Source: Betaproteobacteria bacterium (GTDB taxonomy: Bacteria > Pseudomonadota > Gammaproteobacteria > Burkholderiales > Ga0077523). From it: a DNA stretch of 44,484 bases. Below, piece by piece: positions 1 to 44,484 of this stretch (position 1 is the stretch's first letter; every line of letters starts with the position of its first letter). A model generated the notes under the pieces. That model ran no database searches and was not told where the DNA came from. It saw only the letters and a program-made list of their open reading frames with translations. The position numbers and the translations under genes are program-made. Location: positions 1 through 44,484 of the forward strand of contig WGLR01000034.1 of assembly GCA_016125475.1 (NCBI GenBank), written 5' to 3'.

Positions 1-255
1 CCGCGCACGCGGACGAGGCAACGCGTTGTTCGCCACCAGACACTCCGCGAGGGATGAGATGTTGCCCGGTGCGCCGTGCGCACCCTGCGCACGTGTCCAC
101 CATGTGTCCGGGCTATACAGGCCCGCAGGGTGCGCACCGCGCACGCGGACGAGGCAACGCGTTGTTCGCCACCAGACACTCCGCGAGGGCTGAGATGTCG
201 CCCGGTGCACCGTGCGCACCCTACGCACGTGTCCACCATGTGTCCGGGCTATACG
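1..255. repeat. 136-bp tandem repeat, about 1.9 copies
   Basis: Copy 1 runs 1-136 and copy 2 runs 137-255. Both open with CCGCGCACGCGGACGAGG and differ at only a few positions. Read on the minus strand, the unit resembles the 188-bp units at 14955-15518: both contain the GCGCACCGGGCGAC and GTGCGCA palindromic segments. It therefore belongs to the same dispersed family in the opposite orientation. No credible gene is seen here; the open frames only follow the repeat. The left edge is cut by the window, so more copies may precede it. Confidence 0.8.
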
Positions 256-301
256 GCATCGCGGGGGAGGGAGCTTTGTGCGCTGACGCGGGGGCAGTGT
301 G

Positions 302-350
302 CCCCGAACCCCGAACCCCGAACCCCGAACCCCGAACCCCGAACCCCGAA
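302..350 (+). repeat. CCCCGAA heptamer array, 7 copies
   Basis: Seven perfect CCCCGAA units are followed by a partial one. Just upstream (258-281) lies GCATCGCGGGGGAGGG, the right half of the C-tract hairpin found intact at 2196-2220. This copy is therefore a composite element with a damaged hairpin. The array abuts the 3' end of the minus-strand SDR gene, whose stop codon is at 358-360. Confidence 0.9.
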
Positions 351-357
351 CCCGCCT

Positions 358-1116
358 TCATCCCATATGCGCCCCGCCGTTCGGGCCGAGCACCTGTCCG
401 TAGTAGAACGACGCGAGATCGGACGCGAGGAACAGGGCCGTCGCGGCGATCTCCTCGGGTTGTCCCACCCTTTCGGCCGGTATTGCGCGTTCCGCCTCGA
501 GCACTTCCGGGCTCATGTGCTCCACGGACAGCATGGGCGTGTCGACGGGGCCCGGTGCGATCGCGTTCACGCGTATCGCGGGGGCGAACTCGCGTGCGAG
601 CGCGCGCGTGATGCCGATCACGCCGGCCTTCGCGGCACAGTAGGGCGCGTAGCTCGCGCGTCCGAGCAGGCCGAGTTCCGACGCGATGTTGATCACGCAC
701 CCGCGACCGCGCCGGACCATGCCGGGCAGTACTGCCCGGCAGCACAGGAAGATGCCCTTCAGGTCGGTGTCGACCACGAAGTCCCAGTCCGCCTCGGTCG
801 TTTCGAGGAACGGCTTCTCCTGGATCACGCCGGCGCTCTGCACGGCGATGTCCACGCGACCGAATTCCCGCTCGGTCCACGTGACCATGTCGGCGACGGC
901 GTGCGCGTCCTTCACGTCGGCCTCGAATGCCGTCGCGTGGCCGCCCGCCTCCCGGATCGCGCGCACGACGCCGTCGGCATACGCGTGTCGTCGCAGGTGG
1001 TTGACGACGACCGTGGCCCCCGCATGCGCGAGCGTGCGGGCGATGGCCGCGCCGATGCCGGTCGCGGCACCGGTCACGAGCGCCACCTGGCCGGCGAGCG
1101 AGATCGTGGTGCTCAT
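358..1116 (-). CDS. SDR family oxidoreductase (glucose/3-oxoacyl reductase type)
   Basis: A classical short-chain dehydrogenase/reductase of 252 aa, starting MSTTISLAGQ. It has the nucleotide-binding glycine motif TGAATGIG near residues 14-21, an NIASE segment with the catalytic Ser region, and YAPYCAAK carrying the catalytic Tyr and Lys. The C-terminal GPNGG fits SDRs that reduce or oxidise sugars or 3-oxoacyl groups. The ATG overlaps the stop of the upstream desaturase gene (ATGA, 1113-1116), so the two are translationally coupled and probably act on related substrates. The NNAG motif is altered to QSAG, a modest deviation. The substrate cannot be told from sequence. Confidence 0.85.
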   Translation of the reverse strand: MSTTISLAGQVALVTGAATGIGAAIARTLAHAGATVVVNHLRRHAYADGVVRAIREAGGHATAFEADVKDAHAVADMVTWTEREFGRVDIAVQSAGVIQEKPFLETTEADWDFVVDTDLKGIFLCCRAVLPGMVRRGRGCVINIASELGLLGRASYAPYCAAKAGVIGITRALAREFAPAIRVNAIAPGPVDTPMLSVEHMSPEVLEAERAIPAERVGQPEEIAATALFLASDLASFYYGQVLGPNGGAHMG

Positions 1117-2117
1117 ACCGCCGTCAGGAACGACACGCCGGCGGCGCCGAGGAATCCGTCCGCCTTTCGTGCGCCCGTACCGACCTCGCCGTAGTCGTCG
1201 GACGTGATCCGGCGCAGGCGGTCGCGATGATAGCCACGCAGGAGCGCGGCCATCGGAATGACCTGACGGTAGTCCGCGGGGAAGATTTCGGCGTGCAGGC
1301 GCGGGAGGTCGTGCCACGGCACGACGGGTCGCTCGTGGTGGGCGTTGTGATAGGAGAAGTTCAGCAGCAGCAGGTTGAGCCAGGGGTGAGCGACCGACAC
1401 GAGGTTCGAGTAGGTGTTCGCCTGTTCGTAGGCACGGTCGCGGACCTTGGCGTCGGGGACTGCCCCGCTCTCGAGCACCGCGAACGCGTCGTACGTGTGC
1501 TGGAACGCGTCCGCGAACCGGAGCACGTGCAGCATGATCATGTAAGCCACCGCGTAGAGCAGGACTGCCCGCCACGACACCGCCGCCAGCAGCCCGAAGA
1601 GACCGAGCCTGATCGCTAGGATCGTGACGAGCCGGGCGCGTTCCGCCCGACGCTCGGGCTTCAGGAACGGCAGTGCCATCACGTAGCCGTGCATGATGAA
1701 CTCGACCGCGGGCACGTAGAGCCACTCGAGCGCGAGCACGAAGCGGGAGACCCAGGGAGGCGATCTTCGCAGGAACGCCTTGTAGTCGAACGTGACGATG
1801 TCGGCGCGATCGAGGTGGTGACGCATGTGCTTGCGACGCAGTGCCGCGAACGGCGCGTAGCAGCTTCCCGCGATCCAGCTCATGACTTCGCCCCAGCGGT
1901 TGTTGGCCTCGGCGCTCCGGAATATCGACTGGTGCGCGAACTCGTGGATGAAATAGGCGGCGAGGATCAGCGTGTGGGCCGTGAGCAGCACGCCGAGCAC
2001 GTTCGCGGACCACGCGCGCGACGTGAGCAGCCAGATTCCGGTGGCGTAACCACCCAGCGTGCAGGTCAGCGCGATCGTGTTGGGGAGCGCGCCGGCCGGT
2101 GAGCGGAAGAGTTTCAT
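1113..2117 (-). CDS. Fatty acid desaturase-like integral membrane protein
   Basis: A 334-aa membrane protein with the three histidine clusters of membrane di-iron desaturases and hydroxylases: HEFAH near residue 59, KHMRHH near residue 96 and HNAHH near residue 258. Hydrophobic segments separate them. This places it in the type 1 fatty acid desaturase superfamily; whether it desaturates or hydroxylates, and on what substrate, is unknown. The SDR gene overlaps its stop codon. The start ATG lies only 9 bases after a heptamer repeat array, and no Shine-Dalgarno motif is visible (TTATTTTCG precedes ATG). It follows the leftward guanidine-riboswitch-controlled binding-protein gene on the same strand, but a composite repeat separates them, so co-regulation is uncertain. 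Confidence 0.8.
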   Translation of the reverse strand: MKLFRSPAGALPNTIALTCTLGGYATGIWLLTSRAWSANVLGVLLTAHTLILAAYFIHEFAHQSIFRSAEANNRWGEVMSWIAGSCYAPFAALRRKHMRHHLDRADIVTFDYKAFLRRSPPWVSRFVLALEWLYVPAVEFIMHGYVMALPFLKPERRAERARLVTILAIRLGLFGLLAAVSWRAVLLYAVAYMIMLHVLRFADAFQHTYDAFAVLESGAVPDAKVRDRAYEQANTYSNLVSVAHPWLNLLLLNFSYHNAHHERPVVPWHDLPRLHAEIFPADYRQVIPMAALLRGYHRDRLRRITSDDYGEVGTGARKADGFLGAAGVSFLTAV

Positions 2118-2126
2118 CGAAAATAA

Positions 2127-2232
2127 GGTTCGAGGTTCGAGGTTCGAGGTGCGAGGTTCGAGGTGCGAGGTGCGGGGTTCGGGGTTCCGTCCTCTCCCTC
2201 CCCCGCATCGCGGGGGAGGGTCGGGGAGGGGG
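2127..2232 (-). repeat. Composite repeat: C-tract hairpin plus heptamer array
   Basis: In minus-strand reading it lies between the stop of the binding-protein gene (2233) and the desaturase start (2117). First comes a C-rich tract with a hairpin of 11 bp and a 3-nt loop (2196-2206 with 2210-2220). Then come nine heptamers (2127-2189) of the type CCYCGAA, more degenerate than at 8379. The plus strand holds four close G-runs at 2211-2231 and could form a G-quadruplex. Confidence 0.85.
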
Positions 2233-3237
2233 TCACTTCATGCCCATCGCCACCGATGCGTCCATCGTGTCCTCGATCCTCGGAATCTTCCTGATCTCGC
2301 CCTTTGCCTTCAGGATCCGGGAGATCAGTCCGCCGCTCGTGTACAGCGACACCGTTTCGTCACTCCTGTTGAAGACCTTCGGGAACTCCGCGAATGTCGG
2401 GTTGTAGACGCCGGACATCTGCTCCATCACTTCCTTGTCGCTGATCCCCATGACCTTGCCGATCAGCTTCGCCGCTTCGGCAGGATGCTTCTTCATGTAG
2501 TCGAGACCATCGATGTAGCCCTGGATCAGGGCCTTCACGACTGCCGGGTTCGCGCGGATGTATTCCGACTTGAACACGAGGACGTCCGTGATGAGCCCGG
2601 GTGCATTCTTGGTCGAGAACACGACGTGGAACTTGTCACCGCCGCCCATGCCCACGATTTCCGAGACGCTGGGCTCGTACGTGACGCCGATCTTCACGCC
2701 GCCGGAGGCCATCGCAGCGGGCACGCTCTCCGGCGACATGTTCACGGGCTTCACGTCCTTCTCGGAGAGGTTGTTGGTCTGCAGCGCATAGGACAGCAGG
2801 AAGTCCGAAGGCGAGAGCGGATTGAACGCGATCTTCTGGCCCTTGAACTGCGCGATCGAAGTGATGTCCTTCGACGCGACGATCGCGTCGCCGCCGCTCG
2901 AGTAGTCGATGGGCATCACGACGCGCATCGTCGACCCTTTCGCCACGGCGCTGACGACCTGGTCGTACGTGATCATGCCGCCGTCGACCGTACCGCCCGT
3001 CACCGCGGGCGGAATCAGTGCGGGATCGTTGAACGTCTGCAGCGACACCTTCACGCCCGACTTCCGGAAGTAGTCGAGCTGGTCGGCCACGTAGAACGGA
3101 CCATAGCCGATCCAGACGACCGTGCCGATCTTGACGGTCGACGCGGCGAACGATGCAGGGGACGCGAAGAGGGCGGGCAGCGCAGCGAGAAGCGTGAATG
3201 CCAGGTGGCGGATGAAGCTGGAACGCATTGCGATCAT
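2233..3237 (-). CDS. ABC transporter substrate-binding protein (second, guanidine-riboswitch controlled)
   Basis: A periplasmic binding protein of the SsuA/NMT1-like family (nitrate/sulfonate/taurine type), about 334 aa. The signal peptide ends near SFAA before STVKIG. The start at 3237 is preferred because GGGAG lies 7 nt upstream; an in-frame ATG at 3228 lacks such a site. It is a divergent paralogue of the binding protein at 3990: both have a hydrophobic start with VKIG or IKVG, a GLI-D-LV segment and a C-terminal helical region. It has no permease or ATPase of its own nearby, so it may share the divergently encoded ones. The leader carries a guanidine-I riboswitch and a sigma-54 promoter, so the ligand is probably guanidine or a close relative (inference). 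Confidence 0.85.
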   Translation of the reverse strand: MIAMRSSFIRHLAFTLLAALPALFASPASFAASTVKIGTVVWIGYGPFYVADQLDYFRKSGVKVSLQTFNDPALIPPAVTGGTVDGGMITYDQVVSAVAKGSTMRVVMPIDYSSGGDAIVASKDITSIAQFKGQKIAFNPLSPSDFLLSYALQTNNLSEKDVKPVNMSPESVPAAMASGGVKIGVTYEPSVSEIVGMGGGDKFHVVFSTKNAPGLITDVLVFKSEYIRANPAVVKALIQGYIDGLDYMKKHPAEAAKLIGKVMGISDKEVMEQMSGVYNPTFAEFPKVFNRSDETVSLYTSGGLISRILKAKGEIRKIPRIEDTMDASVAMGMK

Positions 3238-3270
3238 GTCGGGACTCCCGGGCCGGAGGTGGAAGGCAAA

Positions 3271-3392
3271 GGAGAGCCGTTTCGCTCTCCCGGGCTTTTG
3301 TCCCTCCGTGGAGCCTCCCGCGCGGGAAGGCCGGTTGCTCTCGGACCAGACGTCACGCGCTAGCGTGACCGGAACCCTAGCGACCCTGGTCG
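3271..3392 (-). promoter_or_regulatory. Guanidine-I (ykkC) riboswitch, leftward, with downstream hairpin
   Basis: Read on the minus strand, the conserved guanidine-I aptamer blocks occur in order: CTAGGGTTCCG (about 3380-3370), CTGGTCCGAGAG (about 3350-3339), then GGAGGGACAAAAGCCCGGG (about 3310-3290). The last block differs from the usual GGGATAAAAGCCC by one base. A perfect 7-bp hairpin GGAGAGC...GCTCTCC (3290-3271) overlaps the aptamer 3' end and is followed by TTTGCC. It is the likely expression platform, although the U-run is weak for a terminator. The gene start is 34 nt downstream. Confidence 0.9.
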
Positions 3393-3439
3393 ACGTCCCG
3401 CACCGAGGCGCGAAACCGCTCACCGTCTGCCCACGTTTC

Positions 3440-3455
3440 TGCAATCGCGGTGCCA
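3440..3455 (-). promoter_or_regulatory. Sigma-54 promoter, leftward
   Basis: The minus-strand sequence TGGCACCGCGATTGCA matches the sigma-54 consensus TGGCAC-N5-TTGCA exactly, with GG and GC 12 bp apart. Transcription would begin near 3429, about 40-50 nt before the guanidine-I aptamer. It mirrors the promoter at 3771 on the other strand. Confidence 0.85.
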
Positions 3456-3770
3456 GGACTGTCGTGGACCACATCGGGATGGAAAATCAGTGCTTTGCGA
3501 GCCGGTGTGCGAATCCCCGGGCGGAAGACCCGCCGCCCCCCGCACCGTTCCAATGCGTGCAGGCCACGTGTCTGTGCGATCGTGGTGCCGATTCATCCGT
3601 CATCCGCGGCCCGGTCGGGACGCGGGCAATTCGCGCGTCCGGCGGTGCCACCCCTGGAAATCCACCGACCCGCACCGTGCCGGCGCGTCGCAGCGCTTTC
3701 GTGCACGGAGTCGGTGCGCCTGAACGCCGCGGCCGCGCCGCTTCGTGAAGAAAACCGGACGAATCAGTGA
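3456..3770. other. Central control region between divergent sigma-54 promoters
   Basis: This 315-bp stretch holds no convincing gene. It is where an enhancer-binding activator (NtrC or similar) would be expected to bind. Several GTGC/GCAC half-sites occur, for example GGTGCC near 3584, but I do not see a clean GCAC-N7-GTGC NtrC palindrome. Confidence 0.5.
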
Positions 3771-3786
3771 TGGCACAGCCATTGCG
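3771..3786 (+). promoter_or_regulatory. Sigma-54 promoter, rightward
   Basis: TGGCACAGCCATTGCG matches TGGCAC-N5-TTGCA except for the last base, with correct -24/-12 spacing. The predicted transcript start is near 3797, about 35 nt before the conserved CTAGGG of the riboswitch. This is consistent with nitrogen-limitation control of a guanidine-nitrogen pathway. Confidence 0.85.
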
Positions 3787-3827
3787 AAAGCGCAGGGCGA
3801 GAGGAGCGACACCACCTCGCTCTTGTC

Positions 3828-3940
3828 GTTGTCGACTAGGGTTCCGGTCGCGCGAAGGCGTGACGTCTGGTCCGAGAGTCGACGGTCTCGCGGTCAGTGT
3901 GTGCGGGGCTCCACGGAGGGATAAAAGCCCGGGAGGCCGA
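3828..3940 (+). promoter_or_regulatory. Guanidine-I (ykkC) riboswitch, rightward
   Basis: The conserved blocks of the guanidine-I aptamer appear in order: CTAGGGTTCCG (3836-3846), CTGGTCCGAGAG (about 3872-3883) and CACGGAGGGATAAAAGCCC (about 3912-3930) followed by GGGAGG. The aptamer is an imperfect inverted copy of the one at 3284-3392. Downstream, TCTCC (about 3956-3960) can pair with GGAGA of the Shine-Dalgarno region of the gene at 3990, which suggests translational control. No intrinsic terminator is seen, so the mechanism is inferred. Confidence 0.92.
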
Positions 3941-3989
3941 GTGGTAGACGCGTCCTCTCCGACTTCGATCAGCCCACGGGAGATTTGCA

Positions 3990-4976
3990 ATGCACACGGT
4001 CCGCTCCATCGCTCGCGTCGTCGCCGCGTCGCTTCTCGGCACCTTCCTGTTCGCAGCCGCGCCGGCTCGCGCCGAAATCAAGGTCGGCTACAGCGACTGG
4101 CCCGGCTGGGTCGCGTGGGCCATCGCCGAGCAGAAGGGGTACTTCAAGAAATACGGTGCGAAGGTGAAGCTCGTCTGGTTCTCGAACTACAGCGACTCCA
4201 TCTCCGCCCTGTCTGCCGGCCAGCTCGACGCCAACTGCCAGACGTGGTCCGACACGATGGCGCCGCTCGCGAAGGGGATCCCGCTGAAGGTCGTTCTCGT
4301 GAACGACAACTCCGCCGGCAACGACGCGCTGATGACGGGGCCCGCCATCAAGTCGTTCGCCGCGCTGAAGGGAAGGAAGATCGCGCTCGAGGAATACAGC
4401 GTGTCGCACTTCCTGCTCGCGACTGCGCTCAACCGGAACGGCATGACGCCGAAGGACGTGAACATCGTGAACATGGCGGCCGGTGACGCGGCAGCTGCGT
4501 TCATCAGCGGGCGGGTCGATGCGGCGGTCGTCTGGAACCCCTGGGTCAACAAGATCGAGCTCTCCGGCAAGGGCAAGCCGCTGTTCTCGTCGAAGGAGGT
4601 GCCCGGCCTCATTCCCGACCTGCTCGTCGCGCAGGAGAAGTCTCTCGCCGCGAACCGCCAGGACTACGCCGGCATGATCCGCGCGTGGTACGACGTGGTG
4701 AAGTTCCTGCGCGAGCACCCCGACGAGGCCGTGAAGATCATGTCTAAGGTCGTGGGACTGTCTCCGGACGAGTACAAGGTGTTCCTGCCCGGCACGCACT
4801 TCTTCGACCAGAAGGCCAATCTCGAGGCATTCGGCACGGACACGTCGACGACGAAGACGCTCGTGGGCTCGGCACCGACGATCCTGAAGTTTCTCGACGA
4901 GAACAAGCTGATCGACGGCAAGCCCGACTACGCGAAGGCACTCGACGGATCGCTCGTGCGCCAGATCGCGAAGTGA
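3990..4976 (+). CDS. ABC transporter substrate-binding protein (guanidine operon)
   Basis: First gene of the rightward guanidine operon: a 328-aa periplasmic binding protein of the SsuA/NMT1-like family. The signal peptide of about 28 aa ends in PARA before EIKVGYSDWPG. The start ATG has GGGAG 7 nt upstream. The family delivers small nitrogen or sulfur compounds to a nitrate/taurine-type ABC importer. With a guanidine riboswitch upstream and guanidine-degrading enzymes downstream, guanidine is the likely ligand. The permease and ATPase genes follow directly. Annotation pipelines may label such proteins as urea, nitrate or taurine binding. Confidence 0.9.
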   Translation: MHTVRSIARVVAASLLGTFLFAAAPARAEIKVGYSDWPGWVAWAIAEQKGYFKKYGAKVKLVWFSNYSDSISALSAGQLDANCQTWSDTMAPLAKGIPLKVVLVNDNSAGNDALMTGPAIKSFAALKGRKIALEEYSVSHFLLATALNRNGMTPKDVNIVNMAAGDAAAAFISGRVDAAVVWNPWVNKIELSGKGKPLFSSKEVPGLIPDLLVAQEKSLAANRQDYAGMIRAWYDVVKFLREHPDEAVKIMSKVVGLSPDEYKVFLPGTHFFDQKANLEAFGTDTSTTKTLVGSAPTILKFLDENKLIDGKPDYAKALDGSLVRQIAK

Positions 4977-4990
4977 CGGGAGCCACCTTC

Positions 4991-5806
4991 ATGGCCCGTA
5001 ACGGCAATTCAGCGAGGCCAGGCCTCTGGTCCATTCGCGGTCCGATGTCGCAGCGCCGCTACTGGATCTTCGCGGCGATCGGGCTTCTCGTTCCGATCGC
5101 CGCCTGGTGGCTCATCGCGACCTCCGGGTTCGTCGAGAAGGTGTTCATGCCCGCGCCGGGTTCGGTCTGGTCGCGAACGATGCTCTGGCTGCAGGAAGAC
5201 AATCTCCTCGCGGACATGGGCATCAGCATCTATCGCGTGACGATGGGCTGGGCGCTGTCCGCCGTGATCGCCCTGCCGCTCGGCCTGCTCATCGGAACCT
5301 TCCGTCCGGTGCAGGCGCTGCTGGAGCCGCTCACGGACTTCATCCGGTACATGCCCGCGGTCGCGTTCATCCCGCTCGTGATGCTCTGGATCGGGATCGA
5401 CGAAGGCTCGAAGATCGCGATCATCTTCATCGGCACGTTCTTCCAGATGGTGCTCATGGTTGCCGAGGACGTGCGTCGCGTGCCGTCCGCCCAGATCGAG
5501 GCCGCCCAGACCATGGGCGCGACCCGCGGGGAGATCATCAAGCTCGTGCTGCTGCCGTCCGCGAAGCCCGCGCTGCTCGACACCATGCGCGTGACGATGG
5601 GCTGGGCGTGGACCTACCTCGTGGTGGCCGAACTCGTCGCGGCGAATTCCGGGCTCGGCTACGCGATCCTGAAGGCCCAGCGGTTCCTGCAGACCGACAA
5701 GATCTTCGCGGGAATCATCCTGATCGGGCTCATCGGCCTGGTCATCGATCAGCTGTTTCGTCTCGCCCACCGCAAGGCATTTCCATGGATGCATCTAAAG
5801 TCGTGA
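4991..5806 (+). CDS. ABC transporter permease (guanidine operon)
   Basis: Inner-membrane permease of the SsuC/TauC/NrtB type, 271 aa with about six membrane spans. The EAA loop that docks the ATPase reads EAAQTMGATRGE followed by LP-S-P. The ATG at 4991 is preferred because GGGAG lies 8 nt upstream; a GTG at 4973 overlapping the previous stop is possible but has no such site. The next gene starts inside its 3' end with a 22-nt overlap, indicating tight coupling. It probably forms the translocation pore of a guanidine importer, as a homodimer in this family. Confidence 0.9.
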   Translation: MARNGNSARPGLWSIRGPMSQRRYWIFAAIGLLVPIAAWWLIATSGFVEKVFMPAPGSVWSRTMLWLQEDNLLADMGISIYRVTMGWALSAVIALPLGLLIGTFRPVQALLEPLTDFIRYMPAVAFIPLVMLWIGIDEGSKIAIIFIGTFFQMVLMVAEDVRRVPSAQIEAAQTMGATRGEIIKLVLLPSAKPALLDTMRVTMGWAWTYLVVAELVAANSGLGYAILKAQRFLQTDKIFAGIILIGLIGLVIDQLFRLAHRKAFPWMHLKS

Positions 5807-6651
5807 CCCTCGCACCGAAGATCCGGGTCCGCAGTCTCGGCAAGATTTTCGAGGGGCCCCGGCCTGTGGTCGCACTCGAGGACATCAATCTCGACGTGCA
5901 GGACAACGAGTTCGTGACGCTGGTCGGCGCGTCGGGGTGTGGCAAGTCCACGCTGCTGCGCATCATCGGCGGCCTCGAATACCACACGAGCGGAGAAGTG
6001 ATCGCAGGTGGCCGAGCGATCTCGGGTCCCGGCTCGGACCGGGCGATGGTGTTCCAGCACTACAGTCTGTACCCGTGGCTGAACGTCATCGACAACATCC
6101 GGTTCTCGCGCCGGCTTCGGGTCAACAGGGAGGACCTCACGTCGGCGGACGTGGAGCGCGCGTCGGGGCGCGCCGACGCCCTGCTCAACCTGATGGGGCT
6201 TCCCTCGATGGCGGACGCGTTCCCGAGCCAGCTCTCGGGTGGCATGCAGCAGCGCGTCGCGATCGCGCGGGCACTCATGCCGCGCCCCGAGATCCTGCTC
6301 ATGGACGAACCGTTCGGTGCGCTCGACGCGCAGACGCGGGAAGTCATGCACGACCTGATCCTGCACGTGTTCAGGCTCGAGAAGTCGACGATCGTCTTCG
6401 TGACGCACGACGTGGAGGAGGCGATCTATCTCGGGCAGCGCGTCGTGCTGCTCGCACCGCGACCCGGACGCATCGACACGGTCTACAAGGTGCCGTTCGG
6501 GGCGGGGCGTCGGCAGGAACTCAAGCACACGCGCGAGTTCCTCGACATGAAGAAGGAGATCCTCGAACGCATCCGCGAGACCTCCGGCATGAAGACCGAC
6601 ACGGACCTGCTCGAGCGCATGTCGCGCGCGGCCGGGCAGGGAGAGGAATGA
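5785..6651 (+). CDS. ABC transporter ATP-binding protein (guanidine operon)
   Basis: ATPase of the SsuB/TauB/NrtD type, 288 aa. Walker A is GASGCGKST (about 48-56), the Q-loop is VFQHYSLYPW (about 89-98), the signature is LSGGMQQR (about 150-157), Walker B is ILLMDEP (about 170-176) and the H-loop is VTHDVEEA. The ATG at 5785 lies within the permease gene. The C-terminal extension of about 50 residues, rich in charged helix, is common in this branch. It powers the import system encoded by the two preceding genes. Confidence 0.92.
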   Translation: MDASKVVTLAPKIRVRSLGKIFEGPRPVVALEDINLDVQDNEFVTLVGASGCGKSTLLRIIGGLEYHTSGEVIAGGRAISGPGSDRAMVFQHYSLYPWLNVIDNIRFSRRLRVNREDLTSADVERASGRADALLNLMGLPSMADAFPSQLSGGMQQRVAIARALMPRPEILLMDEPFGALDAQTREVMHDLILHVFRLEKSTIVFVTHDVEEAIYLGQRVVLLAPRPGRIDTVYKVPFGAGRRQELKHTREFLDMKKEILERIRETSGMKTDTDLLERMSRAAGQGEE

Positions 6652-6706
6652 CGTGTGCCCCGGCCCCTCGCGGGACGGGGAGCGCACTCGACGGAAGAAC
6701 GACGAC

Positions 6707-7429
6707 ATGACTGCAGACAAGGACATTCTCTGGGAAGAAACCGTGCCGGGCGGGTGCCACTGGTCGGGCGTGATCCGGCGTGGCACGGCACTCACGCTCA
6801 CCGACGTCGAAGGGCGCGCGAATCTCGCGATGCTGCTCTTCAATCACGAGGAGCGGTTCGAGCGATACAACATGCCCGACACGCTGAAGGCCCAGCACAC
6901 CGCGTTTCTCACGCACGGCAACGTCCTGTACACGGACATGGGGCGGGCACTCGCGTCCGTGATGGCGGACACGTGCGGCTGGCACGACACGGTGTGCGGC
7001 GTCATGGACGACGCGACACTGGAGATGCGGTTCGGCCGTCGCGCCTACCAGGACTACCGCAACGGCATGACGCGAAGCGGACGGGAAGGATTCCTGAAGG
7101 AACTTGAACGCAACGGTCTCGGGCGACGCGACCTGCACGCCAACGTGAACTGGTTCAGCAAGATCGTGACGGATGCCGAGGGCGGCCTGCACTTCGAGGC
7201 GTCGCACCGCGAGCCCGGACAGCGGATCGACCTGCGCTTCGACATGCACGCGCTCGTGGTCCTGTCCGCGTGTCCGCACCCCCTGGATCCCGCCACGCAG
7301 TGGGAACCGGCTCCCGTGAAGCTCACGGCGTGGCGGTGCGGCGTCGCCGGCAGGGACGACCGCTGCCGGAACCACCGGCCCGAGAACCAGCGCGCGTTCG
7401 TGAACACGGAGCGGTATTTCGGTGAATGA
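6707..7429 (+). CDS. cgdB: Carboxyguanidine deiminase subunit, DUF1989 family (urea carboxylase-associated protein 2 type)
   Basis: A 240-aa DUF1989 protein. The conserved DTCGWHDT segment contains the Cys/His metal-binding residues of this family, and N-NWF and FDMHALVV are further family blocks. These proteins, long annotated as urea carboxylase-associated, have been reassigned as subunits of carboxyguanidine deiminase, which removes one nitrogen from carboxylated guanidine to give allophanate. The larger size and first position fit the B (UAAP2) subunit. The ATG at 6707 has GGAAG 9 nt upstream and skips an 18-residue extension without family similarity. Its partner gene follows after an inserted repeat element. 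Confidence 0.85.
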   Translation: MTADKDILWEETVPGGCHWSGVIRRGTALTLTDVEGRANLAMLLFNHEERFERYNMPDTLKAQHTAFLTHGNVLYTDMGRALASVMADTCGWHDTVCGVMDDATLEMRFGRRAYQDYRNGMTRSGREGFLKELERNGLGRRDLHANVNWFSKIVTDAEGGLHFEASHREPGQRIDLRFDMHALVVLSACPHPLDPATQWEPAPVKLTAWRCGVAGRDDRCRNHRPENQRAFVNTERYFGE

Positions 7430-7435
7430 GGGCCA

Positions 7436-7632
7436 GGTTCGAGGTTCCAGGCGATAGGCGATAGGCAATAGGCAATAGGCGATGGGCGACAGGCGATGGG
7501 CGACAGGCGATGGGCGACAGGCCACGGGCCGGCTGCTTCCTTCCCTCCCCCGCACGGCGGGGGAGGACCAGGGAGGGGGCAGGTCTCTTGACCCCTGCCC
7601 CGCACCGCGGGGGAAGGAAGGGAGGGGGGATG
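7436..7632. repeat. Composite repeat inside the operon, inverted relative to the genes
   Basis: Twelve heptamers in one register (7436-7519) begin as GGTTCGA/GGTTCCA and change to GGCGATA, GGCAATA, GGCGATG and GGCGACA. Two G/C-rich hairpin tracts follow (about 7543-7580 and 7589-7629). Read on the minus strand, the order is C-tract hairpins then heptamers, the same as in the other copies. The element is thus inserted opposite to the operon direction. It separates cgdB from cgdA, but cgdA keeps a good ribosome binding site. Confidence 0.85.
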
Positions 7633-7663
7633 ATTCGAACGATGGATGCATACGGAGGCAACC

Positions 7664-8326
7664 ATGCTGACTGAGAGTTCGCGCGACAGCGCGCTGGCGC
7701 TCGTCGACGAGATCTGTCCGGCCGGCGAGCCGTGGATGAAGACGATCCGGAAGGGGCAGGTGTTCCGCATTCTCGACCTGGAAGGCAACCAGGCCGTGGA
7801 CACGCTGTTCTACAGCGCGGACGATCCGGAGGAACGCTACAGCGCGGTGGACACGATCCAGCGCAACCGGAATCTCTACCTGACGGCCGGTTCGCGCCTG
7901 TACTCGACCGAGGGCAACGTGATGCTCACGATCGTCGCAGACACGTGCGGTCGCCACGACACGCTCGGCGGCGCCTGTTCCCAGGAGAGCAACACCGTCC
8001 GCTATGCGCTCGACAAGCGCTTCATGCACGCGTGCCGCGACAACTTCATGTCGGCGATCGCCCACGACCACGAGCATCGCCTTTCGAAGCGTGACATCAC
8101 GCACAACATCAACTTCTTCATGAACGTGCCGGTGACACCGGAAGGCAGGCTCACGTTCGAGGACGGCATTTCCGCCGCGGGGAAGTACGTCGAGATGCGC
8201 GCCGAGATGGACGTGGTGTGCCTGATTTCCAACTGCCCGCAGCTCAACAATCCCTGCAATGCCTACAACCCGACACCGGTGAGGCTGCTGGTGTGGGAGG
8301 GCGGGCCGGACGAGAAGCGGGGGTAA
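7664..8326 (+). CDS. cgdA: Carboxyguanidine deiminase subunit, DUF1989 family (urea carboxylase-associated protein 1 type)
   Basis: A 220-aa DUF1989 protein paralogous to the product of the gene at 6707. It shares the block [17 protein letters not shown] and the C-terminal LISNCPQ-NNPCN, a Cys-containing motif typical of the A subunit. The start at 7664 is chosen for GGAGG 5 nt upstream; an in-frame ATG at 7646 is less likely. It probably forms a heteromeric carboxyguanidine deiminase with the product of the 6707 gene. A perfect hairpin and a heptamer array separate it from the carboxylase gene. Confidence 0.87.
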
Positions 8327-8332
8327 GCCCCC

Positions 8333-8371
8333 CTACCTTCCCGCCCCCGCGCGGCGGGGGCGGGAAGGTAG
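8333..8371 (+). repeat. Perfect 17-bp hairpin between cgdA and the carboxylase gene
   Basis: CTACCTTCCCGCCCCCG and its exact complement flank a 5-nt loop. It is the hairpin part of a composite repeat whose heptamers follow at 8379. There is no U-tract, so it is not a classical terminator, but such a stable stem could slow ribosomes, block exonucleases or promote partial termination inside the operon. Confidence 0.9.
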
Positions 8372-8378
8372 CCCATAG

Positions 8379-8469
8379 CCCCGAACCCCGAACCCCGAGC
8401 CCCGAACCCCGAACCCCGAACCCCGAACCCCGAACCCCGAACCCCGAACCCCGAACCCCGAACCCCGAA
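8379..8469 (+). repeat. CCCCGAA heptamer array, 13 copies
   Basis: Thirteen units of CCCCGAA, the third reading CCCCGAG, are followed by a truncated unit. The array ends 11 nt before the ATG of the carboxylase gene (8481). It replaces the region where a ribosome binding site would lie: only CCCGAATTCCG precedes the start codon. Confidence 0.95.
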
Positions 8470-8480
8470 CCCGAATTCCG

Positions 8481-11400
8481 ATGTTCTCGAGCGTCCTCAT
8501 CGCCAATCGCGGCGCGATCGCCTGCCGCGTGATCCGTACCCTGCACCGGATGGGTGTCCGTGCCGTCGCGGTGTACTCCGAGGCCGACGTCGCCTCGCTG
8601 CACGTCGCCGAAGCCGACGAAGCGGTGTGCGTGGGCCCGCCCCCCGCAGCCGAGAGCTATCTGCGCGTCGACCGGATTCTCGACGCGGCGCGGGCGACGG
8701 GAGCGCAGGCCATTCACCCGGGATACGGCTTCCTGTCCGAGAACGCCGATTTCGCGCAGGCCTGTGCCGACGCGGGCATCGTGTTCATCGGACCGCGTCC
8801 CGCGCACATGCGCGCGTTCGGGCTGAAGCACACCGCCCGCGAGATCGCACGCGAGAACGGGGTGCCGCTGCTGCCCGGCACCGGACTGCTCCGGGATGTT
8901 GCGGAGGCGCGCGCCGAAGCGGCACGCATCGGCTATCCCGTCATGCTCAAGAGCACGGGCGGGGGTGGCGGCATCGGCATGCGTCTGGTCTGGAGCGAGT
9001 CCGAACTCGCGGAAGCATTTGCCGCGGTCGAGCGGCTCGCGCGCGCGAACTTCAGCGACGCGGGCATGTTCCTCGAGAAGTTCGTCGCGAACGCACGGCA
9101 CGTCGAGGTGCAGATCTTCGGCGACGGGCGGGGCCACGTCGTCGCGCTCGGGGAGCGCGACTGTTCGGTGCAGCGACGCAACCAGAAGGTCGTCGAGGAA
9201 ACGCCCGCGCCCGGTCTTGCGGACTCGACACGCGCACGGCTGCACGAGACGGCCGTGGCACTGGGCCGCTCGGTCGGGTATGCCTCCGCAGGCACGGTCG
9301 AGTACGTGCTGGACGCCGATACCGGCGAGTTCTATTTCCTCGAGGTGAACACGCGGCTTCAGGTCGAGCACGGTGTGACCGAGGAAGTCACGGGCGTCGA
9401 CCTGGTGGCGTGGATGGTGCGCGAGGCGGCCGGCGAACTCGATCTCCGTGACGAGGTGATCCGGCCGCGCGGGGCGTCGATCCAGGTGCGTCTGTACGCG
9501 GAGGATCCCGCGAAGAACTTCCAGCCGTCCAGCGGCGTGCTCACGGCAGCAGAGTTTCCGTCGTCGGCGCGCGTCGAGACGTGGGTCCGCAACGGCGTGG
9601 AAGTGCCGCCCTATTACGACCCGATGATCGCGAAGATCATCGTCCGCGGAGACGACCGGGCGGCTGCGCTCGCCGCGCTGCGCGTCGCGCTCGACCGGAC
9701 GCGTGTGGCCGGCATCGAGACCAACCTCGCGTACCTGCGGCAGGTGGTCGCGGACCACACGTTCGAAGCGGGGCGCCAGACGACACGCTTCCTCGCCGGC
9801 CTGCACTACGTGCCCGCGACGATCGACGTCCTCGAACCCGGCGTGCAGACCACCGTTCAGGACTGGCCCGGGCGCACCGGGTACTGGGCGGTCGGCGTGC
9901 CGCCGTCCGGTCCCATGGATCCGCTCGCGATGCGACTCGCGAACCGGCTCGTCGGCAATCCGGAAGGCACCGCAGCACTCGAATGCACGGCGACGGGACC
10001 GACCCTGCGGTTCAACATCGACACGGTGATCGCCGTCTGCGGTGCCGCGATGCCGGCGGAACTGGACGGCCGGACCCTCGCACCGTGGGCTTCGCACGCG
10101 GTCAGGGCGGGCAGCGTGCTGAGGCTGGGGCGCCTGGGCGGCGCCGGGCTGCGCACCTACGTCGCGGTGGCGGGCGGCATCGACGTGCCCGACTATCTCG
10201 GATCGAAGGCGACGTTCACGCTCGGGCAGTTCGGTGGCCACGCAGGGCGCACGCTGCGCGCGGGTGACGTCCTGCCGATCGCGCGCATCGATCCGCTCCC
10301 GGCAGTTCGTGTCCTGTCCGAGGCGCTCGTTCCGCGCTACACGTCACGGTGGGAGGTCGGCGTCCTGTACGGTCCGCACGGCGCGCCCGACTTCTTCACG
10401 GACGAGGACATCGCCACGTTCTTCGACACGGACTGGGAGGTGCACTACAACTCCAGCCGGACCGGCGTGCGGCTGATCGGTCCGAAGCCGGCCTGGGCGC
10501 GCCCGGACGGTGGCGAGGCGGGCCTGCATCCGTCCAACATCCACGACAACGCCTACGCGATCGGCGCGATCGACTTCACGGGCGACATGCCCGTGATCCT
10601 GGGGCCGGACGGCCCGAGTCTCGGCGGCTTCGTGTGTCCGGCCGTCGTCGCGGACACGGAACTGTGGAAGACCGGGCAGCTCCGTCCCGGAGACACCGTG
10701 CGGTTCGTGCGGGTGGATCAGTCCTGGGCACGACGGCAGGAGGCGCTCGCCGGAAAGGCGGTCGCGACACTGCGAACACCTCGTGCGCCCCGCGACGGGG
10801 GCGGTCCGGTGCTCCCGTCGCCCGTGCTGCACACGCTGCGCGCAACCCGGTCGCGACCGCGCGTCGTGTACCGGCAGGCCGGCGACAAGTGGCTGCTCGT
10901 GGAATACGGCGAGCTGCGGCTCGATCTCGATCTGCGCTTCCGCGTGCACGCGCTCGCGCAGTGGCTCGAGGCGCAGCGCATCGACGGCGTCGTCGACCTC
11001 ACGCCGGGCATCCGCTCGCTGCAGGTCCATTTCGACAACCGCCGGCTGCCGCTCGACCGGCTGCTGGACATGCTGATCGACGCGGAACGCGAGCTGCCCG
11101 CCGTCGACGACATGGTGGTGCCCACGCGCACCGTGCACCTCCCGCTGTCGTGGGACGACCCGGCCACGCGTCTGGCCATCGAGAAGTACACGCAGTCCGT
11201 GCGGCCGGACGCCCCCTGGTGTCCGAGCAACATCGAGTTCATCCGGCGCATCAACGGACTCGACAGCGTTGAGGACGTGCGCCGGATCGTGTTCGACGCG
11301 TCGTATCTGGTGCTGGGCCTCGGCGACGTGTATCTCGGCGCACCCGTCGCGACGCCGGTCGATCCCCGGCACCGGCTCGTGACGACGAAGTACAACCCCG

Positions 11401-12080
11401 CGCGCACCTGGACGCCCGAGAACGCGGTCGGCATCGGCGGCGCCTATCTCTGCGTCTACGGCATGGAGGGCCCGGGCGGCTACCAGTTCGTGGGACGGAC
11501 CGTGCAGATGTGGAACCGCTATCGCCGGACGGCCGAGTTCGCGGCGGGCACGCCCTGGCTGCTGCGGTTCTTCGACCAGATCCGGTTCTTTCCCGTGAGC
11601 GAGCGCGAACTGCTGAAGATGCGCGAGGACTTCCCGCTCGGCCGTTACCGTCTCCGGATCGAGGAAGGGGAGTTCCGTCTGGCCGACTACCACCGGTTTC
11701 TCGACGATCATGCGGCGGGCATCCGCACGTTCAAGGCTCGGCAGCAGGCCGCGTTCGAGGCCGAGCGCGAGCGCTGGCGGGCGGCCGGCCACGCGGAGTA
11801 CGCGGGCGACGCACAGGTCGCGCTCGCGTCCGCGGAGACGGAACTGGATCTTCCCGAGAACGGGCGCGCGGTGGCCACGCACGTCGCGGGCAATGTCTGG
11901 AAGGTGCCCGTGCGCGACGGCGAGCGCGTGAAGGCCGGCGATGCCCTCGTGATCGTCGAGTCCATGAAGATGGAGATCAACGTCACCGCGCCCTGCGACG
12001 GGACGATATACCGGACCTTCTGCCGCGAGGGCAGCCAGGTCGCCGCCGGACAGGACCTCGTCGTGATGATCGAGGGATGA
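8481..12080 (+). CDS. Biotin-dependent guanidine carboxylase (annotated family: urea carboxylase)
   Basis: A 1199-aa multidomain enzyme. It comprises a biotin carboxylase/ATP-grasp domain (about 1-450, with GGGGGIGMRLV and EVNTRLQVEHGVTEEVTG), an AHS2/KipA-like half (about 450-760, starting VLEPGVQTTVQDWPGR) and an AHS1/KipI-like half (about 790-1020) that together form the carboxyltransferase. A biotinyl domain with ESMKME follows, biotin on Lys1163. Length and order match urea carboxylase. Enzymes of this type preceded by a guanidine-I riboswitch and encoded with DUF1989 partners carboxylate guanidine in preference to urea; I infer the same here. The start is fixed by the canonical MFSSVLIANRGAIACR, yet no Shine-Dalgarno is present because a heptamer array abuts it. 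Substrate preference needs an active-site alignment. Confidence 0.9.
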   Translation: MFSSVLIANRGAIACRVIRTLHRMGVRAVAVYSEADVASLHVAEADEAVCVGPPPAAESYLRVDRILDAARATGAQAIHPGYGFLSENADFAQACADAGIVFIGPRPAHMRAFGLKHTAREIARENGVPLLPGTGLLRDVAEARAEAARIGYPVMLKSTGGGGGIGMRLVWSESELAEAFAAVERLARANFSDAGMFLEKFVANARHVEVQIFGDGRGHVVALGERDCSVQRRNQKVVEETPAPGLADSTRARLHETAVALGRSVGYASAGTVEYVLDADTGEFYFLEVNTRLQVEHGVTEEVTGVDLVAWMVREAAGELDLRDEVIRPRGASIQVRLYAEDPAKNFQPSSGVLTAAEFPSSARVETWVRNGVEVPPYYDPMIAKIIVRGDDRAAALAALRVALDRTRVAGIETNLAYLRQVVADHTFEAGRQTTRFLAGLHYVPATIDVLEPGVQTTVQDWPGRTGYWAVGVPPSGPMDPLAMRLANRLVGNPEGTAALECTATGPTLRFNIDTVIAVCGAAMPAELDGRTLAPWASHAVRAGSVLRLGRLGGAGLRTYVAVAGGIDVPDYLGSKATFTLGQFGGHAGRTLRAGDVLPIARIDPLPAVRVLSEALVPRYTSRWEVGVLYGPHGAPDFFTDEDIATFFDTDWEVHYNSSRTGVRLIGPKPAWARPDGGEAGLHPSNIHDNAYAIGAIDFTGDMPVILGPDGPSLGGFVCPAVVADTELWKTGQLRPGDTVRFVRVDQSWARRQEALAGKAVATLRTPRAPRDGGGPVLPSPVLHTLRATRSRPRVVYRQAGDKWLLVEYGELRLDLDLRFRVHALAQWLEAQRIDGVVDLTPGIRSLQVHFDNRRLPLDRLLDMLIDAERELPAVDDMVVPTRTVHLPLSWDDPATRLAIEKYTQSVRPDAPWCPSNIEFIRRINGLDSVEDVRRIVFDASYLVLGLGDVYLGAPVATPVDPRHRLVTTKYNPARTWTPENAVGIGGAYLCVYGMEGPGGYQFVGRTVQMWNRYRRTAEFAAGTPWLLRFFDQIRFFPVSERELLKMREDFPLGRYRLRIEEGEFRLADYHRFLDDHAAGIRTFKARQQAAFEAERERWRAAGHAEYAGDAQVALASAETELDLPENGRAVATHVAGNVWKVPVRDGERVKAGDALVIVESMKMEINVTAPCDGTIYRTFCREGSQVAAGQDLVVMIEG

Positions 12081-12108
12081 GCCCCCACAACCGCCAGCAC
12101 CGACAACC

Positions 12109-13914
12109 ATGCCCGCATTCTCGCCCCTCACGATCGGATCACTCGCTTCGCGCTACCGCGCGGGCACGCTCACGCCCCTGCAGCTCGTCGACGCGCTCGG
12201 CGACCGGCTCCATGCGGAGGACACGCACGCGGTCTGGATCCACCGCCTGCCCCGGGAGCGCCTGGTCGAGTACGCACGCGCACTCGCAGGGCGCGATCCC
12301 GCTTCGCTGCCGCTCTACGGCGTGCCCTTCGCGGTCAAGGACAACATCGATCTTGCCGGCGTGCCGACGACTGCTGGTTGCCCGGACTTCGCGTACGTGC
12401 CGCAGTCCAGCGCGACCGTGGTGCAGCGGCTGATCGACGCGGGCGCGATTCCCGTGGGCAAGACGAATCTCGACCAGTTCGCGACGGGGCTCGTCGGTAC
12501 CCGGTCTCCCTACGGCGCGTGCCGCAACGGTTTCGATGCGCGCTACGTGTCCGGCGGGTCGAGCTCGGGCTCGGCCGTCGCGGTCGCGACCGGTCTCGCC
12601 GCGTTCAGCCTCGGGACCGACACGGCCGGTTCCGGCCGCGTGCCCGCCGCGTTCAACAACCTCGTCGGACACAAGCCCACGCGCGGCGTGCTCTCGGCGC
12701 GCGGCGTCGTGCCGGCCTGTCGCTCCCTGGACACGATCTCGGTCTTCGCGCTCACCGCCGCGGACGCCGCACGCGTGATGGACGTCGCGTGCGCGTTCGA
12801 CGAGGAGGACGCATTCTCGCGGCGTGCCGAACCGAGTCCCGCGGAATGGGGAAAGGGCTTCCGGTTCGGCGTGCCGACGCGCGAGTGCCTCGAGTTCTTC
12901 GGAAACGACGACTATCGCGAGCTCTTCGGCCGTGCGGTGGAGACGCTGACCGCCCTGGGCGGGGTGGCCGTACCGGTGGACATCCGGCCCATGCTCGAGG
13001 CGGCCCGCCTGCTGTACGACGGGCCGTGGGTCGCCGAGCGCTACGCAGCCATCCGGGCATTCTTCGACAGTCACGAGGCGAGCCTGCACCCCGTCACGCG
13101 CGAGATCATCGGCAGGAGCCGTTCGTGGCGTGCGTCCGACGCCTACGACGCCCTGTACCGGCTCATGACACTGCGCCGCGAGGCCGACCGTACGTGGGAG
13201 GCCGTCGACGTCGTCGTGACGCCGACGGCGGGGACGATCTACACCATCGACGACGTCGACGCGGATCCGCTCCGGCTCAACGCGAACCTGGGCCACTACA
13301 CGAACTTCATGAACCTGCTCGACTACGCGGCGACGGCCGTGCCCACGGGGTTCACGCCGGCGGGCCTGCCATTCGGCGTGACGCTGTTCGCACCGGCCCA
13401 CACCGACACGTCCCTGCTGCACCTCGCGTCGCGCGTGCAGCGCGCGTCCGGCGGGACGCTGGGTGCGACGGGGGCGGCCGCCGAGCCGGACGACCTTGCC
13501 CTGCCGGAACGTCCGAGTGGGGGCGTCGTTCACGTCGCGGTCTGCGGCGCGCACATGTCGGGGCTGCCGCTGAACGTGCAGCTCACGTCACGGGGTGGCC
13601 GGCTCGTCGAGAAGACGCGCAGTGCCTCCTGCTACCGGTTCCACGCGCTGCCCGGCGGGCCGCCGGAGCGCCCCGGCATGGTCCGGGTCGCGAAGGATGG
13701 CGTCGCGGTCGAACTCGAGGTGTGGGCGATGCCGGTCCGCGAGTACGGCAGCTTCGTCGCGGGCATTCCGGCCCCCCTCGGCATCGGGACCGTCCTGCTC
13801 GAGGACGGCCGCGGCGTCCAGGGCTTCGTGTGCGAGGCCGTGGCTGCTGCCGGGGCGCGGGACATCTCGGAATACGGCGGCTGGCGCGCGTATCTCGCCG
13901 CGCAGGCTTCGTGA
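12109..13914 (+). CDS. atzF: Allophanate hydrolase
   Basis: A 601-aa amidase-signature enzyme that hydrolyses allophanate to CO2 and two ammonia, the last step of the pathway. The catalytic triad is visible as Lys77 (AVKDNIDLAG), cis-Ser151 (SGGSSSGSA) and nucleophile Ser175 (GTDTAGSGRVPA), the two serines separated by the usual 24 residues. The C-terminal domain (about 455-601) is the small allophanate hydrolase domain present in full-length AtzF-type enzymes. It starts 28 nt after the carboxylase stop and ends the operon, with a convergent transglutaminase-like gene 25 nt away. Confidence 0.93.
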   Translation: MPAFSPLTIGSLASRYRAGTLTPLQLVDALGDRLHAEDTHAVWIHRLPRERLVEYARALAGRDPASLPLYGVPFAVKDNIDLAGVPTTAGCPDFAYVPQSSATVVQRLIDAGAIPVGKTNLDQFATGLVGTRSPYGACRNGFDARYVSGGSSSGSAVAVATGLAAFSLGTDTAGSGRVPAAFNNLVGHKPTRGVLSARGVVPACRSLDTISVFALTAADAARVMDVACAFDEEDAFSRRAEPSPAEWGKGFRFGVPTRECLEFFGNDDYRELFGRAVETLTALGGVAVPVDIRPMLEAARLLYDGPWVAERYAAIRAFFDSHEASLHPVTREIIGRSRSWRASDAYDALYRLMTLRREADRTWEAVDVVVTPTAGTIYTIDDVDADPLRLNANLGHYTNFMNLLDYAATAVPTGFTPAGLPFGVTLFAPAHTDTSLLHLASRVQRASGGTLGATGAAAEPDDLALPERPSGGVVHVAVCGAHMSGLPLNVQLTSRGGRLVEKTRSASCYRFHALPGGPPERPGMVRVAKDGVAVELEVWAMPVREYGSFVAGIPAPLGIGTVLLEDGRGVQGFVCEAVAAAGARDISEYGGWRAYLAAQAS

Positions 13915-13939
13915 CCGGTCACGCGGAAACGCGCGGGCG

Positions 13940-14851
13940 TCAGCCCTCGACCGGTGCCGTCGCGGGCGTCTCGCCGAGTTTCCTCACGGTGACGTTCACC
14001 TCCATGCCCGCGAAGTCTCCCGTGAGGCCGGTCCAGGTGCCGGCGAGCGGTGACGCCTGCACGGGGTCCCGCGCGTAGGCGACGCGCACGAGTTCCGTTC
14101 CCCCGTAGAGCGTGTTCGTGGGGTCGAACGGGACCCATCCGGCACCCGGGAGGTAGACCTGGAGCCACGCGTGCGTCGCACCCGCCCCGACCATGCCGAT
14201 CGCCCCGCCGTCGAGCGCGGGATCGTAGAGGTAACCCGACACGAACCGCGCGGCCATGCCGAGGTGGCGGACCGATTCCATCATGAGCAGCGCGAAGTCG
14301 CGACACGTGCCCGTGCCGAGACGCAGCGTCTCCGCGGGCGGCTGCGTGCCCTCGCTGAAGCGCTCCAGGTACACGAAGCGCTCGCGTATCGCGAGCATCA
14401 TCGACCGCAACAGCTCGCGCGTGTCCATGCGCTGACCCGGGACGAGCCACTGGTGGGCCCAGAGGCGCACGGCCCCTTCCGGATCCGGGTATCGCGGCTC
14501 GATGTACGGCTGCAGGTCGATGCGCTCGTCCGCCGGGTAGTCGAAAGGGTAGCTGCGGGCGGCGGGAGAAATCGGCAGTTCGAGGTTGCTCGCGCCGAAG
14601 TGTTCGATCGTGACACGACAGTCCACGCGAAGCTCGGCGGCGGGCTCCTCGAAGTCGAGGAGCGTGACCGAGTTGGAGAAGACGTCGTGGATCCAGCGGA
14701 TCTGCGCGCGCGGACTCACGTCGAGCGTCACCTCGAGCACGCGCATGTCGTGACTCGTCCGGGGGCGGAACATGAGCCGGTGTTCGCCGAAGGTCACCGG
14801 GTTGTGGTAGCGATAGATGGTGGAGTGTTCCACCTGGAGGATCACGGACAT
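13940..14851 (-). CDS. Transglutaminase-like (bacterial N-terminal region) family protein
   Basis: A 303-aa protein with the bacterial transglutaminase-associated N-terminal beta domain (about 1-90) and a transglutaminase/protease-like core. The triad is Cys183 (GTCRDFA), His227 (ATHAWLQVYLPG) and Asp243 (FDPTN). No signal peptide is seen, so a cytoplasmic peptidase or amidase role is likely; the substrate is unknown. It converges on allophanate hydrolase and is probably not part of that pathway. The upstream region holds no strong Shine-Dalgarno and soon runs into the 188-bp repeats. Confidence 0.88.
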   Translation of the reverse strand: MSVILQVEHSTIYRYHNPVTFGEHRLMFRPRTSHDMRVLEVTLDVSPRAQIRWIHDVFSNSVTLLDFEEPAAELRVDCRVTIEHFGASNLELPISPAARSYPFDYPADERIDLQPYIEPRYPDPEGAVRLWAHQWLVPGQRMDTRELLRSMMLAIRERFVYLERFSEGTQPPAETLRLGTGTCRDFALLMMESVRHLGMAARFVSGYLYDPALDGGAIGMVGAGATHAWLQVYLPGAGWVPFDPTNTLYGGTELVRVAYARDPVQASPLAGTWTGLTGDFAGMEVNVTVRKLGETPATAPVEG

Positions 14852-14954
14852 GGCGGTCGGGGCAGTGGGAAGGGGGCATTATCGCCGGGCTTCCCCTCCG
14901 GCAGGTCCGCCTTCATCTCTTCCTGCCGTGTTCGGGGGACGCAACCGTGTGCCC

Positions 14955-15518
14955 GCAGTGCGCAGGGTGCGCAAGGCGCACCGGGCGACCCCCATCTCTC
15001 GGCGGACGTCTTGTGGGCAACACCGTGTTGCGATGTCCGCGTGGGCCGTGCCCACCCTGCAGGCCCGCCCGCCACGCCGACCCACCCCCGCGAGTGGGGG
15101 TGGGAGAACACGAGGGCCGTGTAAAGATTTCTCGCTCCGCTTGCAGTGCGCAGGGTGCGCAAGGCGCACCGGGCGACGCCCACCTCTCGGCGGACGTCTT
15201 GTGGGCAATACCGTGTCGCGTTGTCCGCGTGGGCCGTGCCCACCCTGCAGGCCCGCGCGCCACGCCGACCCACCCCCGCGAGTGGGGGTGGGAGAACACG
15301 AGGGCCGTGTAAAGATATCTCGCTCCGCTTGCAGTGCGTAGGGTGCGCAAGGCGCACCGGGCGACCCCCATCTCTCGGCGGACGTCTTGTGGGCAACACC
15401 GTGTTGCGATGTCTGCGTGGGCCGTGCCCACCCTGCAGGCCCGCCCGCCACGCCGACCCACCCCCGCGAGCGGGGGAGGGAGAACACGAGGGCCGTATAC
15501 AGGCGCCTCCCTCCGCCT
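14955..15518. repeat. 188-bp tandem repeat, 3 copies
   Basis: Units start at 14955, 15143 and 15331 with GCAGTGCG(C/T)AGGGTGCGCAA. Each contains the palindromic GGTGCGC-AAG-GCGCACC segment, a middle block with TTGTGGGCAA and a hairpin CCCACCCCCGCGAGTGGGGG near its end. Copy 3 drifts at its right end into CGGGGGAGGG, like the hairpins of the composite repeats. The unit is related in reverse orientation to the 136-bp repeat at the window start. Open frames of 120-200 aa through it exist in several phases and are artefacts of the repeat. Confidence 0.92.
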
Positions 15519-15520
15519 GC

Positions 15521-15537
15521 GGGGGGGGGTGGGGGGG
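15521..15537 (+). repeat. Long G-tract (G9-T-G7)
   Basis: Nine G, one T and seven G sit 6 bp beyond the stop codon of the convergently oriented glycosyltransferase gene. It is capable of forming a G-quadruplex on the plus strand and is a possible slipped-strand site. The length may be uncertain if assembled from short reads. Confidence 0.8.
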
Positions 15538-15542
15538 AGAAC

Positions 15543-16745
15543 TCAGCCGAAACCGGATCGCGTCCGCGATGCGCTCAGGAGAACACTCTCGAGTTCGCCC
15601 ACCACACTGTCCCAGTCGCGCTTCCGTGCCGTGGCGCGCGCGCGCTCGCCGAGCGCCCGGATGCGGTCCTGTCTCGTGACGAGATCGCTCGCCAGGCGCA
15701 CGAATGTATCGGCATGGTCCACGGGCGCGAGCAGACCATCCTGTCCGTTGGTCATGATCTCCGCGGCAGCCGCGTAGTCGTAGGCGACGATCGCGAGACC
15801 GCTCGCCATGGCCTCGGTGGTCACGTTTCCGAACGTCTCCGTGAGGCTCGGGAACAGGAAGATGTCGCCGGATGCGAAGTGTGTCGCGAGGTCCGTGCCC
15901 GAGCGCAGCCCCGCGTGCACCGCGTCCGGGAAGTGCGCGCGCAGGTCTTCCCGCGCGGGGCCGTCGCCGACGACGACGAGCTTCGCGCGCGGCTCGCGCG
16001 CACGCATCGCGTCGAATGCCGCGACGAGCAGCGGCAGGTTCTTCTCGGGTGCGAGGCGTCCCACGTACAGCGCGACCGGATCGTCGGGCCGGACCCCCCA
16101 GCTCTCCCGCAGCGCGGCGCTGCGCCGGTCCGGACTGAACAGCGTCGTGTCGACCCCGCGCGAGACGACCCGGACGTTCCGGAAGCCGACCGCCGCCAGG
16201 CTCGCACGCATGGCCTCGGTCGGCACGAGGGTCGCTTCCGTGCGGTTGTGGAACTTGCGGAGGTACGCGAGGATCGGCTTCCTGAGCCAGCCCACGCCGT
16301 AGTGGCTGCTGTACGCGTGAAAGTTCGTGCGGAAATCCGAGACGACCGGGAGCCTGAGCTTCAATGCGGCCTGGAGCGCGGACCAGCCCAGCGGGCCCTC
16401 CGTCACGATGTGCACGACGTCCGGCCTGCCGAGCGACCAGAGTTTCAGCAGTGCGCGTTTCGCGGGCAGCCCCATGCGCAGGTTGGGATATTTCGGGATC
16501 GGCAGGCCGCGCGTGAGCACTTCCTGGAAGGCGTCGTTCCGCTCGGGTTCCTCGCCCTGTTCCTGGCGTGGCCGGATGAGCTGCACCGGATGGTTGCGCA
16601 GCCTGAGTCCGTCGACGAAGCGGGCCGCCGTCGTGGCGACGCCGTTGATCTCGGGCGGATAGGTCTCCGTCACCACCGCGACGCGCAGCGAGCGTTTCGG
16701 GACCGGGATCTGTTCGACGAGGATCGGCGACACGGATTCGTGCAT
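15543..16745 (-). CDS. GT4 family glycosyltransferase (Agt/MgtA-like)
   Basis: A GT-B fold glycosyltransferase of family 4, about 400 aa. The N-terminus carries RVAVVTETYPPEINGVA, the C-terminal domain carries LYVGRLAPEKNLPLLV, and the donor site has the E-x7-E motif in TETFGNVTTEAMASG. Relatives glycosylate diacylglycerol or mannolipids. With PlcP-like and DagK genes 4-6 kb away, a diacylglycerol glycosyltransferase role is plausible but not shown. The start is uncertain: the ATG at 16745 or a GTG at 16763 that overlaps a CTGTCACG box; neither has a clear ribosome binding site. Confidence 0.85.
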   Translation of the reverse strand: MHESVSPILVEQIPVPKRSLRVAVVTETYPPEINGVATTAARFVDGLRLRNHPVQLIRPRQEQGEEPERNDAFQEVLTRGLPIPKYPNLRMGLPAKRALLKLWSLGRPDVVHIVTEGPLGWSALQAALKLRLPVVSDFRTNFHAYSSHYGVGWLRKPILAYLRKFHNRTEATLVPTEAMRASLAAVGFRNVRVVSRGVDTTLFSPDRRSAALRESWGVRPDDPVALYVGRLAPEKNLPLLVAAFDAMRAREPRAKLVVVGDGPAREDLRAHFPDAVHAGLRSGTDLATHFASGDIFLFPSLTETFGNVTTEAMASGLAIVAYDYAAAAEIMTNGQDGLLAPVDHADTFVRLASDLVTRQDRIRALGERARATARKRDWDSVVGELESVLLSASRTRSGFG

Positions 16746-16756
16746 GGCGCCGAAAT

Positions 16757-16914
16757 CTGTCACGTGCCCGCTAACGCGGCGTGACAGTTCCGCGATGTTT
16801 GCGTGACAGCGATTCGGGCGTCGTGAGGAGTCCCGCGCCAGTGGGGGGCACGCCGAGGTCGCCGCGAGCCCCCGATGTCTTCAAACAGTCATCCATCCTT
16901 CGAGAAACTGTCTC
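16757..16914. promoter_or_regulatory. CTGTCAC-type boxes between divergent lipid genes
   Basis: CTGTCACG occurs at 16757-16764 on the plus strand and at 16780-16787 and 16802-16809 on the minus strand (CGTGACAG in the given sequence). The last two are exactly 22 bp apart. Nearer the rightward gene, CAGTCAT (16886-16892) and CTGTCTC (16908-16914) are also 22 bp apart. These resemble Pho-box half-sites (CTGTCAT repeated every 11 bp), but the intermediate repeat is poor. Another dimeric regulator reading the inverted pair at 16757/16780 is equally possible. Confidence 0.4.
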
Positions 16915-16934
16915 GGAAACTTCGTACCGTTGCG

Positions 16935-16963
16935 CGACACGTGTGACCGTGTCGTGTTTTTTT
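16935..16963 (+). terminator. Intrinsic-terminator structure in the leader of the DUF962 gene (possible attenuator)
   Basis: A perfect 7-bp stem CGACACG/CGTGTCG with a 6-nt loop is followed by TG and then seven T. It lies 15 nt before the start codon at 16979, on the plus strand. No gene ends there on that strand, so it cannot be an ordinary 3' terminator and may act as an attenuator. Confidence 0.7.
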
Positions 16964-16978
16964 CTTTGCGGAGAAGCG

Positions 16979-17587
16979 ATGAAAGAGTTCTTGCGTGCCC
17001 TCGAAGTCCAGCGCTGGGATGACCACCGCTACTATCACCACAGCCGCATCAACCAGTCCCTGCATTTCGTGAGCGCACTGAGTTTTCTCTGCGCGTACGC
17101 ACTGATGTTCAAGGACCCGGTGTGGTCGGCGCTCATCGGCTGGCTCGTGGCGATGACCTCCCGCCAGATGGGACATTTCTTCTTCGAGCCGAAGGGCTAC
17201 GACGTGGTGAACCAGGCCACGCACGAGCACAAGGAAGCGATCAAGGTCGGCTACAACCTGCGGCGCAAGATCGTGCTGCTCACGTTCTGGGCCGCGGCTC
17301 CGCTCGCGCTGTACCTCGATCCCACGCTGTTCGGCCTGCTCGAGGCGCACGGAGACACGTCGTCCTTCGTGCACAACGTCGGCCTGGTCTGGCTCGCCCT
17401 CGGCATCGGAGGCCTGATCTTCCGCACCGTCCACCTGTTCTTCATCAAGGACGTGCAGACGGGCCTCGTGTGGATGACGAAGATCCTCACGGACCCCTTC
17501 CACGACGTGAAGCTCTACCACAAGGCGCCGCTCTGCCTGCTGCGCGGCGAACTCATCGATCCGATGTCGCCGGCCGAACGCCACTGA
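16979..17587 (+). CDS. Mpo1-like (DUF962) integral membrane protein
   Basis: A 202-aa protein with about four hydrophobic segments. The pattern YYHHSRINQSLHFVSA near the N-terminus, followed by GHFFFEPKGYD near residue 62, resembles the DUF962/Mpo1 family, whose founding member is an iron-dependent 2-hydroxy fatty acid dioxygenase. Conserved His residues in these segments would be the metal ligands. The similarity is by eye and moderate. GGAG lies just before the ATG. The preceding intrinsic-terminator structure suggests regulated expression. It converges on the aminotransferase gene 20 nt away. Confidence 0.75.
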   Translation: MKEFLRALEVQRWDDHRYYHHSRINQSLHFVSALSFLCAYALMFKDPVWSALIGWLVAMTSRQMGHFFFEPKGYDVVNQATHEHKEAIKVGYNLRRKIVLLTFWAAAPLALYLDPTLFGLLEAHGDTSSFVHNVGLVWLALGIGGLIFRTVHLFFIKDVQTGLVWMTKILTDPFHDVKLYHKAPLCLLRGELIDPMSPAERH

Positions 17588-17607
17588 CACCGGCGTCTCG
17601 GCGAGTT

Positions 17608-19257
17608 TCAGGCGCGATGGCGAAGCATCTCGCGAAGGATGCTTCGCCGGATCGTCCTGTTGGTGAGCGACGGCGTGGACCACCACCAGCCGTCGCGCTT
17701 CATCGCCGTCGCGGCGGCCACGAAGCGATCCACGACGGTCTCGAATTCCTCGCGGGTGTAGTTGAGGGAGAAGATCAGCCGGCCCGTCCCGACCCAGCTC
17801 AGCGCGAGGCCTTCGGCGCGCAGGTAGTACTGCAGCATCCAGTTGTAGCGTCCCGGCCGGGTGTAGTACACGGTCCAGACCGACGAGAGATTGGCGACCT
17901 GCACCGGTACGCCGGCGGCCGCGAGGCGTTCGTTCATGCAGCGGGCGCGCTCGTTCCAGGTCTCGTCGAGGTTCTCGTAGAGCGCGCGCATCTCCGGCGT
18001 GTCGAGCCGCTCGAGGAAGACCTGCATCGCACACATCACGTAGGGGTGCGAATTGAACGTGCCGCGCGCGAAGCATACGTCCGCGGGGCGGTCGTCACGG
18101 AACCGCTTCATGAGGTCATGACGACCGCAGACGACCCCGACCGGAAAGCCCCCGCCGAGTGTCTTGCCGTAGGTGACCATGTCGGCCTTCACGCCGAAGT
18201 ACTCCTGCGCGCCGCCGGGCGCCAGGCGAAAACCCAGGAATACCTCGTCGAAGACGAGCACGATGCCGCGCGCGGTGCAGATCTCGCGGAGTTCCTTCAG
18301 CCAGGCCGTGTAGGCCGCCCGGTCGAAGTGGGCGCGGCGGCCACTGTCCACGAGTGCGCTGTCGCCCGGCGCGGGCGAATTCGGGTGCAGCGCCTGGAGC
18401 GGATTCACGAGCACGCACGCGATGTCGTTGCGTTTCGCGAGGACGCGCAGGGCGTCCGGGTGCATGTCCTTGAGCGTGTAGGTGTCGCGAGCCGGTGTGG
18501 GGTTGCCGACACCTGGCTGCACGTCGCCCCACCAGCCATGGTAGGCGCCGCAGAAACGCACGAGGCGGGAACGGCGGGTGTGGTAGCGCGCGAGGCGCAC
18601 GGCCTGCATCACGGCTTCGGTGCCGGACATGTGGAACGACACCTCGTCGAGCCCGGAGATCTCCCGGAGACGGCGCACGTTGTACGCGACGGCGGGATGG
18701 TAGGGGCCGAGCACGGTGCCGAGCGCGCTCGCCCGCGCGCTGCCCTCGGCCATGCAGGACTTGTAGAAGTCGTGCCCGAACACGTTCACGCCGTAGGCGC
18801 CCGTCAGGTCGTGGAAGACGTTGCCGTCGAGATCGGTCACGGTGACACCGGACGAGGACGCGACGAAGGCGCCGGCGTCGAGATGGGCGCGCACGTGGCG
18901 GCTGTACTGGAACGGGACGCGGTAGGCGCTCGTGAACTGCAGGTCCGATATGCCGTCGCGAGCCTGCGCGGTGAAACGGGCGGTTTCGGCGAAGCGGCTG
19001 CGATAGATCCCGGAAAGCCGCTCGAAGGCCGCCTTGCGCAGGTCCGCGACCGCCGGGGGAGCACCGTCGGAGTCGAAGAAGCGGTCCTCTCCGTACTCGT
19101 AGAAGGGCACCAGCTTCGCCACGGCCCGGGACATTCGTGAGTGACCGGTGAGCGAGCGGTGCTTCGCGCGAGAGAGTTCGAGTCGGCGGATGACTCTTGG
19201 AACGGCGGCCGCGACAGCGGTCGCACCGAGGGCGTACCAGGCGATTGTGTTGTCCAT
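17608..19257 (-). CDS. Membrane-anchored class III aminotransferase
   Basis: A PLP-dependent fold-type I enzyme of 549 aa, similar to glutamate-1-semialdehyde aminomutases but about 120 residues longer. The extra N-terminal part begins with one likely membrane span (about 5-22) and a charged linker. The PLP lysine is Lys365 (VTYGKTLGGGFP), and the cofactor-binding Asp is in VFDEV (337). MSGTEAV and GAYHGW are the phosphate- and ring-binding segments. A true heme-pathway HemL is normally soluble and shorter, so another amino substrate is likely. It is divergent from phosphatidylserine decarboxylase, with only 33 bp between start codons, which points to a lipid head-group role (inference). Confidence 0.85.
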   Translation of the reverse strand: MDNTIAWYALGATAVAAAVPRVIRRLELSRAKHRSLTGHSRMSRAVAKLVPFYEYGEDRFFDSDGAPPAVADLRKAAFERLSGIYRSRFAETARFTAQARDGISDLQFTSAYRVPFQYSRHVRAHLDAGAFVASSSGVTVTDLDGNVFHDLTGAYGVNVFGHDFYKSCMAEGSARASALGTVLGPYHPAVAYNVRRLREISGLDEVSFHMSGTEAVMQAVRLARYHTRRSRLVRFCGAYHGWWGDVQPGVGNPTPARDTYTLKDMHPDALRVLAKRNDIACVLVNPLQALHPNSPAPGDSALVDSGRRAHFDRAAYTAWLKELREICTARGIVLVFDEVFLGFRLAPGGAQEYFGVKADMVTYGKTLGGGFPVGVVCGRHDLMKRFRDDRPADVCFARGTFNSHPYVMCAMQVFLERLDTPEMRALYENLDETWNERARCMNERLAAAGVPVQVANLSSVWTVYYTRPGRYNWMLQYYLRAEGLALSWVGTGRLIFSLNYTREEFETVVDRFVAAATAMKRDGWWWSTPSLTNRTIRRSILREMLRHRA

Positions 19258-19290
19258 GCCCGCGATTTACGCGACTGGATTTACGGAATC

Positions 19291-20169
19291 ATGACCATCA
19301 GAAGACAAATTCGGGACATCCTCCGGAACGAGGACATCAACTTCCTGCTCACGAACCGCATTCCGCGACAGGCGCTGACGCGGTTCATGGGGTGGTTCAG
19401 CAAGATCGAACAGCCGTGGGTGCGCGATCTGTCGATCGCGGTCTGGCGGTTCTTCGGCGATCTGGATCTGTCGGAGGCCCGGAAGCAGTCGTTCCGGAGC
19501 ATGCACGACTGCTTCACGCGCGAGCTGAAGCCCGGTGCGCGGCCCGTGGACATGTCGCCGGGAATCCTCACGAGCCCGTGTGACGCGATCGTCGGCGCGT
19601 GCGGACGGATCGAGGGCGACACGCTGATCCAGGCGAAGGGATTTCCCTACACGCTGGGCGATCTCGTCCCGGACCCGGCGCTGCAGGAACTCCATCGCGA
19701 CGGTACCTACGTGACACTGCGGCTCTCGTCCGGCATGTACCACCGGTTTCACGCACCGCACGACTGCCGCGTGCGAAGCGTCCTCTACTTCTCGGGGGAC
19801 ACCTGGAACGTGAACCCCATCGCGTTGCGCCGTGTCGAGAAGCTGTTCTGCAGGAACGAGCGTGCGGTGATCCGGACGGACATCGTTCCGTCCGGGCACG
19901 TGGTCACGCTCGTTCCCGTGGCCGCGGTGCTCGTCGCGAGCATGCGCTTCCACTTCGCGGACGTGCTGCTGAACCTGCGCTACCGCGGCCCGAACCGCAT
20001 CGCGTGCGACGCGACGCTCGCACGCGGGGAGGAGATGGGCTGGTTCGAGCACGGTTCGACGATCATCGTCTTCGCGCAGAAGGGAGCCGGTCTCTGCGAC
20101 GGTGTGCGGGAGGGCGGGACCGTCCGGATGGGGCGGCCGCTCATGACGTTGCCGCCCGCGTCGTCGTAG
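19291..20169 (+). CDS. psd: Phosphatidylserine decarboxylase family protein (proenzyme)
   Basis: A 292-aa prokaryotic phosphatidylserine decarboxylase-type protein. Such enzymes self-cleave at a G-S bond to create a pyruvoyl group; here the site reads FEHGST with Ser256, where E. coli has LGST. The SGMYHRFHAPHD segment, containing the conserved His, supports the family. It makes phosphatidylethanolamine, or acts on a related serine lipid, at the inner membrane. The ATG at 19291 follows TACGGAATC, a weak ribosome site. The closely divergent aminotransferase suggests shared control. Confidence 0.88.
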   Translation: MTIRRQIRDILRNEDINFLLTNRIPRQALTRFMGWFSKIEQPWVRDLSIAVWRFFGDLDLSEARKQSFRSMHDCFTRELKPGARPVDMSPGILTSPCDAIVGACGRIEGDTLIQAKGFPYTLGDLVPDPALQELHRDGTYVTLRLSSGMYHRFHAPHDCRVRSVLYFSGDTWNVNPIALRRVEKLFCRNERAVIRTDIVPSGHVVTLVPVAAVLVASMRFHFADVLLNLRYRGPNRIACDATLARGEEMGWFEHGSTIIVFAQKGAGLCDGVREGGTVRMGRPLMTLPPASS

Positions 20170-20565
20170 CCGCGGCCGCGCGTGCCTTTCGCGGTCGGAT
20201 ACGCCGATGCTGCTCGACGAGAAGACACGGCTTCGGGGCGGTTTCGACGCCGAGGACCGCACGGGCAACCGTCACTTCTTTCCACTGCCTTCCCTCTCGA
20301 TCGGTGCAGTCGTCGTGCCGGCGACGGCTTCGCGCTCGGCCGTCGAGATCTCGGCGGCGGCGGTCGATGCCAGGCACCAGGCCAAACGCCTCGCGGGCAA
20401 CAGTCTCTTCATCGAACGACGACGTCTGCCGGGGGGGTGACGTCGCCGACGCAGGGTGGATCACCGGCCACGTGTTCACCCGGGGCACGACCGGAGCAGT
20501 CGGGATCGACGGCCTCCGCAGTCGTGCGCCTGCGAACCGGGCGGACGGGCCCGGCGTTCACGAAA
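20170..20565. other. Intergenic stretch without a supported gene
   Basis: About 400 bp between the decarboxylase stop and the next candidate regulatory site. Frames of 77-115 aa exist on both strands but lack family motifs and good start sites. I see no RNA gene or strong terminator here. Confidence 0.5.
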
Positions 20566-20583
20566 CTGTTACGTGCCTGCAAC
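20566..20583 (+). promoter_or_regulatory. Candidate Pho-box-like direct repeat
   Basis: CTGTTAC-GTGC-CTGCAAC: two 7-bp units with an 11-bp period, as in PhoB sites (CTGTCAT-N4-CTGTCAT), with two or three mismatches. It lies about 58 bp before the start of the PlcP-like gene. A similar spacing pattern near the glycosyltransferase gene raises its interest, but it could be chance. Confidence 0.35.
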
Positions 20584-20640
20584 ACGCATGACGTCCCCGG
20601 CTGCGAAGCTTCCGCCTGCATACCCAGAACGACAGCACCC

Positions 20641-21462
20641 TTGGACAAAGAGTCACTGCCGCATTATCGATTCCGATCCATCTGGATCTCGGACGTGCAC
20701 CTTGGCACCCCGACGTGCCAGGCGGTGCACCTGCTGGACTTCCTGAAGCACACGGAATCGACCTACCTGTATCTGGTGGGGGACATCATCGATGGCTGGC
20801 AGCTGCGTCGTCGGTGGTACTGGCCGCAGGCCCACAACGACGTCGTCCAGAAGGTGCTGCGCAAGGCGCGCAAGGGCACACACGTCACGTACGTCGCCGG
20901 CAACCACGACGAGGTCATGCGCCACTTCCTCGGCCTCGCGTTCGGGGGAATCGACGTTCGTGACGAGGTGGAGCACGTCTGCGCGAACGGGCGCCGCTTC
21001 CTCGTCATCCACGGCGACCTGTTCGACGCCGTCGTCCAGCGTGCGAAATGGCTCGCGTTCGTGGGCGATCAGCTCTACCTGTTCACGCTCAAGCTCAACC
21101 AGTGGCTGAACGGTCTGCGGGGAAAGATGGGGCTGCCCTACTGGTCCCTGTCGCAGTTCCTGAAGCACAAGGTCAAGAACGCCGTGAGCTACATCTCGGA
21201 CTTCGAGGCCGCGGTCGCGCACGAGGCCAGGCGGCGTGCGTTCGCGGGCGTCGTCTGCGGCCACATCCACAAGGCCGAGATGCGCGACATCGACGGCATT
21301 CTCTACTGCAACGACGGCGACTGGGTCGAGAGCCTGACCGCGCTCGTGGAACTCGAGTCGGGGGAACTGCGCATCATCGACTGGAAGGCGATCGAGGCGC
21401 TGCGGGAGGGGTACCATCCGCCCCTCGACGGTGTGCCGATCGCGCACGCGGTCGCCGACTGA
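20641..21462 (+). CDS. PlcP/LpxH-like metallophosphoesterase
   Basis: A calcineurin-like phosphoesterase of about 273 aa. The di-metal motifs are all visible: ISDVHLG (D-x-H), LVGDIIDGW (GD--D), GNHDE, VIHGD and CGHIHK. It is usually annotated UDP-2,3-diacylglucosamine diphosphatase. The WISDVHLGT-CQA start and YWPQAHNDVVQK-LRKAR-GT block are those of the PlcP branch, which removes phospho head groups from phospholipids to give diacylglycerol. No ATG is available before the first metal motif, so a TTG at 20641 is the likely start; no strong ribosome site is seen. DagK follows 108 nt downstream and could recycle the diacylglycerol. Confidence 0.85.
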   Translation: MDKESLPHYRFRSIWISDVHLGTPTCQAVHLLDFLKHTESTYLYLVGDIIDGWQLRRRWYWPQAHNDVVQKVLRKARKGTHVTYVAGNHDEVMRHFLGLAFGGIDVRDEVEHVCANGRRFLVIHGDLFDAVVQRAKWLAFVGDQLYLFTLKLNQWLNGLRGKMGLPYWSLSQFLKHKVKNAVSYISDFEAAVAHEARRRAFAGVVCGHIHKAEMRDIDGILYCNDGDWVESLTALVELESGELRIIDWKAIEALREGYHPPLDGVPIAHAVAD

Positions 21463-21570
21463 TCACCGACCCCGTGCGGTGCCGGCCTGCGCAGGACAGG
21501 GTGTCCGTGCGACAGCGATCCTTCCGCTAGGCCCGCACGCGGGCACAGAGACTTGGAGACGATCCCGTCC

Positions 21571-21978
21571 ATGCATCGTGACAAGGAACCGGGCACGCCT
21601 GCGGAAAGCCCGTTCAAGGGCAAGACCGGCGTGGCGCGCATCGTCCAGGCATTCTTCAATTCGCTCGCGGGCATCGCCGACGCGTGGCGCCACGAGAGCG
21701 CGTTCCGGCAGGAAGTCGCGCTCGCGGCCGTGCTGCTCCCCGTCGCCGCGGTCGTGCCTGTCACGCCGGCCGAGCGCGGCCTGCTCGTCGTGACGGTGTT
21801 CCTCGTGATCATCGTCGAACTGCTCAATTCGGGCGTGGAGGCCGCGATCGACCGGATCGGTCTGGACCGGAACGTGTTGTCCAAGCGTGCGAAGGATCTC
21901 GGCAGCGCTGCCGTGCTCGTGGCGCTGATCCAGCTCGTCACCGTCTGGCTCGTCGTGCTCGTGCCGCACGGCGTCTGA
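21571..21978 (+). CDS. dgkA: Diacylglycerol kinase (prokaryotic, DgkA type)
   Basis: A small 135-aa membrane kinase that phosphorylates diacylglycerol to phosphatidic acid. Three hydrophobic spans and the conserved FNSLAGI-DAWRHE-AFRQE and VELLNSGVEAAIDRI-L blocks mark the family; the Glu and Asn residues in these blocks form the catalytic and metal site. The ATG at 21571 has GGAG upstream at long spacing; a TTG at 21553 is an alternative. Its place just after the PlcP-like gene suggests a shared diacylglycerol pool. Confidence 0.92.
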   Translation: MHRDKEPGTPAESPFKGKTGVARIVQAFFNSLAGIADAWRHESAFRQEVALAAVLLPVAAVVPVTPAERGLLVVTVFLVIIVELLNSGVEAAIDRIGLDRNVLSKRAKDLGSAAVLVALIQLVTVWLVVLVPHGV

Positions 21979-22042
21979 CGGGCCGGTTGCACATTGCCCA
22001 CGCACATTCGTTGCGTCGAAACAACATCAACAGCGTTTTATA

Positions 22043-22069
22043 CGCCATTGATTCATTGAAATAATGGCG
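22043..22069. promoter_or_regulatory. AT-rich inverted repeat CGCCATT-N13-AATGGCG
   Basis: Perfect 7-bp arms surround an AT-rich 13-bp spacer in an unusually AT-rich patch upstream of a 54-aa gene. It could be an operator for a dimeric regulator, or a stem beyond the dgkA stop. No T-run follows, so a terminator is less likely. Confidence 0.45.
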
Positions 22070-22214
22070 CGGGTTTGACCCGATGTGTCGCCAAATTCAC
22101 ACATTGCGGGGCGTCCGCGGCGTCCTGTAGATTTCCTCAAAAGGATCCAATGCCACCGGCAAAGACCCGGGGCGCATGCGTTACGAGTCGGGGGAAGGCA
22201 CAAGGAGGCCACGC

Positions 22215-22379
22215 ATGGACCTGATTCGAGAGACCCTCACGAAGGCGGAACTGTTTCTTCTGGCGCTCGGCGCCGTTTTCCTCGCGCTGTACCTGAGCCC
22301 CGCGGAAGCGCACGGCGTCACGCCATCCGTGGCGGGTGTCGCACAGGCGCAGGTCACCGGACTTCCTCCCGGAGACTAG
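22215..22379 (+). CDS. Small single-span membrane protein, 54 aa, unknown
   Basis: Not recognised. GGAGG lies 6 nt before the ATG, an excellent ribosome site. The product has a charged amphipathic start (MDLIRETLTKAE), one hydrophobic stretch (about 13-30) and a short tail, rich in Ala/Gly/Val, ending GLPPGD. The leader of about 145 nt after the inverted repeat at 22043-22069 is not explained by any gene. A cleaved secreted peptide is possible (LSPAEAHG could be a signal-peptidase site). Confidence 0.65.
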   Translation: MDLIRETLTKAELFLLALGAVFLALYLSPAEAHGVTPSVAGVAQAQVTGLPPGD

Positions 22380-22533
22380 AGCCGGTGCACGCGGGCGGGG
22401 TTCGGTGCCCCGCTCCGCCACCAGGAATGCGGCGTGTCCGTGACCTCGCGGTCTCGCGCCGCGTGACCGCCGGCTCCGGCAGAAACGCAACACCGCAAGC
22501 CTGACCCCTGCCTGCGCGGTGATCCCGGTGGGG

Positions 22534-23385
22534 TCACGCGTCGGGCTTGCCGCCCGGCCATACCGGGCTCTGCGCGAGTTGCGGCCACGCGATCGGACCG
22601 CGACAGGCCTCGGCCGCGCGGGCGGCGGGCATGGTCACGTCCCACTGCGCGGCGACGTAGCGATTGCCCGTGACGTCGTTGGCCTCGTCCGAGCAGAGCC
22701 AGACGATCGGAGGGGCCATCACCGATGCGGGGATCAGGTCCTCGCGCCGGAAGCCCGATTCCTCGGGCACGAGGGGCGTGTCGGCCGGACCGCCCGGCAC
22801 GACCACGTTCACCGTGATGCCGGTGCCCTCGAACTCCTTCGCGTGGCCGGCCGACATGGCCTCGAGGCCCGCCTTCGTGGGACCGTAGGGGTGGAAGCTG
22901 CCGCGCAGCATCGTGAAGAAGCTCGTCGTCACGTTGACGATGCGTCCCCAGCGCTGCGCGAGCAGGTGGGGGACCGCGGCGTGCGTGAGCTGCCAGGCAC
23001 CCGTGAAGTTGACCGCGACGAAGCGCGACCACGTGTCGGGCGAGATCTCCGCGATCCCGATCGGGTTCACCATGTGGTCCTTCCGGATGACACCCATGCC
23101 GACCGCCGCGTTGTTCACGAGGACGTGCAGCCCGCCGAGGCTGCGGATCGTCGTGTCGACGGCCCGTTCGCACTGCGCGTAGTCCGCGATGTCCGCGTGG
23201 ATCGTCAGCAGCCTGTCGCCGGCGCCTTCCATGGCCGGGCGCATCGCACTGAGTCCGACGTCGTCCACGTCGAGCGCGGCGACGCGTGCCCCCTGCGCGA
23301 GCAGGCCCTGCACGATCACGCGACCGAATCCGCCGGCCGCACCGGTCACGATCGCGACCCTGTCCTTCAACATTCCTTCCGTCAT
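22534..23385 (-). CDS. SDR family oxidoreductase
   Basis: A 283-aa short-chain dehydrogenase/reductase with TGAAGGFG (nucleotide binding), LVNNAAVG, a Ser-containing VTTSFF segment and YGPTK (catalytic Tyr and Lys). The start at 23385 has GGGGGAG 6 nt upstream. The C-terminal tail after residue 245 (WDVTMPAARA...WPQLAQSPVWPGGKPDA) is longer than usual and may shape a larger substrate pocket. The gene stands alone, with no neighbours on its strand close enough to form an operon. The substrate is unknown. Confidence 0.85.
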   Translation of the reverse strand: MTEGMLKDRVAIVTGAAGGFGRVIVQGLLAQGARVAALDVDDVGLSAMRPAMEGAGDRLLTIHADIADYAQCERAVDTTIRSLGGLHVLVNNAAVGMGVIRKDHMVNPIGIAEISPDTWSRFVAVNFTGAWQLTHAAVPHLLAQRWGRIVNVTTSFFTMLRGSFHPYGPTKAGLEAMSAGHAKEFEGTGITVNVVVPGGPADTPLVPEESGFRREDLIPASVMAPPIVWLCSDEANDVTGNRYVAAQWDVTMPAARAAEACRGPIAWPQLAQSPVWPGGKPDA

Positions 23386-23521
23386 CGTGTTCTCCCCCGA
23401 TCCCCGTCGTGAACGCGTCGGCCACGGGCCGGACTCGTCACCGACGTGGTCACGATGCTAGGGCATTTGGGTCGGGAGGGCGAGGAGAGGGGTGCGGAAG
23501 GGCGCGGGAATCGGGCTGCGC

Positions 23522-24655
23522 TCAGAGCACCGCCCGATCCACGAACAGCACGAGGCCGACCACGAGCACGATCGCGGACAGCACCGTGATCACGCGGTTC
23601 TCCCACTTCGAGCGCCGGATCCAGATGAGCGCGGGCAACGCGACGAGAATCGCTGCGGCCTGGCCGGTCTCCACGCCGAGATTGAAGTTGAGCAGCGACC
23701 AGATCAGCCCCTCGCGGGGCAGGCCGAGATTGCGCAGCACGCTCGAGAAGCCGAAGCCGTGCACGAGGCCGAACAGGAAGCTCACGGCCCAGCGGTGCGA
23801 CGCCGCCTTGCGCAGGAACAGGTTCTCCGCCGCGACGTACGCGATGGACAGCGCGATGGTCGCCTCGACGAGCCTCGAGGGCAGAGTCACGATGTCGAGC
23901 GCGGCGAGCGCGAGCGTGATGCTGTGCGCGATCGTGAAGGCGGTGACGATCTTGAGCAGCGACCAGAGGTTTCCGCCCCGCAGCATCAGCGCGAGCAGGA
24001 ACAGCAGATGGTCGTAGCCCGTCAGGATGTGCTCGACGCCCATCGGGAAGAAGCTGCCCGCGCCGCGCGCGGCTTCCGGCGGTGCGTCGACGGTGACCAC
24101 CGCCTCGCGGTTGTCCGGCGCGAACGCGAACTGCTGGGACCCGCCCGGCCAGGCGACGTGCGCGAGCGTGTGATAGTCCGCGCCGAGGATGTCGGGCAGA
24201 TCGTCGCGGATCTTCAGGTTCTCTATGCGGCCGGCGCAGACGAAGTCGACGATCAGCGTGATGTTCGCGATCTCCGGAGGCGGAGGAACGACGGCCCCCG
24301 GTCCGGCCTCGCACGGTGTGCCGTCGTTCGTGAGCCGGATGTGGGAGTGGACCACGGCGAGCAGGGGCTCGAGATCCGGCACGAGCCCCTCCTGGCCGAG
24401 CTTCATCTGGTCGGCGATCGCGGGCGGAACCGAAACGGACGACAGCTGCAGGCTGTAGCGCACCTGGCGTCCATTGACGGTGATTGACGCATAGCCCGTG
24501 TGTCCGCCTGCGTGGCCCCAGGCCTCGACGCAGCACAGTGCCCCGACGAGGATCGGCAGCAGGCAGCCGCAGACGCGTGCCACGACGGCACGAAGGGTGG
24601 ACGAGGAGACGGACGGTACCCGCGCCGTCACGGTCGCCGGCCTTGCCCGACACAC
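23522..24655 (-). CDS. HupE/UreJ-like membrane protein
   Basis: About 377 aa: an N-terminal export segment, a periplasmic domain of about 150 aa, then a C-terminal membrane domain with GVEHILTGYDHLLFLLALML and TAFTIAHSITL, the hallmark of the HupE/UreJ_2 family. Members are proposed nickel or cobalt transporters, but this long form occurs widely without urease or hydrogenase, and none is seen here. A GTG at 24655 is the first start; the true start may be a later GTG nearer the hydrophobic segment. It lies 10 nt after the DUF4340 gene and may be cotranscribed with it. Confidence 0.82.
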   Translation of the reverse strand: MCRARPATVTARVPSVSSSTLRAVVARVCGCLLPILVGALCCVEAWGHAGGHTGYASITVNGRQVRYSLQLSSVSVPPAIADQMKLGQEGLVPDLEPLLAVVHSHIRLTNDGTPCEAGPGAVVPPPPEIANITLIVDFVCAGRIENLKIRDDLPDILGADYHTLAHVAWPGGSQQFAFAPDNREAVVTVDAPPEAARGAGSFFPMGVEHILTGYDHLLFLLALMLRGGNLWSLLKIVTAFTIAHSITLALAALDIVTLPSRLVEATIALSIAYVAAENLFLRKAASHRWAVSFLFGLVHGFGFSSVLRNLGLPREGLIWSLLNFNLGVETGQAAAILVALPALIWIRRSKWENRVITVLSAIVLVVGLVLFVDRAVL

Positions 24656-24665
24656 GAATCGTGTG

Positions 24666-25217
24666 TCATTTCACGGGGAGCTGACTCGCGACCTGTTCCC
24701 ATTGACCGCCCACGAATCGCGACATCATGTAGATCTCGTCCTTCCCGTCGACGCTCATGTACTGCAGCAGCCCGTCGGCGTTGTGCGCCCCGAAGTGCGC
24801 GGCGAGGATCCGTTCGGCACCGTCGTAGAGCGCGATCGAGACCCGTGGCGGCTCGAGCCCGAAGTCCTTCAGCTCGGCCCCGCTCAGCTCGGATCTGCTC
24901 ATCTCCCGCGTGGGGCCGGACGTGTTCATGAACTGGACGGCCATGCTGGCATCCGCGCCGAGCTTGCCGTCGACGGTCTCGCCGTTCGCGAGCTTCCAGG
25001 TGTGCTCGCCCGTCCTGGTCAGGTCGAAATGCCGGTCCCCCGCGTCGATCCGCGCGCGCGTGATGCGTTCGGGCGGCACCTGCATCACGCCCTTCGCCTC
25101 GAACTTGATGAGCTGCTGGGTATCCTTCTCGGACCCGGTGACGAACATGATGACCATGAAGGCGATCGCCGCGATTCCGGCGACCGCCGGCCACCACCTG
25201 CGTGCCGGGGCGCTCAT
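24666..25217 (-). CDS. DUF4340 domain protein of a Gld-type ABC module
   Basis: A 183-aa protein with one N-terminal membrane span and a periplasmic DUF4340 region, with repeated beta-rich motifs (FDLTRTGEHTWKLANGETVDG). The start at 25217 has GGAG 6 nt upstream and overlaps the stop of the GldG-like gene (ATGA). DUF4340 proteins are regularly encoded after GldG-like proteins; their function is not established. Confidence 0.83.
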   Translation of the reverse strand: MSAPARRWWPAVAGIAAIAFMVIMFVTGSEKDTQQLIKFEAKGVMQVPPERITRARIDAGDRHFDLTRTGEHTWKLANGETVDGKLGADASMAVQFMNTSGPTREMSRSELSGAELKDFGLEPPRVSIALYDGAERILAAHFGAHNADGLLQYMSVDGKDEIYMMSRFVGGQWEQVASQLPVK

Positions 25218-26755
25218 CGGTGTCTCCACCACATGACGATGCCCACGGCGATCACGACGAGCGGCAGGAACACCTCGAGGATCAGGAAGATCCAGAGCGT
25301 CTGCGGCTGCGTGAGCAGGATCATCGGGGGCACCGGTATGCGGGACGAGATCGAGGGCGCGTGCTCGTCACGCGCGAGCCAGCGCACCATGCCCAGCGCG
25401 AGGTCGCTGTTCGCCATGTAGGGCAGGAACGAGTTGCTCGCGAAATCGCCGTCCCCGACCACGACCGCCCGGAATTCGGGCGACCCTGCCGCGGCGCCCG
25501 GCAGGTGACCGGTCGCCGCGACGGCGAGTGTTCGCGGCCCGGCGTTCTGCGGCGTCTGCGGCTGCGCCGACGTCGCGGACTTCTGCGGGACCTCGCGCGT
25601 ATCGACCGGACGAACGTCCTTGGTGTAGCTGTCGCGGCTGCTCTGGAACAGCGCCCCCGAGTGCACGCCCGGGGCCGCCTGGACCTGCGCGAGCGGACGG
25701 ATGCCGGGATAGAACGTCATGGAGACGTTGCGCGTGATCGGGCTGTTGTTGTAGCCCATCACCGCGACCATCTCGGGATCGCTCGAGTAGTGGCTCAGCG
25801 GATCGATCACGACCTTCTGCTCCGGCTGTATGCCGAGCTCGTCGAGCAGGTGCGCGAGACCGGGTTCGAGCACGAACCCGAGGTCGAACATGAAGAGGAC
25901 GGAACCGCCCCGCGCGAGGTAGCTCGTGAGTGCGGTGCTCTCGGCGGGCAGGAAGGTCGTGCGCGGGTTCGCGTCGATCACGACGGCGCAGTCGTCCGGA
26001 ACGCCCGTCATCGTCGCGAGGACGATCTTGCGCGCGTCGTAGCCGAGCGCCTCGAGCGAGCGACGGAGTCGTCCGATGCCGTGTCCGGCCATCTTCACGA
26101 CGGCGGAGTTCGCGTCACCGTGCGAGTGACCCTGCAGGCCCTCGAGGTGCGTGTGGAACTCGAAGTTGTCCATCGGCAGTTCGTTGTGTCCTTCGAGGAA
26201 GCACACGTTGATCACGCGCTGGCGCAGCACGCGCAGGATGCCCATCGCGATGTCGTTCTCGTCGGTGCTCTGGACGAGGATGCGGCGTCCCTCGGCCTGG
26301 AGCACGCCCGCGTTGTACATCTTCACGCCGAAGTTCTCGGCGAGAGTGGGTTCCTTGTCGGGGTCGATCGTGCGCAGGTGGAGGTGCGGGTTGCGGCGCG
26401 CCATCACTTCCAGCACGTCCTTCATGCGACGCGCGTTCTGGTCCTGGGCCTGATAGAAGTACGTCAGGTCGACGTCCTGGGCGAGGGTGTCGACGACCTT
26501 CATCGCCTTCTCGGAGGGCGTGAACACCTTCTCGCGCGTGAGGTCCAGATAGCTGTCGTGGAGGACGAGCGCGCCGTTCGCGATGACGACGAGCGCGATG
26601 CCGCCGAGCACGACGATCCAGTTGTAGAGGATCGTGCCCTTGCGTTTCAGCTTCGTCTGCAGCGGCAGCGCGAGGCCTGCCACGAACAGGACCGCGAGCG
26701 CGACGAGCCAGCCCGCGAACCACAGGAGACTGCCGGGGTCGATCGTGTGTTCCAT
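25214..26755 (-). CDS. GldG-like ABC-type transport auxiliary protein
   Basis: A 513-aa protein with two N-terminal spans, a large periplasmic region resembling the ABC-type uncharacterised transport system domain of GldG/IFT52 (LTREKVFTPSEKAMKVVDTL, LEGHNE, VVIDANPRTTFLP), and a C-terminal span ending in WWRHR. In Bacteroidetes GldG works with GldA and GldF in gliding; in proteobacteria the module occurs without gliding and its substrate is unknown. An insert rich in Gln/Pro/Ala (about 400-430) looks disordered. It starts 3 nt after the permease stop. Confidence 0.87.
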   Translation of the reverse strand: MEHTIDPGSLLWFAGWLVALAVLFVAGLALPLQTKLKRKGTILYNWIVVLGGIALVVIANGALVLHDSYLDLTREKVFTPSEKAMKVVDTLAQDVDLTYFYQAQDQNARRMKDVLEVMARRNPHLHLRTIDPDKEPTLAENFGVKMYNAGVLQAEGRRILVQSTDENDIAMGILRVLRQRVINVCFLEGHNELPMDNFEFHTHLEGLQGHSHGDANSAVVKMAGHGIGRLRRSLEALGYDARKIVLATMTGVPDDCAVVIDANPRTTFLPAESTALTSYLARGGSVLFMFDLGFVLEPGLAHLLDELGIQPEQKVVIDPLSHYSSDPEMVAVMGYNNSPITRNVSMTFYPGIRPLAQVQAAPGVHSGALFQSSRDSYTKDVRPVDTREVPQKSATSAQPQTPQNAGPRTLAVAATGHLPGAAAGSPEFRAVVVGDGDFASNSFLPYMANSDLALGMVRWLARDEHAPSISSRIPVPPMILLTQPQTLWIFLILEVFLPLVVIAVGIVMWWRHR

Positions 26756-26758
26756 GGG

Positions 26759-27460
26759 TCAGCGCCGTGCCAGCGCCCGCACCGCGAGGAACAGTCCCAG
26801 CAGCGTGACGCTGAAGAAGAATCCGAAATCCGAGGTGTACATCGCGCCCGTCGCGAGCGGCGTGAAGTGCGCGAGCAGCGACAGGCCGATGAGGATGCGG
26901 TCGAACGGGTCGGGAAGCATCGCCGCGATGGAGTCGAGCATCCAGAGCAGCGAGAACAGGCCGAGCGAGACGACGGCCGCCACGATCTGGTTCGCCGTCA
27001 TGGCCGAGAGCATCAGTCCGAGCGCGGTCAGCGACGAGCCGATCAGCACGAGTCCGAGATAGCCGCTGTAGATGGGTCCCCAGTCGGGGGTGCCGTAGAG
27101 GCCGAGCACCACGGCGTAGCTCAGCGTGAGGCCGATCATGACGAGCACGATCGCCATGCTCGCACCGAACTTCGCAAGCACGATCGCGACTTCCCGCACG
27201 GGTGCCGTGAGCAGCAGTTCCAGCGTGCCCTGGCGCCGTTCCTCCGAGAACTGTCGCATCGTGATGATCGGGATCATCAGCAGGAGAAGCACGGACGCCT
27301 GGAAGAAGATGTGGATCAGCGTCGCCATCTTCGTCATGAACAGGCTCGCCGTGAACGTGTATCCCACGAGCAGCAGATACACGGCGATGACGATGTATGC
27401 GATTGGCGACGAGAAGAGCGCCCGGGTCTCCTTGCCGAGCAGCGTGACGAAGGCCTTCAT
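26759..27460 (-). CDS. ABC-2 type permease (GldF-like)
   Basis: A 233-aa ABC-2 family membrane protein with six predicted spans. It includes the cytoplasmic EERRQGTLELLLTAPV segment, the family signature near the second span. The start overlaps the ATPase stop by 4 nt. Together with the ATPase (27457) and the GldG-like and DUF4340 proteins it forms one ABC complex, probably exporting or acting on an envelope component (inference). Confidence 0.9.
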   Translation of the reverse strand: MKAFVTLLGKETRALFSSPIAYIVIAVYLLLVGYTFTASLFMTKMATLIHIFFQASVLLLLMIPIITMRQFSEERRQGTLELLLTAPVREVAIVLAKFGASMAIVLVMIGLTLSYAVVLGLYGTPDWGPIYSGYLGLVLIGSSLTALGLMLSAMTANQIVAAVVSLGLFSLLWMLDSIAAMLPDPFDRILIGLSLLAHFTPLATGAMYTSDFGFFFSVTLLGLFLAVRALARR

Positions 27461-28395
27461 TGCTGCGTTCCCTGGGTGGTGAGGCGGAGGAACATCGTTT
27501 CCAGGTCGGAGGCCGCCGTCGTGATCTCGCGCACGCCGAAGCCCGCCTGGGAGAGGGTTGCGGTGACGCGCTCCGCGACGTCCGCGCTGGCCGTGGTCAG
27601 TCGCCAGGTGCCGATGTCGCCGGCTTCGCCCTCGAGCGTCGCGTCACGCACGCCGTCGACGTGTCCGAGACAGGTGCGAACGGCGTCGGGATCGTTCGCG
27701 TGCACCTGCACGCGAAGGCGGCGCACGTCCACGCCCGCCGCGAGTTCGTGCACCTTCAGCAGGCGCCCCTCGAGCAGGATCGCTGCACGGTGCGCCACGC
27801 GCTCGATCTCGGCGAGCACGTGTGACGTGACGATGATCGAGCACGTGGTCGCGAGCGAGCGGATGAGTTCACGCAGTTCGATGATCTGTCTCGGATCGAG
27901 CCCGTTCGTGGGTTCGTCGAGGATCAGGAGTTTCGGGCTGCCGACGAGCGCCTGGGCGATCGCGACTCGCTGCCGGTAGCCGCGCGAGAGCTTGCCGATC
28001 AGGACCTCGCGCTCGCGCTGCAGCGACAGCCGGTCGCAGACGCGATCCACGGCGGCCGGCAGGGACGACTCGTCCAGGCCGCGCAGTCGCGCCATGAAGG
28101 CCAGGAACTCCGCGACGCGCATGTGCGTGTAGAGCGGCACGTCCTCGGGGACGTACCCGACCTGCTGCCTGGCCTCGAGCCCGTGGCTCACGACGTCGAA
28201 GCCGCCGATGCTGGCGGTGCCCGAGGTCGGGCGCAGATAGCCCGTGAGGACGCGCAGGATCGTGCTCTTGCCCGAGCCGTTGGGGCCCAGCAGGCCCATG
28301 ACTTCACCCTGACGCACCTCGAAGGACACGTCGTTTACCGCCAGGCGCTTCCCGTACCACTTGGTGAGACGGTCCGCGACCATGATCGTGGTCAT
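27457..28395 (-). CDS. ABC transporter ATP-binding protein (GldA-like)
   Basis: A 312-aa ATPase with Walker A GPNGSGKST, signature LSRGYRQR (a common variant of LSGGQ in this branch), Walker B LLILDEP and SHVLAEIE as H-loop. The C-terminal 90 residues form the DUF4162-like domain of DRA-type exporters. The start at 28395 (MTTIMVADRLT) is chosen because the longer frame lies in the terminator of the upstream gene. It heads the Gld-like operon, but no promoter is evident in the 18 bp between the terminator T-tract and the start. Confidence 0.9.
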   Translation of the reverse strand: MTTIMVADRLTKWYGKRLAVNDVSFEVRQGEVMGLLGPNGSGKSTILRVLTGYLRPTSGTASIGGFDVVSHGLEARQQVGYVPEDVPLYTHMRVAEFLAFMARLRGLDESSLPAAVDRVCDRLSLQREREVLIGKLSRGYRQRVAIAQALVGSPKLLILDEPTNGLDPRQIIELRELIRSLATTCSIIVTSHVLAEIERVAHRAAILLEGRLLKVHELAAGVDVRRLRVQVHANDPDAVRTCLGHVDGVRDATLEGEAGDIGTWRLTTASADVAERVTATLSQAGFGVREITTAASDLETMFLRLTTQGTQQ

Positions 28396-28413
28396 CGTCG
28401 TTTCGCTGAGTCG

Positions 28414-28442
28414 AAAAAAGACGGGGCGATTTCTCGCCCCGT
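28414..28442 (-). terminator. Rho-independent terminator
   Basis: In minus-strand reading, ACGGGGCGA and TCGCCCCGT form a perfect 9-bp stem with a 4-nt loop, followed by CTTTTTTC. It lies 50 nt after the lactonase-like gene stop and terminates that transcript. Confidence 0.9.
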
Positions 28443-28491
28443 GCAACTTCACAAGTGTATTAGGAGTTCGTCCCGAAAACGAGACCCGGAC

Positions 28492-29412
28492 TCACTCGTA
28501 GTAGGCAGGCGCCTTCTTCATGGCCTTGAACGCATCGGGATCGTGCGCCGTGAAGAAATCGGCGTGCTCGGTGGCCATCATGAAGCGGATCCACTCGTAG
28601 GCGCGCATGATGCCGGCAGGGTTGTAGGCCAGCACCAGGTTCGGCGGCAGGCTCTTCTCGACGTTCTCGCGGAAGTAGACGTTGTCACCCGTGAGGATGA
28701 TCGGACCCGTCTTCGGCAGGCGAACGAGCATCATCTGGCTGCCCGCGGTGTGGCCCTGCCAGCTCTTCACGACCACGCTGCCGTCGCCGAAGATGTCCAT
28801 GTCCTGCTTCTCGAGGATGACCATCTTCATCGAGTTCGGCTTCGAGCTTCCCGTGGGGGCACGCAGCACGTACGCGTCACCCGGGATGTACGGGCCGGCA
28901 TAGGGCTCGGGCGGGAAGAACGCCATGTTGATCTCGTCACGCTGGATGATCAGCGTGGAGTTCGGGAACTTGCCGACGTTGCCGCCGTGATCCAGGTGCA
29001 TGTGGCTCACCACGACGTACTTGATGTCGTCGGGCGTGAGGCCGATCTTGCGCAGCTGAACGTCGATGGCCATGTCCGGCGTGTTCACCGGCATGATGGC
29101 CTTGAAGTTCGGGCCCCAGTAGCTAGGATCGGTGATGATCTTGTCGTTGTTGCCGGTGTCGAAGAGCACGTTGCCCTTCGGATGGTGCACTACGTAGAAG
29201 CCAACCGGAATCTTGATCGGCGGATCCATCGGCCCGAAGTTCTGCAGTACGCCCTTGCCGATCGTGAGCGCTCCGGAGCTGAATGCGTAGAGCTTCATGC
29301 CCGCGGGCGGGTTCGGCGCGTACGACGTGCTCGGCACCTGGGCCGAAGCGGTCATGGCCGAACCGGCCCACAGCGCTGCGGCTCCCAACAAGAGCTGCCA
29401 TTTCCTGTTCAT
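28492..29412 (-). CDS. Exported metallo-beta-lactamase-fold hydrolase (N-acyl homoserine lactonase-like)
   Basis: A 306-aa MBL-fold protein. The metal site SHMHLDHGG (HxHxDH), GHTAGSQ and TGDN resemble the AttM/AiiA-type lactonases. A signal peptide (MNRKWQLLLGAAALWAGSAMTASAQ) sends it to the periplasm, unlike typical cytoplasmic AHL lactonases, so the substrate may be another lactone or ester. The ATG at 29412 has GGAGG 5 nt upstream. A promoter lies about 120 bp upstream and a strong terminator follows, so the gene is monocistronic. Confidence 0.87.
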   Translation of the reverse strand: MNRKWQLLLGAAALWAGSAMTASAQVPSTSYAPNPPAGMKLYAFSSGALTIGKGVLQNFGPMDPPIKIPVGFYVVHHPKGNVLFDTGNNDKIITDPSYWGPNFKAIMPVNTPDMAIDVQLRKIGLTPDDIKYVVVSHMHLDHGGNVGKFPNSTLIIQRDEINMAFFPPEPYAGPYIPGDAYVLRAPTGSSKPNSMKMVILEKQDMDIFGDGSVVVKSWQGHTAGSQMMLVRLPKTGPIILTGDNVYFRENVEKSLPPNLVLAYNPAGIMRAYEWIRFMMATEHADFFTAHDPDAFKAMKKAPAYYE

Positions 29413-29529
29413 GTTCACCTCCACTCGAATATTTTTGGGACGGCTTGTTCAACCTTTCTTTCTTGCAGCAAGGTGCTCTGCTGACCGAACGATCGCGAAG
29501 GTGTCAGCCTGCAGCAAGCACCGCGATCG

Positions 29530-29558
29530 ATTAAGCGCTGTGTAAGTTTTAGTGTCAA
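29530..29558 (-). promoter_or_regulatory. Sigma-70-type promoter of the lactonase-like gene
   Basis: In minus-strand reading, TTGACA (29558-29553), a 17-bp spacer and CTTAAT (29535-29530). An A/T-tract (about 29571-29588) upstream could act as an UP element. This is the most AT-rich stretch in the area. The predicted leader is about 110 nt. Confidence 0.7.
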
Positions 29559-29589
29559 GCGTTTGAACCGTCTTGAAAAATTTTTTTGT

Positions 29590-29610
29590 ACGAACGTGAA
29601 TTTTGTTCGT
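29590..29610. promoter_or_regulatory. Inverted repeat ACGAAC-N9-GTTCGT
   Basis: Perfect 6-bp arms lie about 32 bp upstream of the -35 box at 29558. The position suits an activator, or a repressor of a divergent promoter. No regulator gene is adjacent. Confidence 0.45.
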
Positions 29611-30013
29611 GAGAGTCAGGCAGGCGTAAGTTTTCTGACCTACCCGGACGGATCGAAAATTTGTGCCGATCCACGTGTTTCCGGGGCAATTCAGGGGTGC
29701 TTGTCAGGTACACGTAAGGTGTTCTGTAGCGACAGTCGCGGATTGCGCGGCCGCGCAGAACACGCCCGACTCGTTCGTTCGTGCGGCGTGACGGCTCACA
29801 TGCGACATCATGCGCGACGCATCGATCGTGGCGCGGTGCGTGACGCCGTGCGAGGTCGAAGGGACGTGCGCCGACGCGGTGCCGCCGACCCGCGCTGCGA
29901 CGAAAACGGGATGTTGCCGCCGGCATCCTCGCGGCGGTCGCTTCCGGGTGCGGCGGTGTCGCGCGGGCACCCTTCCTGCCTGAGATAATCGTGACCGGGC
30001 AGATGCCCGGACT
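29611..30013. other. Intergenic stretch without a supported gene
   Basis: About 400 bp between the lactonase control region and a small secreted-protein gene. Open frames here (up to 141 aa) lack start sites and family motifs. Apart from the operator-like repeat at its left edge I see no RNA gene or repeat. Confidence 0.5.
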
Positions 30014-30034
30014 GTGAACGGGAGGTCGACGATC

Positions 30035-30352
30035 ATGACGAAGCCACTCTGGATCGGAGCACTGCTGCTCGCGATCGCGACGGCCCAGGCGCCCTGGGCG
30101 GGCGCCGCCGGGACGAACGCGAAGGACGCGACCGACCGCGCGCCGGCGCACTCGAGTCGCAAGAAGCTCCACAGCTTCAGCGAATTCGGATCCGAACTCG
30201 GCAAGATCGGCCGGAAGATCGGTCATGGGGCTGCGGATGCGGGCAAGGGCGCGGCCGCGAAGATCGAACGCGACGTGAAGCACAAGAACTTCAAGCCGCA
30301 TTCGCCGGACGCTCCGGACTCCTCCGTGGACGATCGCGCGGGGACGCCCTGA
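30035..30352 (+). CDS. Small secreted basic protein, unknown
   Basis: A 105-aa protein, not recognised. It has a signal peptide (MTKPLWIGALLLAIATAQAPWAGA), then a lysine-rich region with heptad-like spacing (SEFGSELGKIGRKIGHGAADAGKG) that could be an amphipathic helix, and a Pro/Asp tail. GGGAGG lies 9 nt before the ATG. It is likely periplasmic; binding to nucleic acid or membrane is possible but speculative. The next gene is 86 nt downstream. Confidence 0.7.
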   Translation: MTKPLWIGALLLAIATAQAPWAGAAGTNAKDATDRAPAHSSRKKLHSFSEFGSELGKIGRKIGHGAADAGKGAAAKIERDVKHKNFKPHSPDAPDSSVDDRAGTP

Positions 30353-30438
30353 GTTCGCGGCCGCCGTCCGCGTGTGCGGTGGCCGGCTCCACTTCCTGCC
30401 GGTCGTGCCGATAAGGCCGGCATAGCGTTTCCGGATTC

Positions 30439-30927
30439 ATGGACACCATGGCCGTTCGTCCCGCGCCGCGCGGTTTCACACTCGTCGAGCTTCTGGTCGC
30501 CATGGCGATCGTCGTGCTGCTCGCGAGCCTCGTGACGCCCATGATCGTGACGGCGATCAAGCGCGACAAGGAGCACGAGCTCCGGATCGCGCTGCGACAG
30601 ATCCGTCAGGCGATCGACGACTACAAGCAGGCGGGCGACGAAGGCCACATCGTGCGGCTGCCCGGTCAGTCGGGTTATCCGCCGAATCTCGCCGTGCTCG
30701 TGACCGGCGTGCGTGACGAGCTGGATCCCGACCGCCGCCGGATCTATTTCCTGCGCCGGGTCCCGCGCGATCCGTTCGCGGCCCCGTCCGTCGCGGCCGA
30801 GGACACCTGGGGCAAGCGCGCGTACGGCACCGACCCCGCGGATCCCCAGCCCGGGGCGGACGTCTACGACGTCTACTCGGAGTCGGTCGCGAAGGGCCTG
30901 AACGGCGCGCCTTACCGGGAATGGTGA
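30439..30927 (+). CDS. Type II secretion pseudopilin (GspG-like)
   Basis: A 162-aa prepilin-like protein with leader MDTMAVRPAPRG, the processing site G-FTLVELLVAMAIVVLLASL (Glu at position 5 of the mature form) and a C-terminal segment typical of GspG (DPFAAP...WGKRAYGTDPADPQPG). It would be cleaved by a prepilin peptidase and assembled into a pseudopilus at the inner membrane. The start may be ATG 30439 or 30448. The rest of a secretion system is not in this window. Confidence 0.85.
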   Translation: MDTMAVRPAPRGFTLVELLVAMAIVVLLASLVTPMIVTAIKRDKEHELRIALRQIRQAIDDYKQAGDEGHIVRLPGQSGYPPNLAVLVTGVRDELDPDRRRIYFLRRVPRDPFAAPSVAAEDTWGKRAYGTDPADPQPGADVYDVYSESVAKGLNGAPYREW

Positions 30928-31445
30928 CGCGGGGGGACATGCCGGGCAGACAGCGCGGGTTCCTGCTCTCCGCGACGATCCTGCTGCTGCTCGTGAGCGC
31001 GCTGCTCACGATCACGCTCGCCCGCCGATGGGAGTTCGAGGACCGGCTGCTCAAGGAACGCGACCTTCTCTGGATGGGCGCGCAGTTCCGTGCGGCGCTG
31101 GCGAGCTACGCCGACTCGACGCCACCCGGTCACGCCGATGCCCCGGGCAGTCTCGAGCAGCTCGTGCAGGACAGGCGCGGCGATTCCGTACACAACCACC
31201 TGCGCCGCATCTTCATCGATCCGATGACCGGGAAACCCGACTGGGTGGTCGTCCGGGATGCGGACGGCAACATCGCGGGCGTGCATTCGGCCTCCACCGC
31301 GACCCCTGTCGCGCGTGACGGGCTCTGGCCCGTGGAACACCGTTTCGACGGGGCCGCCCGCTACGCCGACTGGGTGTTCGCGCCGTACCCCGTGCGCCTG
31401 GGCCATGTGCCGCTGTCCGGCGAGCCAGCCGGGCATCGTCAGTAG
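30921..31445 (+). CDS. Atypical pseudopilin-like protein
   Basis: Up to 174 aa, overlapping the previous gene stop (ATGGTGA), so translationally coupled. The N-terminus QRGFLLSATILLLLVSALLTITLARR looks like a type IV pilin leader and helix, but lacks the Glu normally at position 5 after cleavage. The rest (LLKERDLLWMGAQFRAALASYADS...IDPMTGKPDWVVVRDADG) matches proteins often found beside GspG-like pseudopilins. An internal ATG at 30939 would give a 7-residue leader, the usual length, and is a real alternative. Confidence 0.78.
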   Translation: MVTRGDMPGRQRGFLLSATILLLLVSALLTITLARRWEFEDRLLKERDLLWMGAQFRAALASYADSTPPGHADAPGSLEQLVQDRRGDSVHNHLRRIFIDPMTGKPDWVVVRDADGNIAGVHSASTATPVARDGLWPVEHRFDGAARYADWVFAPYPVRLGHVPLSGEPAGHRQ

Positions 31446-31461
31446 GTCCTGCCGGTCCCTT

Positions 31462-31475
31462 TTGACCTTGATCAG
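31462..31475 (+). promoter_or_regulatory. FNR/CRP-type box
   Basis: TTGACCTTGATCAG matches the FNR palindrome TTGAT-N4-ATCAA at eight of ten positions and lies 57 bp before the PPK2 start codon, suited to activation. A near-identical box lies at 38817. Confidence 0.5.
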
Positions 31476-31531
31476 GGTCCGCCGGCCCGTGTGACGGTAC
31501 CGTGACTGTCCGTTCCGACCCTGGAGGAAGC

Positions 31532-32680
31532 ATGACCAAGACCACACGCCCGACCGAGTCGATGCGCCGGCGCACCTCGACGCGTGCACGTCGCGTCGAA
31601 GCGGGAGACGTCGCGCCCGCACGTGCGGCGCGCGGCATCGAGGCCTTCACCGTGTCGGAGGCGGTGGCCGCTGCCGAGGAGTCCCAGGTGGAGGCCGTGA
31701 AGGACATTCTCGCGAGCCAGGGCGGGAACGATCCGCAGAACGTCGTGGAGCAGTTGGAGGCAATCCTCGAGGGCGCCTCGCCCGACGAGGTGAGGGCGCT
31801 GCGGGAGACGCTGCTGCAGCGCGAGCCCGATCTCGCGCGCCTGCCCGCGAGCCCCGACGACGAACTCGCGGACGACTGGCGCTTCGGCGCCTATCCGTAC
31901 CGGAACCTGATGTCACGCCGCAACTACGAGAAGCAGAAGTACCGGCTCCAGGTGGAACTGCTGAAGCTGCAGAACTGGGTCAGGGAGACCGGGCAGCGCG
32001 TCGTGGTGCTCTTCGAAGGGCGTGATGCCGCCGGCAAGGGCGGCACCATCAAGCGGTTCATGGAACACCTGAACCCGCGGGGTGCACGTGTCGTGGCGCT
32101 CGAGAAGCCGACCGACTTCGAGAGGGGGCAGTGGTACTTCCAGCGCTACGTCCAGCACCTGCCGACCCACGGGGAGATCGTGCTCTTCGACCGCTCCTGG
32201 TACAACCGGTCGGGCGTCGAGCGCGTCATGGGATTCTGCTCGACCGACGAGTACGCCGAGTTCATGCGGCAGGCGCCCGAGTTCGAGCGCAACCTCGTGC
32301 GGAGCGGCATCCACCTCATCAAGTTCTGGTTCTCCGTGAGCAGGGAGGAACAGCGCCGGCGCTTCAAGGAGCGCCAGGTGCATCCGCTCAAGCAGTGGAA
32401 GCTCTCGCCGATCGATCTCGCGTCGCTCGACAAATGGGACGACTACACGAAGGCGAAGGAGGCGATGTTCTTCTACACGGACACCGCGGACGCGCCCTGG
32501 ACCGTGATCAAGTCGGACTGCAAGAAGAGGGCGCGCCTGAACGCGATGCGGTACATCCTGCACAAGCTCGCCTACACGCGAAAGGACACGCAGCAGATCG
32601 GCGCGCTCGATCCGCTCATCGTCGGGCGCGCTCACGTCGTGTACGAACGGGGCGAGAAGCAGGGCACGGCGCTGCTGTGA
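31532..32680 (+). CDS. ppk2: Polyphosphate kinase 2 (PPK2)
   Basis: A 382-aa PPK2 family kinase, which transfers phosphate between polyphosphate and nucleotides. Walker A is GRDAAGKGGTIKR (163-175), and Walker B with the lid-region arginines is VLFDRSWYNR (217-226). The catalytic domain (about 118-370) resembles the single-domain class I enzymes. An N-terminal extension of about 115 residues (basic at first, then acidic helical) is longer than usual and may regulate or oligomerise. The ATG at 31532 has GGAGG closely upstream. An FNR-like box suggests oxygen-related control. Confidence 0.92.
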   Translation: MTKTTRPTESMRRRTSTRARRVEAGDVAPARAARGIEAFTVSEAVAAAEESQVEAVKDILASQGGNDPQNVVEQLEAILEGASPDEVRALRETLLQREPDLARLPASPDDELADDWRFGAYPYRNLMSRRNYEKQKYRLQVELLKLQNWVRETGQRVVVLFEGRDAAGKGGTIKRFMEHLNPRGARVVALEKPTDFERGQWYFQRYVQHLPTHGEIVLFDRSWYNRSGVERVMGFCSTDEYAEFMRQAPEFERNLVRSGIHLIKFWFSVSREEQRRRFKERQVHPLKQWKLSPIDLASLDKWDDYTKAKEAMFFYTDTADAPWTVIKSDCKKRARLNAMRYILHKLAYTRKDTQQIGALDPLIVGRAHVVYERGEKQGTALL

Positions 32681-32912
32681 CCCCGGTGGTCCGCGCGCCT
32701 CCGGCGCGGGCTGCTTTCGCCACAAGGGCCGCCGCGCGCGATCGCGTCCCGGACGAGGATCCATGCCGGGAAACCCTTCGTGCTCGTCGGGTTCCGGTGC
32801 GTGGCACGGGTTGCCGGCGCGCGGCAGCGCCGGGCCTTCCATAAAGTTGCGGGTATCGGGGCCGTTGAAAGTCCGGTGGGGTGTCCGGCGGGACATTCAT
32901 TTCCGGAAACTC

Positions 32913-34241
32913 ATGGCAACCATTCTCTTGCTGGACCCTGCGGCGCCAGGGAGCCGATTCACGCTCGGGCGGCTGCACGCGGCCGGACACCGGGCGCGAG
33001 TTCTCCGGTCGGTCCAGGCGTTCGCGCACGCGGTCGCGTCCGACCGGCCCGACGTCCTCGTCCTCGTCGACGTCCCCGGGCAGATCGATGCGGTCGCCAC
33101 ACTCGGTCTCGTCCGCCGCCGTATCGCGGGGCCGGGACCCTCCGCGATCGTCCTGGCCGGCGAATCGCGCAGGCGGGAGGCAGGGACGGCCGCGGACCTC
33201 GTCCTGCCGCTCGCGGCTGCCGAGGTGCTCGTCACGAACGCGGTGAACCTCGTGCTGCAGGGTCGGGCACGGGACGAGGGTCTGATGATTCATCCCGCCG
33301 CGCCGCACTCCGATCCCGTCGACCGCACCATCTCCGAGGCCCGGCGCGCGCGGACGTCACCGCAGCCCGCTTCCGTCCCGGTCCTTCCCGACGCCGCCCT
33401 TCCGGCCCGCGCGAACGTCAATGGCTACCGTGTGACGCGCCCGCTGGGCCGTGGCGGCATGGCCATGGTGTATCTCGCCCGTCACGAGGAGACGGGGGAG
33501 GATCGCGTGCTGAAGCTGCTGCCCATCAGCGAGCACGACGGCGGCGATCTCGTGCAGCGGCTCATCAACGAGGCCGTGCTGCTGTCGCAGGTCGATCACC
33601 CGAACGTCGCGAAGATCCACGAACACGGATTCACCGACTGGCACGCGTACATCGCCATGGAGTACCTGCCCGGCGGCGACCTTCGCAACGTGCTCGGAAA
33701 GCCGATGCCGCCCGACCGGGCGGCCGACGCCCTGATCCAGATCGCCGGCGCTCTCGAGGCCATTCACGCGGCCGGGATCGTCCACCGCGACCTGAAGCCG
33801 GAGAACGTGATGCGGCGGGCCGACGGCGCGTTCGTGCTCGTCGACTTCGGCATCGCGCGCCAGTCGGGCGTGCAGCTGAGCTATGTGGGCACGGGCCACG
33901 TCGTCGGTACCGCGGCCTATCTCGCCCCCGAGTATCTCGAGGAGGGTGCCTCGGTGGACCATCGTGGCGACATCTACAGCCTGGGCGTGCTCTTCCACGA
34001 GATGCTCACGGGACGGAAGCCGTTCGACGCCCGGAATCCGATGCACGTTCTCGACATGCACATGCGTGCTCCCGTGCCGCGACTGCCCGCGCCGCTTCAG
34101 TGGGCGCAGCCGCTCGTCGACAGGATGATGGCGAAGCGGCCGCAGGACCGGTTCACGGATACCGCGGCGCTCGTGGCGGCCGTCCGGTCGGCCCTGTCCG
34201 GCGGCGAGGGCGGTCGCGAGGCCTCCACGCCGGCCGCCTGA
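32913..34241 (+). CDS. Ser/Thr protein kinase with N-terminal receiver-like domain
   Basis: A 442-aa protein. Residues 1-118 look like a degenerate receiver fold (ILLLDPAAPG at the first strand, VLVLVDVPG at the third) lacking the usual acidic pair. A Pro/Ala linker follows (about 120-168). The Hanks-type kinase domain (171-430) is complete: GRGGMA loop, Lys201, Glu220, HRDLKPEN (291-298), DFG (311-313) and APEYL. It has no membrane span, unlike PknB types. GGAA precedes the ATG. The next gene encodes a second degenerate-receiver protein, so the two may form a signalling pair. Confidence 0.87.
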   Translation: MATILLLDPAAPGSRFTLGRLHAAGHRARVLRSVQAFAHAVASDRPDVLVLVDVPGQIDAVATLGLVRRRIAGPGPSAIVLAGESRRREAGTAADLVLPLAAAEVLVTNAVNLVLQGRARDEGLMIHPAAPHSDPVDRTISEARRARTSPQPASVPVLPDAALPARANVNGYRVTRPLGRGGMAMVYLARHEETGEDRVLKLLPISEHDGGDLVQRLINEAVLLSQVDHPNVAKIHEHGFTDWHAYIAMEYLPGGDLRNVLGKPMPPDRAADALIQIAGALEAIHAAGIVHRDLKPENVMRRADGAFVLVDFGIARQSGVQLSYVGTGHVVGTAAYLAPEYLEEGASVDHRGDIYSLGVLFHEMLTGRKPFDARNPMHVLDMHMRAPVPRLPAPLQWAQPLVDRMMAKRPQDRFTDTAALVAAVRSALSGGEGGREASTPAA

Positions 34242-34275
34242 GCGCCTCGGACGTCCGTCCGGGCGGGAGCCCGAC

Positions 34276-34329
34276 GGGCCCCGAGCCTTCGGCCGGGCCG
34301 GCGGGCCCCGAGCCTTCGGCCGGGCCGGC
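34276..34329. repeat. 27-bp tandem duplication
   Basis: Two perfect copies (34276-34302 and 34303-34329) begin GGGCCCCGAGCC, then a third partial GGGCCCG. The repeat is GC-only apart from a few bases, strongly self-complementary (GCCGGGCCGGC), and lies between the kinase and receiver-like genes. It may affect their coupling. Confidence 0.85.
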
Positions 34330-34393
34330 GGGCCCGCCCCTTGCTGGTGCTGCGATCAATACGACAACGCGCGACCGGTCGCAGCGCTACAGA

Positions 34394-35311
34394 ATGACAA
34401 AACCCGCCTTTTGCGTGCGTGTGCTCGGCTTCAACGCCACGGAAAATCTCGTCCTGGGCAGCATCTTCGGCCTCGCCGCGAGACGCAATCCGAAATATTT
34501 CCGCCAGGTGCAGGAGACCGGGGAGCCGGACCTCTGCCTCGTCGACGCCGACGATCCCGACGCGATGGCGGGGTTCCTGACCCGGCACGCCGCGCACGGG
34601 ACGCCTGCCGTCCTGATCGGCCGACACGACCACGGCACGGGGCTGCCGTGCCTCCCGCGCCCGCTGCAGTGGGCCCGGCTCTTCGTCGCGTTCGACCAGG
34701 CTCTCGGTCACGAGGGCACGGGTCGCGAGCCCGACGTCCGGGTGCGCCTCGCCGACGATCCCGATGCGACGCAGGTGGTGTCGCGTCGACCGCGCCTGGC
34801 GCCGCCGTCCCCGGACGGCGGATCACCCGGTAGCGACCCGCCGGCGGCGAACGGGACGGCGAAGTCACCGATCGCGCCCGACGCAGGCAGTGCCGCCACG
34901 GGAACCGGGCCCGGGGCAGTCGCCGGCGTGTCCGGCTCACGCGTCCTGATCGTCGACACCGACCCGGGCGTCCGCGCTTTCGTGCGCGACCGGCTCGAAC
35001 GCTATCGTCTGCACGTCGAGACCGCCGAATCCGGTGCGGAGGCCGTGCGACTTGCCGCGCAGGGACACTACGCGTGCGTGTTCGTCGCAGCGGACCTGCC
35101 GGACATCGACGGCTACCGGATCTGCAAGGCAGTCAAGACGCGCAAGGCGGCACGCCCCACTGCCGTCGTGATGCTCTCCGTCGGCGCCGCCCCCGGCGAC
35201 AGGATCCGCGCCAAGATGGCCGGCTGCGACGCCTTCCTCGCCAAGCCCGTCGACCGCGAACGGCTGCTCGAGGCGATCGCGCGGTTCCTGCCGGCAGCCG
35301 CGGCCGCCTGA
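34394..35311 (+). CDS. Receiver-domain protein with missing phospho-acceptor Asp
   Basis: A 305-aa protein. An N-terminal domain of unknown type (1-105, FCVRVLGFNATENLVLGSIF) is joined by a disordered linker (about 130-180) to a C-terminal receiver (183-300). In the receiver VLIVDTDPG has Thr where a second acidic residue is normal. The phospho-acceptor position aligned to FVAADLPDIDG is Ala232. Ser262 and Lys284 (LAKP) are kept. It is therefore unlikely to take part in Asp phosphorylation; Ser/Thr phosphorylation by the adjacent kinase is an attractive alternative (inference). No Shine-Dalgarno is evident at this ATG. Confidence 0.82.
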   Translation: MTKPAFCVRVLGFNATENLVLGSIFGLAARRNPKYFRQVQETGEPDLCLVDADDPDAMAGFLTRHAAHGTPAVLIGRHDHGTGLPCLPRPLQWARLFVAFDQALGHEGTGREPDVRVRLADDPDATQVVSRRPRLAPPSPDGGSPGSDPPAANGTAKSPIAPDAGSAATGTGPGAVAGVSGSRVLIVDTDPGVRAFVRDRLERYRLHVETAESGAEAVRLAAQGHYACVFVAADLPDIDGYRICKAVKTRKAARPTAVVMLSVGAAPGDRIRAKMAGCDAFLAKPVDRERLLEAIARFLPAAAAA

Positions 35312-35330
35312 CCGGAATCGCCGCGCGAGG

Positions 35331-37976
35331 TCAGGCCAGCGCGCGCTGCACGACTTCGCTCACGTCCTTCGAGAGTCCGGCATGGTCGCGAATGCGCTCG
35401 AGCGCCTGCCGCGCGTGCGACTGGCGCTTCGCGTCGAACTTCCGCCAGCGGTCCATGGCGCGCGCCAGCCTCGCGGCCACCTGCGGATTCAGGGCGTCGA
35501 GCTGGAGGACGTGCGCCGCGAGGAAGTCGTAGCCCGAGCCGTCGGCTGCGTGGAAGTGCAGCGGATTGTGGTGGCAGAAGCCGCCGACCAGTGCCCGCAC
35601 GCGATTGGGATTCCGGATGTCGAAGTCCTGGTGCTCGGTGAGCGCGCGCACGCGCGCGAGCGTGCCGGGCAGTCGTGACGTGGCCTGCACCGCGAACCAC
35701 TTGTCGAGCACCAGCGCCTCGGCGTGCCACCGTTCGTGGAAGCGTGCGAGCACGGCCTCGCGTTCCGGACAGTCGGTGTTGACGAGCGGCGTGAGGGCCG
35801 CCATCGAGTCCGTCATGTTGTCGGCACCGTCGAACTGCGCGACGCAGATCGCGCGGATCCCGTCGTCCTCGAGCTCCATCAGATACCCGAGGCAGGTGTT
35901 GCGCAGCGCGCGCCGACCGGCGGACGCGGCATCGGGGCTGTACCGCCCGGGAACGGCCATGGTCCGGTAGGTCGCCATGAGACGGTCCTGCAGGACCTGG
36001 GCGAGGTGCTGCCGGATGCGCACGCGGATCGCGTGTATCGCTTCGGGATCCACGACCGTCATCTGCTCGCCGACGTAGGTTTCCGACGGCAGCGTGAGGG
36101 CTTCGGCGGCGAACGCGGGATCGCCCGGCGCGTCGTCGAGCACCCGCGCGAACGCGTCGACGAAGCTGCGGGGAATCTCGAAGGCGCGCCCTGCCTGCCG
36201 CTGCGCGATGCACCGGAGCATGAGCCCGAGCGCGAGCCTCTGACCCGCTTCCCAGCGGTTGAACGGATCGCTGTCGTGCGCGAGCAGGTGGGCGAGTTCC
36301 TGTTCGCGGTAGTCGTATTCGAACACCACCGGTGCCGAGAAGCCGCGCCCGAGAGACGGGACCGGGCGCGACGGCACGCCGACGAACTCGAAGGTCTGTT
36401 CCGCTTCGGTCAGGGACAGTACGCGCGTGCCGGGTCCCGGAAGCGATTCGCCCGCGAGGCGCAGCGGGAGATCGTGTCCGCCCGCGTCGACGAGACCCAC
36501 CGCGAGCGGGATGTGCAGCGGTGGCGTCCCGGGACGACCGGGCGACGGCGGGAGGCTCTGCGCGACCCTGAGCGTGAAGCGCTGGGAGGCGTCGTCGTAG
36601 TCCGAGCGAGCCTTCACGCGAGGCGTTCCGGCCTGGTCGTACCAGCGCCGGAACTGCGTGAGGTCGACGCCGCTCGCGTCCTGCATCGCCTGCACGAACT
36701 CGTCACACGTGACGGCCTGGCCGTCGTGGCGCTCGAAATAGAGGTCCATGCCCCGACGGAAGCCGTCCTCGCCGACGAGCGTCTGGATCATGCGCACGAC
36801 CTCCGCCCCCTTTTCGTAGACGGTCGCCGTGTAGAAGTTGGAGATCTCCATGTAGGACTGCGGTCGCACGGGGTGCGCCATCGGGCCGGCGTCCTCCGGG
36901 AACTGCATCGAGCGCAGGTTGCGCACCTCCTGGATGCGCTGGACCGCGCGGGAATACATGTCGGCGCCGAACTCCTGGTCCCGGAACACGGTCAGCCCTT
37001 CCTTCAGGGACAGCTGGAACCAGTCGCGACACGTGACGCGGTTGCCGGTCCAGTTGTGGAAGTACTCGTGCGCGACGACGCGATCGATGTTCATGTAGTC
37101 GGTGTCGGTCGCCGTGTCGGGCCGCGCGAGCACGAACTTCGTGTTGAAGATGTTGAGTCCCTTGTTCTCCATCGCGCCCATGTTGAAGTCGCTCACGGCG
37201 ACGATCATGAAGCGGTCGAGATCCATCTCGAGCCCGAACCTGTCCTCGTCCCACTTCATGGACTTCCTGAGCGCGGCCATGGCGTGACCGGCCTGGTCGA
37301 GCTTGCCCGGCTCGACGTAGACGCCGAGCTGCACGCTGCGGCCGGAGCGCGTGACGAACGTGTCCTCGAGCACTTCGAGGCGCGCGGCGACCATCGCGAA
37401 CAGGTAGCTCGGCTTCAGGAACGGATCGTCCCAGCGCGCGAAGTGTCGTCCGCCGGGTTCGTCCCCGTGCTCCACGAGATTGCCGTTCGAGAGCAGCACC
37501 GGGAAGCGCTCCCGGTCGGCGTGCAGGGTGGTCGTGTATCGGGCCATCACGTCGGGACGGTCGAGAAACCACGTGATGCGCCGGAATCCTTCGGCCTCGC
37601 ACTGCGAGAACAGCCCGTTGCGCGACGAGAAGAACCCCATCAGGCGCGTATTGCGGAAGGGGTCGATGCGCGTCACCGTGCGCAGCGTGAAGGCATCCGG
37701 CACGGCGTGGATCACGAGACGGTCGGCTTCCACGACGTAGGCTTCCCGGGGGAGCTCGTGACCGTCGACCGCCACGGACTCCAGCGCGAGTTCGTCGCCG
37801 TCCAGCACCAGCGGCCCGGCGGTGCGTCCGCGCGCCGGGTTGCGGCGCACGCGGAGATCCGCGCGCACGAGCACGTCCTCCTCGCGGATCGAGACGTCGA
37901 GATCGACGGTGTCGATCAGGAAGGGCGGCGGGGTGTAGTCCTTCAGGTGGACCACGGTCGGAGCTGGGTCACGCAT
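35331..37976 (-). CDS. pepN: Aminopeptidase N
   Basis: An 881-aa M1 metallopeptidase, the usual length of the bacterial enzyme. The exopeptidase motif GAMEN is at 267-271, the zinc site HEYFH at 303-307 and the third ligand Glu326 lies in LKEGLTVFRDQEF. An N-terminal beta domain and a C-terminal alpha-helical domain (from about 550) are as in E. coli PepN. It is cytosolic and releases N-terminal residues from peptides. Convergent with the receiver-like gene, 19 nt away. Confidence 0.96.
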   Translation of the reverse strand: MRDPAPTVVHLKDYTPPPFLIDTVDLDVSIREEDVLVRADLRVRRNPARGRTAGPLVLDGDELALESVAVDGHELPREAYVVEADRLVIHAVPDAFTLRTVTRIDPFRNTRLMGFFSSRNGLFSQCEAEGFRRITWFLDRPDVMARYTTTLHADRERFPVLLSNGNLVEHGDEPGGRHFARWDDPFLKPSYLFAMVAARLEVLEDTFVTRSGRSVQLGVYVEPGKLDQAGHAMAALRKSMKWDEDRFGLEMDLDRFMIVAVSDFNMGAMENKGLNIFNTKFVLARPDTATDTDYMNIDRVVAHEYFHNWTGNRVTCRDWFQLSLKEGLTVFRDQEFGADMYSRAVQRIQEVRNLRSMQFPEDAGPMAHPVRPQSYMEISNFYTATVYEKGAEVVRMIQTLVGEDGFRRGMDLYFERHDGQAVTCDEFVQAMQDASGVDLTQFRRWYDQAGTPRVKARSDYDDASQRFTLRVAQSLPPSPGRPGTPPLHIPLAVGLVDAGGHDLPLRLAGESLPGPGTRVLSLTEAEQTFEFVGVPSRPVPSLGRGFSAPVVFEYDYREQELAHLLAHDSDPFNRWEAGQRLALGLMLRCIAQRQAGRAFEIPRSFVDAFARVLDDAPGDPAFAAEALTLPSETYVGEQMTVVDPEAIHAIRVRIRQHLAQVLQDRLMATYRTMAVPGRYSPDAASAGRRALRNTCLGYLMELEDDGIRAICVAQFDGADNMTDSMAALTPLVNTDCPEREAVLARFHERWHAEALVLDKWFAVQATSRLPGTLARVRALTEHQDFDIRNPNRVRALVGGFCHHNPLHFHAADGSGYDFLAAHVLQLDALNPQVAARLARAMDRWRKFDAKRQSHARQALERIRDHAGLSKDVSEVVQRALA

Positions 37977-38073
37977 GTCTGGTTCGCTTCCTGTGATTGC
38001 ACGGTCTGTGGGTGAGACCGCGTCGGGGCGGTTGTGTTTCCGTGGCGACTCGCTGCCCCGGAGCGAGCGGCCA

Positions 38074-38622
38074 TCATCCGGTCGTCCCGGCCGGTGAGGC
38101 GGGCACGGCGGTCATCGCGTGCGCCGCGTCCCGGAAGAATTCTTCGATCGACGCGCGGGGCAGGCCGCTCATGCGGGCGACGACGCCTGCCGACGCGAGC
38201 GCCCAGCGGGCAGTCGCGCTCGCGAGGACGGCGCCGTCCGGACCGCGTACCTCGGCCCGTGTCTCCGCCTGCCGTGCATCGTGGGCGATCACCCTGGCCT
38301 CGACCTCGAGCGGGACGAGCGTGCGCACGGGTTTCGCGAACGTCACGTTCATGTCGGTGGTGAGGCCGAGGCGCTGCGTGTGCAGGATGAGCGCCCAGGC
38401 CGCGATCTCGTCGAGCAGCGTGGAGACGATGCCACCGTGTGCGATCCCCTCCACTCCGCAGAAGTGGGACGCCAGGGTGTGTGACGCGACACACCCCTCG
38501 CGCGTCGGCTCGACGTGGAGATGCAGCCCGTGCGGGTTGCGGGGAGAGCAGCCGAAGCACTGCCCCGGCCAGCGCGGCAGGCCGTGCGTGTCGTGCGCCG
38601 GTGCGGCACGCCCGGGTGTCAC
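38074..38622 (-). CDS. PaaI-type hotdog thioesterase
   Basis: A 182-aa protein with a hotdog domain: CFGCSPRNPHGL near the N-terminus, then HFCGVEGIAHGGIVSTLLDEIAAW, whose HGG and Asp/Glu positions form the acyl-CoA thioesterase site of the PaaI/YigI-type family. The C-terminal 35 residues extend past the fold. The only start available upstream of the conserved region is a GTG at 38622. It is encoded 97 nt upstream of pepN on the same strand. The acyl-CoA substrate is unknown. Confidence 0.82.
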   Translation of the reverse strand: MTPGRAAPAHDTHGLPRWPGQCFGCSPRNPHGLHLHVEPTREGCVASHTLASHFCGVEGIAHGGIVSTLLDEIAAWALILHTQRLGLTTDMNVTFAKPVRTLVPLEVEARVIAHDARQAETRAEVRGPDGAVLASATARWALASAGVVARMSGLPRASIEEFFRDAAHAMTAVPASPAGTTG

Positions 38623-38816
38623 AGCGGCTCCCGCGCGGCCGTCGCCGCGCCCTTCGTGCAGGACATGGATCTCCCCCGATGCGTCTCGTCGTGATCTGCT
38701 CGCCTCGGTGGTCGACCGGTGAAGGCTGCCCCCGCGGCGGGTCGTATGAGCCCCGATTGTAAAGAACGTGCGCGCGCATGGCGTGCCGGGGTGCTGGCGC
38801 GCGACGGCGCGTCGAC

Positions 38817-38830
38817 TTAATCTAGGTCAA
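38817..38830 (-). promoter_or_regulatory. FNR/CRP-type box
   Basis: In minus-strand reading TTGACCTAGATTAA; in plus reading TTAATCTAGGTCAA. It is palindromic and close to TTGAT-N4-ATCAA and to the box at 31462. It lies about 95 bp upstream of the MBL-fold gene at 38925. Confidence 0.45.
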
Positions 38831-38924
38831 GTGTCCGGGAGGCGGGATCGTTTCCAATCCCGGCTCAGGGGTGAACCGTCGCGGTCTCGGCCGCACCAGA
38901 CGTATCCGGGAGTTGAATCCAGCA

Positions 38925-39794
38925 ATGACCAGGAATCCGGAAGTGAAGGCCTTCTTCGACGAGGCGACGTGGACGCTCAGCTACGTCGCGTGGGATCCGG
39001 AGACACGCGACGCGGTCGTGGTCGATTCGGTGCTCGAGTACGATCCCGCCGCGTCCCGCCTGGGTACGCGTCCCGTGGACGAACTGGAGCAGTTCCTGCG
39101 GGAAGGCGGTCTCCGGCTCCACTGGATACTCGACACGCACGCCCACGCCGACCACTTCACGGGTTCTCACGAACTGGGGACGCGCTTTCCGGATGCGAAG
39201 GTCGCGATCAGCGAACGCATTCGCGAAGTGCAGAAGATTTTCGGGGGTGTCTTCAACCTGGGGCCCGGGTTCGACGAGACGGGCGGGCAGTTCGACCACC
39301 TGCTGTCGGACGACGAGGCGCTGGCTGCGGGGTCGCTGACGGTCCGCGCGATCGCGACGCCGGGGCACACGCCTGCCTGCATGTGCTTTCTCGTGGGCGA
39401 TGCCCTGTTCACGGGCGACACGCTGTTCATGCCCGACTACGGCGTGGGGCGCTGCGATTTTCCCGGCGGGAGTGCCGAGGCGCTCTACGAGTCGATCACC
39501 GCACGGCTCTACACGCTGCCGGACGCGACGCGCGTGTTCGTCGGCCACGACTACCAGCCCGGCGGACGCGAGGTTCTCTGGGAATCGACGATAGGCGAAG
39601 AGAAGCTGCACAACGTCCAGTTGCGGGCGTCGACGCCTCGCGAGTCGTTCATCGAGTACCGCAAGGCGCGTGACCGGCGGCTCGGTGCTCCCCGCCTGCT
39701 CTTCCCGAGCATCCAGTTCAACATCAACGCGGGCCGGATGCCTGCCCCCGAGGCGAACGGCACCGCCTATCTCAAGATCCCGCTGCGCCGGTAG
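38925..39794 (+). CDS. MBL-fold hydrolase, persulfide dioxygenase/Blh-like
   Basis: A 289-aa metallo-beta-lactamase-fold protein. The metal motif THAHADHFTGS, then ATPGHTPACMCF, GDTLFMPDYGVGRCDFPGG and VGHDYQPGG match the ETHE1/Blh-type group of glutathione persulfide dioxygenases more closely than glyoxalase II. These oxidise persulfides with one mononuclear iron and detoxify sulfide. The ATG at 38925 is preceded at distance by GGGAG. An FNR-like box upstream fits redox-linked control. Glyoxalase-like hydrolysis is the main alternative. Confidence 0.83.
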   Translation: MTRNPEVKAFFDEATWTLSYVAWDPETRDAVVVDSVLEYDPAASRLGTRPVDELEQFLREGGLRLHWILDTHAHADHFTGSHELGTRFPDAKVAISERIREVQKIFGGVFNLGPGFDETGGQFDHLLSDDEALAAGSLTVRAIATPGHTPACMCFLVGDALFTGDTLFMPDYGVGRCDFPGGSAEALYESITARLYTLPDATRVFVGHDYQPGGREVLWESTIGEEKLHNVQLRASTPRESFIEYRKARDRRLGAPRLLFPSIQFNINAGRMPAPEANGTAYLKIPLRR

Positions 39795-39813
39795 TCCGCA
39801 TCGCGGTCCTGCC

Positions 39814-40023
39814 TCAGCACAGCGCGTCGTCGGTGTCGGCAGGCAGTTCACGCGGCATCCAGGTGCCACGCGGGGTCAGGCGTCGGGGCATCGGCAGCAC
39901 CTCACGCGGGCCCTCGGGGGCCGGATGGGTCGACTGTCCGGTCGCGTCGTGTCCGGATTCGGCGCCCACGATGCCCTTGCACAGTCGTGCCGTGCGCGTG
40001 TCGTGTCGCGTCAGCTGGATCAT
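39814..40023 (-). CDS. Small hypothetical protein, 69 aa
   Basis: Not recognised. ATG at 40023 is preceded by GGAGA 9 nt upstream. Codon third positions are strongly G/C as in neighbouring genes. The product is polar, without membrane spans, with basic and acidic patches (RRLTPRGTWMPRELPADTDDALC). It lies downstream of the hybrid kinase gene on the same strand, and could be its last cistron or a chance frame. Confidence 0.45.
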   Translation of the reverse strand: MIQLTRHDTRTARLCKGIVGAESGHDATGQSTHPAPEGPREVLPMPRRLTPRGTWMPRELPADTDDALC

Positions 40024-40112
40024 GTTTCGGTCTCTCCGGGATTCTCTCGTCGTTCGTGCGAGGCGGTGCGGGGCCGGTCGGGGCGTGTCGGGGCGTGTCG
40101 GCCGCGACGCGT

Positions 40113-42821
40113 TCAGCCGGCGAGTGCCGCCTCCGTGTCGGGGAGGGCGCCGAGTGCTTCCTGGAGCTGCGCAAGGGACAGCGGCTTCGACAGGTGGCCG
40201 TCCATGCCGGCCTCGAGGCAGCGCTCGCGGTCGGCCGGCAGCGCGTCTGCCGTGAGCGCGTACACCGGAATCCGCCGCCGGTGCTGCCGGGCCGCGAGAT
40301 CGCGGATGCGCCGGGTTGCCTCCAGGCCGTCCATCACCGGCATCTGCACGTCCATCAGGACGAGGTCGAAATCGTGCTGCGCGACGGCGGCCACGGCGGC
40401 CGCGCCGTCCTCGACGACCGTTGCATGGTGTCCGACCCGCCGCAGCATCCGTTCGATGAGCGCACGATTGACCGGATTGTCCTCCGCCACGAGCACCTCG
40501 AGCGGGTCTGCCCTGGAGGCGTCGGGAGCCTGCGCGTGCGTCTCGCGCGGGGCGCCGCCGCCGGGACTGCCGATCAGACCCGCGATCTCCCGCGGGTCGG
40601 CCGGATACGCCCGCACCTCGACGTGCATCGCGCGCAGGTCTTCGAGCAGTTTCGCGTCGAGACGCCCTGCCGCGAGCATCACCACGCGTTTCGCGCTCGC
40701 GATGACGTGGTGCGGTGTGTCCGTCCTGTCCCGCTCCAGTGCGTCCACGTCGAGCACGAGAGCGTCGAGCTGGTCGGGGGCTCCGCGCAGGTTCTGGAGG
40801 CAGCGCACGGCCATGGCGTCGATGCCGTGCGGCGCCAGCAGGCGCGCGAGCGCTGCCGCGCGTCGCTCGTTGCAGTCGACCACGGCGACGCGCAATCTCT
40901 GCTCCGGAACCGGTGACGCGACGTCCGGGGCGACCTCCAGCGGCACCTCGAACCGGAACTCGCTCCCCTTGCGAGGCGTGCTCTCGACGTCGATCGACCC
41001 ACCCATGAGCGTGACGATGCGCGCGGAGATCGCGAGGCCGAGGCCCGTCCCGCCGAACTGCCGGGTGATTCCCGTGTCGGCCTGGAAGAATGCCTGGAAG
41101 AGATTCTCGCGTGTCTGGGCGTGCATGCCGATGCCCGTGTCGCGCACCGAGAAGCGGAACCTGCTGCGCGACTCGTGCGTCTCGAGAAGCTGGGCCTCGA
41201 GTTCCACCTCGCCGTCCGGCGTGAACTTGACCGCATTCGACAGGAGGTTCAGCAGGATCTGACGCAGCCGGTTCGGGTCACCCACGAGTCGTTCCGGGAC
41301 GTTCGGTGCGGCACTCCAGATCAGCGCGAGCCCTTTCGTCTCGGCGCGCAGGTGGACGGTGCGCACGCACTGCAGCATGAGTTCTCGCACGTCGAAGGCG
41401 ACGTGGTCGAGTTCGAGCTTGCCCGCTTCGAGCTTGCTGAAGTCGAGGATGTCGTCGACGACCGCGAGCAGGGCCTCGCCGCAGTCGTGCGCGGTCTCGA
41501 GATAGCCGCGCGTCTCCTGGTCGAGCGTGTTGTCGAGCGCGAGTTCGGTGTGACCGAGGAATCCGTGGATGGGCGTGCGGATCTCGTGACTCATGTTCGC
41601 GAGGAATTCGCTCTTCGCGCGCGCGGCGGCCAGTGCCGCATCGCGGGCCTGCGTGAGCGCACGGTTCGTCTCCTCGAGCTCGGTCTGGTGGGACTGGAGC
41701 GACTGTGCGAGTCGGGAGAGCGTCGTCGTCTGCCTGCGCAGTGACAGGGTGAGTGCCGTGATGCCGGCCGCGAGCAGGCTCAGGAGCGTGCCGGCGACCG
41801 CGACCATCGTCGAGCGGTCGTCCGCGGTTGCCGTCTCGAACGCAGGAACCGAACTGATCGTCATCGACCAGTCGCGCCCGCCGATCGGGAAGCCGCGACG
41901 CACGCGAAACCTCGGGGGGTGGGAACGCATCGCCCTCGGCAGTTCCTCCGCGCTGTCGTACATGAGGCCGAGGAGGTCGTCGCTTCCGCCGTCGTAGATC
42001 TCGACGTGGACGTCCCGGAGTGCCGTGCCGAGGGTCGCGTGCACCAGGTCCGCGACGCGGAAGGCGCTCGAGACGTAGCCGATCAGTCCGGCGCGACGCT
42101 CCGCCACCGTCTTCGGCACGCCACCGCCCCGGAACACGGGTACGTACATGATGAACCCCGGCAGGGGCCGGTCGTCGATGACGAGGTTCACCTTGGACGT
42201 GATGGTCATGTCGCCCGTGTCGCGGGCACGGATCATCGCTTCCCGCCGGACGGGTTCCGAGAACATGTCGAAGCCGAGTGCCTTCGCGTTCACGGTCGTG
42301 AAGGGTTCCACGTAGGCGATCGTCGTTCGGGGTTCGGCGGTGTCGCGTGTCCAGACGTGGAAGTCCGGGTGACCGAGACGGCGCAGCGAGCGCTCGAGCG
42401 AGGCACGTTCCCCTTTCGGCACGAGGGGCACCCAGAGGAAGGTCTGCACGCCGGGAAAGCGTTCGGGAATCTGCAGGCTGCGGTAGTAGGATGCCCAGCG
42501 CGCGCGATCCACGACGGGCGTGTTCAGCACGAGCCCCGTTCCGCCCCGCAGGATCTGCGCGTAGGCATCCACACGCTGCGAGAGCCGCGAGCGCATTTCG
42601 TCCACGACGCCGTCGAATCGTGTCTGCGCGATCGATTCTGCACGCCGGGACATCGATCGCGACACGATGGCAGTCATGGCCAACCCCACGACCATCACCA
42701 GTACTGCCACGAGCGCCGCGGTACCGGGCGAGCGGGGCCGACAGGGCATCGGGCTGTGTGGCGTCTCTTTGTCCATCGCTCCAGACATATCGGCACGAAT
42801 GCCGGATCCCGGAGGGTTCAT
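40113..42821 (-). CDS. CHASE-domain hybrid histidine kinase
   Basis: A 902-aa sensor. An N-terminal span (about 35-53), a CHASE periplasmic sensor domain (about 70-330) and a second span (about 338-360) precede a coiled segment, HisKA with His412 (SHEIRTP) and HATPase (LLNLLSNAVKF, DTGIGM, GGTGLGLAIS). A degenerate receiver-like domain follows (about 625-735, LRVAVVDCNE), then a canonical receiver with phospho-acceptor Asp824 (LVLMDVQMPVMDG) and KP. No response regulator gene is adjacent on its strand. Start choice among ATG 42821, 42788 and 42776 is unclear; none has a well-placed ribosome site. Confidence 0.9.
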   Translation of the reverse strand: MNPPGSGIRADMSGAMDKETPHSPMPCRPRSPGTAALVAVLVMVVGLAMTAIVSRSMSRRAESIAQTRFDGVVDEMRSRLSQRVDAYAQILRGGTGLVLNTPVVDRARWASYYRSLQIPERFPGVQTFLWVPLVPKGERASLERSLRRLGHPDFHVWTRDTAEPRTTIAYVEPFTTVNAKALGFDMFSEPVRREAMIRARDTGDMTITSKVNLVIDDRPLPGFIMYVPVFRGGGVPKTVAERRAGLIGYVSSAFRVADLVHATLGTALRDVHVEIYDGGSDDLLGLMYDSAEELPRAMRSHPPRFRVRRGFPIGGRDWSMTISSVPAFETATADDRSTMVAVAGTLLSLLAAGITALTLSLRRQTTTLSRLAQSLQSHQTELEETNRALTQARDAALAAARAKSEFLANMSHEIRTPIHGFLGHTELALDNTLDQETRGYLETAHDCGEALLAVVDDILDFSKLEAGKLELDHVAFDVRELMLQCVRTVHLRAETKGLALIWSAAPNVPERLVGDPNRLRQILLNLLSNAVKFTPDGEVELEAQLLETHESRSRFRFSVRDTGIGMHAQTRENLFQAFFQADTGITRQFGGTGLGLAISARIVTLMGGSIDVESTPRKGSEFRFEVPLEVAPDVASPVPEQRLRVAVVDCNERRAAALARLLAPHGIDAMAVRCLQNLRGAPDQLDALVLDVDALERDRTDTPHHVIASAKRVVMLAAGRLDAKLLEDLRAMHVEVRAYPADPREIAGLIGSPGGGAPRETHAQAPDASRADPLEVLVAEDNPVNRALIERMLRRVGHHATVVEDGAAAVAAVAQHDFDLVLMDVQMPVMDGLEATRRIRDLAARQHRRRIPVYALTADALPADRERCLEAGMDGHLSKPLSLAQLQEALGALPDTEAALAG

Positions 42822-42946
42822 TGCCGGAGCGGGTGGCAGGATGACCGGATGTCCGGTCGAGGCTGCTATCGTTGGCGCGGGCCCCGTTCGCCGGCCGATG
42901 GCCCGCGCACCCCGGAATGGTCGGACACGAACCTGCGAGAAGCGTC

Positions 42947-44323
42947 ATGAAGCGAATCACCCTGATCCTGGGGATCCTCCTTGTCTGGTCGCTCGCGGCG
43001 AGCCGGCCGTTCGCCGCGCCGCTCGACCCGATGTTCGCGGGGCTCGTGACCCCGGGTGGTGCGGGGCTCGGTGTCGCGGTGCGCACCGAACGTTCGCCCT
43101 ATCGGGACGTCGAGGCCCGCTACGACCTGCTGCCGCTCTATCTCTACGAGGGGGAGTGGTTCTACCTCCACTCGTATCGCGCCGGTTTCAAGGTGCCCAC
43201 GACGGGGCCATGGAGCGTCGACCTCTTCGTGGCCCAGCGTTTCGAGGGCTTCCCCCTGGACGGCGCGCCGGCGGCCCTGTCGGGCATGGCCAGCCGCGAA
43301 CCCGGTGTCGACGGCGGGCTCGGCGTCCGGTACCGGCTGTCGCGCGGTGTCGTGCTCGGCGAAATCCGTCGGGACGTCGCGGCCACGTCCTACGGGACGG
43401 AACTGCGTCTCGGGTACTTCGGTTCCCTCTCCGGCGAGCACTGGTCGCTCACGCCCTATGTCGTGGCGGACGTCCGGGACGCGAAACTCAACGACTACTA
43501 CTACGGTGTGCGTCCGGAGGAAGCCCGCCCGGGGCGTCCCGCGACGCGCATCGGCTACGGCACGAACGTCACGGTGGGCGTGAACGGCCGTTACGAGCTC
43601 ACGCGGTACTGGACCGCGATCGCAGGCGTCGGCGTGACACGGCTCTCGGACGCGATCCGCCAGAGCCCGATCGTGGGCAACGACGCGCTCCTGTCGGTGT
43701 ATCTCGGCGCCGCGTACGACTTCACGCGTCCGCATCGGGAATGGGAAGACCGCGCGCCGGTCATCGTGAAGGCTATGGTCGGCGGCTCGACCGGCTGCAA
43801 CCTGCTGCCCGTGATGACGCTTCGCTGCTTCTCGCTGCACACGCCCGACCGGACACGCATCGTCTCGCTCGAGCTCGGCCGCCCGTTCGTCGTGCGCGCG
43901 AACGACTGGCCGCTGGATTTCGTCGGCTACGTGGGCGTCCTGCAGCACGACGAGCGCGGGCTGCAGGCCGACTCGTGGCAGATCGACGCCTACATGAAGG
44001 CCTACTACTACGGATTCCCGTGGGCCGATCGGGTGATGACGCGGATCGGCTTCGGGGCGGGCGTGTCCTGGGCGTCCCGCGTGCCCTACGTGGAAGTGCG
44101 GGACCAGGCGGCGCGGGGCCGCACGACGTCCAAGCTGCTGAACTATCTCGATCCGAGCGTCGACGTGAGCGTGGGAGACCTGTTCGGCTCGAAGCGCTGG
44201 GCCAGGACCTTCTGGGGGATCGGCGTGTCGCACCGCTCCGGCATCTTCGGGACCTCGCAGCTGCTCGGCAACGTGAACGGGGGGTCGAACTTCATCTATT
44301 CGTATCTGGAGTCGGCGTTCTAG
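42947..44323 (+). CDS. MipA/OmpV-like outer-membrane protein, double length
   Basis: A 458-aa beta-barrel protein with signal peptide (MKRITLILGILLVWSLAASRPFAA) and C-terminal Phe. Residues about 25-245 match MipA/OmpV, with YDLLPLYLYEGEWFYLHS, DYYYGVRPEEA and the closing ELTRYWTAIAGVGVTRLSDAI. Standard members end there. Here a further 200 residues rich in alternating hydrophobic beta strands follow, ending LGNVNGGSNFIYSYLESAF. It may be a larger barrel or two barrels fused. ATG at 42947 has GAGAA upstream. It diverges from the kinase gene, whose sensor may control it (inference). Confidence 0.85.
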   Translation: MKRITLILGILLVWSLAASRPFAAPLDPMFAGLVTPGGAGLGVAVRTERSPYRDVEARYDLLPLYLYEGEWFYLHSYRAGFKVPTTGPWSVDLFVAQRFEGFPLDGAPAALSGMASREPGVDGGLGVRYRLSRGVVLGEIRRDVAATSYGTELRLGYFGSLSGEHWSLTPYVVADVRDAKLNDYYYGVRPEEARPGRPATRIGYGTNVTVGVNGRYELTRYWTAIAGVGVTRLSDAIRQSPIVGNDALLSVYLGAAYDFTRPHREWEDRAPVIVKAMVGGSTGCNLLPVMTLRCFSLHTPDRTRIVSLELGRPFVVRANDWPLDFVGYVGVLQHDERGLQADSWQIDAYMKAYYYGFPWADRVMTRIGFGAGVSWASRVPYVEVRDQAARGRTTSKLLNYLDPSVDVSVGDLFGSKRWARTFWGIGVSHRSGIFGTSQLLGNVNGGSNFIYSYLESAF

Positions 44324-44335
44324 GTTCCAGGGGCT

Positions 44336-44484
44336 TCCCCCCTCCCCAACCCTCCCCCGCAAACGGGGGAGGGAGTGCGTAGGGTGCGCAACGCGCACCG
44401 CGCGACCGCCCCGAACCCCGAACCCCGAACCCCGAACCCCGAACCCCGAACCCCGAACCCCGAACCCCGAACCCCGAACCCCGA
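44336..44484 (+). repeat. Composite repeat: C-tract hairpin, GTGCGC palindrome, heptamer array
   Basis: After the MipA-like gene stop comes a C-tract with a CCCTCCCCCG/CGGGGGAGGG hairpin (about 44351-44374), then GGGTGCGCAACGCGCACC, a fragment of the 188-bp repeat family. At least ten CCCCGAA units follow from 44409 and run off the window edge. This copy shows all three modules in one element. Confidence 0.92.

Follow-up and report, generated by a model that had tools for sequence, protein, structure and literature searches.

The GG at −24 and the GC at −12 are the typically invariant bases of the sigma-54 promoter element, and the NtrC-type palindrome has the consensus GCAC-N7-GTGC. In an RNA-seq study of Burkholderia cenocepacia H111 under nitrogen limitation, a log2 change of −6.0 was given for I35_7286 (urea carboxylase) in an ntrC mutant, and the entries of the same table for I35_7283 (binding protein) and I35_7285 (UAAP-like) read "na(m)", a mark left unexplained in the passages available (PMC5491218). 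In those passages, the authors described I35_7283-7286 as urea genes whose transcription is down-regulated in the mutant. In a sigma-54 prediction study, 59% of 102 COG3665 genes were identified as urea carboxylase; that paper holds no word beginning with "guanidin" and has "riboswitch" in a reference only (PMC12316311).

At guanidine-I riboswitches, bound guanidine lets transcription proceed, according to the available part of PMC11410670, a paper that also describes guanidine-I loci of comammox Nitrospira. Excerpts from a recent review treat as still debated how far bacteria meet guanidine as a nutrient or as a stressor and give guanidine as the sole nitrogen source for a Raoultella terrigena isolate (PMC12186494). 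Further regulon papers searched by gene name gave no match, and no paper joining NtrC/sigma-54 control with a guanidine riboswitch was found in the literature searched, the full texts of which were partly covered. The locus described here joins two literatures that are unconnected in the papers searched, one on "urea carboxylase" genes under sigma-54/NtrC control and one on guanidine riboswitches.

Materials and Methods

The window, meaning the whole stretch of DNA analyzed, comprised 44,484 nt from a Betaproteobacteria bacterium (Burkholderiales, Ga0077523; GCA_016125475.1, contig WGLR01000034.1, positions 1 to 44,484). Aptamers were searched with the Rfam RF00442 covariance model (107 positions; cut-off, 63 bits). 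Sigma-54 sites were scored against the 10 letters of TGGCAC-N5-TTGC, and a site counted in the surveys if it scored 9/10 or better and lay no more than 120 nt upstream of the aptamer. The order sample gave 82 rows in 50 of 399 genomes, from which two rows at contig ends with <100 nt upstream were left out, so that 80 were scored. Aptamers were found in 29 of 369 genomes of the class sample and in 43 of 398 genomes of the phylum sample; rows already counted in a narrower sample were excluded, giving 34 and 50 additional aptamers, respectively. The final survey set was 159 guanidine-I aptamers from 110 genomes and 56 families of the phylum sampled. Five sub-cut-off aptamers ahead of EamA genes (42.6 to 58.4 bits) were excluded from the 159; the sigma-54 promoter was absent at all five. 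Downstream genes at survey loci were labeled by tblastn with the window proteins and a few others. In addition, named contigs were scanned for promoter plus aptamer. This gave at least 119 stretches, all 119 loci of which were examined; since the scan demands a promoter, it is usable for breadth and not for frequency.

Results

Two divergent promoters, each ahead of an aptamer

An earlier note on this DNA had described two TGGCAC-N5-TTGC promoters on opposite strands, each followed by a complete guanidine-I aptamer and a binding-protein gene. Both promoters match exactly, TGGCACCGCGATTGC on the minus strand (3441 to 3455) and TGGCACAGCCATTGC on the plus strand (3771 to 3785), and there is no other exact match in the window. 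The locations given for promoters and aptamers were right, while the ends were wrong by 1 to 3 bases. Between the two −24 elements is a stretch of 315 bp. Transcript starts are predicted from the −12 GC at about 3429 in the minus arm and about 3797 in the plus arm. The window's motif count was rejected as evidence because it is not significant once one mismatch is allowed (3 matches against 2.8 expected, which is chance level); significance therefore rests on position and on the comparative surveys. The genome encodes rpoN (PF00309, 66.6 bits).

The covariance search placed a guanidine-I aptamer 49 nt from the promoter in the minus arm (3285 to 3391, 94.7 bits) and another 39 nt from the promoter in the plus arm (3825 to 3937, 92.7 bits). 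Both are full length (positions 1 to 107 of 107) and score above the family cut-off of 63 bits, as the earlier note had led one to expect, and they are the only RF00442 matches in the 4.88-Mb genome. The two window RNAs presumably bind guanidine. A substrate-binding-protein gene follows in each arm. The long identical blocks said to be shared by the aptamers as an inverted pair were seen on comparison; since these are mostly blocks conserved throughout the family, they are by themselves no proof of recent duplication.

The expression platforms are less distinct. In the minus leader, a hairpin read from the sequence at 3271 to 3290 (minus strand; GGAGAGC...GCTCTCC followed by TTT) overlaps the aptamer 3' end and appears in the leader fold; it was missed by the terminator scan and is a weak candidate. 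In the plus leader (3931 to 3959, plus strand), GGGAGG (3931 to 3936) may pair with CCTCTC (3954 to 3959), giving six pairs, one of them G-U, with no U run. The terminator scan found no clear intrinsic terminator in either window leader and a terminator-like hairpin in 36 of the 159 survey leaders, and on these counts an intrinsic terminator was rejected as the common platform. Whole-leader folding gave no clear extra stability relative to shuffled sequences for the window leaders (z, −0.06 and −1.13). In several leaders, pairing is seen between the conserved CCCGGGAG at the aptamer 3' end and sequence farther downstream. As the minus leader has only TTT and the plus leader has no U run, the platform may act by weak termination or on translation.

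Genes of the two arms

The plus arm begins with an ABC substrate-binding protein of the SsuA/urea-carboxylase-associated type (3990 to 4976), an ABC permease (4973 to 5806), and an ABC ATPase (5785 to 6651), all on the plus strand, as are the genes that follow. These encode the two carboxyguanidine deiminase subunits of the DUF1989 type, UAAP1 (6653 to 7429, although the start may be 6710; TIGR03425, 335 bits; PF09347) and UAAP2 (7646 to 8326; TIGR03424, 349 bits), a carboxylase of the family annotated as urea carboxylase (8481 to 12080; TIGR02712, 1903 bits), and allophanate hydrolase (12109 to 13914; TIGR02713, 802 bits). From this context, the carboxylase substrate is taken to be guanidine rather than urea. 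With the ABC importer encoded alongside the carboxylase, allophanate hydrolase, and both DUF1989 subunits, the pathway set is complete, and it is the known guanidine carboxylase pathway as set out in the available text of PMC12186494.

The minus arm encodes, on the minus strand, a second ABC substrate-binding protein (SBP2; NMT1/SsuA-like, 2233 to 3237), a membrane protein of the fatty acid desaturase family (PF00487, 1113 to 2117), and a short-chain dehydrogenase/reductase (SDR, 358 to 1101). At the SDR, the arm ends in the window, close to the contig end. The desaturase-family protein, which recurs after SBP2 in related loci, is probably a di-iron oxygenase, the family's chemistry being presumably di-iron. 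SBP2 and then the oxygenase were found at 16 survey loci, the window included, and the oxygenase at 3 further guanidine-I loci without SBP2, giving a total of 19; at all 17 of these with enough upstream sequence, a site of ≥9/10 is present. The SDR joins the SBP2-oxygenase set at several named loci, and Azohydromonas (L176) is among the carriers of the module. The operon at another locus (L206) runs in the order SBP2, oxygenase, two SDRs, EamA transporter, creatininase (TIGR04448, 352 bits; cut-off, 235), biuret-hydrolase-like enzyme, and metallo-hydrolase. The biuret-hydrolase-like enzyme scores 240 bits, which is below the cut-off of 370, and is close to a solved biuret hydrolase; the oxygenase matches an arginine hydroxylase family weakly (21.5 bits; cut-off, 380). 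In the literature searched, in part, the desaturase-family protein was not tied to a guanidine riboswitch.

An altered ligand for the minus-arm aptamers was also considered and rejected. No fixed difference was found between 18 pre-oxygenase aptamers (of the 19, one truncated at a contig end was excluded) and 114 others, and a new ligand is therefore not proposed.

Sigma-54 sites ahead of guanidine-I aptamers in general

A site of ≥9/10 precedes 62 of the 80 aptamers in the order set. The corresponding controls gave a mean of 0.2 for 500 permuted motifs (maximum, 3), a mean of 0.2 for shuffled upstream sequences, and 0 for the reverse strand. The frequencies were 25 of 34 in the class set and 36 of 50 in the phylum set (permuted motifs, about 0.16). 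Over all surveys, a site of ≥9/10 stands ahead of 123 of the 159 aptamers and a site of ≥8/10 ahead of 137, counts that include related genomes and hence nonindependent observations; at least one aptamer has a site of ≥9/10 in 45 of the 56 families. The behavior of the mismatches points the same way, as none of the 82 one-mismatch sites has its mismatch in the GG or the GC, which is the expectation for sigma-54. A site of ≥9/10 comes no nearer to the Rfam model start than 5 nt, a distance at which P1 would fall at about +1. Because the gap is never below 5 nt and Rfam positions 1 to 6 are unpaired, the aptamer stem lies inside the predicted transcript. Judged from sequence, guanidine-I riboswitches across the phylum sampled are generally paired with a sigma-54 promoter.

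The promoter is not a general riboswitch trait, since it was seen at neither of two other classes. No site of ≥9/10 was found at 30 guanidine-II elements examined from matches in 83 of 398 genomes (best score, 7) or at 30 TPP elements examined from matches in 53 of 60 order genomes (best score, 8). Of the guanidine-II elements, 13 appear to precede SMR-type exporter frames (one checked by Pfam), 7 are unlabeled, and 10, which lie ahead of genes for the carboxylase or a UAAP protein, may belong to the interior of longer operons.

The scan of named contigs extends the range of hosts. Among the matches listed are Raoultella, Buttiauxella, Enterobacter, Pantoea, Pectobacterium, Psychrobacter, Alcanivorax, Pseudomonas, Stutzerimonas, Herbaspirillum, Rhodoferax, Methylophilus, and Thiobacillus. 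An NtrC-type box within one mismatch was found at 84, and an exact box at 26, of the 114 loci with at least 150 nt upstream (of at least 119); the R. terrigena locus has no box within one mismatch.

Against a general rule stand the 36 of 159 aptamers below 9/10, 22 of which are also below 8/10. The other 14 score 8/10, and an NtrC-type box within one mismatch at 9 of these suggests that some are probably weak real sites. Outside the two families considered below (f16 and f263) fall 8 of the 22.

NtrC-type boxes

The link to NtrC had been deduced in the earlier note and is supported here by comparison. The only exact GCAC-N7-GTGC box in the window (3703 to 3717) ends 53 bp before the plus −24 element. 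It is accompanied by one-mismatch boxes at 3672 to 3686 and 3690 to 3704, whereas the minus arm has a single upstream box, with one mismatch, at 3542 to 3556 (86 bp before its −24 element). These 4 boxes, two of which overlap by two bases, compare with 0.31 expected in the 315 bp between the promoters, a region chosen post hoc; over the whole window, the count of one-mismatch boxes was near chance (55 against 44 expected, matched by 8 of 100 shuffles).

In the survey, an exact box was found upstream of 31 of 121 promoters, while other spacers (3 to 12) gave 0 to 4, other palindromes of the same letters gave 0 to 3, and shuffles gave a mean of 0.7. Within one mismatch, the count was 98 of 121, compared to 19 to 41 for other spacers, 9 to 45 for other palindromes, and 14.6 for shuffles. 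Spacer 7 is the only spacer that stands out, and 28 of 34 exact boxes end 50 to 110 bp ahead of the −24 element. On the other side, 23 of 121 promoters (24 of 123 by a wider count) have no box within one mismatch. NtrC itself is present in the window's genome (TIGR01818, 707.4 bits; equivalog cut-off, 558.6), together with rpoN.

Two families without the promoter

The NtrC link is further supported by two families that lack a canonical NtrC and in which the promoter is missing. In family f16, sigma-54 sites and NtrC-type boxes were each found at 0 of 11 aptamers. All 10 genomes have rpoN, and NtrC over the cut-off was found in none of them, whereas the comparison genomes, none of them from f16 or f263, were positive in 6 of 6 cases. 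A gene of the AMO family is present in 7 of the 10 genomes and elsewhere in 1 of 31 genomes tested (G161, a weaker match). Ammonia is the energy source of ammonia oxidizers, and a nitrogen-shortage gate would therefore make little sense in f16, an argument drawn from one lineage.

In family f263, sigma-54 sites were found at 0 of 3 aptamers, and GAFTGA was missing from the best NtrC-like locus in 4 of 4 genomes, although some of these loci may be other than NtrC. Two of the three aptamers have a one-mismatch box despite the lack of a promoter, which speaks against the link. NtrC of the Rhodobacterales, a group to which f263 may belong, lacks GAFTGA, and the R. capsulatus protein is reported to work with sigma-70, as stated in the accessible portion of PMC10274813.

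Divergent pairs and Burkholderia

Divergent aptamer pairs <2 kb apart number 8 among 113 aptamer-bearing genomes. Both sites are ≥9/10 in four pairs (the window, a congener [G002], G288, and G706), three pairs have one or both sites at 8, and one pair, from family f16 (G073), has neither. A B. cenocepacia strain other than H111 also has two divergent guanidine-I aptamers, with sigma-54 sites oriented in both directions and, in the stretch between, an exact NtrC box. The same divergent twin occurs in B. pyrrocinia, with no exact NtrC box between; its flanks carry an annotated binding-protein gene and, opposite this, UAAP1, UAAP2, uca, and atzF. By names and gene order, I35_7283-7286 of B. cenocepacia (BCAS0269-0272) are apparently the same NtrC-dependent operon pair, and the passages of PMC5491218 thus add to the NtrC link a mutant in which expression of an apparently corresponding pair is lost.

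Discussion

The favored reading, to which we assign a probability of roughly 0.84, is that NtrC and sigma-54 gate transcription at both promoters and that guanidine then releases each leader. The 315 bp between the −24 elements would be a divergent, NtrC-activated sigma-54 control region. Under nitrogen shortage, phosphorylated NtrC on the GCAC-N7-GTGC boxes would cause sigma-54 polymerase to open both promoters. Each transcript would start with a guanidine-I aptamer, and with guanidine bound, expression would continue into the operon. The output would be the ABC importer and the guanidine carboxylase pathway from the plus arm and the second binding protein, the desaturase-family oxygenase, and the SDR from the minus arm, so that scarcity of nitrogen together with the presence of guanidine would switch both operons on. 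Such a double gate had been suggested in the earlier note, and the promoter and box surveys lend it comparative support.

The strongest rival accepts sigma-54/NtrC as the real control but has the riboswitch tune a leaky baseline or act on translation, without a transcriptional double gate. It draws on the absence of a clear terminator in the window leaders and on B. cenocepacia. The paper in question assigns the genes to urea and contains no word beginning with "guanidin" or "riboswitch" (PMC5491218), so that evidently no guanidine was added; wild-type transcripts were nevertheless present, and the RNA gate may therefore be leaky or translational. Two observations weigh against this rival. Both window aptamers match RF00442 over their full length, and most proteins of a guanidine-I-led operon in Vreelandella boliviensis went undetected with ammonium and reached high levels with guanidine, apart from three lower-level exceptions, in a comparison that also switches the nitrogen source (PMC12508155, available passages). 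We consider the rival unlikely, although it deserves to be taken seriously. Because the RNA step may be leaky, it is concluded with confidence that two inputs act on the operons, and a strict AND of the two is put forward as a hypothesis.

It is decidedly improbable that the sigma-54 promoters are driven by another enhancer-binding protein, for example, a sensor of guanidino compounds. The genome does encode several NtrC-like activators besides NtrC, and the 24 of 123 promoters without a box would suit such a protein. It would not account for a box enrichment that is specific to spacer 7, for the lack of sites in f16, which has sigma-54 but no NtrC over the cut-off, or for the RNA-seq result with the B. 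cenocepacia ntrC mutant in the passages of PMC5491218. Chance matches in GC-rich intergenic DNA, the impression given by the one-mismatch counts in the window, can be dismissed with near certainty, as they are refuted at the family level by the permutation, shuffle, strand, other-riboswitch, and lineage controls.

On the debate over guanidine as nutrient or stressor, the promoter class offers an answer readable from DNA: in the phylum sampled, most guanidine-I riboswitches stand behind what would be nitrogen-shortage promoters, and such promoters are lacking at the guanidine-II riboswitches examined and at the guanidine-I riboswitches of one ammonia-oxidizer family.

The minus-arm gene set appears from its recurrence to be a module that is undescribed in the literature searched, and its gene content suggests oxidation of a guanidino compound. 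We tentatively propose, while thinking it somewhat more doubtful than probable, that the guanidine-I-controlled SBP2-oxygenase-SDR set serves an undescribed uptake and oxidative release of guanidine from a larger guanidino compound. The set so read has one or two SDRs, and some loci add the creatininase and the biuret-hydrolase-like enzyme. If this is true, the divergent twin would couple guanidine release to guanidine assimilation through a single enhancer region that responds to nitrogen shortage, and free guanidine would be the signal common to both arms.

Besides the B. cenocepacia operon pair, three known systems are closest. The V. boliviensis methylguanidine module (MgdH/MgdL), as far as the passages of PMC12508155 describe it, likewise adds oxygenase genes to an assimilation unit under guanidine-I control; it uses a soluble 2-oxoglutarate dioxygenase and a lyase, whereas the window has a desaturase-family protein, an SDR, and a binding protein of its own, and no word beginning with "desaturase" occurs in that paper. 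With respect to the guanidine-I riboswitch (RF00442), the window aptamers are full-length members, and the downstream importer, deiminase, carboxylase, and allophanate hydrolase are as known. The difference is the promoter; the available text of the review PMC12186494 mentions neither sigma nor NtrC and has "promoter" in a reference only. With the NtrC/sigma-54 nitrogen-scavenging regulon, the window shares the −24/−12 promoter, the GCAC-N7-GTGC boxes, and an operon for a nitrogen source, and it would add to that regulon a further sensor, an RNA in the leader that is specific for the substrate.

Operons led by a guanidine-I aptamer and encoding a binding protein, a desaturase-family oxygenase and SDRs were found at loci L206 (464-7362, minus strand) and L184 (2155-6776, plus strand). 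A creatininase-family gene is present in each of the two, and the L206 operon additionally encodes a biuret-hydrolase-like enzyme and a metallo-hydrolase. At five other loci (L099, L104, L096, L257, and L133), the aptamer is followed by a guanidinase-like gene, and the one such gene that was checked was assigned to the arginase family. Three of these five loci are among the divergent twins, and a sigma-54 site matching at least 9 of 10 letters was observed at three of the five aptamers.

In the window itself, runs of the heptamer GAACCCC were observed close to the contig start (~301-355) and directly 5' of the carboxylase gene (~8380-8473). Short GGCAATA-type and GGCGATGGGCGACA-type repeats lie at ~7450-7520, between the two DUF1989 genes.

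An AMO-family match (266.8 bits) was present in genome G161 (contig C535, 17858-18556), in which both guanidine-I aptamers do have sigma-54 sites. Since the stated contamination of G161 is 7%, the match may be foreign to it.

Outer-membrane-type genes, encoding a TonB-receptor plug protein (L069, genome G173) and a Gcw_chp protein (L057, genome G100), lie downstream of guanidine-I aptamers with 9/10 sigma-54 sites; a role in uptake across the outer membrane is possible. EamA transporter genes are preceded by guanidine-I-like aptamers scoring below the cut-off (42.6-58.4 bits; L280, L281, L282, L080, and L081), none of the five with a sigma-54 site. These are possibly a variant with a different ligand.
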